Assembly: GCA_011634665.1 (NCBI GenBank)
Contig: WAEK01000009.1
Location: 797,501 to 861,500 of the forward strand
DNA length: 64,000 nucleotides
Direction of reading: 5' to 3'
From: Mortierella sp. BCC40632
Taxonomy: Eukaryota > Mortierellomycota > Mortierellomycetes > Mortierellales > Mortierellaceae
The notes under the pieces are model-generated. The model saw only the letters and a list, made by a program, of their open reading frames with translations. It searched no databases and was not told where the DNA came from. Below, one piece after another: positions 1 to 64,000 of this stretch. Position 1 is the first letter of the stretch. Every line of letters starts with the position of its first letter. Both the position numbers and the translations under genes were made by a program.

Positions 1-710
1 GGAAATGAAGAAAAAAGTGGGTTCAAACGCCCTTTTTTTTCTTTTTTCTCTTCGTCTCCATCTCGCCTACTGTTACTACTACCACTACCACTGCCACATT
101 CTGCATTTTCCCATACTGCCTCTGTCTACCTAAGGACAAATCCACCCATTCTAATCTCTGGAAGGGTTCACCCGAGCGACTAAAGCTCGATCGATCGAGA
201 TCTTTCACGTTACCGTTATGCGTTTGGTCATTATTACCATCGTGTGGCCTTTTTTTTTTTTTTTTTTTGTCTCTTATTATTTCTTCACTTGACAGATCGA
301 TGGTGGATCTTATTATAACTAAGACCCATACCCATGTTTCTCTCTCGCTTCCCTGACTCCATCCGACGGATTAGTCGCTATCTCTCTTCATTTTTTTTAA
401 GAAAAAAATGTGCCTGAGATGATTTACTTATTTGGGGCCTTTGCGCACTACAGTGAATTTTTATTTTTTTGGCCCAATACGCATTGTTACATTGGCTCGA
501 ATTTTGGCACAGTCAAATATTTACGACTGAATTAATTCATATAATACGGGCGTGCCAATTTTCGAGCCAAATTCACAACTCACAGTGGGCCAAAAAATAA
601 AATTTCACTGTAGATGGACAAAGATGAGCGGAATAATATTTCCCTACACACCGATTAACTATTGCTGTGCTGCCACGCTTTTTATATCTATTTTTTTTTC
701 TCTGAATTAG
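1..710. other. upstream non-coding stretch
   Basis: No convincing coding exon is visible. The stretch holds T-rich tracts (a run of about 20 T near 247-268) and AT-rich sequence. It ends in a clear splice acceptor (T-rich tract, then TTAG at about 707-710) feeding the exon at 711, so part of it is intron or 5' leader of the MGA2/SPT23-like gene. The upstream coding exon with the start codon could not be identified. Confidence 0.5.
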
Positions 711-3700
711 CACCCTGGAAAGATACGACTGTCGAGCACATTGACAGACCTGTCCCCTATGCGACTCCGACCCAAACCCATTCGAGCTTTGATGAAAATG
801 CAAAGGTAAAGATTTTATTCCTGATAAAGAGATGAACCCTTACTCTCACATCAAGCAGGTTCATAATAAAGCCACTACCCCTCGCCTCGCCTCCAGTCCT
901 TCTCTCTTCAGACTATCGATTGGCTTCAGTCTTCCTGCTCTTATGATGCGCTCAATGGACAGCTCTTTGAATCATTTGTCGTTATTGTTGTTGTTGTTTC
1001 TTCCTCTAATAGCTCTCTTTCTCTCTCTCTATCTCTCTCTCTTTGGTAAACTTGTAGGACGAATCTGACCTGTCAGCAGGCCCAAAAGCACTCAAGGTGT
1101 TCACATCATCTAAAAAGGACGACTATGGCGAGTTCCGTAAAGGCCAGCAGTTCTATCTGAACGTCCAATTGAATGAAGAGGACAGTGAGCGATTTCGGTA
1201 CCTCCGTATTCCAACAGAGAACATTGTTCTGCCTTGTAAGGCCGATGGAACAGGAAGGATCATGTTGAATGCATTGGGTAAACGCACTGCGGACACCATG
1301 AACCTGCCGACTAGCGCCCAAGAGGAGGATGTACTCTCACTCAAATTGACAACATACCTTGAACCAGAGCATCGGCCCGTATTGCCCTGTGGTCGATGCC
1401 GGGATAAGACACCCGAAATTCTACGATTCCATCCAGGCGTGAACGGCAAACCTATGATTGATGATAATGGTATGGTTGCGCTTAGAAACGGTCATGTTAA
1501 ACTTATTGCCTCTGCCTGGTGCGCATCCACATCCCATCACCGTGGACCAGGCACCAAGTTTAGTTTTGACATTGAACTGAGCGCCATGTTGGCGAATGCA
1601 CGACATCCCGAACCAGTACTCGTCTACCATGGTCGGAGCGACGAAGTTGAGATCTACGCTAGTCACGGACGAGACAAAGGCTCTCGAAGCGTGACCAAGA
1701 ATGAAAAGTTGGCGCGGTAGGGCACCTATGCAGCGAGTTAGACCTTGTGACCATCCTTTGTTTCCCTCTCTCTCGCTTCACCCTGATCCTTTGAGCCATG
1801 TCTCCTAAATCTTTATACTGTGTATACATTTGGAAAATAGAAAATCGGAAACTCCTGAAGGAAGCAACGCCGCGGGTGGACCTCCATCACCAGCAAAGAC
1901 CTCCAGTCCACCTGGGTCACCCTCATCCTCAATGTCTCATCATCTTGTGAGTGCTGTCAAGAAAAGGCGCGAGGAGCCACCAACTCCTCCTATGGCTGAT
2001 ACGGATCTCTCACCAATCATTAAGTCTTTGGCACCGAAGAGCGGACCGATTTGTCAGGAGAACCATGTCATAATCATCGGGCAGAACTTTGCTCCTGGAA
2101 TGACTCCAATGTTTGGACGCGAGTACGGCAAGGTGATCGACATAAATCCAGTTTATATCGAATGCACAACACCTCGTTATCCCAAAACAGAGACAGTTCG
2201 GATCTGGATATTCCACAACGAAAACTTTTTACCGTCCGACAAGACTTACGAATTTACGAGTGAGCAGGCCCAGACAGAGTTAGAGCAAATGCTGAGGAGT
2301 ATGATCCAGGGTGGTGGGAATGAAAACGAAGCTATGGGTGGAGGTAGTAGCGAGTCAGGGGGATCAGCATCGTATTTCAGTCTGCTGAATCGAATCTCCA
2401 GTCTTCCGGCGAGCGTAGACATTTCAGGACAAAACCAATTTACAGGCTCGACCATGTTACACAACTCAGTATTGCTTGAGTACCAAGAAGGGGTCGATCT
2501 CTTGATCGAGGAGGGCATTGAACTTGATATTGAGGACGATTCGGGTTTGACTGGTAAGAATTCTCTCGCTCACGTACCTAGTCAGGAACAAGGAAGCTAT
2601 CTAACACTGGCTGAACTCTGGCTTCTTTTCTTTCTCTTCATCTCCAATAGCCCTGGATTATGCCATTCACATGGATAACCTCAATATTACCAATACTTTG
2701 CTGAATGCAGGCTCAATGCTATCGTATGAGCGACTCGAGAAACTACCCCTTCGGATGACAGCAGCCATGGCGCATCTACTCGAGGACCTCTGCGGGGTGG
2801 AGGTATCTGTCGATCCATCAAGAGCAGTGACTGGCCAGTTTCAGGTTCCCGACTTGAACGACCGAATCGTTGAGGACACTGAGGACTTGAATGTGGCCGT
2901 AATGAGAGACATAGACGTCGAAAGAAGCAACGGAAATCAGTGCATGGTTCCGACGGGAGACGCCTCCTTCCATGAACTCGTCCACGGGGAAGTGAAAGAA
3001 GCAGATAGGGAAGAGTCTGCTGAAAGAAGAGAGTCAACAGCTGCCCAGCTTGCATCTTCAAATCTGTATGAGGCCTCCCAGGAGGTCTCGCCTGACACTA
3101 TGAGCAGGAACCAGGACCTTGTGGATAAAAGTACACAAGATAGTGAAATGTACTCAGCAAAGTCTGGTAGCCGCCCGCTTTCGATGATGACTATTGCGTC
3201 TCAATCGACAGGAATGATATCTATGGCCCCAACCATGTCAACATTGGCACTCTCAGCAACGTCGTCGACAATGTCGCGCGGATCTGTTCCTGGAGGACGA
3301 GCCATGTCACAACATCATGTCCGTGGAGGGCTTGAGAATGTCTGGCAGAGCGCAAAAAAAGGAAGTATTGAACTTGTGCGAAAGCATTTAGAGAATGATC
3401 CGGCCTTACTGAACAGGCCCTGGACATTTGATGGGAGATCTGTCTTGAGCAGTGCTTGTGCTTCGAGCCAACCCTTGGAGCTGGTAGAGTACCTAATCCG
3501 GCTGGGTGCCGAAGTGAATAGCGCAGATACCTTCAAGAAGCGAACGGCTCTACATGTGCTCTGTGAGGAAGGTGGATTCATCCAGGACGAATGGCGGACA
3601 GTTGTGCCGCAAGCGGAACTTGAAGCCAACGAACGAGACGCTCTCGAAGCGATGCGGTTCCTACTTGATCAGGGTGCGACGGTTGATGCCAAGAACCACT

Positions 3701-4524
3701 GGAAGGAGACAGCATTAATGAGGTTACTCGCTGGCCGGGACTGTCCGTTGATGGTCCAGGAGTTGTACAGCCGTGGAGCAGATTCACGAACAAAGAGCTC
3801 AAAAGATGCTTATCCACATGGATCTGCCCTGTGCTATGGCGCATTTTACGGACGGATCCGATCTGTAAAATGGATGTTGGAGAACGATTTGTTGTGCAAT
3901 GACGAAGCAAGCATCAAGGAAGCCATCAAGTGGGCCTCTCGAGGCGAAACCTCAGTGCATGGCGGACAAGCGAATGCGATTGTGATGATGGGCCCTGCTA
4001 CATCAACAGTTGCAGCCGCCTCTACATCATCTGTCTCCAGCGCCTCCTCCTCCTTGCCAACGTCAGCGTCAGCATCTCTATCGGCAGCGGCAAGGGAGCT
4101 TCGGGAGGAGCGCAAGGTTGAGATGTTGGCCTTGTTAGAGTCATGGACAGGAGAACAAGGATTACTGAAACGCAAAGCCTTGGCCAAGGATATATTGAGC
4201 CATGAACCGGAAGACTGGCTCCAAAGGATTAGTGGTATTGTTGTGGAGAAGGCTACTGTTGTCGAAGCTGCACATCAAGAGCCCACAAATGTAGCTGCGG
4301 CGACTGAGGGCACTACTCTCTCGGATACCTTCGATGATAGTATGAGCTCGAGTTCAAGCTTGAACGATTTGGCCAGGTTGTCCAAGATGCCTGATCAGAT
4401 GGTTACTCTTTGGAAGGAGGTCCAGAATATGTCCGGTACTTTGATGACAGCCACAGAGGGGCCGATGTCTTCAAATCAAGGCCCATGGTCAAAATGGCTA
4501 ACGATTCTCCGGAAAAATAACTGA
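711..4524 (+). CDS. MGA2/SPT23-like ankyrin and IPT/TIG transcription factor, 5' incomplete
   Basis: Exons 711-805, 1058-1716, 1841-2553 and 2651-4524 join in frame at GT-AG introns (donors GTAAAG, GTAGGG, GTAAGA). The order is a conserved N-terminal region with a CGRC cysteine pair, an IPT/TIG immunoglobulin-like domain (about 2010-2260, core KSLAPKSGPICQENHVIIIG), a first ankyrin-like segment across the last intron, a Ser-rich linker, then several ankyrin repeats (about 3330-3900). IPT/TIG plus ankyrin is the layout of yeast Mga2/Spt23, membrane-anchored regulators of fatty-acid desaturase genes released by the proteasome. No terminal membrane helix is visible before the stop (WLTILRKNN), so membrane anchoring is unsupported here. 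Either the anchor is on an unseen exon, or this is a soluble relative such as a CAMTA-type factor. The start codon was not found. Confidence 0.75.
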
Positions 4525-4741
4525 GGGGCAACAGTGGAGTCAGATTGGAGTAGATAGGGAGCGCGAAGAGTAAATGAGTCAATCGAATACATTGGTATCA
4601 AAGATAGGAGCTCCTCTTTCCACCATCCATCCGCCTCTTATTATATCTAATATACAGGGGATAGTATTCTGGGAGCACCATGGTTTCCTGTGAATGGATC
4701 TGGCGCCGACCTTCATGCTTTTTTTTTTTTTTTTTACAGGA

Positions 4742-4978
4742 ATGACCACCAATTTCTGGAGATTTCAGACATGTGCCGAGTACCTTGGGCAGTTGAGGAA
4801 GACATGGTCGTATCGTATTGTTAAGGGAAAGAATGTTGTTCGAATACATGAGGCAGCGGGATTTACTATTACAATCCACGACCATACGATCAAGTCCCGA
4901 TCGCAGGTCCATCGGGTCTTCTCCCAGTTGATCGTTGAATGTTTGGCCATTTGCCAGGACTATCCATCCCACCAATGA
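4742..4978 (+). CDS. short ORF of unknown function behind a splice acceptor
   Basis: A 78-residue frame starts MTTNFWRFQT and runs without low complexity to TGA at 4976. It sits directly after a strong polypyrimidine tract and CAG acceptor (4722-4740), so it may be an exon rather than a separate gene. Its composition is mixed and basic, unlike the Ser-rich tail of the gene just upstream. I do not recognise the family. It could be a last exon of the MGA2/SPT23-like gene through an unseen donor, or a remnant. No partner exon was found. Confidence 0.3.
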   Translation: MTTNFWRFQTCAEYLGQLRKTWSYRIVKGKNVVRIHEAAGFTITIHDHTIKSRSQVHRVFSQLIVECLAICQDYPSHQ

Positions 4979-6034
4979 CTCTAGTGCCTTTGAGCTGGAG
5001 GAGTACCAACCGAAACATCTGCTAGAGATGCGATAGAGGTTCTCTGTAGTACGCAGGACAGACAAGGCTAGCTCTTGTAAACGACTCTAAGAGGACTGTG
5101 TCTCTCTTCAATATGATTAGTATCACTTGGAGGCCACCTTGGTAGAGGATGAGGAGAAGAGCGAACAGACGAGACGACTACTGGCCCTAGCCTTTGTTCT
5201 GTTAATACAATCCTCACAAACTCCAGACTTTAGCTTGGTCTTACTCTGAGATCTCTGGTCTTTTTTTGTTATTCGCTTTGAATTAGCACATTTAGGGACA
5301 CTGCTGCCTCAGTGCCTTGATCGTCAATCCTTTTTTTTTCATGGTCCTTGATGTTGCATATGCTGCTTTTCAAGCGCCGGCTTAGTAATTGTCGCTGGTT
5401 ATCGTCATTCAAGCGGTGTTGTTTCAAGCGCTACCGCCGCCTTCTTTCTCGCTTAGGAGTCATTGACATCAACCCCGTGAAAGATCCTGCGTCCCTCGGC
5501 AAGAGCAAATTATCTCCCGCGGTAGTATTGCGAGGGCTGACTCATCACAATGTTGTGCATTGCAGGTGAATTGCTATAGGGCATTGATTGTCGGTTGGTC
5601 TGCTACGCTTTACTCTTCTTCCACGAGACCTGCATCACCTCTCATATCCTGCTCCCCTTCATTCACTCGTCGTTGGACAACAGTGAGCTTGAGGGAGGTT
5701 CCCACTTTTACTTCTATTTTTTTTTTTTTCCCTTAATGCAGCAAGTCTTCGCGCATGATCGGCATTGTACCCACTTTTCTGATGTAGCTTTCCCTGGTCG
5801 AACTTCACGGATGACAAGGAGCAGCAACAGTAGAAGACAGGGACTGGAGGTGGGAAGCGGTCATGGGGTGCGTCTGAACTGGCCCACCCCAGACGTTTTA
5901 TTTGTCTAGAAGTGTCGCAAACAATCATGCTCCATGTCTAGTGGCGTGACAAAATCTCAAGGCTCTTTCTCCCTCCTTGCCAAGAGAGCACAGCTGCCAT
6001 CTTCGTACTCACACACTCACCTTCTCATTCAGCG
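4979..6034. other. intergenic region
   Basis: Several open frames occur on both strands (for example 5348-5569 and 5659-5928), but they lack splice context, motifs or plausible composition. Poly-T tracts lie near 5330 and 5717. I see no gene. The last roughly 100 bases, CT-rich, form the leader of the gene starting at 6035. Confidence 0.5.
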
Positions 6035-7162
6035 ATGGAGATTTTTGACATAGACATAGACTTCTGCTCGGAGACGAAAGAGCATGATGACCAACAAAAA
6101 ATGGATGATGTTACTGTTAGGTCTATCGTGGAGGCCATTAAAACAGACGATGATACACTCGTCAGTCTGCTCATCACTGACATCTGGGAACTCGCCTTCG
6201 TAGGATCAACCAGCCAATTGGTGTTCAACACTCAGCTGCAGATGATTCTTGATCAAGGTCGCTCGGATGAGATTATCGCAACGTTCCTACGCGATAAGAT
6301 ATCGACATACACAAAGACACCGGTAATGTACAAAGTCGTGGGAGACATACTGGAGAACACGTTGTATTCCGGCAGACAAATCAAACCCCGTACTCGACTC
6401 AAGGACATTCCCAGACACGATTTGGAGGAGATGGTGAAAAACGTTATGACTGCGTCCAATCTAGACCATCCTTGGTACAAGATGTGGCATTTCAGTCGGC
6501 AAGTGACAGGCAATTACCATCGGTGGTTCGATACGACATCCTATCCTGGATACTTTCAAGCAAGAGATCCCAAAGACATGTTTCGTGTAGCTTTGAACAT
6601 GACCGACCTGCAACGATCAGACGACTCTGTTTGTGTGCTTGATGAATTTACTGGGCGTTACGAAATCGAATTCTTGTCGCTATCGGATTTGGTCGACCAC
6701 AAATTCGTCATCAAGGCGTCCACTCGGAATGATAAGTTCATTACTTATGATGGTACCACAATCAAGCTTAGAACCCTGACGCTCTACGATATCCAAGTTC
6801 TCAAGTATTTGATCAAGCATTTCGACTGTAATGCTTCACGGAGTATTTACCAGCTCTTGTCATCGATGATGCTCTCTGAGAAGGACATCAGGCTGGCGCA
6901 TGATATTGGCTGGTTCTCTGGTATATCATGGGATGTGTTCACAGAGTCCCGTCAAGAGATGCTTTTGCTACCCGAGGAAATTTGTGAAAGAGATACCTAT
7001 TTGGCGATAAAAATGATTTCCAGGGACAACAACAATCTGCTGAAGGGCTTTATTCGTGACTTCAAGTTCCAGTCTTCAACATCCCCTGCAAATATTTGGA
7101 TAGCAGTAACCTCCCTCATCTTTGCACTTGTCAGCGTCATCCAATTTTTCATGGGCTTGTGA
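6035..7162 (+). CDS. uncharacterised single-exon protein with C-terminal membrane anchor
   Basis: An uninterrupted 375-residue frame starts at an ATG (MEIFDIDIDF) after a CT-rich leader. The N-terminus is acidic. The middle is a mixed globular region (residues about 50-345) with no motif I can name. The last 25 residues form a hydrophobic helix (core IWIAVTSLIFALVSVIQFF) followed by only three residues. That is the pattern of a tail-anchored protein with its bulk in the cytosol and the anchor in the ER, mitochondrial outer or another membrane. No signal peptide is present. The lack of introns contrasts with most neighbours and fits a lineage-specific or expanded family, but that is inference. 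Function unknown. Confidence 0.65.
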   Translation: MEIFDIDIDFCSETKEHDDQQKMDDVTVRSIVEAIKTDDDTLVSLLITDIWELAFVGSTSQLVFNTQLQMILDQGRSDEIIATFLRDKISTYTKTPVMYKVVGDILENTLYSGRQIKPRTRLKDIPRHDLEEMVKNVMTASNLDHPWYKMWHFSRQVTGNYHRWFDTTSYPGYFQARDPKDMFRVALNMTDLQRSDDSVCVLDEFTGRYEIEFLSLSDLVDHKFVIKASTRNDKFITYDGTTIKLRTLTLYDIQVLKYLIKHFDCNASRSIYQLLSSMMLSEKDIRLAHDIGWFSGISWDVFTESRQEMLLLPEEICERDTYLAIKMISRDNNNLLKGFIRDFKFQSSTSPANIWIAVTSLIFALVSVIQFFMGL

Positions 7163-7477
7163 AGAGCTGAATGGTTGACAATCTGGCTGAACGTCTAGAT
7201 TTAAGAAGAATGCGGAATCGATACTTTTCTTCAAAACGCAGTTCGTAAACTAGAGCATCTATGTCAATTTTAATACGAAATATAGCTGAAGACGCTTTCC
7301 ACGAAGCCCAAAAGACCATGTACGATTGTTGTGAGATCCGCATCTCCAAAAGACTTCTATCGATCTGACCAAAATCCATGAACGAAAAATACACTTTTTA
7401 TGTTAAAAAGGATGGCCTTGTCGGAGCAATGCACCACAACAAATCAATAGCAGAAAAGTACGAAGTACCTTGAATGC
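7163..7477. other. intergenic, convergent 3' ends
   Basis: This AT-rich stretch lies between the stop of the + strand tail-anchored gene and the stop of the small - strand ORF. Nothing coding is recognised. It probably holds the two 3' untranslated regions. Confidence 0.4.
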
Positions 7478-7738
7478 TCAATAAGCCGGATTCAAGAGAA
7501 AGGCAACTAACGTAGAATCGTCCAATCTGGCGGCAATCTTCCCTGAATATGTGTAATGCTCTTCGAAAAAACCTTTCACCTTCGCTTTTGGGATTTGATC
7601 TACTCTGACATAGAAGGATGATCCGTAGGCTGACACCTTAATCGCCATCGTGGGCGTTGTAAAAGTCGCTTCATCGTCGGCCGTTTCCATAACAAACTTG
7701 ACGCTTTTGCTTTCTAACCAAGTTTTAACTTCCTCCAT
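7478..7738 (-). CDS. small uncharacterised protein (86 aa)
   Basis: The frame starts MEEVKTWLESKSVKF and ends in LLNPAY. The pattern of alternating charged and hydrophobic residues suggests a small alpha/beta fold, and there is no low complexity. No introns, signal peptide or membrane segment are seen. It sits head-to-head with SLX1, with about 225 bases between start codons, so the two may share a promoter. I do not recognise the family. It could also be a fragment of a larger spliced gene. Confidence 0.45.
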   Translation of the reverse strand: MEEVKTWLESKSVKFVMETADDEATFTTPTMAIKVSAYGSSFYVRVDQIPKAKVKGFFEEHYTYSGKIAARLDDSTLVAFLLNPAY

Positions 7739-7965
7739 CTCACAAGTTGCTCAAGACTTGAGACCGGGATTTGCAACTCCAGGACTATGCAGAATATGAC
7801 TAAAATGGAACGTGATTGCATCAGTGTTGGCAAAGCCACTCTGGCAATTTCTTGATCATCAACCGATGATCAAAAAGTACCTGAACAGCTCCAGCATGCA
7901 CAAAGCGGCCTCTCTCTAAATCTAACCTAGCCTAGTCCCAGCCTTCACTGATACCCAGAAGCAAG

Positions 7966-9704
7966 ATGGACCGCCCTTCTCATTTCCCAACTTTGAAAGA
8001 ATCTAACACTAGTTCAGGGGCCAGTCCTTCTTTCGTACCGGTCCAAGGGCAACCTGCTCGCATGCTGGAGCCCTTTTACTGCTGCTACCTTCTTTCATCA
8101 TCCGTTCCCCGATACACCACTCATGCTTATGTTGGAAGCACCCCAGATCCGACTAAACGCCTTAGGCAGCATAATGGTGAACTATCTCAAGGAGCCCACA
8201 AGACCAGTAGGAAACGACCTTGGTATGAATCATTAAGCGGCCACTCTCCAAAATCTTGCTCGATAGTCCTAAAACTCCTAACACCAGGGTAATAATCTGA
8301 TTCTAGGAAGATTTTACTATTAGTGCATGGCTTCCCAACTAAGATCGCTGCACTCCAAGTAGGTGTTTACCTTCTTTGCGCTTGGGTTCTTTATGTTTTT
8401 CCTGAAAGTCCATCCTGCTCCAATACTTATAAGAAATGGCTGGCTTGCACTAACTTTGGTAAATATGATCTCTTTTTCTTACCCAATATACTATTGCCAG
8501 TTTGAGTGGGCCTGGCAGCATCCCGAGCGATCACGACAATTTGGACAGCCCTCTCAAACTTCTCAAATCTATACAGGTCCTTTTCCCCTTCCTTTGATAG
8601 CTCCTAGTCTGTCCACTCTTGAGGTGTCAAACGAGATTGAATCACGGCTCCCCCCGCTCGACAAGAAACACTGGTCAAGACCCTTTCCAAAGGGACAAGC
8701 TGGCCGTCTTTTCTCTGAAAACTCATACGAACCCAAACTTAGCGGGACAACTGCTCACAAAAAGACTCGCGTCCCATTGGGTATCGTCACTAAAAGTCAA
8801 GGTTCCAAGCACAAATCTTTTCGTCCGCCACACTCAACAGTACCTCAAAAGCTCAGAACTCTCTTCTCTATGCTGACCCTCCCTGCATGGTTTCGATGGC
8901 CCATCTCTGTTCATTTTGTCGAAACATCCACTTTGATGGCATGGACAACGCTCGAGCAGGAATACTTGGAGACTGAGGCAAAGGCATGGGCAAGTACAAA
9001 ACTTTTTAGCCCTGACTTGGAGTCTATGAACTCTCGGTCTGTTCGAGGAAGGGGAACCCTATTAAAAAAATACACAACAGGAACCTTGGATGGTCTGCTC
9101 AGATCTTTGAATGCAGAATATAGATCCAAACTAGGCAAGTGTAAGGTTATGAGCTGAATCGCGTAAGGGAGCCTTTTGCACTAATGAACACTTTTCTACT
9201 TGCGTTCTGACAAAAATCCAGACAAGGAGATAGGAAAATGCTACTCCTTTAAAATCCAAGGCACCAAGTGCTTTTTGTGCATGATGGATATTGATTATGA
9301 TGTAATCAAAACAACCAACTTGGATATGATTGAATATATTTTATTTGAATAGATGTCATGATTCATATACTATTTTCGTACTCTACACTCCTTAGGACCC
9401 TTCTAGCATGCTGTTTTGTAATAGCTCAGCGAAAGACTGTGAGATGGTTGCTCATATGGACTGTTTAGCCTCTTACATGCTTGATCGTGAGCGTCAGACC
9501 ACACAGGTGTCCATTAATGGCAATGAGAATTCCGACCTCAACATCAGGAACTCGGTCTACAATCTCGCCGAAGGCATTAAACGACCGAATCATTTGCTGC
9601 CTGCTACTGTAGATTGTCATCTTTGTGGTAGGGTGTTAGATTGGGGGGATATGATTCGAGCAATGGACGGACGAATTAGCTCTGCTCGATTGCCTCTGTC
9701 TTGA
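7966..9704 (+). CDS. SLX1: SLX1, GIY-YIG subunit of the SLX1-SLX4 structure-specific endonuclease
   Basis: Five exons (7966-8222, 8307-8358, 8501-9140, 9222-9301, 9396-9704) join in frame to 445 residues. The N-terminus has the GIY-YIG nuclease signature (CYLLSS, then [18 protein letters not shown] and RKRPW). The conserved block [17 protein letters not shown] is built across two splice junctions, which supports the model strongly. The C-terminus holds the zinc-binding domain: CFLC in exon 4, then C-x5-C, H-x2-C and [15 protein letters not shown] in exon 5. The family works with SLX4 in the nucleus to cut branched DNA (flaps, forks, Holliday junctions). The protein is somewhat longer than typical fungal SLX1 because of a Ser/Lys-rich insert in exon 3. 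Confidence 0.92.
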
Positions 9705-10670
9705 GTTGCAGAGAAAATGGTATGAATAAAGATATGCGCTTCTATCAGGTCGCTAAATGTAAATTACGCATTGTTAATGGACCACAGGGAAGTAATTACC
9801 ATAAATGGAGAAACCTCCCCATCTTGGATGCTTTTCGAGTTCTCAAAGGTGTAGATAGAACTCAAATTGCATTATAAAGTGCAAAATTCGTTGCTGCTTG
9901 CCTAGACAGTTAGCTAGGACATCATGGCATCTTAAGCAGAAGAGTTATAATCTAACTGAGACCCATCATCTAGAACTCCTCGCTTTGTCACTCCCACCTG
10001 ATATCTAGTGCTGTGCAGAGGGGAGAATAGCATCTTCTCTTGTATTAGGTGACCATTCCAGGAACCTCTGTAGAGTAGGAGACTCGCACGCTCCACATCA
10101 TTTATTTAAATAGGTTACTTTACTATCTTGAATTCCAGGTACTGTAGGTAAAATACCCCTGACAATAATCGGCTATGAAACAAACAGGATCCGAGTTGCC
10201 TGACCCAAAGTGATAGATGGAGTTAAGAAAGAGCAAAGCTCATCGCTGGTCGCTTAAGAAAAAAAAATATAAAGGCTCTTTTTTAGCCCATCCCTCGGCC
10301 ATTATCTCCTAAGACTCAAAAGTATAGAAAGAGAAAACAAAAACTTTAGGAACCTCGCACTATGTCCATTTCAAATGCACCACACATTAACTCTCTCTAT
10401 CCTCCAGCTCTCGTTCCCTTGGAGAATAAAGCCTTAAAAAGCAAAAGTTATTAGTAAGGAGAGTGTGCTATCCGTTATGACCATGCAGTTTGCATCTAGT
10501 GTCGAAACGCTAAGTCCCTGATTACTATTAAAATTGGAAATGAATATCGTGCCGACATCCATGAACTATGACTCCTCCGTCGATTTAACTTCTTGAACTA
10601 GAAGTGATTGAATCTCTAGTTTTACTCGGTTTGAATCGTGATCGCCTCATGACCATAGGAAAAACACAAA

Positions 10671-10914
10671 ATGAACCAGTCAAGCCTATAGAAGACGGCT
10701 TAGACACATTCTCCTAGGAGAACTAGTGGCTAGGGATGCCCCTCCTCTCCACCTTTTCTTCATTAAAAAAAGAAGATAGGGATCGACAGAGCCTCGTAGG
10801 TAGCACTTTTTTTTTTCTCGATCAGAAATTAAAAGAAGGCCATACACATCCCTGGCCACTAGTTCTCCTAGGAGAATTTGTCTTAGCCGTCTTCTGTAGG
10901 CTTGACTTGTTCAT
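10671..10914. repeat. 68-bp inverted repeat forming a large potential hairpin
   Basis: The left arm 10,671-10,738 and the reverse complement of the right arm 10,847-10,914 match at 63 of 68 positions by eye, both containing the core TTCTCCTAGGAGAACTAGTG. The spacer is 108 bases. The five mismatches show an old fold-back or decayed MITE-like element rather than an assembly artefact. No coding capacity or clear target duplication was identified. Confidence 0.8.
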
Positions 10915-11059
10915 TATACACTCAAGTGGATCAGGCAACGTAGCAGGCATTATAAGTAAACGAAGCAAGCAGCGGCAGTACGCTGAATGGGACAACAGAC
11001 AAGCCATTCTCTATCACCTCTGCTCCTTCAAACATTTTAGAGGGTTAAGAAAGGATAGC

Positions 11060-11092
11060 TAAGAAGAGAAGAGAAGAGAAGAGAAGAAAGGG
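11060..11092. repeat. AAGAG-type pentanucleotide microsatellite
   Basis: Five or so tandem AGAAG units (about 11,061-11,087) followed by imperfect purine-rich sequence. No gene overlaps it. Confidence 0.7.
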
Positions 11093-13379
11093 AAGAGGGG
11101 GAGGAAGGAGGCTAGGAGGTAGTGGAATGTGTGGGAGAGTTAGCTACGGCAGGGGTGCCTTGCTCCCTTTCTTTCAAACTACGTTGCCACTTAGGCTCAA
11201 GTTCACTACCCTTGTAACTGCAGCCGACTTCGTGACATCCTGGTCGCAATTCTATCTCTCCCATTGTACTGGACTCTCTTCCAGTTGGTGCAGCGATCTT
11301 AACTAAGGGGAACAGTTGTTTGATATGTAGTAGAGATGTACAAGCACAAACAGAATCGGAACAAAAGACCATATTGAATTCACATGTTCAGGTAATAGAT
11401 ATGTTCAGTTTATTCGTGTAATCTCAAGAGCTGATAGAAGATGAATTATAATCAAGTTGCTTGATGGAGGGAGAGTATATGAGAAGAGGAAACTGAAGAA
11501 AAGTGAGAGCCAGATAAGTTGGGAAGGACGAGGTGGCGCCATTGGTGGAAGAGGCGAAATGCCTTTACTCTGAGACGGGTATTAGCTGTGTAAATCGGGT
11601 ACGAGTTAGGGCATCGACTCTACATTGGATTTCCGGGTTAACAAAATATCCAAGGACGCGAAAGTAGGTCTACCAATGCATTTGAATATGGCAAGATTGG
11701 CTCACCACTCACAGGGGGGAGACCTGCGGTCGGCTAGTGACGAGGAAGGGGATTGGCTTGCGATGACCACCACTTCTTGCAGTTTCCAGTAGCGCAGGGC
11801 ATGGCCGATAATTGGCCCCCTCTCTCAGCAGACGAGCATTTTAGTTGGGAAGAGCTATATCATCCTGGTGTTTTCATTCTTTCCATTCCTCGCGCATATG
11901 CCCAACGTCCCATTGTCTTCTTTCTCGTTCGTTCAACCGTCCTTCGTCCACATCTCATCCTCTTATCTTCACCTGTTCACCATATCTCCACTACACACCG
12001 CGTCCACCGGTTCCCGTGGTGCCATCACCTTGCCTAATCCACACACCCTATCAGATAAGGACCCGTGCGTGTAGCACTTCCGTCACGGGGGCTGGATTAT
12101 CGCTTATTGTCCTTCAGTAAGGAGCTGTCCGCTTACCCATTCGATTAGCCCAAGCAGATAGATGTGCTCACCCAAGATTCTACGCATTGGCTTTATTGAA
12201 TTATCAACTGTTCAATACCTCGCGGGTTATTATTGTACGGGCCAGTGATTCATGTCAGGCACTCATCGAGACCTTGGGGGTTCGTTTGTTATTCAGTGAA
12301 GCTCCATCTTGATGGTTCGCGAGCTTTCTCTTTTTCTCTTTCATTGCTCCAGCCAGCCGCTTGCTCCAGCCCTGTCTGCTACTAAAAATCGCCTTGCTAT
12401 TCATTCCATTAGCAAAGGCAATCTCTCAGGCTAGGGTAGATTTCACACAACCGCAGCTCTTGCTATCCCACCACCTTCTGTTTCCACGCCTTTGTCTCAT
12501 ATATCAGTCTCTCATCGTCTCTCTGCTCGCTGTGGCAACATAATCGAGGACAGGTTTATTCTATGCCTCGAAAACAAGTGTGAAGAGCAGCACATCTTCC
12601 TTCGCCTTTCTCATTTTACCTATCCTTGCAGAAGAGTCCTTTGAATGAGCTGAAGACGAAGTGCCATCCCTACTGTGCCAACTCCTTGCTCATCCTTCGT
12701 TGTTGTTGTTGTTGCTGTTTTTGTTTTTTCCCTCTTCCTCGCTTGTTCTCTCTCCCAAGAACATGCACACGCAGATGCACACGCTCTGTTATTACATCCA
12801 GTCCCGCTTGCCACCACCCTATACCTGTTTCTCGCCATTTGCTCCACCCTCTCCTACCGTTCTCTTCATTCTCTTTTACTTACACACTTTTCCTTGTGAA
12901 TGACTAGAGTTTCTTCCAATACTCCACTTCTTGTGTTCGCTCTCAGTTTTAGCAGGCGTTTCCACCCACATTAACATCACTCGTTGCCTTACAAAGGTTC
13001 TGGTCCCACAAAAACACTCCCGTTCCTTATCTTCTTGTCACTATTTTCCATAAGTCATTCGCAAAACTTATATGGGCACTAACTAGGGCGCTAGGGCAAT
13101 GTTGGTCTTCCTTTTCCTCTTTCTTACTCCTAGTATATACCCACCACTCGCCCTCTCTCGCCTCACCATTGTATCGCCTCCCTGTAGCCCCGCATATCCC
13201 TCATGCACACAGGCATTCGCAAACATCGACTGTGACTCATTGAAACTCTTCACCCATCCCTAACCTACAACGCCTTTGACTCTAGAACTACGAGCAATTT
13301 CCACCCAAAGTCCTCACTTGACCGACTTAAACCATATCTACATTATTTGTGAGATCGCTGCGCTTTTGCAATCGCCAGC

Positions 13380-16300
13380 ATGACTGGCCACTTTAATGGA
13401 CCCGGTGGACTAGTCAGACCAGCATCACTGAAAAGCTGTAATGACAATAATATCATGAACTACTCTACCGATACCTCCATCCATCCTCTTGCAACCTCAC
13501 CACTGTCTCCTTCCTCTTCTACAGCTACTGCTCTCGCGCACCATACCATTTCAAGTTACTTATACTCTCAATTCAGCCTCAGCCATCATATCAAGCGTGA
13601 AAGTCTGAGCATAATTTACCTCAAACCATTCACCACAACTGGTCACCACAATAAACTCCATGAGGCCTCAGCCAACACGCCTGAGATCGTAATGACTATG
13701 GAGGACACAGGGGGGTGATATTCTTTTGGACACAGACAAGACCTCTCATACAGAAGAACAGCAGCCAGATGTAGAAAGTGAAGGAGGTCGCGAATGTGAC
13801 GAAGCCGATGATGATGGCGGCGGTAAGGATGAAGGTGGTAACAATAACGGTGATGATGGTGATGATGACAATTGTACAAATGGCACTGACAAAACTGGTT
13901 ATAAGTATCGGCAGCCACTTGAATTACCTTTGATCACATCAACAGCAAGGGAAAGAGGTCACCAGTTAGTCGTCGAGACAGTTTCTGCCGCAAAGTGTTC
14001 GAGTAATATCTCGAGGGATAAGAGTCCTGCCGAAACTCATATGCTGAGCGGTTGGAACTCAAGAAACAGCGCCATTTACGCCAGACACAGGACTAACCAC
14101 GAACACAGCCATAACTACAGGTACCGCATCGTCATCTAGACGATCTTCCCTTCGTCCTGCCACAGCGACTCTACCAAGTTCGACACTCCAAGAGGAGATG
14201 ATAGCGCTCTTTAAACAATTCAGGGATTTGATCCCATGTGCAATGTGTCTCTCCCGCAATACAATCCAGCGTGACGGAATGTCAGGTACAGCGCTCTTCT
14301 AAACCATAAAATGTTTTTATAATGCCAGTATTCACTTCTGCATCAAAAATTACATCTTTGTCGACACCTGTCAACTCTTGATGGTAACTTACGGTTCAAG
14401 TGCAGATCCCTAGTCTCAATAGTTCTGATCTGTAATAAGGCATGCTCATAATCTAAAATTAGGAGCATGATTGAAGGAGCTGTCTATGACTCTCCTCTGC
14501 CCTTGGCATCGATACCTGTCTTTGCATCTTCTGAAAACATCCTGGCGTTGGCGCCACCATCCCTGTCGAGTGCGGGCGAGTCTACTAAATACCCTCGTCA
14601 GTCATCTCAAAACAACCGGTAGCTACAAAAACTGGCTCCTGAGAGATTACGACAGATACAAGAGGATGATGACATCCGTGACCAAGATGGGCAGCATAGG
14701 TTACATGTGTTTAAGGCTGTTCGGAACCGGGTCTTTCCCCAAGACTCTGAAATGGACAGTGACTATCAATCAAATGATATATTTGGCACTAGAAGTCGAC
14801 ATAGTATTTTAGGACTGACCGGGTCTTTCTGTCGCCAAAATCCGTTCACAGGAGACAAGAACACAACCCTAGTTGAATATGAGGATCCCTCGTTTTGGCC
14901 TTCTAGCCATACAAGACATCTAAAAGTGTCAAGATCACCCTCACATGAGAGCAAAGACTCGCGATCCAGTTATTCTTTGAAACCTAGCTATCTAGGATCA
15001 CTACCATTCCCACCCTTGCCATCTTAGTCGTTAACCCTCGTGGTCGACAGGGGCCTGTACTCAATCACTCTCACTCTCACCCTAACATTGGGCAGCAACG
15101 GCACCAATACTTTGAGCATCATCATACTAGAGCGAGAGCCGGTAGTCTAACTAGTAATTCAAGTACGTCCTCTTTACAGTCAAGCTCGTCGTTGCACCAG
15201 GATATGAGAAGGACCTCAGCACCCTATCCAAGTGGCAGCCTCAACGGCTACACAGAAACTGAACAACCTCTATCTTATCCAGTTGTGCTAGCACCACTCG
15301 GTGATGTCTCCACTCTAGATATGCCTAAAAATTTCCTCGAGAAATCTTCCAATAAAAAAAAAACGAGACCCTTTCTCCAACACTTTCACCCTCCTCCAGA
15401 TCATTGCCTGGCCGTGATGCCCAGCTCACCTATCAAGCGCACCAAGAATCGCGGGGTCAGACTACCCAATCCTCGGTAGCACGCCCGTTACACGTCACTT
15501 GCCCGATGGCATTTGCTCTTAGAATCATCAATAAATAATCTCTCCATAAGAACTTGGACTGCAGACAACTCGAATGGGATTCATGCAGACCTCTCGATCT
15601 ATGCCAGGAATTTAAGTAGGAGACTACGGAGGTCTGCGGCAACAGTCACAATAGCCTCAAGTGCGGGCGCCTCTCCATGCGGACGAAATGCTTACTCGTC
15701 CTTAAAAACCCACTCACATGAAATGTCCACGCCCTCTTCGGTGTCGGTTCATTACAAGTAACTAAGGTGAGAAAGCGTGAATACTATCGAACTCCCTAGT
15801 CATAACGGTCCTTAGTGTCTGTACCAAGATCGCTTCTTGGATGAAGCTGAACGACGTGTGTATTATTTGACATTTAGTCGAGTATTTCTGAAGTAATGCC
15901 ACTTAGTATTAGCCACATCGCCATCGCTTTGCCTGATATTGCATGCGCCACTTGATTTATTTTTCTCTCACAGGTCCTTTGGCAAAAACACGCCAGGCTG
16001 TTTATCGAAAGAGCCATCCACAATTCTTGGCAAATATGAGCGCAGACGACCAAGACCACGACCTAGACTTGGCTCCACCTAGAAACACGATCAAGTTGAC
16101 TTGTTTCTCCAATAGTGGCCCTCCGATTGGATGAGTCATAACTCCAACACCGAGTCCTCTGGTGTTCCTTCGGATTCGTCCAGTGTGCTAGCAATGTAAA
16201 TCAACCAAAGCTCAAAACTAGTCATCGAGGTATCATAACCTCGTCCTCTTCAGTCCCCAAGATCCACAATGGCCTCGAGTTTAATGGATATGAGTGACGT

Positions 16301-16922
16301 TCCGAGTACAGGACAGGTACCATTGACATTTTCACCAACGATAGAGACAGAGTCACGCTTTCGAATGTCCATTCAGAACGCAATTTTGCAATCAAACATT
16401 AGTTTGTTAGCGACGAGCTCTGCCCAAGGACAGCGTCGATCTGCTCCCCCGGGCGCGATCAAGTCTGGGTCTTCCAAGAAACGACGAGCCAATTCTGTCC
16501 CAGGATAAAAGGGCGATGACTTTGATTATGTCATATCGCCTGTAGGACCCACCATAACCATCGAAGCGGCAGCAGCAAATAGTGCAGCAGCAGCAACTAA
16601 TAGAAATTTAAAAACGAAAACGTCGTCTCTAGTACCTTCAATCGGTCTCCAAATTCTTGGAGTTGATTTCGACCACTCTAAGACTTCACCAGATACGGCA
16701 GGTTTGCTTAGTGAATTAGGTTTGACTGGCTTGGGGGCTGACTCACCAATAATCGAAGCCCATGGTATCGTAGAGGCATCATCATTCGTGCTTTTGGAGG
16801 ACCAAAAGGAGCTCGGGATTGATTACTCGCAGTTCAGTTTACTCGAGTTGAAACAACAAGCCGGAGGATTTCAATACTGCACAACGTTGCAGCCACATTT
16901 CACTTGGATGACTTTGCATTAA
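13380..16922 (+). pseudogene. long Ser/Pro-rich reading frame broken by multiple frameshifts
   Basis: A plausible start (ATGACTGGCCACTTT) follows a CT-rich leader. Coding-looking sequence then continues through frame changes. At a G6 run (13,710-13,715), removing one G joins MTMEDTGG to DILLDTDKTSHTEEQQ. Another shift lies near 14,070-14,085, just before TNTAITTGTASSS. A further change near 14,640 enters the QKLAPERLRQIQEDDD segment. More changes follow around 15,030, 15,480 and 16,500. Other blocks include a CAMC cysteine pair (about 14,235) and an acidic segment (GGECDEADDD-like). One real intron acceptor may lie at 15,973. I do not recognise the family; composition suggests a nuclear regulatory protein. 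Either a decaying gene or one damaged by homopolymer errors plus unrecognised introns. Confidence 0.55.
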
Positions 16923-18984
16923 CACTTAAACCAAATGAGACTGAGAAAGACGGGTGTACCCCTTCTCTTGAGCTCGGTAGTAGGCCTATTTATGAGGTTT
17001 GTCCAAGAAAGGGATAGGGGAGGTTGTTGGAGTTCAATCCAACAATAATGATTGCAAAACAAGCAAGTTCCCGTACCGGTGATAATCTGCACGGGAATAT
17101 CAGGGGCCAAAAAAGGGCTCAAGAGATTCGGTTGTTGCTGAACACGAAATGAACCCTATCAGGTCTGGTGAAATTACACATATGGTTACTGAATCTGCTG
17201 GGGTGTCGTCAAGCAATGATCACTAAGGGACCTCCATTGAGCACATCCCTGGGAAGGATATCACAATGAGGGATGCAGAGATGAAATGTAGCCAAGAGGA
17301 ACCCAGAAACGAGAGAGAGATGTAAGGGTATGACGACGGCTAAAGCCTTAGCAAAGTGAGAGTGGAGTGAGAGATGGATGCCGCGTCCTTCCCTTTCAAC
17401 ATTCCTCGATAGCTTATGGATTTTTATGGAAAAAAAAAAAAAAAAATACACATCCACGCTCACTTTTCCATCTTGTGGCGATCTATGACTTTCTCTCTCT
17501 CTATTCCCTAATTAAAATATGTTACTATTTCTTGCCTCCTTTGCAAACATTTTAATATTCATCTATCTCCCCTATCCTCTCCTTAACTTCGGGATACGAG
17601 GCGACACTCAACTGAAAAATGCGGTCCGTTTTCTTTCTTATTTTTTCTACCTCCTCATTCTTTTTTCACTCCCTCTCATAGCCTTAGCACTTTATTCCCA
17701 CCTTGCCAACTCCTGTGATGCCTTTATCATTGTTTATGCCCAAATCGGAATTCCACATTTACAGGAGTATATTTAAAACATAGCTACTTCCCTCTTTATT
17801 CTTTTCTCTGCTCTTCTCTTCTTTACCCCTCGCTGGTCGGGATTCTCCTTTTCTTGCGTTATCTCGTTAGTATTTTGCAAACTTCTTGATCTCCATCCTT
17901 TATGTACATGGGAAGGGGAGAACTTCTATCTTTCCCGCTCAATGACCACCCCGTTCAGTCAGTGGTACTTGTGTAACATACTCCATCTCCTATTTCCTCT
18001 TCAACAAGATCTCTAAATGATTTACAGGTTACTTGCAAGCTATACGCATCCGATCCTGAAGGTACCATGCGGTCTGGAGGTCTACCTCATGGCTACCGTT
18101 ATTTCCCCCTTCTCTATACTCTTTCCTTTTCATTTCCTCCTCCATCAGAATTGTCCTCAGCTTGCCTTACTTGCCACACAGAGAACTATTCTTCATCCGG
18201 GACCAACAGCACGTGAGACCGAGAATGGAAAAGGGACAGGTGAATGGGTGCGTTTTCATATATACCTGTCAGTAGGACTATCGAGAAAGCGAAGTGTCTT
18301 AAATAGAATGTCGCTCCATCTATTTATTCCTTCTTCGTCTTACTATCGTGCGAAACAGTAGACGATCCGTCATCTTCATTACTGACTTGGGCGACCATAG
18401 ATGTAAGGGCATACATCTCTGGACACAGACCAATCCGTTTCCTCACCTTACTCGACTCTCCACTCCATGCTCTAAAGAGACCGTCCCTTGGTTCATATCT
18501 TGAACAAGTATCATACGTATCCTCTCATTTGGTCGCAGGACTATCGGGAACAAACCTCAGTTGGTTAATTATTCTCGTAGTCTTGTCGTCTCGCCCCGTC
18601 TTGCCTCCTGGATACTCCTACTTTTTGTGAAAATGTTGGTTCTGCTCAACAACTTCAATACACCATCTTGTAACATGTCGATACATACCCGTTTTATCCT
18701 CTAAGTCTGCGGCAAGACTATCATCGTACTGTTCCTAATGAAGAAGGCATATGTTGTTGTCGCCGTCGAGGCTACTCATGCCAACTTTATGCGAATGGGG
18801 TGGTTCCTTATTTTTTTCACTATCATCCGTTTCCCCCTTCCCTTTTATTAGATCAATGTCACTATTTCTACTTCCAACTTAGTCAATGCTGCGGACCAAA
18901 TTAGATCGAATAACATCAATAGTATAGTATTCTATCTTCTTCCATCATCTCGCCAATCATCTCACAAAAATATCCTTTACCATC

Positions 18985-19020
<36 letters not shown>

Positions 19021-19117
19021 GCTCTTTTTCTTCCCCCCCAGGTTGCCCTATCTTGATTCATCTCATCCTCTTTCACCTCCTTCTCCTCTTCCATCACCTA
19101 CATTGAATCATTATCAG
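16923..19117. other. intergenic, CT-rich upstream of cysteine synthase
   Basis: This is mostly pyrimidine-rich sequence with a poly-A run near 17,410-17,426 and a (CT)n tract at about 18,991-19,018. Open frames here are artefacts of composition. At least one upstream exon of the cysteine synthase gene, contributing the first two bases of a split codon, should lie in the 3' part, but I could not place it. Confidence 0.45.
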
Positions 19118-21058
19118 GTCTGCGTTGACATCCTCCTTCAAGAGAGGGTACTCGACAGTCCCTATCATTTCTGCTGCCAAGGTATGGATGGGTTCCTTGC
19201 TTTCGTTCCGCATTAACACGGTCTCGCAGGCCGTCTCCATGCTCTAGCATGCGCACCATAGTCTTTCTCATGCACTAACCACCACCCTTCTCATTCTCTA
19301 TTGTCAATGCGTTTATCTACTGGTATTGGACATGTGATTATATTCATATCACTTTGGCACCCAGCCTGTCAATGGATTTGTCGGAGCCATTGGAAATACT
19401 CTCTTGGTAAGTGATTCCCCTGCATCATGACAAGTCAAAGTCACCGTGTGTGTACAGTGCCTGGAGCCTAGTGTCCCCAGGGACTGATATTGTCTCGAAG
19501 TCTGATGGTATTGGGGGCAGATCGGATCGGATCGGGCTTTCATTTAAAAGCTGGAACCAACCTGTTAATCACGAAGGTCCTCCATTCTTTAGATCCGCCT
19601 GAACAGAGTGAGTGAGGAGACGGGCTGTAACATTTACGCAAAGGCTGAATTCATGAATCCCGGCGGCTCTGTCAAGGATCGTGCAGCCCTTTTCGTTGTC
19701 AAGGATGCAGAGGAGCGAGGTAGGTTGAAGGGACAAAACAAAATGAAAGAGAAGATGAAGAGAGTGAGGGATTTGGTTGCTAGCCCATTAGACCTTAAGA
19801 CTGATACTAACTCAATAAACTATTTCTCTGGGGTCTTAGGATTGATCAAGCCTGGCGGTACCGTCGTTGAAGGCACGGCTGGAAATACCGGGATCGGTTT
19901 AGCCCATGTCTGTCGAGCCAAGGGCTACAAGTGTGTCATCTACATGCCCAACACTCAGAGTCAGGAGAAGATCGACCTGCTGCGAATGCTGGGTAAGGAA
20001 TATCTGCAGCAAACCGACATTTTTTTCTACCTATTTAAATTTGGTAATCCCGATCTTCAAGAATCTCCATACATGACTCTAAATAGGTCATGAGCTTTTT
20101 GATCTTCTTAAACTTTACATTAGGCGCTGAGGTTTATCCAGTCCCCGCTGTTGCCTTTGAGAACCCCGACAACTATAACCACCAGGCTGCCCGTCACGCC
20201 AAGTCGCTCGAGAATGCAGTCTGGACCAACCAATTCGATAATACTGCCAACCGTCGTGCTCACATCGAGACTACGAGCCCCGAGATCTGGCAACAGTTGG
20301 ACGGCAACGTAGACGGCTTTACCTGCGCAACAGGCACAGGAGGCACGCTGGCAGGCATTGCACGCTTCCTCAAGGAGAAGAGCCAGGGGAAGACGAAAAT
20401 CTTTCTCGCCGACCCACCTGGGAGTGTTCTCTATAGCTACATCAAGAGTGGGGGCAAGTTAAATGAGCGAGGTGGCAGCTCCATTACCGAGGGTATTGGT
20501 CAGGGCCGTGTCACAGATAACTTGCAGCCCGATATTGAGCTCATTGACGATGCACTCCAAATTGCCGATACGAGCTCTCTGCAGATGGTCTATCGACTTT
20601 TGGATGAGGAGGGCATATATGTTGGTGCCTCCTCAGCTCTCAACGTTGTTGCTGCTGTTGAGATGGCCAAAATCTTAGGCCCTGGCAAAAACATTGTCAC
20701 GATTCTCTGCGACGGCGCCTACCGCTATCAGTCTCGTCTCTTCAGTAAGAAGTGGGTCGAGTCCAAGGGTTTATCTGATGCCATCCCTGAGCACTTGAAG
20801 AAGTGTACAACGTTAGACTATGACTACTGTAGAAGTAAAATGATATATTTTACTATTGTTCAAGAATGGCGATTCAGTCTAGTGCTGGAGTTACGGTGGA
20901 GTCTACTTGCTTTGTTTAACTCCAGCGTTCAGTCTTCGATGGTGATTCATGTGCTGACATCAGGATATTATCAAGCATATGAGTCGTTTCTGGCAAGCGT
21001 TTTCTTGAAGAATGCGATAAATGAAGTATGTCTATTGTCGAGAGAGACAGGTGAGTAG
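19118..21058 (+). CDS. cysteine synthase-like PLP enzyme with mitochondrial-type presequence
   Basis: Exons 19118-19181, 19365-19406, 19593-19719, 19840-19992 and 20124-21058 join in frame. The first exon encodes a basic, Ser-rich leader ([15 protein letters not shown]), typical of mitochondrial import; its first codon is split, perhaps AT|G. Fold-type II PLP motifs follow: GFVGAIGNT, the PLP-lysine site [11 protein letters not shown], the phosphate loop [44 protein letters not shown] and [10 protein letters not shown]. This is the fungal O-acetylserine/cystathionine beta-synthase-like family (Aspergillus CysB, yeast Mcy1), which makes or degrades cysteine. The family normally ends near AIPEHLKK. 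Here the frame runs on for about 80 unrelated residues to 21,058, suggesting a lost stop or a missed final intron. The upstream start exon was not located. Confidence 0.88.
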
Positions 21059-21424
21059 GCAAATGTGCGGGCCTTCTCTAGTAAAAAGAATGAATGCTAG
21101 AATTGTTACCAAAGCGACGCAGGCACCAGAGGCATTCGCTTAGTGGTCCTGCCAAATGTACATTAGAATAGAGGTTGGCATAGTTGGCGATACGAATTGA
21201 CTCTGAGCTCAAAAGGAATACCTTCTGTGAATGGAGAGTATAACAAGGCATCAATATTGCTTTGATTAAGGAAAGCGGAAGCTGACAAAGTCGTGTACTC
21301 CTGTGACATTACTATTCTGCGAAGAATACCCTCCCAGTGTGGTAGAGGTTGTGTTGACATTCTGGAAAAGAGAAAAGAGCGGAAGGCGAAGTATTTGAAC
21401 GAGGTAACTTTACTTATGAGTAAG

Positions 21425-21941
21425 ACTGTAATAGAACTGGACGGAATGGCCTCTGATTCAGATCCACCATGTGATACTTGTTTCTATTATCAAAGAGATG
21501 TTTCTCATAGACGCTACAGTGGTACATCAGTGTATTTTCTCCAATAATTTAGTATTTCGCTTAGTCAAAGCATTCACTTACGCGAGCGTCTTCCATTTCA
21601 GCTTCTCACTAGGACTCTCGTTGTTCCAAAGTCTACCAATAATTACTGACTTGTCGCTCATCGTGCGGGCGCCCACGAGGTTTAACATATTCTGTCGGTA
21701 TAAGAGGAAGCAACTTGTGGATTGGTAAGGATAGGAGAGCCTCAACTAACTAAAGACGATATATTCTTACTTCATTGGGCGTTGCTTTCTCCTGCTAGGT
21801 TTGGCAGAAAAGGTTGCTTCATTGGCTGGTTCTTTCTTTGGCGCGATTGGGATGTATTTGGGGCTGGTCATGGGGGCAAAGGAAAATATCATTGCTCGCC
21901 ATCAGTTGATGAAGATGTCGAATGCGCACGTGAACATTTGA
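21425..21941 (+). CDS. possible exons of a small membrane protein, incomplete
   Basis: An exon 21,799-21,941 follows a good acceptor (TCTCCTGCTAG). It reads LAEKVASLAGSFFGAIGMY, continues LGLVMGAKENIIARHQLMK and ends HVNI with a stop. It contains one clear hydrophobic helix with small residues, like a small mitochondrial or ER membrane protein. An upstream exon ending at 21,724 (donor GTAAGG) joins in frame through SVGIRGSNLWIG. An earlier piece near 21,330-21,402, with LEKRKERKAKYLNE before a GTAACT donor, may also belong. No start codon or family could be assigned, so the 5' boundary given is only approximate. Confidence 0.35.
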
Positions 21942-22330
21942 AGTAAGTGTACATTTACGGCCTCCTCATTCTATGTTGATGACTCCAGTCTGCCTCCGTA
22001 CATATAATCTCGTCTCTTTCATCCCTACCATTCATCAACAGGAATACAGAGGCTTTATGTCTTGATTTGCCTGAATCCCAAGATTCTCAACAAAGGTTCT
22101 ACTTCAACATGAAAGTCGTTTCTACCATGCCGACACCCTTTTTAGTTTAGTTGATGACGCTCGTTCAAGGTGTCTATTTCTACCCTTCTGCCCTCTCGTC
22201 ATACTCTCCATACCTCGGCTTGCACGCAAATAAGAGACAGAAATGCCCCCCCCCCGCACCCTCTCCTCCATCGCTCAATTTTAACTAAAATTCACTTTCT
22301 TAGTTACTTTTCATCACTCGTCTCTTTCCA
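21942..22330. other. intergenic region
   Basis: A short AT/CT-rich spacer with a run of nine or so C near 22,247-22,255. Nothing coding is recognised before the lectin-like fragment. Confidence 0.4.
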
Positions 22331-22552
22331 GGGAGATAGTCTTGGCAAATTTCCTCATGACAGCTCGGGCCCAGCAACAGACAGAACCCAGCCACATAGA
22401 GTTAAAGATCAAGTGTTTAATCAGATTTGCGGTCATTTTTGATCCAAGACGCTCCAATACCTCAGTCAGGGCCACTCAAGGTTGCATCAACTATGGCTCC
22501 GAGCTTGTTAATATCGACGGTACGAATATTGATCGACTTCAAGTGATAAGGT
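22331..22552 (+). pseudogene. truncated copy of the C-type-lectin-like gene
   Basis: This stretch matches exon 2 of the intact lectin-like gene at 38,284-39,130 (opposite strand) at both DNA and protein level. Shared landmarks are GDSLGKF versus GGDLGQF, DRTQPHRVKDQVF versus DRARPCRVRDRVF, and ATQGCINYGSELVNIDGTN versus ATQACVDCGSELVVIDGTN. The two halves are in different frames, with a stop between them (TTTTTGA near 22,440). The copy ends abruptly after DRLQV at an in-frame loss of similarity. No signal-peptide exon or downstream exons are visible. It is best read as a dead partial duplicate. Confidence 0.75.
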
Positions 22553-22798
22553 GAAAAAGAAGGGAGAAGAAAGGAAAGGAAAGGAAAGAGCAAAATTTTT
22601 GGGACTTTCTATTCTTCATTTCATCTGTTTTTGTTTTTTCCATTCTTATTTTCGTGGATTATGCACGGTCCGTTGCATGGGGTTACTGCGAAAGGAGCTG
22701 TTAATCCTCAAATAAGCAGGGCAAACAGAAGTCAAAAACAGGTGAAAAGGACAATACAAAAAAATTTATATAGTTGGGAATGAGTTTTTAAACCTGAG

Positions 22799-23930
22799 CT
22801 AGGCATCCTCGAGTGTAAGTTTTAGACGAACATCAAGAAAGAAACTTGGTGCTTCTGGGTAAAGAGGATCAGGTTGTCCTGAGTAAAAGTCAATGATATA
22901 GGTGATTTGTTTGCCACATCGGTCGACAACCCAGTCGTGACGATCGAAAGGAAGCGAATAGCTGCTTACGCCCAAAAATAATTGGTGTGAGCGCGAAGGG
23001 TTGATTAATTAAAGTGCAAGAGAGGAAGTTGAGGGGTCGGGGGTTAGTTTTGTAAATTTGTAAATTTGTGCAGTAAAAGAGACGTTCGCTCATGGGCTCG
23101 AATAGAGTCATTCACAAGGGCCACATTGCGCTGATTTCTCCGGTGGAAATCGATTACATACCCCATCCATGATCTAAATCTTGCCTTGGGCGTAACCTCT
23201 TTCGGCTTGCCTTCAAATTTCACAAGCTTCGGACCTCCACATTCTCTATAGATAATAGTGAATGAAGTGAACAACTCCAGTGTTAGCCTCAGCTTTAGTT
23301 GATCTCAATACGCAAGCCTCCAGTATGATGTTGTGATAAAAGCTTACACTCCTTGACCACTCTCCCATCTTAGAATATGTTTCCAGGCCATCTCGTTAAC
23401 CATATTGTGGATTGGTACAACAAACTTCATGTCTTCTTCCCGCGGATTCCAGTTCTTGCGCTTCATGGCGTTGAAAAACATCTGCTCAGAAGGATAAATC
23501 CATACTTTCTCTGAATCGCTGTCAGGATCGGGTGCATGGGCACCTGAAGACGATGTACCATTGGGGAGTTGCTGTGCAGCAGGATATGGACCCGAGACGC
23601 TAGATGCCTTCGGAATTGTTGAGTTCTCACGCACAGTACTAAGGTCTATCCTCTGAGAAGTATCACGGAACTGATCTAGAGTCCCAGGCATGTTGTTGAT
23701 TGGATCGAATTTCAGAGGAGACTCCCTGGTTGATGTTTGCTCCAGACCAGGAGCCAGCATCTTGGTAACCAAGACCGGGAAAGATGTGGAAACGATATCG
23801 CCCTGGACCTCAGGCCGCAACAAGTGTTTGTGGGTCTCTGGCGAGACGGGGCATTGTAAACGCATGCCAGTTGAAGGATCCGACAAGACTGAAAGGTGGC
23901 CTTCAGGAAGGGCAGGCAAAGAATAGTCAG
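22799..23930 (-). CDS. CYC3: cytochrome c heme lyase (holocytochrome c synthase), N-terminus unresolved
   Basis: Three - strand exons join in frame: about 23,348-23,930, 23,162-23,245 and 22,799-22,961. The family signature is nearly complete: a CP motif (QCPVSPETH), DPINNMP, the RENSTIPK block, [60 protein letters not shown], then [19 protein letters not shown] and a [19 protein letters not shown] tail. The enzyme attaches heme to the CxxCH motif of cytochrome c in the mitochondrial intermembrane space; the CP motif and the His of PFDRHDW are known heme-handling elements. Upstream, a second CP (ECPDQ) lies in frame with exon 1. A likely ATG at about 24,069 (MVVDEKLLHF) is one frame off, so an N-terminal intron or a frame break remains unresolved. 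Confidence 0.88.
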
Positions 23931-24256
23931 TAGAAGCACAAGGATTTATTGGTAGAAAGTTTTTATAAGTCCTTTGATCAGGGCATTCGGTGCTGTTGAA
24001 GCCTCAGGAAAGGCTGCTAGTGATTCCTGTTGGGCCATGAAATGTAATAGTTTCTCATCCACGACCATAGGTTTTTTTTATTGTTGTTATCATAGACGGA
24101 CATAGATCCACTACGGTTACGGCTGCAACAGGAGAGCGGTCAAACAGCCGTAAGGAAGCGCCATGATTTGGGAATAGTCAGAGGATCAGTGCGTCCAGTC
24201 GTTTCAATGATTCACATTTGGGTCTTAGTGTGCTAAGCAACCATCAACATCTGCAG

Positions 24257-27200
24257 GACCAGGCTACTCTTTCCAACTTTTGTCAGTCAATGCTGCACAT
24301 CTCGGCCTTATACATACTTCAAGTATCTGGGTACGATGCTGTCCACATCAGTCCAATCAATGTCATTGTTGATTGCCTAGATCGGTATCTCACCTACCTT
24401 GCAGAGTCTACCAAGGAGTTTGCAGAGCACTCGGGTCGCTCTCAAATCACAGCCTTCGATGCAGCATACGGGCTCGCAGGACTAGGAGTTGAGATCTCGG
24501 ATTTGAAGGAGTGGTTGGTTGAGAATGGTGGCATCGAGACAGCTTCTGGAGCAACAGGTCAAGCGACTAATGACGGGACCAGTGGAGCTGGATCAGGAGG
24601 GGTAGGAAACGCACCCAACAGGCCTCCTTTTCCTTCTTGGAAAGGTGATGATCCCGGACGCGTCATCAAAGGTAGGCGATACTACTATTATCCTTAGTAT
24701 TTCTCGGATTCACTCTATATGGGAACTCAAATACCAGCTTTCGCCTTGATTATGCTAGATATCATTTCGGATGGAAAGAAGGAACAGACAACAGATAGAA
24801 GCATATACGAGTGGAGGACCGTACCCGACGGGCTTATTCTGCCTATAACTGACGAGGAACAGGACGAGTATGCGTATCCAGAAGGATCCGATATTGAACT
24901 AGCGGAACCAGAAGAATCGCTGAGCAACGCAATATCAGTAATGAAAATCAGGAGTAGTCAGGTTCGACAGTCGAAATGGATCCCAGGGACTTGCCCTAAT
25001 TCTTTACCAGACTACTTTCCTCCGTACCCTAATGCAAGTGCGAATGATCTACAATGGGAGGAATCCGAAATTGGGGATAACCTTTCCCAAAAGTCTCAGG
25101 AACTGGAGCAATCCTATGAGACCCTTCCCACGCCTTCAGTTCTTATCGCAGGAGGTGACTTAACTGGACAAGACCTACCTTCCGAACTAGGTGCAAAACC
25201 AACAGACGCCAGTAATTGCTCTAGTACACAACATACCACAACGGCATCAACAAGCCAAGACCACTCTGCTGCTACTACTTGGGTGATTGAATCAAAGAGC
25301 CAGGTGGAAGCTAACCCATACGCGCGTGTTGTGCCTTTCCTCGAATCGACACTTCCATTTACTACACTATATGCAGCAATCCCACCCAAATCACCTGTCC
25401 AGCCTACTAATCGAAGGTCGGCAGGGCTATCACAGGAATCAAAGCAACTGTTCTCAGAAGCTCTGCTAGCGCTTGTGGATCCAAAACCTTGTAATACGAT
25501 GCTCTCAGCAGGGTCTAAGCAGCAGCCCAAGCTTGCACATGCTACCAAGCCATCTGAAGAGTTATCCGATACTCTTTTCTCGAGTTCACAACTCAATATC
25601 ATCGACGGTTTGTTAAAAAAAGTCGGTACCCTCGACTATCCTGGACAAGTTCGCCAACCCTGGTGTTTCTGTGCAAGACATGCTTTCGCCTATTGCCTCT
25701 CCTGAGAGGACGGTAGGCGTGAATGGAGTTTTACCCGACAACAGCCTTCCTGAAGTGACAGTATTTGCAAGCGGGCGAGGATCAACCTTACCAGTTGCTA
25801 CTGGGTCAAGGAAGGGGTCCTTTTCCAATTCACCTTTGTCTGCTGTCATATTCCCGCAAAAAGACGGCACAGCTCTAGGACTGTCAGGACAACCTCAAAA
25901 GTCGAAGACTACTTCTTCCAGAAGATCAAGCTCTGTAGGAGTTGAGTTATCAACGCCTACCGCCACTACAGTGCTACAGCTTCCAGGCAGCCCCCCTGCC
26001 CTTGTCGGGGTCTCAGCATCAATGGCCTCACAACTATCATCTACACTCTCCTCAGTGCCTATCAATCCAAGCATACTTTCGAGAATTGGCTCGAACTTCG
26101 ATCCTGCAGTATTACTCGCCGCATATGGACACAGTTCTGCTGTAAACCCGACTACGCCAATCCCTGCAGCGGCTAGTAGAGCAACATTGTCGGCCGTTGG
26201 CTTAGACCTGGAGGCCGTAGATCCAGCACCGTCTTTGGGCGTTGCTACAAGCCAGTCTGTAGTCTCAGAACATCTGTTGCCACACTTGGCTCCGACGAAA
26301 AGCTCATTGAGTCCAGGAGTTCCTTTGGCGGGGACAATGGCTTCTTCCATCGTGAATGCTAATACCACGGCAAAGAAACCTGTACCAAGCCCAATTTCAC
26401 TCTCTGAACTACCCCTCTCCATGCCTATCACATCACTGAACTCCTCAAACACACTGGAATCCAGCGAGTCCACAGGGCCGGTATCTGCAACACCTACGAC
26501 ACCCGCGGCACCAAAGATTCGCTTCAAGTTTTCTGCTTTTGACTCCATATCAACAAGCGATAGTGATCCCACTTCAACATCGTCGAAGCGAGACCATTCC
26601 TACTCCACGAGTAGTGAAGAGAAGCAGCAGCACAGATCTTCTATAACTACAACGGGATCATCGCGCCATCATGATCGCCATCACCACAAGAAGGAGAAGA
26701 GGGCCTCAAGGGACCACGATCTCGGCGGCAACGACGATGAGGAAGAGGAGCGACTGGCTGATGGTAGCGACAACACAGAACGATACGACCGAGATAGGAA
26801 AAAGAAGAAAAAGAACAAATCTAAGGACCACGACCGTGAGAAGGACCGGGACCGAGATCGAGAGAGAGATCGGGATCGTGTTCGGGACAGAGATCGTGGT
26901 AGGGATCGTGATGGCGAGAAGGGACGAGATAGGGAAAAGGATAGGGATAAGGGCCGGGACCGCGACCGTGAGAGAGATCGAGACAAAGATCGTGACTGGG
27001 ACAGGGATAGGGGCCGAGAGCGAAGTCGAGAAGGCAGTACCAAATACCATCATAAGCACAGCAAGCATCATAGGAACTACCGTGAGCCTGAAGTTGTGAC
27101 ATCCAACGAGGCCCAAGCCGCCGGAATATTTACAACCTCTTCGGCATTCTCAACTGCTCAACATTCATTGACGGCATCGGTGACATTGTCGTCTCCAGCG

Positions 27201-27397
27201 CCGATTGGGACAATATCCAGAGCTATGGCACCTGGAAGCACCACCTATGGGTACGAACCTCTAACGGGACAGGAAGAGACAATCGACTGCATTTGCTCGA
27301 ACCCGCATCTTGATGATGGTCTCTTTATGATTGCATGTGATCAGTGCGAAGTTTGGTTCCACGAAAGGTGGTTGGAGTGCGAAAAGGTGATGCAGTA
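24257..27397 (+). CDS. TAF3: TAF3-like TFIID subunit (histone fold plus PHD finger), frame breaks
   Basis: Exon 24,257-24,671 encodes a bromodomain-associated histone fold (ALYILQVSGYDAVHIS, YLTYLAESTKEFAEHSGRS, GLGVEISDLKEWL). The second exon starts at 24,759 and is long, Ser/Thr/Pro-rich, with an RD/RE/RK-rich stretch (26,840-27,030) and a C-terminal PHD finger start (CICSNPHLDDGLFMIACDQC). A histone fold, a basic repetitive linker and a terminal PHD finger are the hallmark of TAF3, the TFIID subunit whose PHD reads H3K4me3. The frame changes at an A7 run (25,615-25,621): with six A the sequence continues KKSVPSTILDKFANPG. The PHD also loses its frame after WFHER at about 27,365. The start codon was not identified. 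The gene is divergent from CYC3. Confidence 0.8.
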
Positions 27398-28874
27398 GAT
27401 GCATGGCAGGAGGTCTTGTACCATAGCCGCTCGAAAGAAAAAAGCAGAAATGGAACACAGAATGGCCTCATTCGTTTGTAAAAAAGCGATTACGATTACC
27501 ACAAGGACTATTGCTGCGATTGGCTGGATGCTTCTCAAAAAATCGATTGTTCGCTCCCTTCCCAGACAATAATTGGAATAAAGTTCACCATAATCCAAAG
27601 CAACGAACGGAGCCAGTATGGAGGCTCAGAATGGTGACAAGAGGATGTCTTCAGGACTGAAACTGTTATGAATGATCTTGGATTCATTTCATCTCCCATC
27701 TAATCACAGAGTCTGGAGTCATTGATATCGGTTTTCAAGGACCAGGACCAAAATTCATCGTCTTCACAAGCATGGAGTTTTGTTCAACAGATCTCAATGG
27801 CGGAGCCATCACCATGAGCCTGCCTACAATGTTTGGAAATATTTAATACTGCCTTTAGCTCAATTCTCGTACAAACGATTGTAAGGGAGGTTTAGTCTTA
27901 CAATCGAGCTTCATGAATGGAAAACACTCTAATACGCTCTTTCTTTTTACTGTAATGGCAGTAAATATTCGTGCAAAGAATGTAACCATTTCCATGAAGT
28001 TCCTAACCACCAAGAGGTCTTCGTGAATATCGAGGAAGACCGAAGTGATATCATTGAGATGTTGGAGCTTACATGAGACGCTTCGGACAAACACTGCAGA
28101 GTAAGCTGTTGCCAATCCTTGGGAAATGAGGAGTACAGCACCGGTAGTAGTGTGGACAATTCAAGTCGAGCAGTACACCTTCTCAGTCTATTGCCTGTTC
28201 TCCTTCGTAGAACCTGATCCTACAAAAGATTTCACTTTCGACAACCCGCTGAGGACAACGATGCTGAGAATTCCTCAACAATACAGAGTGTCTCGATGAT
28301 TGATATTGTTGAACTCCATGCCTGGCCGTAAGTAATGAAGTATCAAAAAGCATTATCTAGAGCGACAGTCTGTTACCCCAATCCCACTGCAACTAGAACG
28401 CTTGTTATGCCCTCTGGTTCAGGCGATAACTAATGTGATCGTCTTTTGTACCTAAAAGTGCTTCAAAGTGCCGAAGCGAAGGCGTATCTTCTCTTCAGTC
28501 AACAGAAAGTAGCCAAATTGGATGAACAATAGCAACATCCACAACAAAACCTCTATACGAAAAATCCAGTTCAGATCGTGTTGGTGATCGTGCATTTGCC
28601 GCATCAGCAAGCAGATTTAATCGTACCTACAACGTATCCCTACAAATATCAGAGTCAAGTTCCTCAGTACTAGCTGCACAACTAGGCAACGTTAGACAAG
28701 CTGAAGGGTGGTCTCGAAGTGTCATTGGGACATTCCAAGTTCGTAACTGGAAGTTGTTTGAATAAGGCTCTGGAAGAAGATTTTTACTTAAAACGAGAGG
28801 CTACGAGTTGCCCATGAAAGGGCTCCAGGTATTTTAAGTCAATTACCTGTTGACATTAATGCATTAATAGCTTG

Positions 28875-28913
<39 letters not shown>

Positions 28914-29972
28914 TTCGCTGCAAATTTGCATAGTATATGAAGAGGAGTGAGTCGATGGATTACGCATGGATCAAGGGTCATATGTGAAGGATAGTTGCGT
29001 ATTTCTCTCAGTCTGTAGCACCTTGTTTCTGATAGGAGCGAGGTGCTGCGGAATAACACAGAAGACTTAGAAAGAGGGAGGGGGACAGAAATGGAAAGGC
29101 AATGTTGGGGTAGAAGGAAGAGCGTCTGTCCACTTGCGATGAGAAGTATCCCAATGATCGCAAAGGAGAGCCCAACACGCGCCGCCGACCTTCGCCTGGA
29201 CTCGCCCCTCATGAGTCTATGAGTGAGTGGTCGTCGATGACTGTTCTTAAAAAACAAAGGCGAAAAGGGTATCTTTACTAAGATCTCTATGCGGGTCCTC
29301 AACAGATTTTGGTAGTAGCCGAGACTCCGATCCCGGCTGCCGTCCGATAACGCGCGATGCATTCTCGTTTCCCGTACTCCCTCGGCGCAGTGGGCGGGCG
29401 TAGGGCAAACGACCTGTTCTTGGGGATGGCTGCTGCAGAGATCTCAATTCACTTCTCATGCTCTACCAGGGCCAACGGATCTGTACTGGCAAGGCACGCT
29501 GGCCCGCTATGGCGCGACGTGTGACACATGGAAAGGATTCTGACTCGTTTGCAATGTACGCTGCAGGTTGCAGGTCTAGAACACCGACCAGATACCATCT
29601 AGCATACTGCATGTCCAGAGGAAGAAGAGTGGGCCAAAGTCGGCTTGAGGACTGAAGGAAGTTAGGGAGAGAAGAAGATGAAAAGGGGGAGGGACGGACG
29701 AGTACAGTAAAGGCTGAAGTTATTGATCTTGTTTGTGTCTCTGGACGACTGTTTTGGCTTTTGCTCTCCGAAGCGAATAATGGCCAACCAGTTGGCACTC
29801 GCCACTCGGGTCCGCCGGCCGGGCCCTTGTCCGGCGAGTATTTATTGGGGTGGGAATGCTCGCATCTCCAATCTCCTTGCTCTTCTTTTCACCTCCTCAC
29901 TTCACTCAACCTCATCTTACCATCCCGGGGCCTTTTTCACTTACCTGCGCTTTTTCACTACCGTCTCCAGAA
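27398..29972. other. gene-poor region with possible degenerate exon and a long poly-A tract
   Basis: One stretch near 27,948-28,076 (+) reads plausibly as protein (YCNGSKYSCKECNHFHE, then NHQEVFVNIEEDRSDII) and has a CxxC pair reminiscent of zinc-binding inserts in ubiquitin-specific proteases. No neighbouring exon supports a gene, so it may be a relic. A 34-A tract occupies 28,877-28,910. The segment 29,650-29,972 is GC-richer, then CT-rich, and should hold the HEM1 promoter and leader. Confidence 0.4.
28877..28910. repeat. 34-base poly-A tract
   Basis: An uninterrupted A run in a gene-poor stretch. The tract could be the relic of a retroposed sequence or a simple microsatellite; no target duplication was seen. 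Confidence 0.85.
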
Positions 29973-31958
29973 ATGTCTGCCACCATCGAGCTCGCCGCCA
30001 AGGCCTGCCCATTCCTTCGCAAATCTTCGCCATCGGCATTGCGCTCGCTTTCCCAGACGCCCTCCAGGGCCACGATGGGCTCCAATGGCCTCGTCCATAT
30101 GGCCCAGCAGTGCCCTGTCATGGCTAAGGCCCTAACTGTCCAGGCTCGCACTACTGCAGCTCGTCATTTCAGTGTCTCTGCGGCAAGTGCAATGCCGATC
30201 AAGAGCAATGTGCTAGGCTATGCTTCCTCGATCTCATCCGACGACCTCAAGGCATCTGTCCAGCATGAGCTTCACAAGGCCAATCCAGCCCCTGGTGCCA
30301 GTAAGTCATTAGCTGAACTGTGAGGCTAAGCATAGCGATTGCTCATGTGAATGGATGAATTTCCTTGGTCAACATGAACCGATCAAAGCTCTGGAAAAAA
30401 AAAATGTTTATGCTGACCGTACTGGTGTCTGTTCCACTCGGCCTTTGTATTTTCGCCCTGTCTCTCCGACTCTACTTTAGCCTGCCCTTTTAAGCCCGCC
30501 ACCCACGTGGCGCCATCATCCGGCAAGGCATTCGATTATGAAGCTGTCTACGAGGCTGAGCTGCAGAAGAAACATCAGGACAAGTCCTACCGTTACTTCA
30601 ACAACATCAATCGCCTGGCAGGCCAGTTCCCACGTGCCCACACTGCCAAATCTGAGGATGAGGTCACAGTTTGGTGCTCGAACGACTACCTCGGTATGTC
30701 AAAGCACCCGGTCGTTGTTGAGACGATGAAGGCTACTCTGAGCAAGTATGGTGCTGGAGCTGGTGGAACTCGTAACATCGCCGGAAATGGCGCACTTCAT
30801 CTTGAGCTCGAGAACGAACTGGCTTCATTGCATCACAAACCTGCTGCGCTTGTCTTTTCATCCTGCTACGTCGCCAATGATGCCACTCTGAGTACTCTGG
30901 CTCAGAAATTGCCCAACTGTGTCATTTTGTCTGACTCGATGAATCATGCTTCAATGATCCAGGGTATCAAGCATTCTGGTGCGAAGAAGATGATTTTCCG
31001 TCACAACGACACTGCCCACTTGGAGGAGCTTCTCCAGACTCTGGACCCTTCGATCCCAAAGATCATCGCCTTTGAGACTGTCTACTCGATGTCTGGAACT
31101 ATCGGCAAGGTTAACGAGATCTGCCACCTTGCCAAGAAGTATGGAGCAATCACGTTTTTGGATGAGGTCCATGCTGTTGGCATGTATGGCCCTCACGGCG
31201 CGGGCGTGGCCGAGCACTTGGACTTCACGGAGAACTTCAATCGTCCTTATGGCAGCCCTGTCAAGACTGTTATGGATCAGGTCGATATTATCTCTGGTAC
31301 TCTCGGCAAGGCATATGGAGTTGTGGGAGGTTACATTGCGGGGTCCGCTGCCTTTGTGGATATGATTCGATCCTATGCCCCTGGATTCATTTTCACGACC
31401 TCCCTTCCTCCACCCATTGTTGCCGGTGCCGCTGCCTCGATCAAGTATTTGCGCCAGTCACAGCAAGAGCGCATTGGTCAACAGACAAACACCAGCACCC
31501 TCAAGGCTCGTCTGGCGACTCTTGACATTCCCGTCGTTCCCAACCCATCTCATATTGTTCCTGTTCTTGTAGGCGATGCCGAAGCATGCAAGGCTGCCTC
31601 TGATGAACTGCTCCGCTCTCATGGAATCTACGTCCAGAGTATCAATTATCCCACTGTTCCTCGAGGTGAAGAGCGCCTTCGCATCACGCCTACACCCGGA
31701 CATACCGAGGAAATGATGGAGCATTTGGTCTCTTCTCTTGAAAGCGTCTGGCAGCGCAACGGCTTGAAGCGCACGACCCAGTGGAAAGCGGAGGGTGGTC
31801 GTGCAGGTGTGAAGGATGGTGCTGCTGATCCTGAGCCTATCTGGACTGCATCGCACCTTGGACTTGCATCTACACAATCCTTGACCATTGATGCTGCCAG
31901 CCCAGCTTTCCGCGTCCCTAGCTCCGCTGACTCTGCTCAAGGTGTTGCAGGACTTTAA
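29973..31958 (+). CDS. HEM1: 5-aminolevulinate synthase, mitochondrial
   Basis: Exon 1 (29,973-30,300) and exon 2 (30,481-31,958) join at a phase-1 GT-AG intron to give 601 residues. The enzyme condenses glycine and succinyl-CoA in the mitochondrial matrix, the first step of heme synthesis. The first ~110 residues are a basic, Ser/Ala-rich targeting sequence. Three Cys-Pro heme-regulatory motifs are visible: KACPFL (Cys about 12), QQCPVM (about 47) and TCPFKP (about 111, just across the splice). The catalytic core shows [46 protein letters not shown] and the PLP-lysine motif [13 protein letters not shown]. The start is the first ATG after a CT-rich leader. The CP motifs suggest feedback of heme on import or stability, as in animal ALAS; that is inference here. 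Confidence 0.96.
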
Positions 31959-32287
31959 TGCTCTTTCAGAGGGGCTTTATTAAGCAGGGTCATATTTCGA
32001 GCTTAGTCTAGCAAATTCGTAGTCATCTTTCGATCTATGCGACTGATAAACCATAGGCTCCAAGGTCTCGGGTTTCTTACCCAACTGACCTTACCGCAAC
32101 TTTATGACCCAACAGATATTTCTTTACGAGATCTTAGTTTTTGTGAGAGCGCTCCTATTGATGCCCTGTAGTGCCATTCTTGCTTCGTCCAGAGAGGCAC
32201 TGGTCGAGTATTGAGTAGAAAGTGCATTACATAAGTTGAGCGTGATAATTTGAAAGGATAAGTGCTCATCCAAATATCAAACAAGTG

Positions 32288-33118
32288 TTACCTTCGAACT
32301 TGAACGCAAAGTAGTTGATATTGTTTGTTCTTCGCATCATCTCCCTCAGTAAGTAACCCTACAACTCTGATGATTTTGTTTGGCTCAAGGGCATCTTGGT
32401 CGACAAACACCCCAACACTTGCTGCCTTGCAAGTCAGAACTAGCGAATTATGATTTCGAGAACCGTCTTTACAATCCTGAACCAAGGTTGAGATCTGATA
32501 ACCTGCGAGAGAGTCCCAAATGGACTGCATTTGTGTAAAATCTTGGATTTGGGGATTCCGAACAGAGAATTGCATGTTGACTTTAGAGCATTGTGCTGAC
32601 TCTAATAGTGTTCCTTTGAATCTCGGATAAAGCCCAGTCGAGGCGCCGATTAGTACTGAGCTTTTGTTTTAAACGGGTCAAAAATTCCCTGTCCGATAGG
32701 AGTGCGTGAACCCTTACCAATGACTTCAACAAGCGGCTTTGGGCTACAGGCTTCATTTGATCCCAGGATTTTGCCGCTCGTGACTTCCTCTACTGATACT
32801 GCAAAACGAATCGAAAGCAATCGTACTCCACCTGAGTACACCTTGGTAAGATCTCCTCTTGACAGCTTGCTCTTTGGCGCAATATCGCATCGATCGATGG
32901 AAGAGCCATGTCGTTTGCGACTTTGAGCTAAGGGAGCTCTTAAGGAAATCAGGTTCATGCCTTGTGAAGACAAACCAAATGCATGAAGAAGTAAGAAGCT
33001 CTTTGAGCAAAAGATTAATACCTTGGCTTGTAATGATAGCGTGACTATCGTTCAGAGCTGAGACCTGCTGGACATTTGCCTCCATTGGATGGCGAGTCTT
33101 TGCCCTGTCCGATGGCAC
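32288..33118 (-). CDS. uncharacterised spliced gene, possible OB-fold protein
   Basis: Several - strand segments look coding. A start (MPSDRAKTRHPMEANVQQ at 33,118, or the internal ATG about 33,085) leads to a donor after HAIITSQ. The next exon, after a CACAAG acceptor, reads GMNLISLRAPLAQSRKR and continues to about FDPFKTKAQ (32,655). A last exon (to 32,288) reads SVRNPQIQDFTQMQ, then LVLTCKAASVGVFVDQ and NKIIRVVGLLTEGDD, ending LLCVQVRR. The last block has the alternating beta pattern of an OB-fold, as in small telomere- or RMI-type proteins, but I cannot name the family. The second intron is not cleanly resolved. The gene converges on HEM1, with 330 bases between stops. Confidence 0.45.
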
Positions 33119-34700
<1,582 letters not shown>

Positions 34701-37700
34701 ATGGATCCTCATCAACAAGAGCCAGCCTACTCCTCTTCATTAGAACGCAGCCCGAGAGCGGCCTACTGCGAAGGCTCAGAAGTCTCCTGTTCGTCCACAT
34801 GGGTGCCTCCTCGCTCGGCGCCCGATTATGGCACAAGTCCCGTCCCTAACTCTCCTAAGGATTCCTCCTCAACTTTTCAGCATCATCAGGCACCTCCCTC
34901 CGTCTGGCCACCTGGCACTATGAATAGAAAGCATTCTGCAGGTGTTGATTTCGACATCCATAGCAAAACCAGTGAGGCTTTCGAGCTACCACCCAACTCT
35001 GTGTCTTCCTATTCACGATGCCTGGCGGTCCTGCCAGTGTTGTCTGATCACGACCCTCTTCAGCACTCGACTGATTCTTGGGCAAAAGCATTCTCTTCGC
35101 ATGGTTCAGGGTCTGCACACAGAGGCTTTACCCCCAACCATCCTCTCGCACGACCAGTTGTTTTTGACAGAGGTTCATACGATGATTTACCCTTTCATGC
35201 ACGCAACATGGACCGCCCGTCCTTCTTTGAAGCTTGTGATACCATGGGTCAATCCCTCAATGGTCTTAGTGCACGCTTTGACCCAGCCACAAAGGTGCAC
35301 CCTCCTCTGAAAGTTGCACGGAGCCATTTCAAGCACCAGCACTCAAGGGAGGAGCCCTCCAACGCGGCGCACAGGGGTGTAATTGATCATATACACCCTC
35401 AATCGGGCTTTAGTAAGGAGTTGTCATGGCCAGAACCCAGTTGGAATATTCACGACCGACCAGATTCTCAGGAGAGTGATCCACGTCCATCTCTTTCAGA
35501 TATGGCTAGTCGAGCTTCACGGAGCAAAAGAGACCTAGCATACACAGATGAGGCGGCGAAATGGGTGGACAAGAATGCCTCTGGCAAACTTGTTATCAAA
35601 CACCCGTCACCCAAGACCCAGGACCAGCAAGGCGTTACTTCCTCGACACAACAAGCTCCTCGCAAGGCTACTAGCATCATAGACATTCCGGCAGCAGATC
35701 ATTCGCATGACACATTCACTATACCTCCAGTCAAAGAGTCGATAATGACTCAGCATGAAAACGAACCAATCTTGGATCAAGCAGACATGCGCAGCCCGGT
35801 GGAGCAAGCATCAAGAGATAGTTTGAGTAGTGATTCGCCCCCCATCTATGCCAAGCCTTTTCCAAGTCTAGAATCTCTGTCAGGATCTTATCGCCATCCT
35901 CACTTTGAAGCAGAGGGTGGTCGAATTTCAAGACCATTGTCCATTCTAACATCTGAATCCTCTGATGCTTCCCAGCAGAGGTACTCGACCCAGGCTATGG
36001 GTTTGGAAAAAGAAAGGAGCCAGGCCACCTCAGGTCAGAGACACAGTCCTTCAGAACACCATCAATTTCCGACAGCTTGCTCCACAGAAGGTAAGTCGTT
36101 TCTGCTAGCCCAAAGAGCTACTTCTGTTTGTTACGTGCCTACGTCAATAGTAAAACAGTTCCACATTACAGATATAAACTCAGCGCTCTCCTGCTCCTGA
36201 ATTACTATTATGCATATCAAGTTAGCGAAGACAATGCCTACTTTAAATCAATGCGGTCGTCGACATCCGACCAACAATGTGACACCTCAGGGAGGGCTTC
36301 CTTACAACGGCCACGCTCTAATTTAAATGGGCTATTGCAACATCCACCAGCGAGACACCCTAGTCCGACAGAGGACACCAGTAAGACCATCGAGACCGAG
36401 GCTAAAGACTCTTTTGGAAGCACTCAGCGGGAAGCAAAGCTAAATAAGAATAAGAATGAGCATTACCCGTCGGCCGAAAAGCGGAGTAAGCACACAACAT
36501 ACAAGTTTGGTACTGAAATGCCCACCACGATTGACCTAAAGTCAGCTGTTGATTGCTGCGATGCGTTGTGCAAGTTTGCGTTACACTATGCTTCACAGAG
36601 TCCTCACTATACCGCCTACGATGTTGCAACTGATGGACCTTTGGATGCTAAGGAACGCGCAAATATCCAGGCGATACGAAGTATGAATCAGGCGATGCTC
36701 GTAGGGTTTCTTAAACCTGGAGGCCGATCTGCCGTAGGAAAAACTGGGGAAAGACTGGACCAGTCATGTAATACGGATGGCTTTAATTCAGGCAGTTGGA
36801 GGAGAGATATTGAGCTCGAGGACGAACACATCGACACTATGGAGTTTGGTGGGTGTCCGCCTTCGAATGAGGTCGTCCATGAGTTGGCCAAAGTAGCGAC
36901 CTCAATTTTCCAACTCGCAATCAGAATCAAAGCATGGGCTAACATGACTCCAGAAGAGAGAGCACTTGATGAGGATATCAACATTATTCGAGCTAAGCGC
37001 TGTCTCTTTATGGATAACTCCTCAATGAGCTCAAATTCATCTCTTTCCTTGGATTCTACACGTACTGCGCCAATACGAGACTGGGCTGAGCAGGATCGCA
37101 CTGCAGATAGTGTCAGGTCTCGAGATACCGTAGTGCCAAACACGCGCCATCAAGTGTTCGACCATGATTCACACTCTGGATTGAATCCGCATGGTCACTC
37201 ATCACTGGCCACAACAGGCACAGGCGAGTATCGCGCTCATGGAGCCACATCGCCGTTGAAAGCCACGCATGTTGCCTTTTTGCCTGCAATGTCATTTGAT
37301 GGAGGTAGAAACTCTAAAACTATGCAGGCAAATAAGGCAGCATCCAAACTAGACAAGAGCGACGAGCCTCACCAAAAGTATCGAAAACGAGCTAAACGAG
37401 TACAACCACCAGGAAGGTGTCTTTCGTGTGATTCGTCGGACACACCAGAGTGGAGACGCGGTCCGGATGGTGCCCGTACACTTTGTAACGCTTGTGGTCT
37501 TCGTAAGTTGCCGGTCATCCTTGGTTTGCTTTGGCTTGTTACTTTCTCATATTTTCAACCATCTTTGGAAAGGTGTAACACTTACCGTTTACTATGACTC
37601 CTTAGACTATGCCAAACTCTTGAAACGTCAGAGGCAACAAGAGCAACTTCATCATCAGTCTCAACTTCCCATCAATGCTGGCAGCTTTACTCCTTCTGTT

Positions 37701-37835
37701 GGTTTGCAACGTATCTCGTTCAATTTTCCAAGGCAGCATAAAACCATTCCGTCCGCCACCACTGACGAACCAATGCGATGCGAAAGTGATTCTTTAAATC
37801 AACTACCACGCGAGCTTCCTCCGACAATCCTTTAG
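34701..37835 (+). CDS. GATA-type zinc-finger transcription factor
   Basis: Exons 34,701-36,090, 36,222-37,502 and 37,606-37,835 join in frame to 966 residues. The N-terminal two thirds are Ser/Pro/His-rich and disordered-looking. A conserved helical region (DLKSAVDCCDALCKFALHYA to about EERALDEDINIIRAKR) precedes the finger. The single GATA finger is CLSC, 18 residues, then CNACGL, with the last intron splitting it; the exon-3 join gives CGLHYAKLLKRQRQQ. The 18-residue loop is the variant found in fungal NsdD/SUB-1 and White-Collar-type factors. No PAS domain is seen, so an NsdD-like developmental regulator is more likely than a light receptor, but this is inference. It acts in the nucleus on GATA sites. 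Confidence 0.88.
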
Positions 37836-38283
37836 CGTGTCTCTCTTAATGTGGCGATACATCGCCTTGGAATTAGCATGGCTAGCCCGGCAATGTGCAA
37901 CTGGCTTTTATTCTCAAATTTTGGGCATCTATCAAATAAAGAGCAACTAGCTACTCAGACACTGCATTCAGGAGCTAGATATATCTTCCATCGCCATAAC
38001 TCGACGGTTCTGGTGGAGAGGATTCAAATCAGAGAGTGACACAGCACCTCAGATTCAAAGAGAGATGAACAATGAAAGAAGAAAAGAAGAAAAGAAGAAA
38101 AGAGCCTCAGGAACAAATGAGAAAAGACAAAGAAAACTTATTGTGCAGCGATCGACCCAGCTAGATACTTCTTCATATCCGCCATTTCAGCAAGCCGCTG
38201 AGCATACTGGAATTCCAATTTACGTAGCATACACACGCGCAAATCTCTCGAGCTATTCTTGGATTCTGTCTCAAGTGTATTTC
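37836..38283. other. short convergent intergenic region
   Basis: This is the 3' flank of the GATA gene (+) and of the lectin-like gene (-). AG-rich sequence at 38,060-38,130 gives a spurious Lys/Arg-rich frame. Nothing coding is recognised. Confidence 0.45.
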
Positions 38284-39130
38284 TCAGTCGCAAAGTGCAA
38301 AAAGGCTCGAGTAACAGCTCACTTCAAGAGCTAAGATAGGGTAATCACACAAAATAGCACAGTTACTATCAACGAAAAAAAAAAAAAAACTCCCAACTCT
38401 AAAGAGTCCGCGTGGGCAAGGCAAGTAAGAGATGCAACGAATACTTACGCTCAAGACGGCTATCCATGAAGGCGTTGACTTCAGTAGCAGGGCATGACTC
38501 TGGCTCTTGAATCTGCTCTCCAAACCAACTATAGAAGCATGCGGATTAATAAATATTTATATCTTTCTTTCTTCTTTTCTTTTAGAAAGCCAGGCCCAAC
38601 GTGCGACTTTCCTCTCTTCTTTACCTCTTGATCCAGAATCTCTGGTTGCCATATAGTCCAAGTGAGCGGAAAGCACTTTGAAATCGATCAATATTTGTGC
38701 CATCGATAACTACAAGCTCAGAACCACAATCGACGCAAGCTTGAGTCGCCTCCGAATAAGTCATTGGCGTGCCCTGAATCAAGAACGATCGCATATCTGG
38801 CAAAAAAACTCGATCTCGGACTCTACATGGTCGAGCTCTGTCTGCTGTGAAGCCCGATCTGTCATGAAGAGCAAAGTTGCCACAGTTCTGGAACTGGCCA
38901 AGATCGCCTCCTTGGCGAGAAACAAATAGTGGATGGTTGCTTGGGGAACTGCCTATTTGCGGTTTAGAGTCCGAATAGTGAGAATACTAGTGTTATTGTC
39001 TCTACTCTGAATGTCCTTTACAACAAGTCAAAGTAAACATGAGCATGAACAGAAGAGACTTGTTACCTTGAGTGGGCGTCGACAGTAGCCAAACTAGAGG
39101 CAGAGCTAATACGGTAATAGAGGCTCTCAT
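38284..39130 (-). CDS. secreted C-type-lectin-like protein (172 aa)
   Basis: Four - strand exons (39,067-39,130, 38,625-38,952, 38,449-38,528 and 38,284-38,330) join exactly in frame to 172 residues. Exon 1 is a clean signal peptide (MRASITVLALPLVWLLSTP). The body reads like a C-type lectin fold: a Cys pair early on (FQNCGNFALHD, RARPCRVRD), MTYSEATQACVDCGSELVV with the Ala-x-x-x-Cys and Gly-x-x-Leu pattern, then RFWIKRSWFG, EPESCPATEV and a terminal Cys pair (EVSCYSSLFALCD). C-type-lectin folds bind sugars or other ligands outside the cell. No calcium-binding EPN/QPD or WND motif is obvious, so carbohydrate binding is unproven. The start codon lies 125 bases from that of the divergent DUF1640 gene. 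Confidence 0.75.
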
Positions 39131-39255
39131 GTTGAACGAACATGAAGAATGGTTTGCAGTCTAATTCACTTTTTTAAAAAGTGGCTGTGACGTGTAGATT
39201 ACCATGTCATGGCAACAGTCGATCTTGGGCTTTTAAGATTACTTAGACTGATCAG
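39131..39255. promoter_or_regulatory. 125-bp bidirectional promoter
   Basis: This space separates the start codons of the secreted lectin-like gene (-) and the mitochondrial DUF1640 gene (+). Both genes must have core promoters and leaders within or overlapping it. No specific factor site is claimed. Confidence 0.5.
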
Positions 39256-40562
39256 ATGAAGTCTCGGATGTATTACCAGGTCATGGCGAGGCCCGCTATT
39301 TTGTCCGCGAGATATCAATGTAAAGTAACCATCAAGTCAAATGACATCATATAAGAGAGCTCTTCATTTCTGATTGCTTACTCCACTTTTCATTTCTGCT
39401 TCAGGCGCAACAGGCATCTTGCCAAAAACAGGATTCCAGTATCAAACAAAATCAACTGCTGCAAGACGATGCTATTCTAATACTGTCTTATGTCATGGGG
39501 TATCTATTCCCCATAACCAAGCTTCCAGGACTCCAGGGCACCAATCGTTGACACAACATTTGAAAGCAAGAGCTGCTGAGAAAACAGGGTTATATTGTCG
39601 ACTTGGGAGCCAAGAATGGTGTCAGCACCAGACCCGTCCTTTCACGGTTTCGGCGACTTCCTATGAGGACGGTAGTGGCCACCACTTTGATACACATCGA
39701 TTCGTGGAAAAACTTGAGCTTGAGGGCTTCACTAGACGACAGTCAGAGGCAGTAATGGGCGCTCTTGAGGAAGTCTTGAATGAAAGGTGAGGTTCCAAAA
39801 CACCGACTTTTTTTTTTTTTTTTTTTTTTCTGGTTCTATAAACCAAGAGAAACGTCTAAGACTCTTCAAAAAATGGATAATCCTCCACGCTAGTATGAGC
39901 AACTTGACAAAAAACATGGTTACCAAGGCGGATCAGGACAAGGTAATGCAAATGTCAACTCTTTGACAGCCTATCATCTTAATACTGATGCTTGATATTG
40001 ATAATGCAAAATCCAAGCTTACTAATACATAATCATTTTGGACTTCATTGACTTGTATTGCTGAATTAGACGGTGTACACCTACAAGGTCGACTTTGCTG
40101 CACTAAAGTCGGAACTCCAGATGCTGGAGAAGAACGACTTCTCGTTAACCAATACAAACAATGAACGACTCGTATCAGAGATTGAGAAACTGCGACAAAG
40201 ACTTCGAGAGGAGGTAGCGAGAACGCAGGCGGGAGTAAGATTAGATTTAAATCTTGAAAAGGGTCGTATCCGAGACGAGGCTGCCACCCAAGAACTCAAG
40301 GTGCGTGCAACAGAGGAAAGGATCGAGCAAGAGATTGCCTCACTCAGGACACAGATGGAGACGATCAAACTACAGACACTGCAGTATATGATTGGAACTA
40401 TTACAGGCGCAGGCGCCCTGATCCTCGGTAGGTGAACTTTGACTGTAGTGGAGACAATTCATGTACAACCTTTTATTATTATCATCCACCTGGTCCTCAT
40501 ATACTTATTTTTTTTTTTTTTTTTTTTTTTTTTTGAAAGCGTACCTTCGAATGTTCAAGTAG
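39256..40562 (+). CDS. DUF1640 / MCUR1-CCDC90-like mitochondrial coiled-coil protein
   Basis: Five exons (39,256-39,319, 39,405-39,786, 39,894-39,942, 40,070-40,427 and 40,540-40,562) join in frame to 291 residues. The N-terminus is Arg/Ser-rich without acidic residues (MKSRMYYQVMARPAILSARY), fitting a mitochondrial presequence. The family core follows: FDTHRFVEKLELEGFTRRQ, SEAVMGALEEV, then KVDFAALKSELQMLEKND, a long coiled coil (RLVSEIEKLRQRLREE) and a C-terminal membrane helix (YMIGTITGAGALIL) ending AYLRMFK. Known members sit in the inner membrane; human MCUR1 affects calcium uptake and yeast Fmp32 respiratory-complex assembly. The last coding exon is only 23 bases, after a T28-type tract. 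Confidence 0.9.
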
Positions 40563-41029
40563 GCTTAGAAGAGATACCATCTCTGCGGAAATTCACTGAA
40601 GAGTCCTGTTGGAACTGGGCAATTATTACGAACTACCATCACCATCAATACAAAACCCTCTCTCTCTCTCTCTCTCTTTTTTTTTTTTTTTTTTTTTTTT
40701 TAACTCTATGAGTAAGGGATACAGCATGATATCCTCTAAAACATAGATGATCCATTCAGCTTGTCAATCTGTCCGTGTGTAGATTGTGAGAAGTGAAAAA
40801 TGAAAGAGGGTGACACGATGATAGAAAGCGACTTCCTGGTTGAGGGAAAAAAAAAAAAAAAAAAAAGTCGTAGTCTCTACTAGGTCAATCCAAGAAAGTG
40901 ATCAAAAAGTGGAAATGAGTAGTACATATCACGTCAGAGGCTACATCTGAAGACAACTTCAAAGCTTCAGGAGTCGATGTCTCTCTCTCTTTCTCTCTCT
41001 TTATATTCGGATCAACAGACTAGCCCTGT
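40563..41029. other. convergent intergenic region with simple repeats
   Basis: Contains (CT)n plus poly-T at 40,661-40,701, poly-A at 40,849-40,866 and CT-rich sequence at 40,978-41,002. No gene is seen between the two converging stops. Confidence 0.55.
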
Positions 41030-43517
41030 TTAGAGTCTATCTTGGGCATGAACATCTCTATCAAGTACAACTTGTTTCTGGAGGATCTCTTTGGAACGTT
41101 GGACTAGTTCTCGTTTGACTCCAAGAACCTTTGTTGAGTTCCACAAAACTTCTCTTGTGGTAGAGTGTTGGCTTAATAGTTGATGTTCCAAGATTTCAAC
41201 AGCATTCCCAAGCCGTCGAACCTGCTGCTCTAGAATCTGTCGTTGTTGCTTTTCCTGGCCTTGTATCACCAAATGATCCTTGTACAGAGTTTCGAGTCGG
41301 TAGCCATCCTTGTGCAATTCATCAACAGAACGTTGTAATTGCTTGGGTTCTTTGATGGAAGCTGAGATCAAAGAGCCTGTGGAATCGACAAGTAGCTTTT
41401 TTCGACGAGAGAACTCTCCTTGTGCCTGACACTCTAGCACGGTTGCTGAAAGTAGGTTCATCTGTTCCTGGATATGATCTCTTTCGAGGCGGAGTAAATC
41501 TTGGATCAAAACTCCTTGACTATAGTATTCGATTAATCGATTTCTTTGCATTTCCAGATCCGCGAGAACCCGCCCCTGAGCCTGGAGATGATCCCGATGA
41601 GCTGCCTTCAAGTATTCAAGCTCAATATCGGATTGTGCAATCCGTTCACAGATATCCATCAAGACCCCTCCTGTCGCAACCTCTTCTCCTCCTGATTCAA
41701 CTGCATGGGCACTGTTCAAGCTCTTGGTAGACTCTCCTAGTTGAGAAGTATCCATCATCGCAGTATCAGGAAGGAAGCTTGTCTTGTCTTTATCAGCGTT
41801 CTTGTCTCTCTGACTTGAAAGATGACGATCAACAGCAAAAGTAGCTGCCGAGACCGCTGCCGATAAGGGTGCATAAGACGAGGCGGATGAGCTGAAGGTA
41901 GGTTGTGAAAGCAACTGGTCCAACTCTTCCTCTATCCGAGCTGTTTCCCTCTGGACAGTAATCAACTCCAATTCCTGTTGTCTCGATTGTTGTTGTGATG
42001 CAATGGCCGACAACTGGCGCTTGCTTATTTTGGCAAGAACATCAAAATCAGTGGTTGAGCCACTATCCTGCGGGTCCTCGTGGGCACGCTTTTGATCCTC
42101 GAACGTCTGACGTTTGTGGAGACTTTTCATGTACTCTGTTTCTGCCTCGAGACACTTGAGCTGGGCAACAGCTCGGATGTGACTCATTTTGGTGGCACGA
42201 TAAGTCGAGCAGAGCTGGACAACCTTTTGGTCATGGTCTAGGTTGTGTCTCGATAGCATCTCTGGGTATATAGATGCTGAGGGTGTCGATTTTGTTGTAA
42301 TGGGAGGTGATGAGGATGCTGGGGATGCTGCCGCAGGTAGAGAGGCTGAATGGGATAGTGAAGGCGCTGAAAGAGATATAAAGTTCAAGCGATCCTGATA
42401 TATCTCCTCCATGGATTGCAAGAACAACGCGTCTGTCTGCTGGATCATTCCGAGCTCTTCTCGGCATTGGTACAGAAGCTGAGCTGGCCGGGTAGCTGTG
42501 CTGGCAGTTGATTTGCTGGATCCTTTACCAGAACTACGATCACTCCTGTTTCCAATACTAGTCACCCCCGGCTTGTCAAGATCCATTTCTGTATTATGGT
42601 GGGTATGGAAAGACGGAATCGACCATATTGGTGAGGCAGTCTTGGATAGACTTGAAGATCCATGGCTAGTTGAGTGAGTAGGGCCATTGGAAAGATAAGA
42701 TTCAAAGATGCTGTAGGCCGTCTCCTCAAGCTTCATTGCCATGGTATCGTGTTGGATAGAGAGATCGTGAATATCCATGTCTAGAATCCGGTTCGTGTCA
42801 CTCGCTTCCGATTCGACTCGCTTCATTGTTTCTAGTTCTTTCTCGAGCTCGGATAGAGTACTCCTATTGTTGAATGAAAATACGATTGATATATGGCGAT
42901 CAGTATAAACACGGTCTCTGACTTTCTTTCCGCTCCAACTCCTGTGATTTGGCAAGCAGGAGCCTCGGCTTAATACTGTATACATAGGGCCAGTAATGGA
43001 CATACTGGAGTTGCAGTTGTTCCTGATCGAGGTTATTTAAGATGGCATCATCGTCCAGATTGCTCTCAGGATCACTGCCGACGTTTCGAGCCTCACTATT
43101 GTTTCCTGTTTTTTGTTGCAGTAAGCCCAGGACGCAACTATCGTCGAGTTTCTCGATGTCTATTAGGTTTTGAGTTGACACGAGAGAGCTTGGTCGCTGA
43201 AACTGTGGCCAGTTGCACTCTGCCGACACGTTATCGAAAACCCAGTGTAAAAAATCAAGTCCAGGGTCTTGTTCAGGCAGGTCTGTAGATAATGTGGGAG
43301 CGCGCCAATTATTGTCGAAGGCCGAGGTCTGTCCCGAGACAGACAACTGATGGCGGGACGAGGACTGATAAAAGCTCAATAGTGCATCCTGTATATCGGG
43401 CAGAGAGATAGGTCCAGGATAATGGATGGATTCCATCAAACGAGCCAATCGTTTTGCATCAGACATCGCTTGCATCTGGATCGAGTTTTCGATGAGTGGG
43501 CTCTGAGGATCGGCCAT
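41030..43517 (-). CDS. HAUS3-like augmin subunit (coiled coil)
   Basis: Two exons (43,517-42,913 and 42,863-41,030) join through a 49-base intron with an unusual GTGTTT donor to 812 residues. The N-terminal 170 residues match the HAUS3 layout: DFLHWVFDNVSAECNWPQF (a short helix carrying a conserved Trp), followed by LNNLDQEQLQLQYVHYWPYV. The rest is mostly coiled coil (STLSELEKELETMKR, RDHLQAQGRVLADLEMQRN) broken by Ser-rich segments. In other eukaryotes HAUS3 is part of the eight-subunit augmin complex, which recruits gamma-tubulin to spindle microtubules. Augmin is missing from yeasts but reported in some fungi. The family call rests on the N-terminal pattern only; a generic coiled-coil protein is the alternative. 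Confidence 0.62.
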
Positions 43518-43889
43518 CTTTCACTTTTGGGCGTAAATCGTAGTGTTGTAGAATCATAGGAAGTGATGCATGGAAAAAGCGAAAAAAAAAAAAAAAAAAA
43601 AAAGCTTGAGCTTGTCCTGTTGAAAAAGCAGTCTTAATCACATCCATCCATCCATCTTGCACCTCAACCATTCATTTCTGTGTCCATCACACCAAAGCAA
43701 TTCTTTTCGATTCTCTTCAACCCAATGTGGCAAGTTACCCAGTTACCCGACTGATTCATGGATGCCTAGAACAGCTTTTTTCTTTCTTTCAAGAGGCTCC
43801 TCTCTCAACGAAATCCATCCTCAGACTGACCAATGCATTTGGCTCCATGGAATTCCCTCATTTCTTCATCACCTTCATTATTATCATAG

Positions 43890-44491
43890 GAAGCAAAACA
43901 GGGCAGACCTCTTTGGATCATCCTCATCCTCATCCAGTAACAATGCCTTCAATAGAGAGCAGCAGACAGCATTACTCTTTGAGCAGCAGAACGATTTGCG
44001 GATGGAAGAACTCGCTTCCAAGGTGTCTGCATTGAACAAGGTAAAGTCAAGAGAACGAGTTGTTGCAGAACATCTCTCATAGGCAAAGTTCTATCTTTAG
44101 GATTCTCTTCTTAGACTAACTCTTTCTGCTCGGGAACCTTCGCTTCAACCAGATTACGATCGATATCCACAACGAAGTTCAGGGTCAACACTCTCTCTTG
44201 GATCGAAATGTAAGAAGATCTCCCCCCCCCCTCATCGTGCCGCTGCTTGCTTCCCCGATCCCGGATACAGCATTGAATCTTTGCCGCATCCATACTGATC
44301 CTTTTTACTCGTTGCCAATACTCTAGTCCGAGACGTTCGATACCTTTGGATCCAATTTTGCAACGACGGCCAAGAAACTGAACGTGATGGTGCAGCAGAA
44401 ACTTGGCAAGAGCATGTGCTGGATGGTCAGCGCAATCATCATTATTTTCTTTATTGTTTACTTTATCCTGACAAGGACCAACTCAAACTAG
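43890..44491 (+). CDS. BET1: BET1-like Qc-SNARE, first exon not located
   Basis: Exons 43,890-44,040, 44,153-44,209 and 44,327-44,491 join in frame. They encode a Ser-rich N-terminus, the SNARE motif (REQQTALLFEQQNDLRMEEL, SKVSALNK, ITIDIHNEVQGQHSLLDRN, SETFDTFGSNF) and a C-terminal membrane helix (MCWMVSAIIIIFFIVYFIL) with a 6-residue luminal tail. This is the BET1 plan: a tail-anchored SNARE for ER-to-Golgi vesicle fusion. The central ionic-layer Gln is expected in the helix around NEVQ. The predicted length is about 125 residues with a short upstream exon carrying the start. The gene is divergent from the HAUS3-like gene, with shared promoter space at about 43,518-43,880. Confidence 0.88.
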
Positions 44492-44729
44492 AGCCCCCCC
44501 CCCTCCCAAGGTTGTATATCCCAGTCTTCATATTTACCCTACGCACCAAAAGAATATTAGGACAATGGTCACCTAGATACGATCAAGGCGTAAAAGTATT
44601 GGTCTGGACTCTGGAATGGATCATGGGTAGTGATTCCTGCTACTCCATTTGTCTCGATACCTCAAACACCCTCACTTTATACTTGCTCGTACCTCTCTCT
44701 CTCTGCCTAATTCTTATTCCTTTACTGTA
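44492..44729. other. flank between BET1 and the mobile element
   Basis: This is the 3' region of BET1, CT-rich, ending at the TA dinucleotide (44,728-44,729) that borders the left terminal repeat of the element. Confidence 0.5.
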
Positions 44730-44762
44730 GTATCCCTTAAACCGTTAGCCAGGCAAAAATGC
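44730..44762 (+). repeat. left terminal inverted repeat with subterminal palindrome
   Basis: TATCCCTTAAACCGT at 44,731-44,745 is followed by GGCAAAAATGCC at 44,752-44,763, an interrupted palindrome. The base between the outer TA and the repeat (G) differs from its counterpart on the right, so the exact element boundary is uncertain by a base or two. Confidence 0.8.
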
Positions 44763-45264
44763 CATTTAACTTAGAGGTTTCCAGCCTTTTTCTCGAAAGT
44801 CTTTTAAACCACAACCCCCCCTTCTCTATGGTCAGAAACTAGCAGATCAAACTACGTGCTGACATCACCATCAGAATCTAGCCGGCATTGGGTAGATGCA
44901 AAACCATCATGGAAACAATGGGTCTACTCATTCATCTGAGATCACACCTGTGGTCCGTGCGGAATTTATTAATAATTGTATTGTGCTAACAGCCGTCGCT
45001 CGCTTTGCTTGCTATGGCTGAAGATTCACTCGGTCACCATTAATAAAAGAGAGGACAAACGACTTTTTGATGAAAGTATCTGATGAATCGCTAAAAGCAC
45101 GGGATAGACACTGATGCGTAAGAGAGTGTGCAAGAGAGTGGATGGGGCGGAATTTGGCTTTGATATCTCGAGCTCCCGATGTCCTTTTCCTTTTTTTTTT
45201 TTTTTCACTTCTCTGGCACGTTTTCCTCACACCTTCGAAAGTTCACTTTTAATCACTTCTGACC

Positions 45265-47113
45265 ATGGGAGTTAAACAGGCCTGGAAAAAAGTTACGGAC
45301 GCAGGCATCCCACGATCTGCTGTAGATCCGAAAGAGTTCCCATATGTTCATATCGACCTCTTCTCCTTGTTTTTTCACTACATCCTTGCCATTTTTATTT
45401 TGGTTCCACACACCGCGCTCGTCTTCAAGAGGCAAGAAGCCAGACAAAGAACCAGGTTGGGTCGCCAAGGCGCTCAATAAGAAGCTGGATCTCGTTTTCT
45501 CAAGGGATGCGATAATACACATCGACGGACTCCCCACCAGCGAAAAGGCCGTCGCCCGGAAATATCGCTCCAAGAGAGAGGAGGATAGCCGTCGCCAGTG
45601 CTCCAGCTCACTGTCCGCATTCAATGCGGCAATCCAGCCTGGACAAGAGTACCCCGAAGGCGGCCTTCGCTCGGCGCGCAACTTGCGCCGACGGCTACTC
45701 CGGGCGTTCAAGAAAATGATGGTGTCCTGGAGAGGTGCAATGGAGATCAGCATGGACACGCGACACAGGCTGGCCAAAGACCTTGTTGCTCTTGGTCGTC
45801 ATGCTCACGTCTGCTCTGGCGAGGCCGACAACTGTATTAGACACGAAGCAATGGAGAGCAGCCAACGGATCTATGTCGCGACCACTGATAGTGACATGCT
45901 GTTCATTCCTAATGTCCATGTACTCAGGCAAGACTACAGCAACAGGTCCACATTCTATCTTTATACAATCGACGACCAAGCCCTAGAGAAACTAGGGGTT
46001 CCTGACTTTGGGGTGTGGCAGACGATTGCCATTACTTCAGGTAATGATTATTGCGACAACCTCAAAGGATTTGGTATCACCAAGAACCAGAATATTCTTG
46101 TGAAGCTGTGGAACCGTTCACCAGCAGGCCAAAGGACTGCACGTGCGCTGCTGGCGGGATACACGACTAGCTTCGATGCAGATCCGCATAAGTTTGATGC
46201 CGCGGCCAAGATCTTTCTCGACGCGGAAGAGACGCCTCTCAAGTTCCCAGCCACGCCTTCCGAGACGATCAGCCTGTTGGACCTAGTCTTGGCTGCCGCA
46301 AAGAGATTCCCCGAGGAGCTTTCCAGACTCAACTTTCAGATTAGGCAAGAAAAGTCTAAAGCACGAAGTAAGACTGAGTATTTTTTTTTATACTTGCCTC
46401 CTTAGTCCTACGACGCTGCAGGGATTCATAACTAATGGTACTTGTCCACTATTTCTTTTTTTTTTTAAAAAAAAAATGTCATCTAGGTTTAGAACCATTG
46501 CCTAGAGCGCCCTTTTCATTTTTGCTTGCTGATGAACGGCGAAATAAAGACGCTGGGCCGACATGGCGTGGGCCTAGATCTACGAAACGACTGGTCAAGG
46601 GACAAACAAAGCCGAGTTTTAAGCTTGTCCAACCTCGAGGCATGGGGTTAATCGAAAATTTTCCAAGATCTCACGATGAGGAAGAGGATGAGGAGGTCTC
46701 CGACCCAAGTGTTGCTGGCGAGACGGCTCAAGGGAACATCGAACACACAAAAGACAAGGCCAAGGGGCTGAAAATACAACAACAAGATTGCCCTGTGGGC
46801 GAACGACTCGACTCTGACAAGCAGATTCTCAAAAGGCAAGGTGTATGCGACTTTTTTTGGATTGATGTAATTAAAAAATAAAGGATGCGAGAACTGATAT
46901 TTTTTCGATTGATCCAAATGTAGGCAAGGTATCAAGAGAGGAGCATCAACAAGTGAAGCAAAAAAGGCAAACGCACCACCAGATCCTCCACCGAAACGAC
47001 AATGCAAAAAGCTGGCGAGAGCAAAGGCATCAACGCTTGCAGTTCAAACGGCTCTAGGAACAGGAAGCGTAATGGGACAGGATCATCCAACAGAGTATCG
47101 CCTGGCAATCTAA
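45265..47113 (+). CDS. FEN1/XPG-like PIN-domain nuclease of the element, frame break near 45,400
   Basis: The start MGVKQAWKKVTDAGIPR is the typical N-terminus of 5'-nuclease proteins, followed by YVHIDLFSLFFHY. After a frame change near 45,370-45,430 (no clean intron), coding continues with IIHIDGLPTSEKAVARKYR (the Asp and Lys/Arg helix of the family), CSGEADNCIRHEA, ATTDSDMLFIP and ITSGNDYCDNLKGFGITKN. These supply the expected metal-binding acidic residues and the helix-hairpin-like region. An intron (46,368-46,486) leads to a basic, acidic-patched tail. The next intron is flanked by GGCAAGGT on both sides: a GC-AG choice gives a frame ending at 47,113 with a PPKRQCKK basic motif, while the GT choice stops at 47,057. 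FEN1-like enzymes cut flaps; the role in mobility is inference. Confidence 0.72.
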
Positions 47114-47657
47114 TTGACCAAGCATTGGACTCAACTTCTGACTGTATTACCCAGAAGCGCGAGCCGATTCTGTGGCGAGTAGCGTCAGTTTTGGAGGAGA
47201 GGTTGCCTTCAAAAACCAAAGAGGAGCGCAGTGGAGCTGCCAAGTATATTGCCGACACGGTGCTAGCACTCGCCAAATGCCACTCGGAGGCGACAAAAAT
47301 TGGACTGTACATCGTACGGTGGTTTGTTGTGAATGGGAGTCAAGAGGATGGCAGAAAAAAGTTACAGATCCTAGATACGGAGGATTTTTGCCGCCAGCTC
47401 TTAATGCTGCTATACTATGAAAACAGAACAAAGCGAGGGACTGTTGGCATGAGTCTAGCCAGGGAGGTAGTAGACGACTTTGCAAAGAGTGCAGGCCCCA
47501 ATTTCAAACAACAACGAGATCGGCTCCAGTCGCACCTACAAGGACAAGTACCACAGTGTTTTTTTGAGAGTTCTGGCCGGAATCTGTACAGTACGTTGTG
47601 CAAAACATTTGTCGAGTTTGTCCCCGAGTTGATCAAACGAGTAAGTGGTTCATGCTC

Positions 47658-47702
<45 letters not shown>

Positions 47703-49472
47703 TAGTTGTTAACTCAACATAATATTCTAGGCGCGTCGGCTGAACCCAGGATGGGCACAATCAACAGAGGGAGCAGCCATGCTGGCAGCAGTAGAGGAAA
47801 AAGGAATATCAGAGGCGTTTAGCCAGGCCGAGGTCTTCACAGTCCTCAACTTCCAGCTGCCCATCAAGGACCGACTAGAACTAGCTCCTACTGCAAAAGA
47901 GTCAACGTCATTTCTCACCATTTCTGAACAGTATTTTGTCCGCGCTATTTTTCGACAAGATTTGGAGCACAAAGTGGAACAAGGAATAATCAAGGACCTG
48001 TTAGGAGTCAGCTCCCAGAGAGAGGGATCTTCGAAGGCATCCAATCATCCAGGCGAGATCTACTACAGGCTCTTTGTCGGTGGGAGACAAAGAAGCAATT
48101 ACGACAAGACTACCTGTGTTGGGAGGGCCCTCATCGTCTCAAGTTCCGAGTCTTTTTCGACTCTTTTGCAATGGCGGAAGAGGAGCTCGAGGAGGCAGCC
48201 CAGAGATTGCCAGGGCGAAAAAGAGCAGAAAGCTCGACGGCAGTAGCTCAGGGCGACGAGAGTGAAGCCAAGAGACGATATGGTCAACTAAAGACTCAAT
48301 TTGTCGAGATGACAAAGGAGAGGATTGCAATTCTGAAGAAAACCAAAAGTTGCCAGATCGAGAAAGAAAGCATGCCAGCAGCGATTTCTCCACAGCAGAA
48401 ATACTGCTTGCGAGGGACGATGGTAACGGACGGATATCAGTTGCGGCTGCTTGCGTACCGTCCTCTAGATCCAAAGACTGAAAAGTTTCAAAGGCCCAAG
48501 ATCAAAGCCGAGGCAGCCAACGCAAGTGCTCATCCTCTGAACGTAGGCCGAACCACTATCCGGTATGCGACAGAGCTCTTTGCGAACAAAGAGACTGTTT
48601 TACAGCTTGTTGGCGATAGCTGCGTGGTGATTGGGGTTGACCCAGGGATAGCGGAGCTTGTCACAGCAGTGATCGTTGCCAACCACCACCTTTCCAGAGG
48701 GACATACAACTGGCACACACAGGGGATGAGACACCTAATGAAACTCGCCAAGGAGACAGACGGGATTAATGCAGTAGAGCAAACGATAGTCCCAGTAACG
48801 ATTGGCGGACTCGACTGAAACAGCTCTCCAAGAGCACGGAAGACCATGTCCTGTCGAAGCTCAATGCGGACAGATCGCTTGGATCTTTCTATGGATCGAC
48901 GGCGTACAAGACGCTCAAGTTTCGAAAACAACAAGAACATGCTGCAGAGATCGACCAGCGACTCTCGCATATTTTGCGGACAGCAGTCAGCATTGCCAAT
49001 CTCGAACCTGCAGAAGATATGAAAGAGCCTCTGCCTAAGCCCAGTTTACCATCGAAGCGACAGGTTATCCTCGCGATTGGGGATGGAGTATTCAAACCAT
49101 TGAACGGTGGAACGAGTGGGACATACGTTGTGTTGGAGAGGCTGTGCCAGATGGTAATGAACATTAATATGAGCAATTGTGTAGACCAAAGTGAGGAGAG
49201 TAGCTAACGATTTAATCGTTATATTTGTGGATGACAGGCACAAGGGATGGGAATCATTGTCTGCCTCGTTTTTGACATCGCGGCAATGTTGCCTCTGTGG
49301 TTTGAAAACAGAGGAGATGAAAAGAAATCTTGTATGCAAGGCAGGAGGAGGGGTCCAGCATGATGCAGGCCGTGATCGTGATATCAATGGGGCTCACAAC
49401 ATGGCAATGGCGGTACACAACTGGTTGTCCAAGATGGAATGGCCATGGTTCTTGCGCCGGATAACCAACTAG
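47002..49472 (+). CDS. Fanzor-type (eukaryotic TnpB-like) RNA-guided nuclease, disrupted
   Basis: From ATG 47,002 the frame runs to an intron (47,641-47,730), then on to about 48,050. A frame change leads to RLKFRVFFDSFAMAEEEL and the RuvC-I motif VIGVDPG (Asp codon 48,639). Another change at 48,770-48,800 leads to WRTRLKQLSKS, then GSFYGSTAYKTLKFRKQQ and VILAIGDGVF. A possible 31-base intron near 49,152-49,184 leads to LIVIFVDDRHKGW, FLTSRQCCLCGL (zinc-finger Cys pair) and RuvC-III GRDRDINGAHNMA, ending at 49,472. This order (long N-terminus, GxDPG, FYxS, GDG, VD, TSxxCxxCG, RDxNGAxN) is that of Fanzor proteins. The alternating frames mean decay, sequence error or unrecognised introns. About 780 residues if intact. 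Confidence 0.82.
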
Positions 49473-49674
49473 GAGCGCTCTGCTCCCCAAGTCGAGCGTG
49501 GAGCTCGACAATAATTATCCCGTATTGGTAAGCAATTCATGGGCAATTCACGGAGATGCAAGCCAGGCCAACTCAAATATAACCAGTAGTGGATGCTAAC
49601 CCTCTCTTTCACTCTTTCACTCCCATTTTTTGACTGGCAAATTTGCCTATTAAACCTTACGGTTTAAGGGATAA
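49473..49674 (+). ncRNA. candidate guide (omega) RNA region at the element's right end
   Basis: Directly after the Fanzor stop are two adjacent potential hairpins: GGAGC-gctct-GCTCC (49,472-49,487) and GTCGAG-cgtggag-CTCGAC (about 49,492-49,510). The 200 bases to the right end contain no ORF. In characterised Fanzor and TnpB systems the guide RNA comes from the region 3' of the nuclease gene and its guide segment begins at the element end. Here that would be the sequence outside 49,674. Expression is not shown; this is inference from position and hairpins. Confidence 0.45.
49640..49674 (-). repeat. right terminal inverted repeat with palindromes
   Basis: ACGGTTTAAGGGATA at 49,659-49,673 is the complement of the left repeat. 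Just inside lie the perfect palindrome GGCAAATTTGCC (49,636-49,647) and a TAAACC/GGTTTA stem (49,651-49,666) formed partly by the repeat itself. Confidence 0.8.
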
Positions 49675-49995
49675 TACACGACATACTACCCTCACGGAAC
49701 ACCCCTCCCCCTCTCTTCCTCCTTTTTCTTTTTCTTTTTCTTTTACAGTCTGATAAGTCTTTGAGGGGACTCAGAAAGCATGCAAGGAATAACACTTGCC
49801 ACAGTGAGGTTACACTCTCATGACCATTGGAAGAAACTACCGCCTGCCACCAAACAAAAATGTCACCAGAAACACTCTATTGACTCGTACAAGGTGCATA
49901 CTGTAATGAAAAAGAGCCTCCCTCTCTCTCTCGCACATCTCTCCCCACTTTCTACATTCTTCTTTCTCCTCCCTCTTTTTCTACGCACAGATAGT

Positions 49996-50340
49996 CTTTG
50001 GCCCTGAATGCAACGACGGCGATGGACCCATCGTTTACACCAAGGTACTCAAGATGCTTCAAAGTTGGATTATAGACACACAAAGATTGGTGCGGAAGAA
50101 ATTGAAGCACCGTGAAAACATGACAGAATCATTGGCAGGCTACTGGAATCAAGACTGGAAGATATGTGGCGATCCGAAGCTCCCCAATGCTTGAACCAAG
50201 AACAGGCCTTTGAGTTCATCTCAATGACCAAATGTCAAACTTGTCGAAAGGTTGCTTCAGGAACAATACAAAAGCCGGTTATGGTTAGCAACCACAGGGG
50301 GGAGAGTGATTATAGAGGATTTCCTCCTCCTATTTTCTGA
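49996..50340 (+). pseudogene. remnant of an unrecognised protein-coding gene
   Basis: After an acceptor-like CACAGATAG, one frame reads FGPECNDGDGPIVYTKVL, then LQSWIIDTQRLVRKKLKH. A second frame carries on with RIIGRLLESRLEDMW, APQCLNQEQAFEFIS and MTKCQTCRKVASGTIQKP, ending PPPIF at about 50,340. The change of frame near 50,110-50,120 and the absence of a clear start suggest a decayed gene. The CQTC pair and the amphipathic helix resemble the tail of some fungal F-box-type proteins, but this is not a firm call. It lies just outside the element's right end. Confidence 0.35.
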
Positions 50341-51483
50341 TAGCTGTGCAACGATCCAGCTCAATGAGCAAGCACCAGGGAAGGCCCAAATGCGGACCTC
50401 AGGAAGATAGAGAAAAGTAGAGTCTTTGGCTCCATGGGAACTGTTAGCAATTGTGATATTAAAGATCTATATTCATTTTCACATACATTCAGTTCGATTC
50501 CTTTACATCGTTATTGCCCGAGACTCAATTCGAGGACCAATGAAATAGGCCCGAGTTATGTTGGAATCTATCAAAAAAGGACGATCACCAGATGATTGCT
50601 ATGACCACGATTTCGGCTAAACAAACTCACAAATATACATTGGATAGAAGCAAGCCAAAGGTATGTGATGTGTAAAATATGGTTCGACTGTTTAGATGAA
50701 ACGGTTTGGAGAGTTGTACGACAGAGTGAATAGGCCCACAGCAGGAATGGACAATTGTTGGAGTGCGAGGACTAAACGTAAGGGCTTTTTCATAAAATAT
50801 CAGTCAATCTTGGACAACCTTCCCTCCTCCCTCTTCCCCATGACATACTCTCCATAAAAATGGGTTGTAGACGCCCTTTAAATAGGCTGTTGGATAAGAT
50901 CCTTGTTCCTATTCCCCTTCTCACTTCCAGTTCTTAATCCATGGTACTGAAAAGAATATCTCAAAAAAATGAACAGCTATTATCGAAACTATGGAAACAC
51001 TGTATGTTGGCTCAATAAAATGGATTGCCTTCAGCTGCAACTCGCAGAAGCAATAGGGAGGCGAAGCAAAGCTGAAAATTACGCATGAAAAAATTGATAT
51101 GGGTGGGTGCGGTCACGACACAGCGTGAATGCATGCGCGCTACTTAGCCCCCAAAAAAAAAAAAAAAAAAAAAAAGGTTCTCTGAAAACAGAAGAGACCG
51201 AAAATAAAATAAAAAAAGTTGATTGCGGAAACAATAAGCTGCATTGGCATTCGATGTTGTTATTGGCCATTGCGACTGACTATAAATTTACCTGTGTAAA
51301 ATTGGCAAGAAAGAAGGAGGGAAGAGGCAAGGGAGGACCAAGCGCAATAGACACGCTCCATTTCCATAAAGAGCGTCCAGGAAAGCTCGCTTTAGCTCTT
51401 TTCTTCTTCTTTTCAATTTCCCTCCTTTCATTCATTTTCGCTAATCACTCCTACCAGATTCTCTCAGACAGAGTTTCAACAAT
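50341..51483. other. intergenic region
   Basis: AT-rich, with a poly-A run at 51,154-51,175. No supported gene. The last 120 bases are CT-rich leader of the gene starting at 51,484. Confidence 0.5.
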
Positions 51484-54400
51484 ATGAAAAAGGTCGCTGT
51501 CAGTTGGGCAAAGTGGCTCAACTTCACACCCTCCACTTCCTCGACCCAGACTTTGTCTTCTTCCCCAGTCAATACCTCCTCTTCCTCGACATTGGCCTGT
51601 CCATCCACGGATATGACTCTGTTTCCATACATCCCACCACCTCCAGATACCATGATTTATCTCGTACAGCCGTCTCCCGATACAATCGCCTCATTTAGTC
51701 ACTCTATCCCAATCCACACAAAAGGCTACCCTGTTCCAAACCTACCTTTACCTCAAAAGCCATCACAATCGTTGATAGCAAGCCATCAGCAAACGGGAAC
51801 ACACCATAGCACTACCAGTACTAACGCCTCGGAGTCTGTCTCATCAAACTCCATACTGGACCACACTCTTGACTTTGACTCAGATTCGATGTCCAAGGTC
51901 GGCGCCACTCCGAAGAGATTAGTGGGACCTTCTGAGGACACCACAATCGTTCCTCAACCGGACCCTAATCACTCTCTAGTGGCAACGATTGCTCCATTCC
52001 CACCTCCACGCTCAGCCTCGCCCTCACCAACAGTCTCTTCTCATCCCTCATCTCATTCTTATTCTGACTCGAACGATGCAATGTTGGCTACAGGCGTATC
52101 TGGTTTGCAAAAACCCTTTGGTTTCAAGAAGGACGCCTGGTTCAAGATAAGAAAGACCCCAGGACGACAGACAGCACATGAAGGCTATAGCTTACTCAAT
52201 GCTGCAGCGTCTACATCCGCTCCTGATATCAGATCAACACTTCGTTTTCAGTCGCCACAATCATCGATCTCTGAAAATGCGAACCGAATCAAAAACAATG
52301 GCCTTCATGGAGAGGATGTCACCGTTCTTGTGGGAGATTATGTACCAGGAAATCTTGGCTTCGACTCAAAAAAATCTGTTCCAGCAACAAAGGTTCCCTT
52401 CCAAACAACAAGACCAACCTATCAACGGAATCACAGTTTCCCTGCATTTTTGACTTTGGCTACTACTCGAGAGGATGCTCTTCGGACTCATTCCTCCTGG
52501 TCACCAAAGAGTTCGCTCGGCGCGCTCAAAAAACGGATTGAGCACTCTTTAATGCAGGCCACGATCAAGGTTACAAGTAACACCTCTTCCACCTTCTCCA
52601 GACCTAGGCCAACAGGAATGACCAAAGCCTTTGTGCCCCCCACCAAAAAAGCAAAGGAACCCCCTGTGTTGTCACAACCGACAAAACCCATCGCTCCATT
52701 CCCCGAGCTTCCACCGCCCTTCATTCCCGTTGTCGCAAGAGCACAAGAGGTAGCACGAAGGGCCAACATTAGTTCTGGAGACATGTCACTGGAACTTGCT
52801 GAGAGGGTGGATGGGGATGGATGGTCAGAAAAGAGTGAGATAATCGATAGTGATGTATTCTTAAATGTGCAAAGACAACGGTATGGAATGAGCCGTCGGA
52901 ATGGTTCTCCTTCCCCAAGTCAAGGACAAGTGTCGCGGCACAAGACAATGAACAAGCGTCATGGAACAATTGGACTGTTGAACGACCAAAGAAACAAGTC
53001 AGGACCCTTTAGTCCCATGATAATGACTGGAATTGCTTTAGTCAAGGAAGAGGAAGGAGATTTTGAAGAAAGGAAAGGATTGATGGAAAAGACGGACAAG
53101 CGACACATTGTAAAAGGACCGAGTTACCAGCATTTGTTCAAGATTGTAGACGTATTGAGTAGGGCTGTCGAGGATCTGTCGCGCAAGATGATACTGATGA
53201 TGGAGCTCAAAGGTGCCATCCAACACCAGAATGAACCACAATCACAAGAGACAATGGTGAATACAGCGAGCACTGACACAGGTACAAAAGTTTGTTTCGA
53301 GAGAGAGAGAGAGAGAGGGAGAGAACCATCCTAAATTCCTAAATTTGAAGGATCGCTCAGACCTCCTCGATCCCTCTCCAATAGAGGCAATCGACTTGGT
53401 TCAGGGTCACGATGGCGACAAACCCTTTTACCATTCAGATCCAAAGTCTCAGCCTTCAAATATTATTTTTCGCTATCAATAGTATCGAAAGCATCAGATG
53501 GAAAGATGGAAATCTCCAAGTCTGGAAAAGTCGAGGGTCCCACACGCAGAACCATCGCCTCGGGGTTGGCCAGTATCCCTACCCCATCTAACGTCGTACC
53601 TACTTTGATTCTATCCAACCAAGACGTGCCATCCAAGACTCTTGACAACAACTCTTGTTCAATAACGTCTCGGATACCGCTTCTCACAAAACCATCGGTC
53701 CGGACGAAACCAGGGTCCAGACAACAAAACAGTGAAAAATCCAGGGTGTATGCTTTGGCCATCGAGATCCAACAGGAATTGAAAACCTGTCGGAGTACCA
53801 TTCAATCCTTGATGTCACCCGTTCTCTCTCCCTTCTTGACTCCTCCACCTCCAACTTCACCCTCCGCATTGGTGTCCCATCCTTTGTTTTTACATCGCCA
53901 TACAAACCAGGATGCAGCAGATCAAAAAATCTTGGCCGATCGACTCTGTTTAGCTGTCGAGTCTGATAGTAGAGGGTATGGATATGGATATGACAAGGGA
54001 ATGGATCACAATAACACAGGAATGATGCTTGGGACCTGGACCAATGAAGGATCGATCGAGTCGATGGCGAAGAGACGATCATACTACTGTGAGGAAGACA
54101 TTGAAAACACATTACATTTAATCCATGAGTTCAATATGCTCTCTGGACCACTCGAGATGCCTCATGCCACACGAAGCAGTCGTATCTTATTAGCAGGCGA
54201 TCCAGAATATGAAAGGGAGTTGGGTGGCCATCCCGAGTCAGCTTCTTCTTTGAGTACCTCTCCCGACTCGGAACGATCTGCCATTGTATCATCTATTTCT
54301 ACATCGAGCACTTCATCTTTAGGGATGAAGGAGCTAGGGAAAGGAGATGAATCCAAAGGTTCTATTCTACAGAATGAGTTAATGGCAGAAAAGACGACCG

Positions 54401-55902
54401 AAGGAAAAGAGCAGCAGCTCGTTCTCTCACCTGACAATGACCACTGTATTTCAACGAGCAAGAACCCTTCTGACAACTCGATCGACTCTAGAACCACTCC
54501 AGGGGAGAAGACGGAGCTGAGGACTAGTCTTTATGAGATCTCAGAGACGATTGTTGTGCCCTCCATGCCAGCCACTATTCCGGCAATGTCATTAAGAGTT
54601 GAGAGAAATGAGGAGAGAGTGATTCAGGAATCCACTCTGTCCTCTACAGAGATTGTTCCCAAAACCCTCTCCAAGACTTTTGTACGGATTGAAGAGGAAA
54701 CGGAAAGGAATCTTGACCTGGATCTTTTCTCTACTCAAGGTTCATCTATGGTTGGACCATCCTTAGCCTGGACAAATCCTTTAACACTTTCTCAAGAAGG
54801 TTTATCAGAACATGGAGGTGACTTGGCTCGGTACCTCTGTTTGTTGGATTCTCGACTTTCAAGTCTTGAACAAGAAATGCCTCATTTCTTGAAACGATCT
54901 CTCGAACAGGATGCTATGCTAGTTCAATGGGAAGAACAACTCTCGAATCAGATACATATCCCCCTTCAAAGTTTATCCAAGGAAAAATCCGTTTGTTTTG
55001 AGGGATCGACTCGGTCAAGAGATTGTATTCAAGTCATGGATCCAAAGACTCGAACAAATTTGGTTCATCCTATTCAAAAGAGTTCCACTCGGTTGAATCC
55101 CAACCAGGAAAAGGTTGGGACAGAGATGGTCAAAGAGACCGACCAAGGAGGATTCGATTCGGAAAGTAACCAGAACCAGTCACGACCACGACCACAACAG
55201 CAACTTGAGGTGGAATTCAACCAAGTCAAGAGTCGAGTTGAGGGCCAAGGGAATGAACAGGTCATCAAGAGAAAACTCTTACAAGATGAAGAACGGAATC
55301 ACGAAAGCTCAAAGGATTGGAATCAAGGTCAGCTTGAGAGGATGCTACTTGGCGGAAGGACATTGGAGGAAGAAAACAAAACTGGATCCACATTTGTGAC
55401 TATCAGACCAGGGACGATGAAATCTGAAAGTTCTGCACTTGATGGAAATATCACGGCCAAGTCAAGGATGACCAAGTCAACTTTGCGGTGTGAAGGTTGT
55501 CAGGACAAAGAAGTCAACAGCAATGGCAACCATCGTATGGCCGCCCCAGTGAGTCGTATAGAGCTCGAAAGGTCAACCCTTCCCACTCATGGGCACGAGG
55601 GGGATGACTCTGGGTTCAATCCTTATTGTAGGATGAGCCATGCTTATGAGGCGAGTCTCTTGGACGAAAAAGACGAGAAAGAAGTAGAAGTAGAAGAAGG
55701 TGGAGAAGAAGGGGAGGAAGGTCAATCACCGCGATGGATGCTCATGACTTGTCAAGAGACGCAGCTCTTGTTAAAAGAGATCCAAGCTCTCCGTCGACGT
55801 ATGATCCGATGGGACAAGACACAAGTTCATGAATGGAATCTCAAGTACAATGAATTGCATGAAGAGATTCTTAGACTTCGATATGGAAGTCTGATGGACT
55901 AG
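51484..55902 (+). CDS. large uncharacterised Ser/Thr-rich protein with C-terminal coiled coil (1449 aa)
   Basis: Exon 1 (51,484-53,281) and exon 2 (53,351-55,902) join in frame across a 69-base intron containing a short (GA)n run. The N-terminus starts MKKVAVSWAKWLNF and leads into long Ser/Thr/Pro-rich disorder. Two short ordered regions stand out: FEED-like VEDLSRKMILMMELKGA before the intron, and a C-terminal helix (TQLLLKEIQALRRRMIRWD, continuing NELHEEILRLRYGSLMD) with a heptad pattern. An acidic patch of Glu/Val/Gly (about 55,675-55,725) precedes it. No signal peptide, membrane helix or catalytic motif was seen. It may be a lineage-specific scaffold or cytoskeletal adaptor, but no function can be assigned. 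Confidence 0.72.
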
Positions 55903-56498
55903 AGGAGTAGTAGATAAAGAGAGAATGAAAGAAGAGGAAGTTTATGGTGTCTTTTTATTTTTTATTGCGTTGCTGGTCCCATTCTTTTTTTTTTTTTTTT
56001 TTGGTTCTCTTTATCTCCATCTCTCTTTCTCTCTTTTTCTCTCCGCCTCAGAAAATAATGGCAGAGATTGGTTTTCATGATAGTATGCATCTCAACGTTT
56101 TTACTTTACTTTTCTTTCTTTCTTTTCTTTCCCCCTCCCTCATTCTCTAAGAAAAAATAAAAATAAAAATAAAGAGAAGAGAGAATAGATGAGAGAAGAA
56201 GAAGAAGAAGAAGACAAAGCGGGAGAAAATGGATCATGAGAAGTATCGGCCTGCCGACACCTCATTATAGGAGAGGTAGGCTTTGATATATGTCACTACA
56301 AAAAGGTAGAAAGGAGGGAAGAAGGAGGAAGGCGAGAGCCAAGATATGATATAAAGTAGTAGGCATAGATAAAGAGACTAGACTCGGAATGGGTCGTTCA
56401 AACAAGTAGCCAGGGGTGACCAAGACATGACAGTCGGAGAGGAGTCGAGTTTTGAAGAGAGGAGAGAGAGAGAGAGAGAGAGGAAATGGATTACTCTA
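55903..56498. other. convergent intergenic region
   Basis: Purine- and T-rich simple sequence: poly-T at 55,985-56,002, a GAAGAA run near 56,195-56,213 and (GA)n at 56,458-56,482. No gene is seen. Confidence 0.5.
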
Positions 56499-58269
56499 CT
56501 AGTCATCGTCCAAGATGTTTCGAAGCAAGGCTCGCATCTTTTGAGTTTCCGTCTCTTCATTCGGATCTTCAACAGACACATCCTTGACAAAAGAAGGATC
56601 ATTGGAACCAACTGCCATAGTCTCCGTCTTTTCTTCCTCAGGTAGTTCTTGAAGTGCGAAGGGACTGTTCAAGGAAGAGATACTGGTCGTAGGCGAATGA
56701 CGCGCCTCCGTCGGTGGGGCAGGGAAAAGGAACACAGATGTTGAGGCCCTTGTGGTGGTGGTGGTGGTCGGAACAACATTCTTCTTGGAGGAAGGGACCA
56801 CTGTTGTATCAAGATCCGCTTCATTGTCTTCATTGACAACTGTTTGACTCACTTCAGAAGGAGCGGTGGCCCCTGCGGCGACAAAAGAAGAAGTATTGTC
56901 TTCATTGGTTTGAAGCTTGTTGAGATACTCGAGATCTGTAATCTCCAGAGGAGGGAGATGCTCATACGAGACCTGGAAGAGACCCTCGGTCACCTTCTCG
57001 GTCACGGTCTTGTAAGAGTAATCAAAAGTAGAAGAACTAACTTCACTCAGGCATCGATTTTGCATCTCGTGGGGGGTCATTGAATCACTGCTGCCTGTTG
57101 GGGCAGGTACAGGTCGCTGAGGTAGATACTGGTATTGATCAACGCTCGCCATAGGATCAGTCGAGTGGACAACAATGTCAAAAGATCCAGAGGTACCCAT
57201 GGGAGACCAGACTTGACCCTCTCCAGCAGTGGAAGCATTAGGGGCTCCAGCGGTCGATTCCAAGTCGGGGAAAGAGGCAGCACTTGCGGCGGCAAGTGCC
57301 GCAATCGTCTTTTTGTCACAGGGCTTGGATCCAAAAAAGAACTCGGATGGGGCTTGAGACAATCTACGTTTTTTGCGACGTCGATTGACAACAAGGCCCA
57401 CTACCACAATCGCAATAGCTGCCACAGCTGCCAAGGCACCCAAGGCTGCAACGATGGTCGAGTTGGATGATCCAGGACTGCGGGAGCCTGTCGCAGCTGT
57501 TGGGTCTGGTGAACCCGAACCCGAGGCTCCACCGTCCGATTCGGTAATGCCTTGGCCATTGTTCCCCGAAGGAGGCAAGCCTGAAGGACCCGTGGGAGGG
57601 CCATTGATGAGTCCACCAGTAGGAACTGTTGTGGTAGACTTGGCTAGAGAGGAGGAACCGGTCGTGGTGGCCGTGATAGGAGTGGTAGTTGGGTTGGCTG
57701 GACTCGAGCTGGGGCGTGAAGGGTCGCCACCATTCGTGGGTGGGATATTAGGGTTGGGGTTTGTCGGTGGTTGAGGCTGCGGCTGTGGACCAGGGTCAGG
57801 CTGAGGGTTTGGCTGTTGAGGCGGTGGAGACGGTGGAGACGGTGGAGGAGGAGGAGGGCTGGGAGCAGCAGAAAGGGCCATCGTATCACACCGCGCCGAG
57901 TAGGGGAGTGTAGGAAGAATATGAAGGACATCATAGGCCTGACCTGAAAAACTAATATAGACTTGATCTCCAGGACACTGGCCAATAATAGACGAAGGAA
58001 TCGACCACGACTGACCGTTGGAGATCGAAGGAATGGTACTGACACGGTTGTTATTCGAGGCACAATAGATGTTTGCTGTTGCCGAATAGACGTCGCTGGC
58101 TCGTGGCCACCATCCGTTGTCAGACCAGGAGAAAGGCACTCTGTCTCCAACTTGTCGAGACCCAGACCCGGGCGAGCTGCAAGTAATAGCTGCCTCGACT
58201 GAAGAGAGTGAGTTGCCTCCAAGCTGGGCCAAGGCTAGGATTAAAAGAAGGGGGGTCCTGAATGCCATG
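56499..58269 (-). CDS. single-pass cell-surface protein with Pro-rich stalk
   Basis: An uninterrupted - strand frame. I place the start at the ATG at 58,269 (MAFRTPLLLILALAQLGG), which gives a clean signal peptide; in-frame ATGs at 58,317 and upstream to 58,586 would bury it. A roughly 110-residue Cys-containing ectodomain (AITCSSPGSGSRQVGDRVPF to YSARCDTMAL) resembles the short secreted Kre9/Knh-like fold seen in fungal surface proteins. A Pro/Gln/Asn stalk and Ser/Thr/Gly segment follow, then a membrane helix (STIVAALGALAAVAAIAIVV) with a stop-transfer cluster NRRRKKRR and a cytoplasmic tail of about 240 residues. The layout suggests a wall sensor or adhesion receptor, but no ligand can be inferred. 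Single exon. Confidence 0.75.
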
Positions 58270-58589
58270 GAGGGGCGACCAGAAGATCGACGCAGAGTCC
58301 AAGTGTCGTCAGTCATCGATGAACCCTGCTTCTGGTGCAGTGATCGTTTTTCCAGTATGTCGAGCATGAAAAAGAGGATTTTACGACTTTTGGTCCGGTC
58401 GAACGAAGAAACGAGTGGATTTTCGATTTTGGTAGTGGAGAATAGGGAAAGAGAGACTAGTATTGAGAAAGGGGATCCAGGGCAGTTAAAATACGATAAA
58501 AGGGTCTGAGAGGGGGAGGGGAAGTCGAAATTATCGGACACCGAGGATGCGCGTGGCAGGCGACTAAGTTGATGAGAAGTGGTCAAGGA

Positions 58590-58997
58590 GCGGGGAGATG
58601 GGGGAAAATGTCGACCACGGGCAAGGACGGTCTCTGCGGTTCAAAAAATAGTAAGCGTGGATGGTCAAATGGGGTTGCGATTCCCCCCTCTCCTTTTCCT
58701 TGGAGTGGATGGGACGTGAAACGGAAACAAGGGGATCCGATGGAGCCAAGAAGAGTGATAGTATAGGATGTGCGTCCGAAGAAGGCTGCGTCCTTGATAA
58801 AGGTCGGCGAGGGGGAGCCTCGGCGACGGGCAACGACGACAAAGGTGAGAGAAAAGAGTATGAGAGAGCGAGAGAAAAAGAGAAAAAGAGAGAAAGAGAA
58901 AAGAGAAGGAGAGAAAGAGAAAAGAGAAGGAGAGAAAAAGGGAAAGAGAAGTAGTGAAGAGGAAGGGAGAAAAGGAGCAGGTAGGGATTGAGATGAG

Positions 58998-59031
<34 letters not shown>

Positions 59032-61612
59032 AAGTGAGCAACAAGGCAAGCAACTTGACCAAGGACAATATGAAGGGGAGAGAGAGAGGGAGAGGGAGAT
59101 ACACGCCACCTGGCGAGAAAGTCGAGTGATTGAAAGCTGCGGCCTGACGGTACTTCAAGGTTGAGTGGGTACACATACACAACATGAAGAGACAGAGACC
59201 TGAGTTGCAACGGCCAAGAGCAAAAGGAGGGTGGCAAAGAGCTAGGACAGGGTAACACATGGAATGGGAAGTTGAGGTACCTACTTCAATATACGGTATT
59301 GATTGCCATGCTCAAAATATCAAGCGGACAAGGGATTGTGCGGGGCAAGGGCTAAACCAACCAGAGTCGTACAATCTCTCGGCTAGCTTTTGCAAAGACG
59401 ATGCCTGGGTCAGGTTTAAAGGATGAGGACGAAAAGAGGCCAATGGAAGCTTTCTTCATAGGCTCTCCCAACAAAGATCAGAGAGGTGGGTAAGGGACCC
59501 TGAAGGGCCTCATTATAGCGGAAAGAGAAAGAATAAAGAGAGAGAGAGAGAGAGAGAGCAAGCGTTATTATCGGAAGAGCTGAATAGAAGGATGAAAAAG
59601 AAGCCAACGGCGAGTGGATGGGCGGGGGAGCAACAAGAGTTGGGACGTTTGGTTGGGGAGCAAGGAAGAAGAAGAAGTGGTCGTAAAAAAAAAGTTGCGC
59701 TAGTCGATGCACGCGTGGATGTGCTCAAGGCACTGAACTAGCCTAAAATATACCAGGAGCTCACGGCAACCCCTCTCTTATCCTGAAGGGCAGGCCCTTC
59801 CGATGCTTGGCCCATAAAATTGTCCTGGGCTCTCTTCTATATCTTATTTCCTTCCGACACTTGGATGTTGTCAGTGCTGGGCAGAGGTACTGTTGGACGA
59901 CCAAGGTCATGGAGGTGTGAGTGAGGTCTAGGCTAGAAGTACAGCCAGATATGCTGTTTTTGATCCGCTCTATTTGACTAAAGACAAAAAGTGGAGGAGA
60001 GAAACCAGAGTAATACACAAATGATGTACCCTGTCTCCTCTCTCTGAACAAATAGCGACAAGGTTAAAGTGCGCAAGTCAAAAGGACAACGAGCCTGTCA
60101 CAGTTGGCCATTGCTGATTTCTCATAGGGCCGACCAAGAACATTGGGTTGGTGAAAGGCAAAGGTGGGGCAAAACTCTATCGCCTTTGTTTCTAAGGGAA
60201 AAAATTCAAGGGTAGTCTGCTGTGAAAAAAAAAAAAAAAAAAAAATAAACATTGGCAAAAGAAAATAAAAACCAAAGTAAAAAACGGCAGATTCCACCGT
60301 CGTGGCTCACTCTTTCCCTTTCTCTCCCTCCTATGCTCACAGAGCAACGTTTTTGCAAAATACCCTTTGTGACACTGCCTCACACTCCTTTTCCCTCCTG
60401 AATTTTTGGCGCTCCACATTATCATTGTTAAAGTGTGCTCTACTCTGTCATCACTTTGCTCTCTCGCATAATTGAAGTGATGGCAAAAGACACCTCTCCC
60501 TCCACCCTCACCCCCCCTCTGCCCCTTCTATTGCATTTTTTCTTTTTCTTTTGCCGGACACACATGGACATCATGATGCAACCATAGAAAGCAGCACGTA
60601 CCAGAAAAAAAAAAAAAAAAAAACAGATCCCATCTCCATCTCCCCCTCTCAAGGTCAGCTAGCCTGGCTTTCAGAGCAGTAAAAAAACCCTGTCCTATCA
60701 AATGGATAGGAAGCAGCATATTCGATCCATGAATGACGAATCGTCGTTCTCGACCTATTCTCGTCAACCATCCTTCCGTTCTCCTTGCTCCTTTCTCATC
60801 CACGCCACCAGTTAACATCGTTTGGGGGGGGCTAATAAAGATTATTTTAGTATTGGTAAAAAACAAAAGGAGCATGTTTGCTCCTAGTCTACCCAATGCT
60901 GCCTACCTGGGTGCATGGACCATTCGGAGAGGAGAGGAAGAGGAGGAGGAAGGGGAGGTAGGGAGATGTGGACTGCTACTTGCTCAATCGTTCGCTAGCA
61001 CCGAGCCCTCGGGCTAATAAAGTCGTTCCTGACAAAAGGGAGATGGCTAGTGCGAACAAGAAAGGAAAGCGCATATCACACCTCTTTCTCTTTCTCTCTC
61101 CCTTTCCCAATTGACAGTTCATTTACTGCTCAATACCTTTTCCTCGTAGAAGCGTTAAACCGCAAGGATACGCTTGCCCTGATGGTCATTTGGACTTTGT
61201 GACTTGGACCTATTCTCGGAGAAAAAAAAAATGGTTGTAGTTCTGGATGCGTGTGCTCGAGCGTTTTTCAAAACCGCCAATGGCACAAATGATACCTATT
61301 GTACATACTCCTAAGGCATGCATTCCCCAGTTTTTACTATCTTCACCATTCCAAAGTCTTACAACAAGTATGGGTTCCTACAGCGCATGTTTATCTTTCT
61401 CTCAGGTACTCAGGTAGGCTGGGTTTCTTTTTTTTTTTTTTTTTTTTTGTCTCACCCAAGGAGAATGTCATCATGCCATGCCCGTTTTTTTTTTTTTTTT
61501 TTTTGCTTTTGGGCTAGAGTGGTAAATTTACGCCCACTCTCTCGGCAAAAAAGAAAAAGAAAAATACTATCAATTGCTCTCCCAGTCTCTCGCATTGATC
61601 GAGTTGACTTTG

Positions 61613-61657
<45 letters not shown>

Positions 61658-62115
61658 GAGTGCAAGTAAACATTATGGAGTTTTGGTCGCAAGGTGAGCA
61701 AGAGCGAGAAACCATCAGCTTCTTAACTGTTCCTGCAACTCGTTTAGACTTTTGTGCACCCTCATTGAGACATGGTCATATACTTTTGAACGTATTTCCA
61801 AAGTATGGTCCAAGTCCTGCATTTCTTGGTCTGATCTCTCTCCCAATATGGACTTGGTGGCCCCCATGTGTGTAGTGCTCTCTTGAAATCTGAGTCTTTT
61901 CTCTCTCCTTTTTTCCTCTCGAGGGGACAGAGTATCTATGAGAATAATACATGAGCTTAAAAAAAAAAAAAAAAAAAAAAAAGAGAGAGAGAGAGAGGGA
62001 GAGAGAGAGAGGGATGTGTCTCTACGCCTTGCAACTTTCTACAGAACGTGGTTTCGTATGAATCGAAAATTTTACTTTGGAGTGCAATCGACCTGAATTA
62101 TTTCTTGATAAAGAT

Positions 62116-62160
<45 letters not shown>

Positions 62161-62181
62161 AACGGAAAAATAGAAACCCAG
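58590..62181. other. long repeat-rich intergenic region
   Basis: About 3.6 kb without a supportable gene. Purine-rich blocks (58,855-58,960), poly-A (58,999-59,029), (GA)n at 59,537-59,559, poly-A at 60,224-60,244 and 60,604-60,623, poly-T at 61,429-61,448 and 61,486-61,504, (GA)n at 61,611-61,652 and 62,119-62,154, and poly-A at 61,960-61,982. The many long frames here translate into Ser/Leu/Phe or Arg/Glu/Lys repeats and are artefacts. Part is promoter and leader of the surface-protein gene on the left. Confidence 0.6.
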
Positions 62182-63011
62182 CTAGGGTGCTACAAGAGTT
62201 CCCAAGATCCTGAATACATCTGTCAGACTGACCACTCCAACGACCGCTCCGCTATCATTCACGACCCAGAGCCGATGCACTTTGGTGGCCTGGAGTTTGG
62301 AAAGAGTATATCCAAAAGTGGACTTGGAATTAACATCCAGCACTGGGTACTGATCCTCCCCTGTTTCAACCCCACGCTCCAATCGGATCTTGGACATGAA
62401 CTGGAAACAACTGAGCCAGAGCCATGACGCCTTGAGGTTTCTCATGATGTACTACTCGAATTGTGACAAGAGAGGTACGATGCACCAGGTTAAAGTGTTG
62501 TTTTCAAGCAATAGGATAGAAAAAAGAGAAGACCCATGGCTGTTGAGAGGGGCTGAGAATCAGGTGTGTTAATGAGAGCTCTGTCATCGACCCTATCTTG
62601 GAATTACCTGAATATCTGTCATGCTGATGTTTCCAAGCAGTATTCCTTGATCGTCCAGTACGGCCAGCGATGACACGCTGTTTGTACCTATTGTATGTTG
62701 AACATTTCAACAAACATTAGGTGTCAGACACACTTTGCTCAACAATGCAGGAAAAAAAAACAGTCCTCTCTGTTTGCTTGTTAGGAGGACAAAGACGTAC
62801 TCATGGTGATTAGGGCATCCAGCACCTTATCATCGGCTTTCACAGATAGTACTTTTGTGTTGGTGAGAAGTCCACATTGTTGAAGCTAGAGAAGGTCCAA
62901 GAGTAGCATCCCATATCCAGGTAGTTATAGCCCACAAAGGAATAGGAAAGAGATCATTCAGAATATTAGGGAATCCATTCGGTCGGAAGAACAGAGATGA
63001 GACCTATGATC

Positions 63012-63049
<38 letters not shown>

Positions 63050-63911
63050 AGAGACTTACGGTCTGTTGCATCATCGGCTGAAGCTGCGGGAACTCGCTGA
63101 GCTGGAGAAGCGGCACACATTCACACACACAAAAATTCGGTAACCTTGTTTTAGTGTGTGGTTATAGCAATATATATAAATATATATAAAAAAAGGTTTG
63201 GTACCAGATCAGGTGCTGGTGGATCCTCTCCTCTTCCCCCCTTCCCTCGCCTGCTGGGCGCTTTCTTACATGACGCATGAGATAGTCCAGAGTAGACGAT
63301 TGTGAAAGGATTCCTGTCAACTCGCCCGTCGAGTCCATGACAGCCACTAAGAGAGTGAACATTCGTATTGCATTAGAACAGCCTCCTAGTCAACAGGAAA
63401 CTCAGCAATGCAAAAAAAAAAAAAAAAAAAAAAAAAAGGATGAAAGAACAGTCTGATACCTCGGTGGATCCCGGTACCGAAATCATGCACAACCGCTCCA
63501 AGTCTTGTCTCTGCTGGCACTGTACAAAAAGGGTCTTTTCCAGAAAGATCTATAGACAATGACTCCGTCGTTAGTCGAGTCCTCCCAGTCCCTCACTTTC
63601 AAAGATCCAATTCTGTTGTTTCCATGCGTCTCTTCAGTAACAACAACAACAACAACAAAAGAGTCTCCCTCCCTTTCCCTTTTTCCCGACGTTGCATTAC
63701 CTGCAGCAAGTTTAACAGGGACATTCTGACTCATGGCTGTTTTTTGGATAAGGTCCCGCATGTGTACAGTCTGGTCCTCGGGTGGGACCTCCATTTTCTT
63801 GAGGGCAATCAGGATATAGGTCATGAGATCGCTATAGTCGAACATCCCAACATAAGCCTTGCGCTGCTCATCATACACGGGCGCCGAACTGACACCGTGC
63901 TTCAACAACAC
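62182..63911 (-). CDS. SDS23: SDS23-type CBS-domain protein, 5' end beyond the window
   Basis: Seven - strand exons join in frame: 63,701-63,911, 63,460-63,549, 63,270-63,346, 63,060-63,101, 62,801-62,885, 62,608-62,687 and 62,182-62,451. Conserved blocks are LLKHGVSSAPVYDEQ and YVGMFDYSDLMTYIL, DLSGKDPFCTVPAETRLG, TGELTGILSQSSTLDYL, LAVLDDQGILLGNISMTDI and the last CBS pair ending STFGYTLSKLQATKVHRLWV, then GVVSLTDVFRILG. Four CBS repeats with the ATKVHRLWVV pattern match fungal Sds23/Sds24, which inhibit PP2A-type phosphatases and link nutrient status to mitosis; CBS pairs often bind adenine nucleotides. The acceptor at 63,912 shows that at least one further exon lies to the right of the window. 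Confidence 0.9.
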
Positions 63912-64000
63912 CTAAAGAAGAGAGAATCAGAGAATACGTGCAACGTGAGCAGTGCTTGAAGATATCCTAGCCACACTGATTGCTTTTGGGTGTAAATCCT

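Follow-up and report, generated by a model that had tools for sequence, protein, structure and literature searches.

A FEN1/EXO1-like nuclease accompanies Fanzor in Mortierella transposons and may take part in their spread

Why should a transposable element carry two different nucleases side by side, and do the two together move it? The question is raised by a stretch of 64,000 nucleotides from Mortierella sp. BCC40632 (hereafter the window), in which positions 44731-49673 hold an inverted-repeat element that belongs to a family inserting at TA sites and is itself decayed. A first-pass annotation had read it as a FEN1/XPG-like nuclease and a Fanzor forming a mobility system without a classical transposase. 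The window element comprises the following features:

44731..44745, + strand: left terminal inverted repeat TATCCCTTAAACCGT, exact, near-identical in piggyBac-type elements
44752..44763, no strand: left subterminal palindrome GGCAAAAATGCC, shared with subfamily A and, nearly identical, with a piggyBac-type element (contig C8)
45265..46405, + strand: FEN1/EXO1/XPG-like nuclease frame, with a frame shift near 45390
46435..46881, + strand: intervening open frame (acidic linker), with a peptide that recurs in subfamily A
47002..47712, + strand: Fanzor N-terminal coding piece, with homologous frames in loci L043 and L048
47732..48818, + strand: Fanzor middle part and RuvC-I, with a DPG motif near 48630 and frame breaks
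48770..49204, + strand: Fanzor RuvC-II region piece, with the AIGDG strand
49191..49472, + strand: Fanzor zinc finger and RuvC-III, with RDINGAHNM and a sub-threshold match to Pfam Cas12f1-like_TNB
49474..49673, + strand: putative guide-RNA scaffold at the right end, in which an internal TTATCCC can pair with the terminal GGGATA
49636..49647, no strand: right subterminal palindrome GGCAAATTTGCC
49659..49673, - strand: right terminal inverted repeat, an exact match to TATCCCTTAAACCGT

The matching terminal repeats, the subterminal palindromes and the two nuclease genes on one strand are thus all there, as had been claimed. Within the window alone, two matches at 3 mismatches are not unusual, being reached in 27 of 100 shuffles; the host genome, a fungal genome of approximately 50 Mb, contains 30 exact copies of the 15-mer, whereas its reversed sequence, taken as a control, has 0. 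Twenty of these 30 copies face each other two by two, and the 10 stretches so bounded measure 4.6-7.2 kb in nine cases and 88 bp in one. The TA at the repeats is present as well, but as the opening dinucleotide of the 15-mer and not, as the annotation had it, just outside; the first TA of the left repeat is probably the target duplication, and a target motif beyond TA was sought at the left ends of subfamilies A and B, with none seen. The window copy itself is broken, its FEN-like frame being shifted, its Fanzor interrupted by several frame breaks, and the alternative RuvC-II glutamate deleted (within 49191..49472).

What moves such elements? The ends of the window family match those of piggyBac-type (PF13843) DDE transposase elements elsewhere in the genome, one of which has an unbroken transposase frame of 553 codons. 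Namely, two 2.1-kb PF13843 elements, with no FEN or Fanzor match, carry the repeats with 1-2 mismatches and share terminal and subterminal sequence with the window family, their ends being near-identical and partly homologous to its own. This match makes it probable that the window family is moved in trans by a classical transposase, and for this family the notion of a transposase-free system is not supported. The copies themselves have no PF13843 match inside, be it in any copy of subfamilies A and B or in the four copies of a second family described below, and are therefore non-autonomous by this measure. More generally, no DDE_3, DDE_1 or PF13843 gene lies inside two-ended copies with both nucleases among the matches listed (all but the weakest DDE_3 rows, compared with the element coordinates by eye). 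Tc1/mariner and pogo transposases were likewise dropped as movers of the window family, with no DDE_3 or DDE_1 match listed inside the elements and with the matching ends belonging to PF13843 elements. The usual piggyBac target site is TTAA; unlike piggyBac-type elements, the window family lacks a transposase gene and its flanks show TA only. A third open reading frame of 281 amino acids in subfamily A was rejected as a transposase, since it has no Pfam or NCBIfam match (its version in the C25 copies gives one sub-threshold FixQ match, E 0.15). It is repetitive, recurring at dozens of other loci (79 matches), runs in the opposite direction in the C25 copies, was not found in the subfamily B and family C loci examined, and gave an unusable fold model (pLDDT 44).

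The second family, family C, is young: four copies, approximately 98% identical, with ends unrelated to those of the window family. Termini shared with a PF13843 element are found in the window family only. One could propose, with the first-pass annotation, a transposase-free system of two nucleases in which, at least in family C, strand processing at excision or insertion falls to the FEN-like nuclease and not to a DDE enzyme. Indeed, the listed DDE_3, DDE_1 and PF13843 matches place no transposase between family C ends, and at no more than 1 mismatch the only other two-ended element with such ends is a single nested relic, although this search would miss a transposase element with divergent ends. 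Terminal inverted repeats with a 2-bp TA duplication are, moreover, a hallmark of DDE transposition, and the window family shares its ends with a DDE element, so that we regard this alternative as quite improbable.

Are the two proteins what they were taken to be? The predicted structure of the family C relative of the window FEN-like protein has the FEN1/EXO1/XPG superfamily fold, with EXO1 and FEN1 as best matches; the model has a pLDDT of 68 and was built on 6 sequences, and its structural alignments run at 9-18% identity among the 50 matches listed. The acidic active-site residues of these enzymes are present: D31, E194, D196, D220 and D222 are invariant in 6/6 sequences and D90 in 5/6, which we take to correspond to FEN1 positions from the strand order of the model and the known FEN1 active site. 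The NDY motif stands in all five rows long enough to cover it, and the window frame still encodes the acidic motif residues (HID, HIDG, GEAD, DSD, NDY). In sequence searches, the family C protein matches Pfam XPG_I_2 with an E-value of 4.9e-4, below the Pfam cut-off, the subfamily B protein has no XPG_I_2 match, and a sequence-profile search of the PDB returned 0 matches. Fold and motifs bear out a FEN1/EXO1-type nuclease, which differs from its EXO1, FEN1 and XPG relatives in being transposon-borne and in having its own C-terminal tail running into Fanzor. The second protein is a true Fanzor by its RuvC-I DPG motif (VIGVDPG in the window and in the A and B copies, VTAVDPG in family C), its CxxC zinc finger and an alternative RuvC-II glutamate six residues before that finger, found in 16 loci (L031-L035, L037-L039, L041, L043, L044, L048, L050-L053). 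The zinc-finger piece in the window matches Cas12f1-like_TNB with E 8.7e-5 and a score of 23 bits, short of the 26.3 required, and a PDB sequence search with Fanzor gave no credible match.

The central observation is that the two genes stay together. In 22/22 linked loci the FEN-like gene lies upstream of Fanzor on the same strand, where approximately 0.3 linked loci would be expected by chance; in all, 37 loci have a FEN-like gene and 31 a Fanzor, and 22 of each are paired. The count drew on all 53 rows of one search and on 38/66, 12/34 and 11/37 rows of three others, the rows dropped being, as judged by reading, further pieces of loci already listed, each of which was retained. Some copies are not independent insertions: L031 and L034 have the same sequence on both sides, a left flank is common to L041 and L048 and another to the C25 trio, and L032 and L039 share a right flank. 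All 13 un-nested, two-ended coding copies (bounded by exact repeats of subfamily A or B, or by the ends of family C) carry both genes, and two 88-bp copies neither. A nested relic on C6, read up to its last 3.4 kb, has Fanzor remains, no FEN match and an internal PF13843 gene. Among unpaired loci, 12 of 15 FEN-like ones are 24-46% alike and three 58-73%, and five of nine Fanzors are 54-88% alike, judged by the best piece.

Could the nucleases simply be passengers on elements moved in trans by DDE transposases, the FEN-like one having no role in mobility and acting, for instance, against other DNA, or being a captured repair gene? A piggyBac-type transposase with near-identical ends does exist, and so do many other DDE genes (151 DDE_3 and 36 DDE_1 matches). 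One would then expect frequent loss of one member, whereas order and strand are retained across families only 30-36% (FEN, approximately) and 24-36% (Fanzor) alike, and both genes are under purifying selection between subfamilies, with omega higher within families (0.25-0.52 for FEN and 0.10-0.64 for Fanzor). We therefore consider passive carriage rather unlikely.

The reading that we favour, albeit tentatively, is one of cut and copy, by a Fanzor module that brings its own nuclease for end processing and travels on ends borrowed from other transposons. Its conserved core would be the FEN1/EXO1-like 5' nuclease directly upstream of Fanzor. We infer that the window family, with its borrowed piggyBac-type ends, would be moved in trans by the PF13843 transposase of the 2.1-kb elements; after excision, Fanzor guided by an RNA from the right end and right flank would cut the site left empty (TA, or ACTA in family C), the 5' ends at the break would then be trimmed or resected by the FEN/EXO1-like nuclease, and repair would copy the element back, with the sister chromosome or the homologue as template. 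The pairing suggests, in other words, that site cutting and broken-end processing are coupled in the spread of these elements. The right flank would serve as the guide of the putative right-end RNA. Its folding energy is not better than that of shuffles in L043, L048 and L050 (z 0.38, -0.78 and -1.24), and covariation, with 2/29 predicted pairs changed on both sides, was dropped as support because of too little divergence. Family C insertions sit after ACTA, a motif spotted before it was tested and set against a background from the window only; in the four empty paralogues, the insertion site reads TG instead of TA.

Alternatively, the FEN-like enzyme might repair the gaps or flaps that remain once the transposase has inserted the element, independently of Fanzor, with homing carried out by Fanzor alone. 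FEN1 is known for flap removal, and EXO1 and FEN1 are the best folds. The host FEN1 could do the same job, though, and neither the strict linkage to Fanzor nor an in-frame splice joint in family C would be explained, which makes this improbable. Concerning that joint, predicted splice sites in family C connect the FEN-like and Fanzor frames in frame, and the two may thus be one fused protein in that family. Shuffles reach the strict splice thresholds, set near the observed scores after those were seen, in 7/1000 (whole region) and 9/1000 (spacer) cases, and looser ones in 62/1000. The first strict search gave a fused path in L038 only, and none in L043 or L050; a scored search with a low intron cost was discarded as over-spliced. 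In subfamilies A and B the best fused path would depend on a weak AAG acceptor or on at least three introns, and the peptide QPRGMG(L/M)I(E/D)NFPR of the window's intervening frame also occurs in subfamily A. It is possible, if doubtful, that a single gene encodes an EXO1/FEN1-like 5' nuclease, a lysine-rich linker and Fanzor, which would cut the empty site, resect the ends and force templated copying, the cassette having moved between unrelated transposon ends. In the favoured cut-and-copy reading, the FEN1/EXO1-like nuclease of the youngest family is probably spliced in frame to Fanzor.

Engineered fusions of nucleases with exonucleases exist, and a true fusion here would be their natural counterpart, with a predicted motif, ACTA, and four young copies. 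The pairing bears on how eukaryotic Fanzors serve the transposons that carry them: that a dedicated nuclease for 5' end processing is kept beside Fanzor despite swaps of ends points to break repair as the selected function, testable by two active-site changes in one element.

The closest known system is Spu-1 of Spizellomyces punctatus, a terminal-inverted-repeat element with a TA target duplication and the Fanzor SpuFz1 (PMC3627910; PMC10432273). Spu-1, like our elements, has no transposase found between its repeats, has copies without the open reading frame, and has a conserved pair of bases preceding the left repeat that falls within the target motif, with CATA in Spu-1/SpuFz1 and a similarly laid out ACTA inferred for family C. 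Spu-1 differs in having one open reading frame and no FEN-like nuclease; in our elements, moreover, a DDE transposase element has ends matching those of the window family. According to PMC3627910, Fanzor1 occurs in Mariner, IS4-type and other DNA transposons, so that capture by DDE-type elements is common to both, and IS4-type relatives with similar ends hold either a transposase or a Fanzor, as seen here. PGv-1 is described there with Fanzor1, a second nuclease (GIY-YIG) and a Mariner transposase; the companion here has instead an XPG/FEN1/EXO1 fold, is kept across unrelated ends and is possibly fused. Viral contigs contained no giant-virus relatives of either protein, and protein relatives were found only in Mortierellaceae.

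Protein searches of the host genome returned 37 loci coding for a FEN-like nuclease (of the FEN1/EXO1/XPG fold) and 31 coding for a Fanzor (an RNA-guided RuvC nuclease), and at 22 loci the two lie no more than 5 kb apart, where chance placement would lead one to expect 0.34. In all 22, the genes share a strand, with the FEN-like gene upstream. The FEN-like loci without a partner number 15; similarity is 24-46% for 12 of them and as high as 58-73% for the other three. The nine unpaired Fanzor loci comprise four that are 37-45% alike and five that reach 54-88% in their best piece, two of these five (on contig C22 and at C6:1133457) being remains of family C, a second, young family of elements. 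According to PMC3627910, Fanzors within DDE elements have already been described, as have separate elements with similar ends that bear the transposase, and PGv-1 carries a second nuclease, GIY-YIG, beside its Fanzor. Against these known Fanzor-DDE elements the FEN-like/Fanzor pairing appears new: we saw no report of it in the open-access collection searched, outside which most subscription papers lie. Separately, at C5:2903086-2906256, a DDE_3 match and a divergent Fanzor that lacks a FEN match are 2.2 kb apart; the host may thus also carry a classical Mariner-Fanzor element.

The matching terminal repeats reported in the first-pass annotation are real: the 15-bp repeat is exact at either end of the window element (44731-49673). 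It occurs exactly 30 times in the host genome (49.9 Mb, 62 contigs) and never in the reversed control, and 20 of these occurrences form 10 facing pairs. Two-ended coding copies fall into subfamily B, of approximately 5 kb (the window element and loci L033, L038 and L043), and subfamily A, of approximately 7.1 kb (loci L031, L032, L034, L041 and L048). The window element is 93-96% like the other B copies, L048 is 96-98% like the other A copies, and A and B are about 66-72% alike in both genes, for which omega between the subfamilies is 0.15-0.19 (with synonymous sites near saturation) and within families 0.10-0.64. Judging from its reading frames, the window copy itself is dead, because of a frame shift in the FEN-like gene, a broken Fanzor and a lost glutamate. 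There are also one-ended copies, two gene-free 88-bp copies (L040 and one within L042, the latter having one mismatch at one end) and, on C25, a third variant at most 89% like subfamily A across long stretches. A third ORF of 281-332 aa lies upstream of the FEN-like gene in subfamily A (L048:5799-6641, minus strand) and, on the opposite strand, in the C25 copies (L045:7644-8639, plus strand). Its versions are about 42% alike across the C-terminal part; it is one of a dispersed family of repeated genes, and no Pfam entry matches it above cut-off. What is more, the copies L041/L048 and L032/L039 have one flank in common (98-99% over at least 480 bp), the other flank not being shared in L041/L048; ectopic recombination or segmental duplication via the element may account for this.

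The annotation had also envisaged mobility without a classical transposase, and for the window family this is not supported, since near-identical ends are found on a transposase element on C8. Namely, a search allowing two mismatches in the repeat, in which chance matches dominate (87, versus 85 in the reversed control), contains two facing pairs, each spanning approximately 2.1 kb, on C18 and C8. The C18 pair encodes a DDE_Tnp_1_7 (PF13843) transposase in its middle, and two of only five PF13843 loci genome-wide lie inside these pairs; the C8 gene is an unbroken frame of 553 codons in the genome-wide search, the C8 element having been read at its ends. We take these elements to be of the piggyBac-type family, Pfam's own name being 'Transposase IS4'. 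Over 36 bp, the C8 left end is 94% like the B left ends of L033 and L043, and a further stretch of about 136 bp follows at 74-76% (E as low as 2e-23). It also matches the left end of the window element at 68% over 184 bp, and the C8 right end matches the B right end. Because of these shared ends, the window family is most readily interpreted as related to the PF13843 elements but lacking a transposase, and it would be moved in trans. At C1:3471800-3472754, a window-type repeat with one mismatch and a short remnant of a PF13843 gene are separated by 0.8 kb and may be left over from that transposase family. At C22:49116-56838, 7.7 kb lie between facing window-type repeats with two and one mismatches, possibly by chance, and genome-wide searches gave no FEN, Fanzor or PF13843 match there.

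Family C consists of four 4.7-kb copies (L050-L053), 97.7-98.6% alike. They differ from the window family in their ends, which form an inverted repeat of 48 bp, 85% alike and starting TACAGT. Between these ends lie a FEN-like gene, its frame unbroken in three of four copies, and a Fanzor, with no further match, including in searches for DDE_3, DDE_1 and PF13843. Compared with the window family, similarity is about 30-36% for the FEN-like protein and 24-36% for the Fanzor; the gene pair has thus persisted while the transposon ends changed. A partner transposase element with family C ends was not found in the host genome at up to one mismatch. The only other two-ended place is a 14.4-kb relic on C6 (11.0 kb of it read), which holds a frame we presume to be gypsy-like and a PF13843 gene with its own TATCCCTTCG-like ends. 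The same relic includes, near its left family C end, a frame (L054:915-1697, plus strand) that contains both DEYQTSKTCVFC and RDQSAAMAIA and looks like a different Fanzor lineage. At L051:7067, the family C insertion sits exactly at the TA bordering a 2.2-kb pogo-like (DDE_1) element, whose ends recur in the host genome.

In family C, the two nucleases are likely fused, as the predicted exon structure suggests. The FEN frame meets CAG|GTTAGT, the Fanzor frame starts directly after GATAG|GAG, and in each of the four copies the two sites share a reading phase. A small exon between them, 69 bp long in L050 and 81 bp in L052 and L053, preserves the frame, the lengths differing by 12 bp; with the pattern used, it was not found in L051. 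Equally good joints arose in 7/1000 whole-region and 9/1000 spacer shuffles at strict thresholds, set near the observed scores after these had been seen, and in 62/1000 at looser ones. No in-frame ATG precedes the anchor motif of the first Fanzor exon in L050, L051, L052, L048 or L032; one does in L043 and L038 of subfamily B. The relative P0001 (Lunasporangiospora, labelled partial) has as its last residue the one that precedes the family C donor site. A clean FEN-Fanzor splice path was not found in subfamilies A and B.

The family C FEN-like protein has a predicted fold like EXO1, FEN1 and XPG, its best structural matches being EXO1 and then FEN1; the acidic motif residues are preserved in the FEN-like proteins, and Pfam gives XPG_I_2 alone, below threshold. 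Following the definitions in PMC10711439, the Fanzor is recognised by DPG, by RuvC-III and by a glutamate located six residues ahead of the zinc finger; its zinc-finger region matches Cas12f1-like_TNB below the Pfam cut-off. The protein database contains six related proteins, whose four source species are Lunasporangiospora selenospora, Podila humilis, Podila epigama and Actinomortierella wolfii; the three species looked up are all Mortierellaceae, P. humilis being congeneric with P. epigama.

Insertion flanks in subfamilies A and B have TA only. In family C, L052 lies within a repeated region whose empty paralogues read ACTGCGG (three) and ACTGCAG (one), its joined flanks reading AC-TA-CGG; the simplest reading would be that the duplicated target is TA (TG in the paralogues), the preceding AC being host sequence rather than element. 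Each of the five family C left ends that could be read is preceded by AC (p about 1e-6, with the ACTA background taken from the window only and the motif noticed before testing). Ahead of its left repeat, Spu-1 has two conserved bases, CA, and SpuFz1 has CATA as its target motif (PMC10432273). On both grounds, ACTA is predicted to be the family C Fanzor target motif. The mechanism we favour, tentatively and with slightly less belief than doubt, is Fanzor cut-and-copy; it agrees with EXO1, ahead of FEN1, as the best-matched nuclease, with the strict linkage of the two genes and with the predicted target motif. A guide copying the right flank would direct Fanzor to cut the excised site, the 5' nuclease would then process the cut ends, and the element would be copied back, or into the homologue. 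Right-end folding energies are no better than those of shuffles; in the predicted right-end fold of the window family, an internal TTATCCC can pair with the terminal GGGATA, taking in the TA, much as Fanzor1 right-end RNAs include the TIR and target duplication (PMC10711439).
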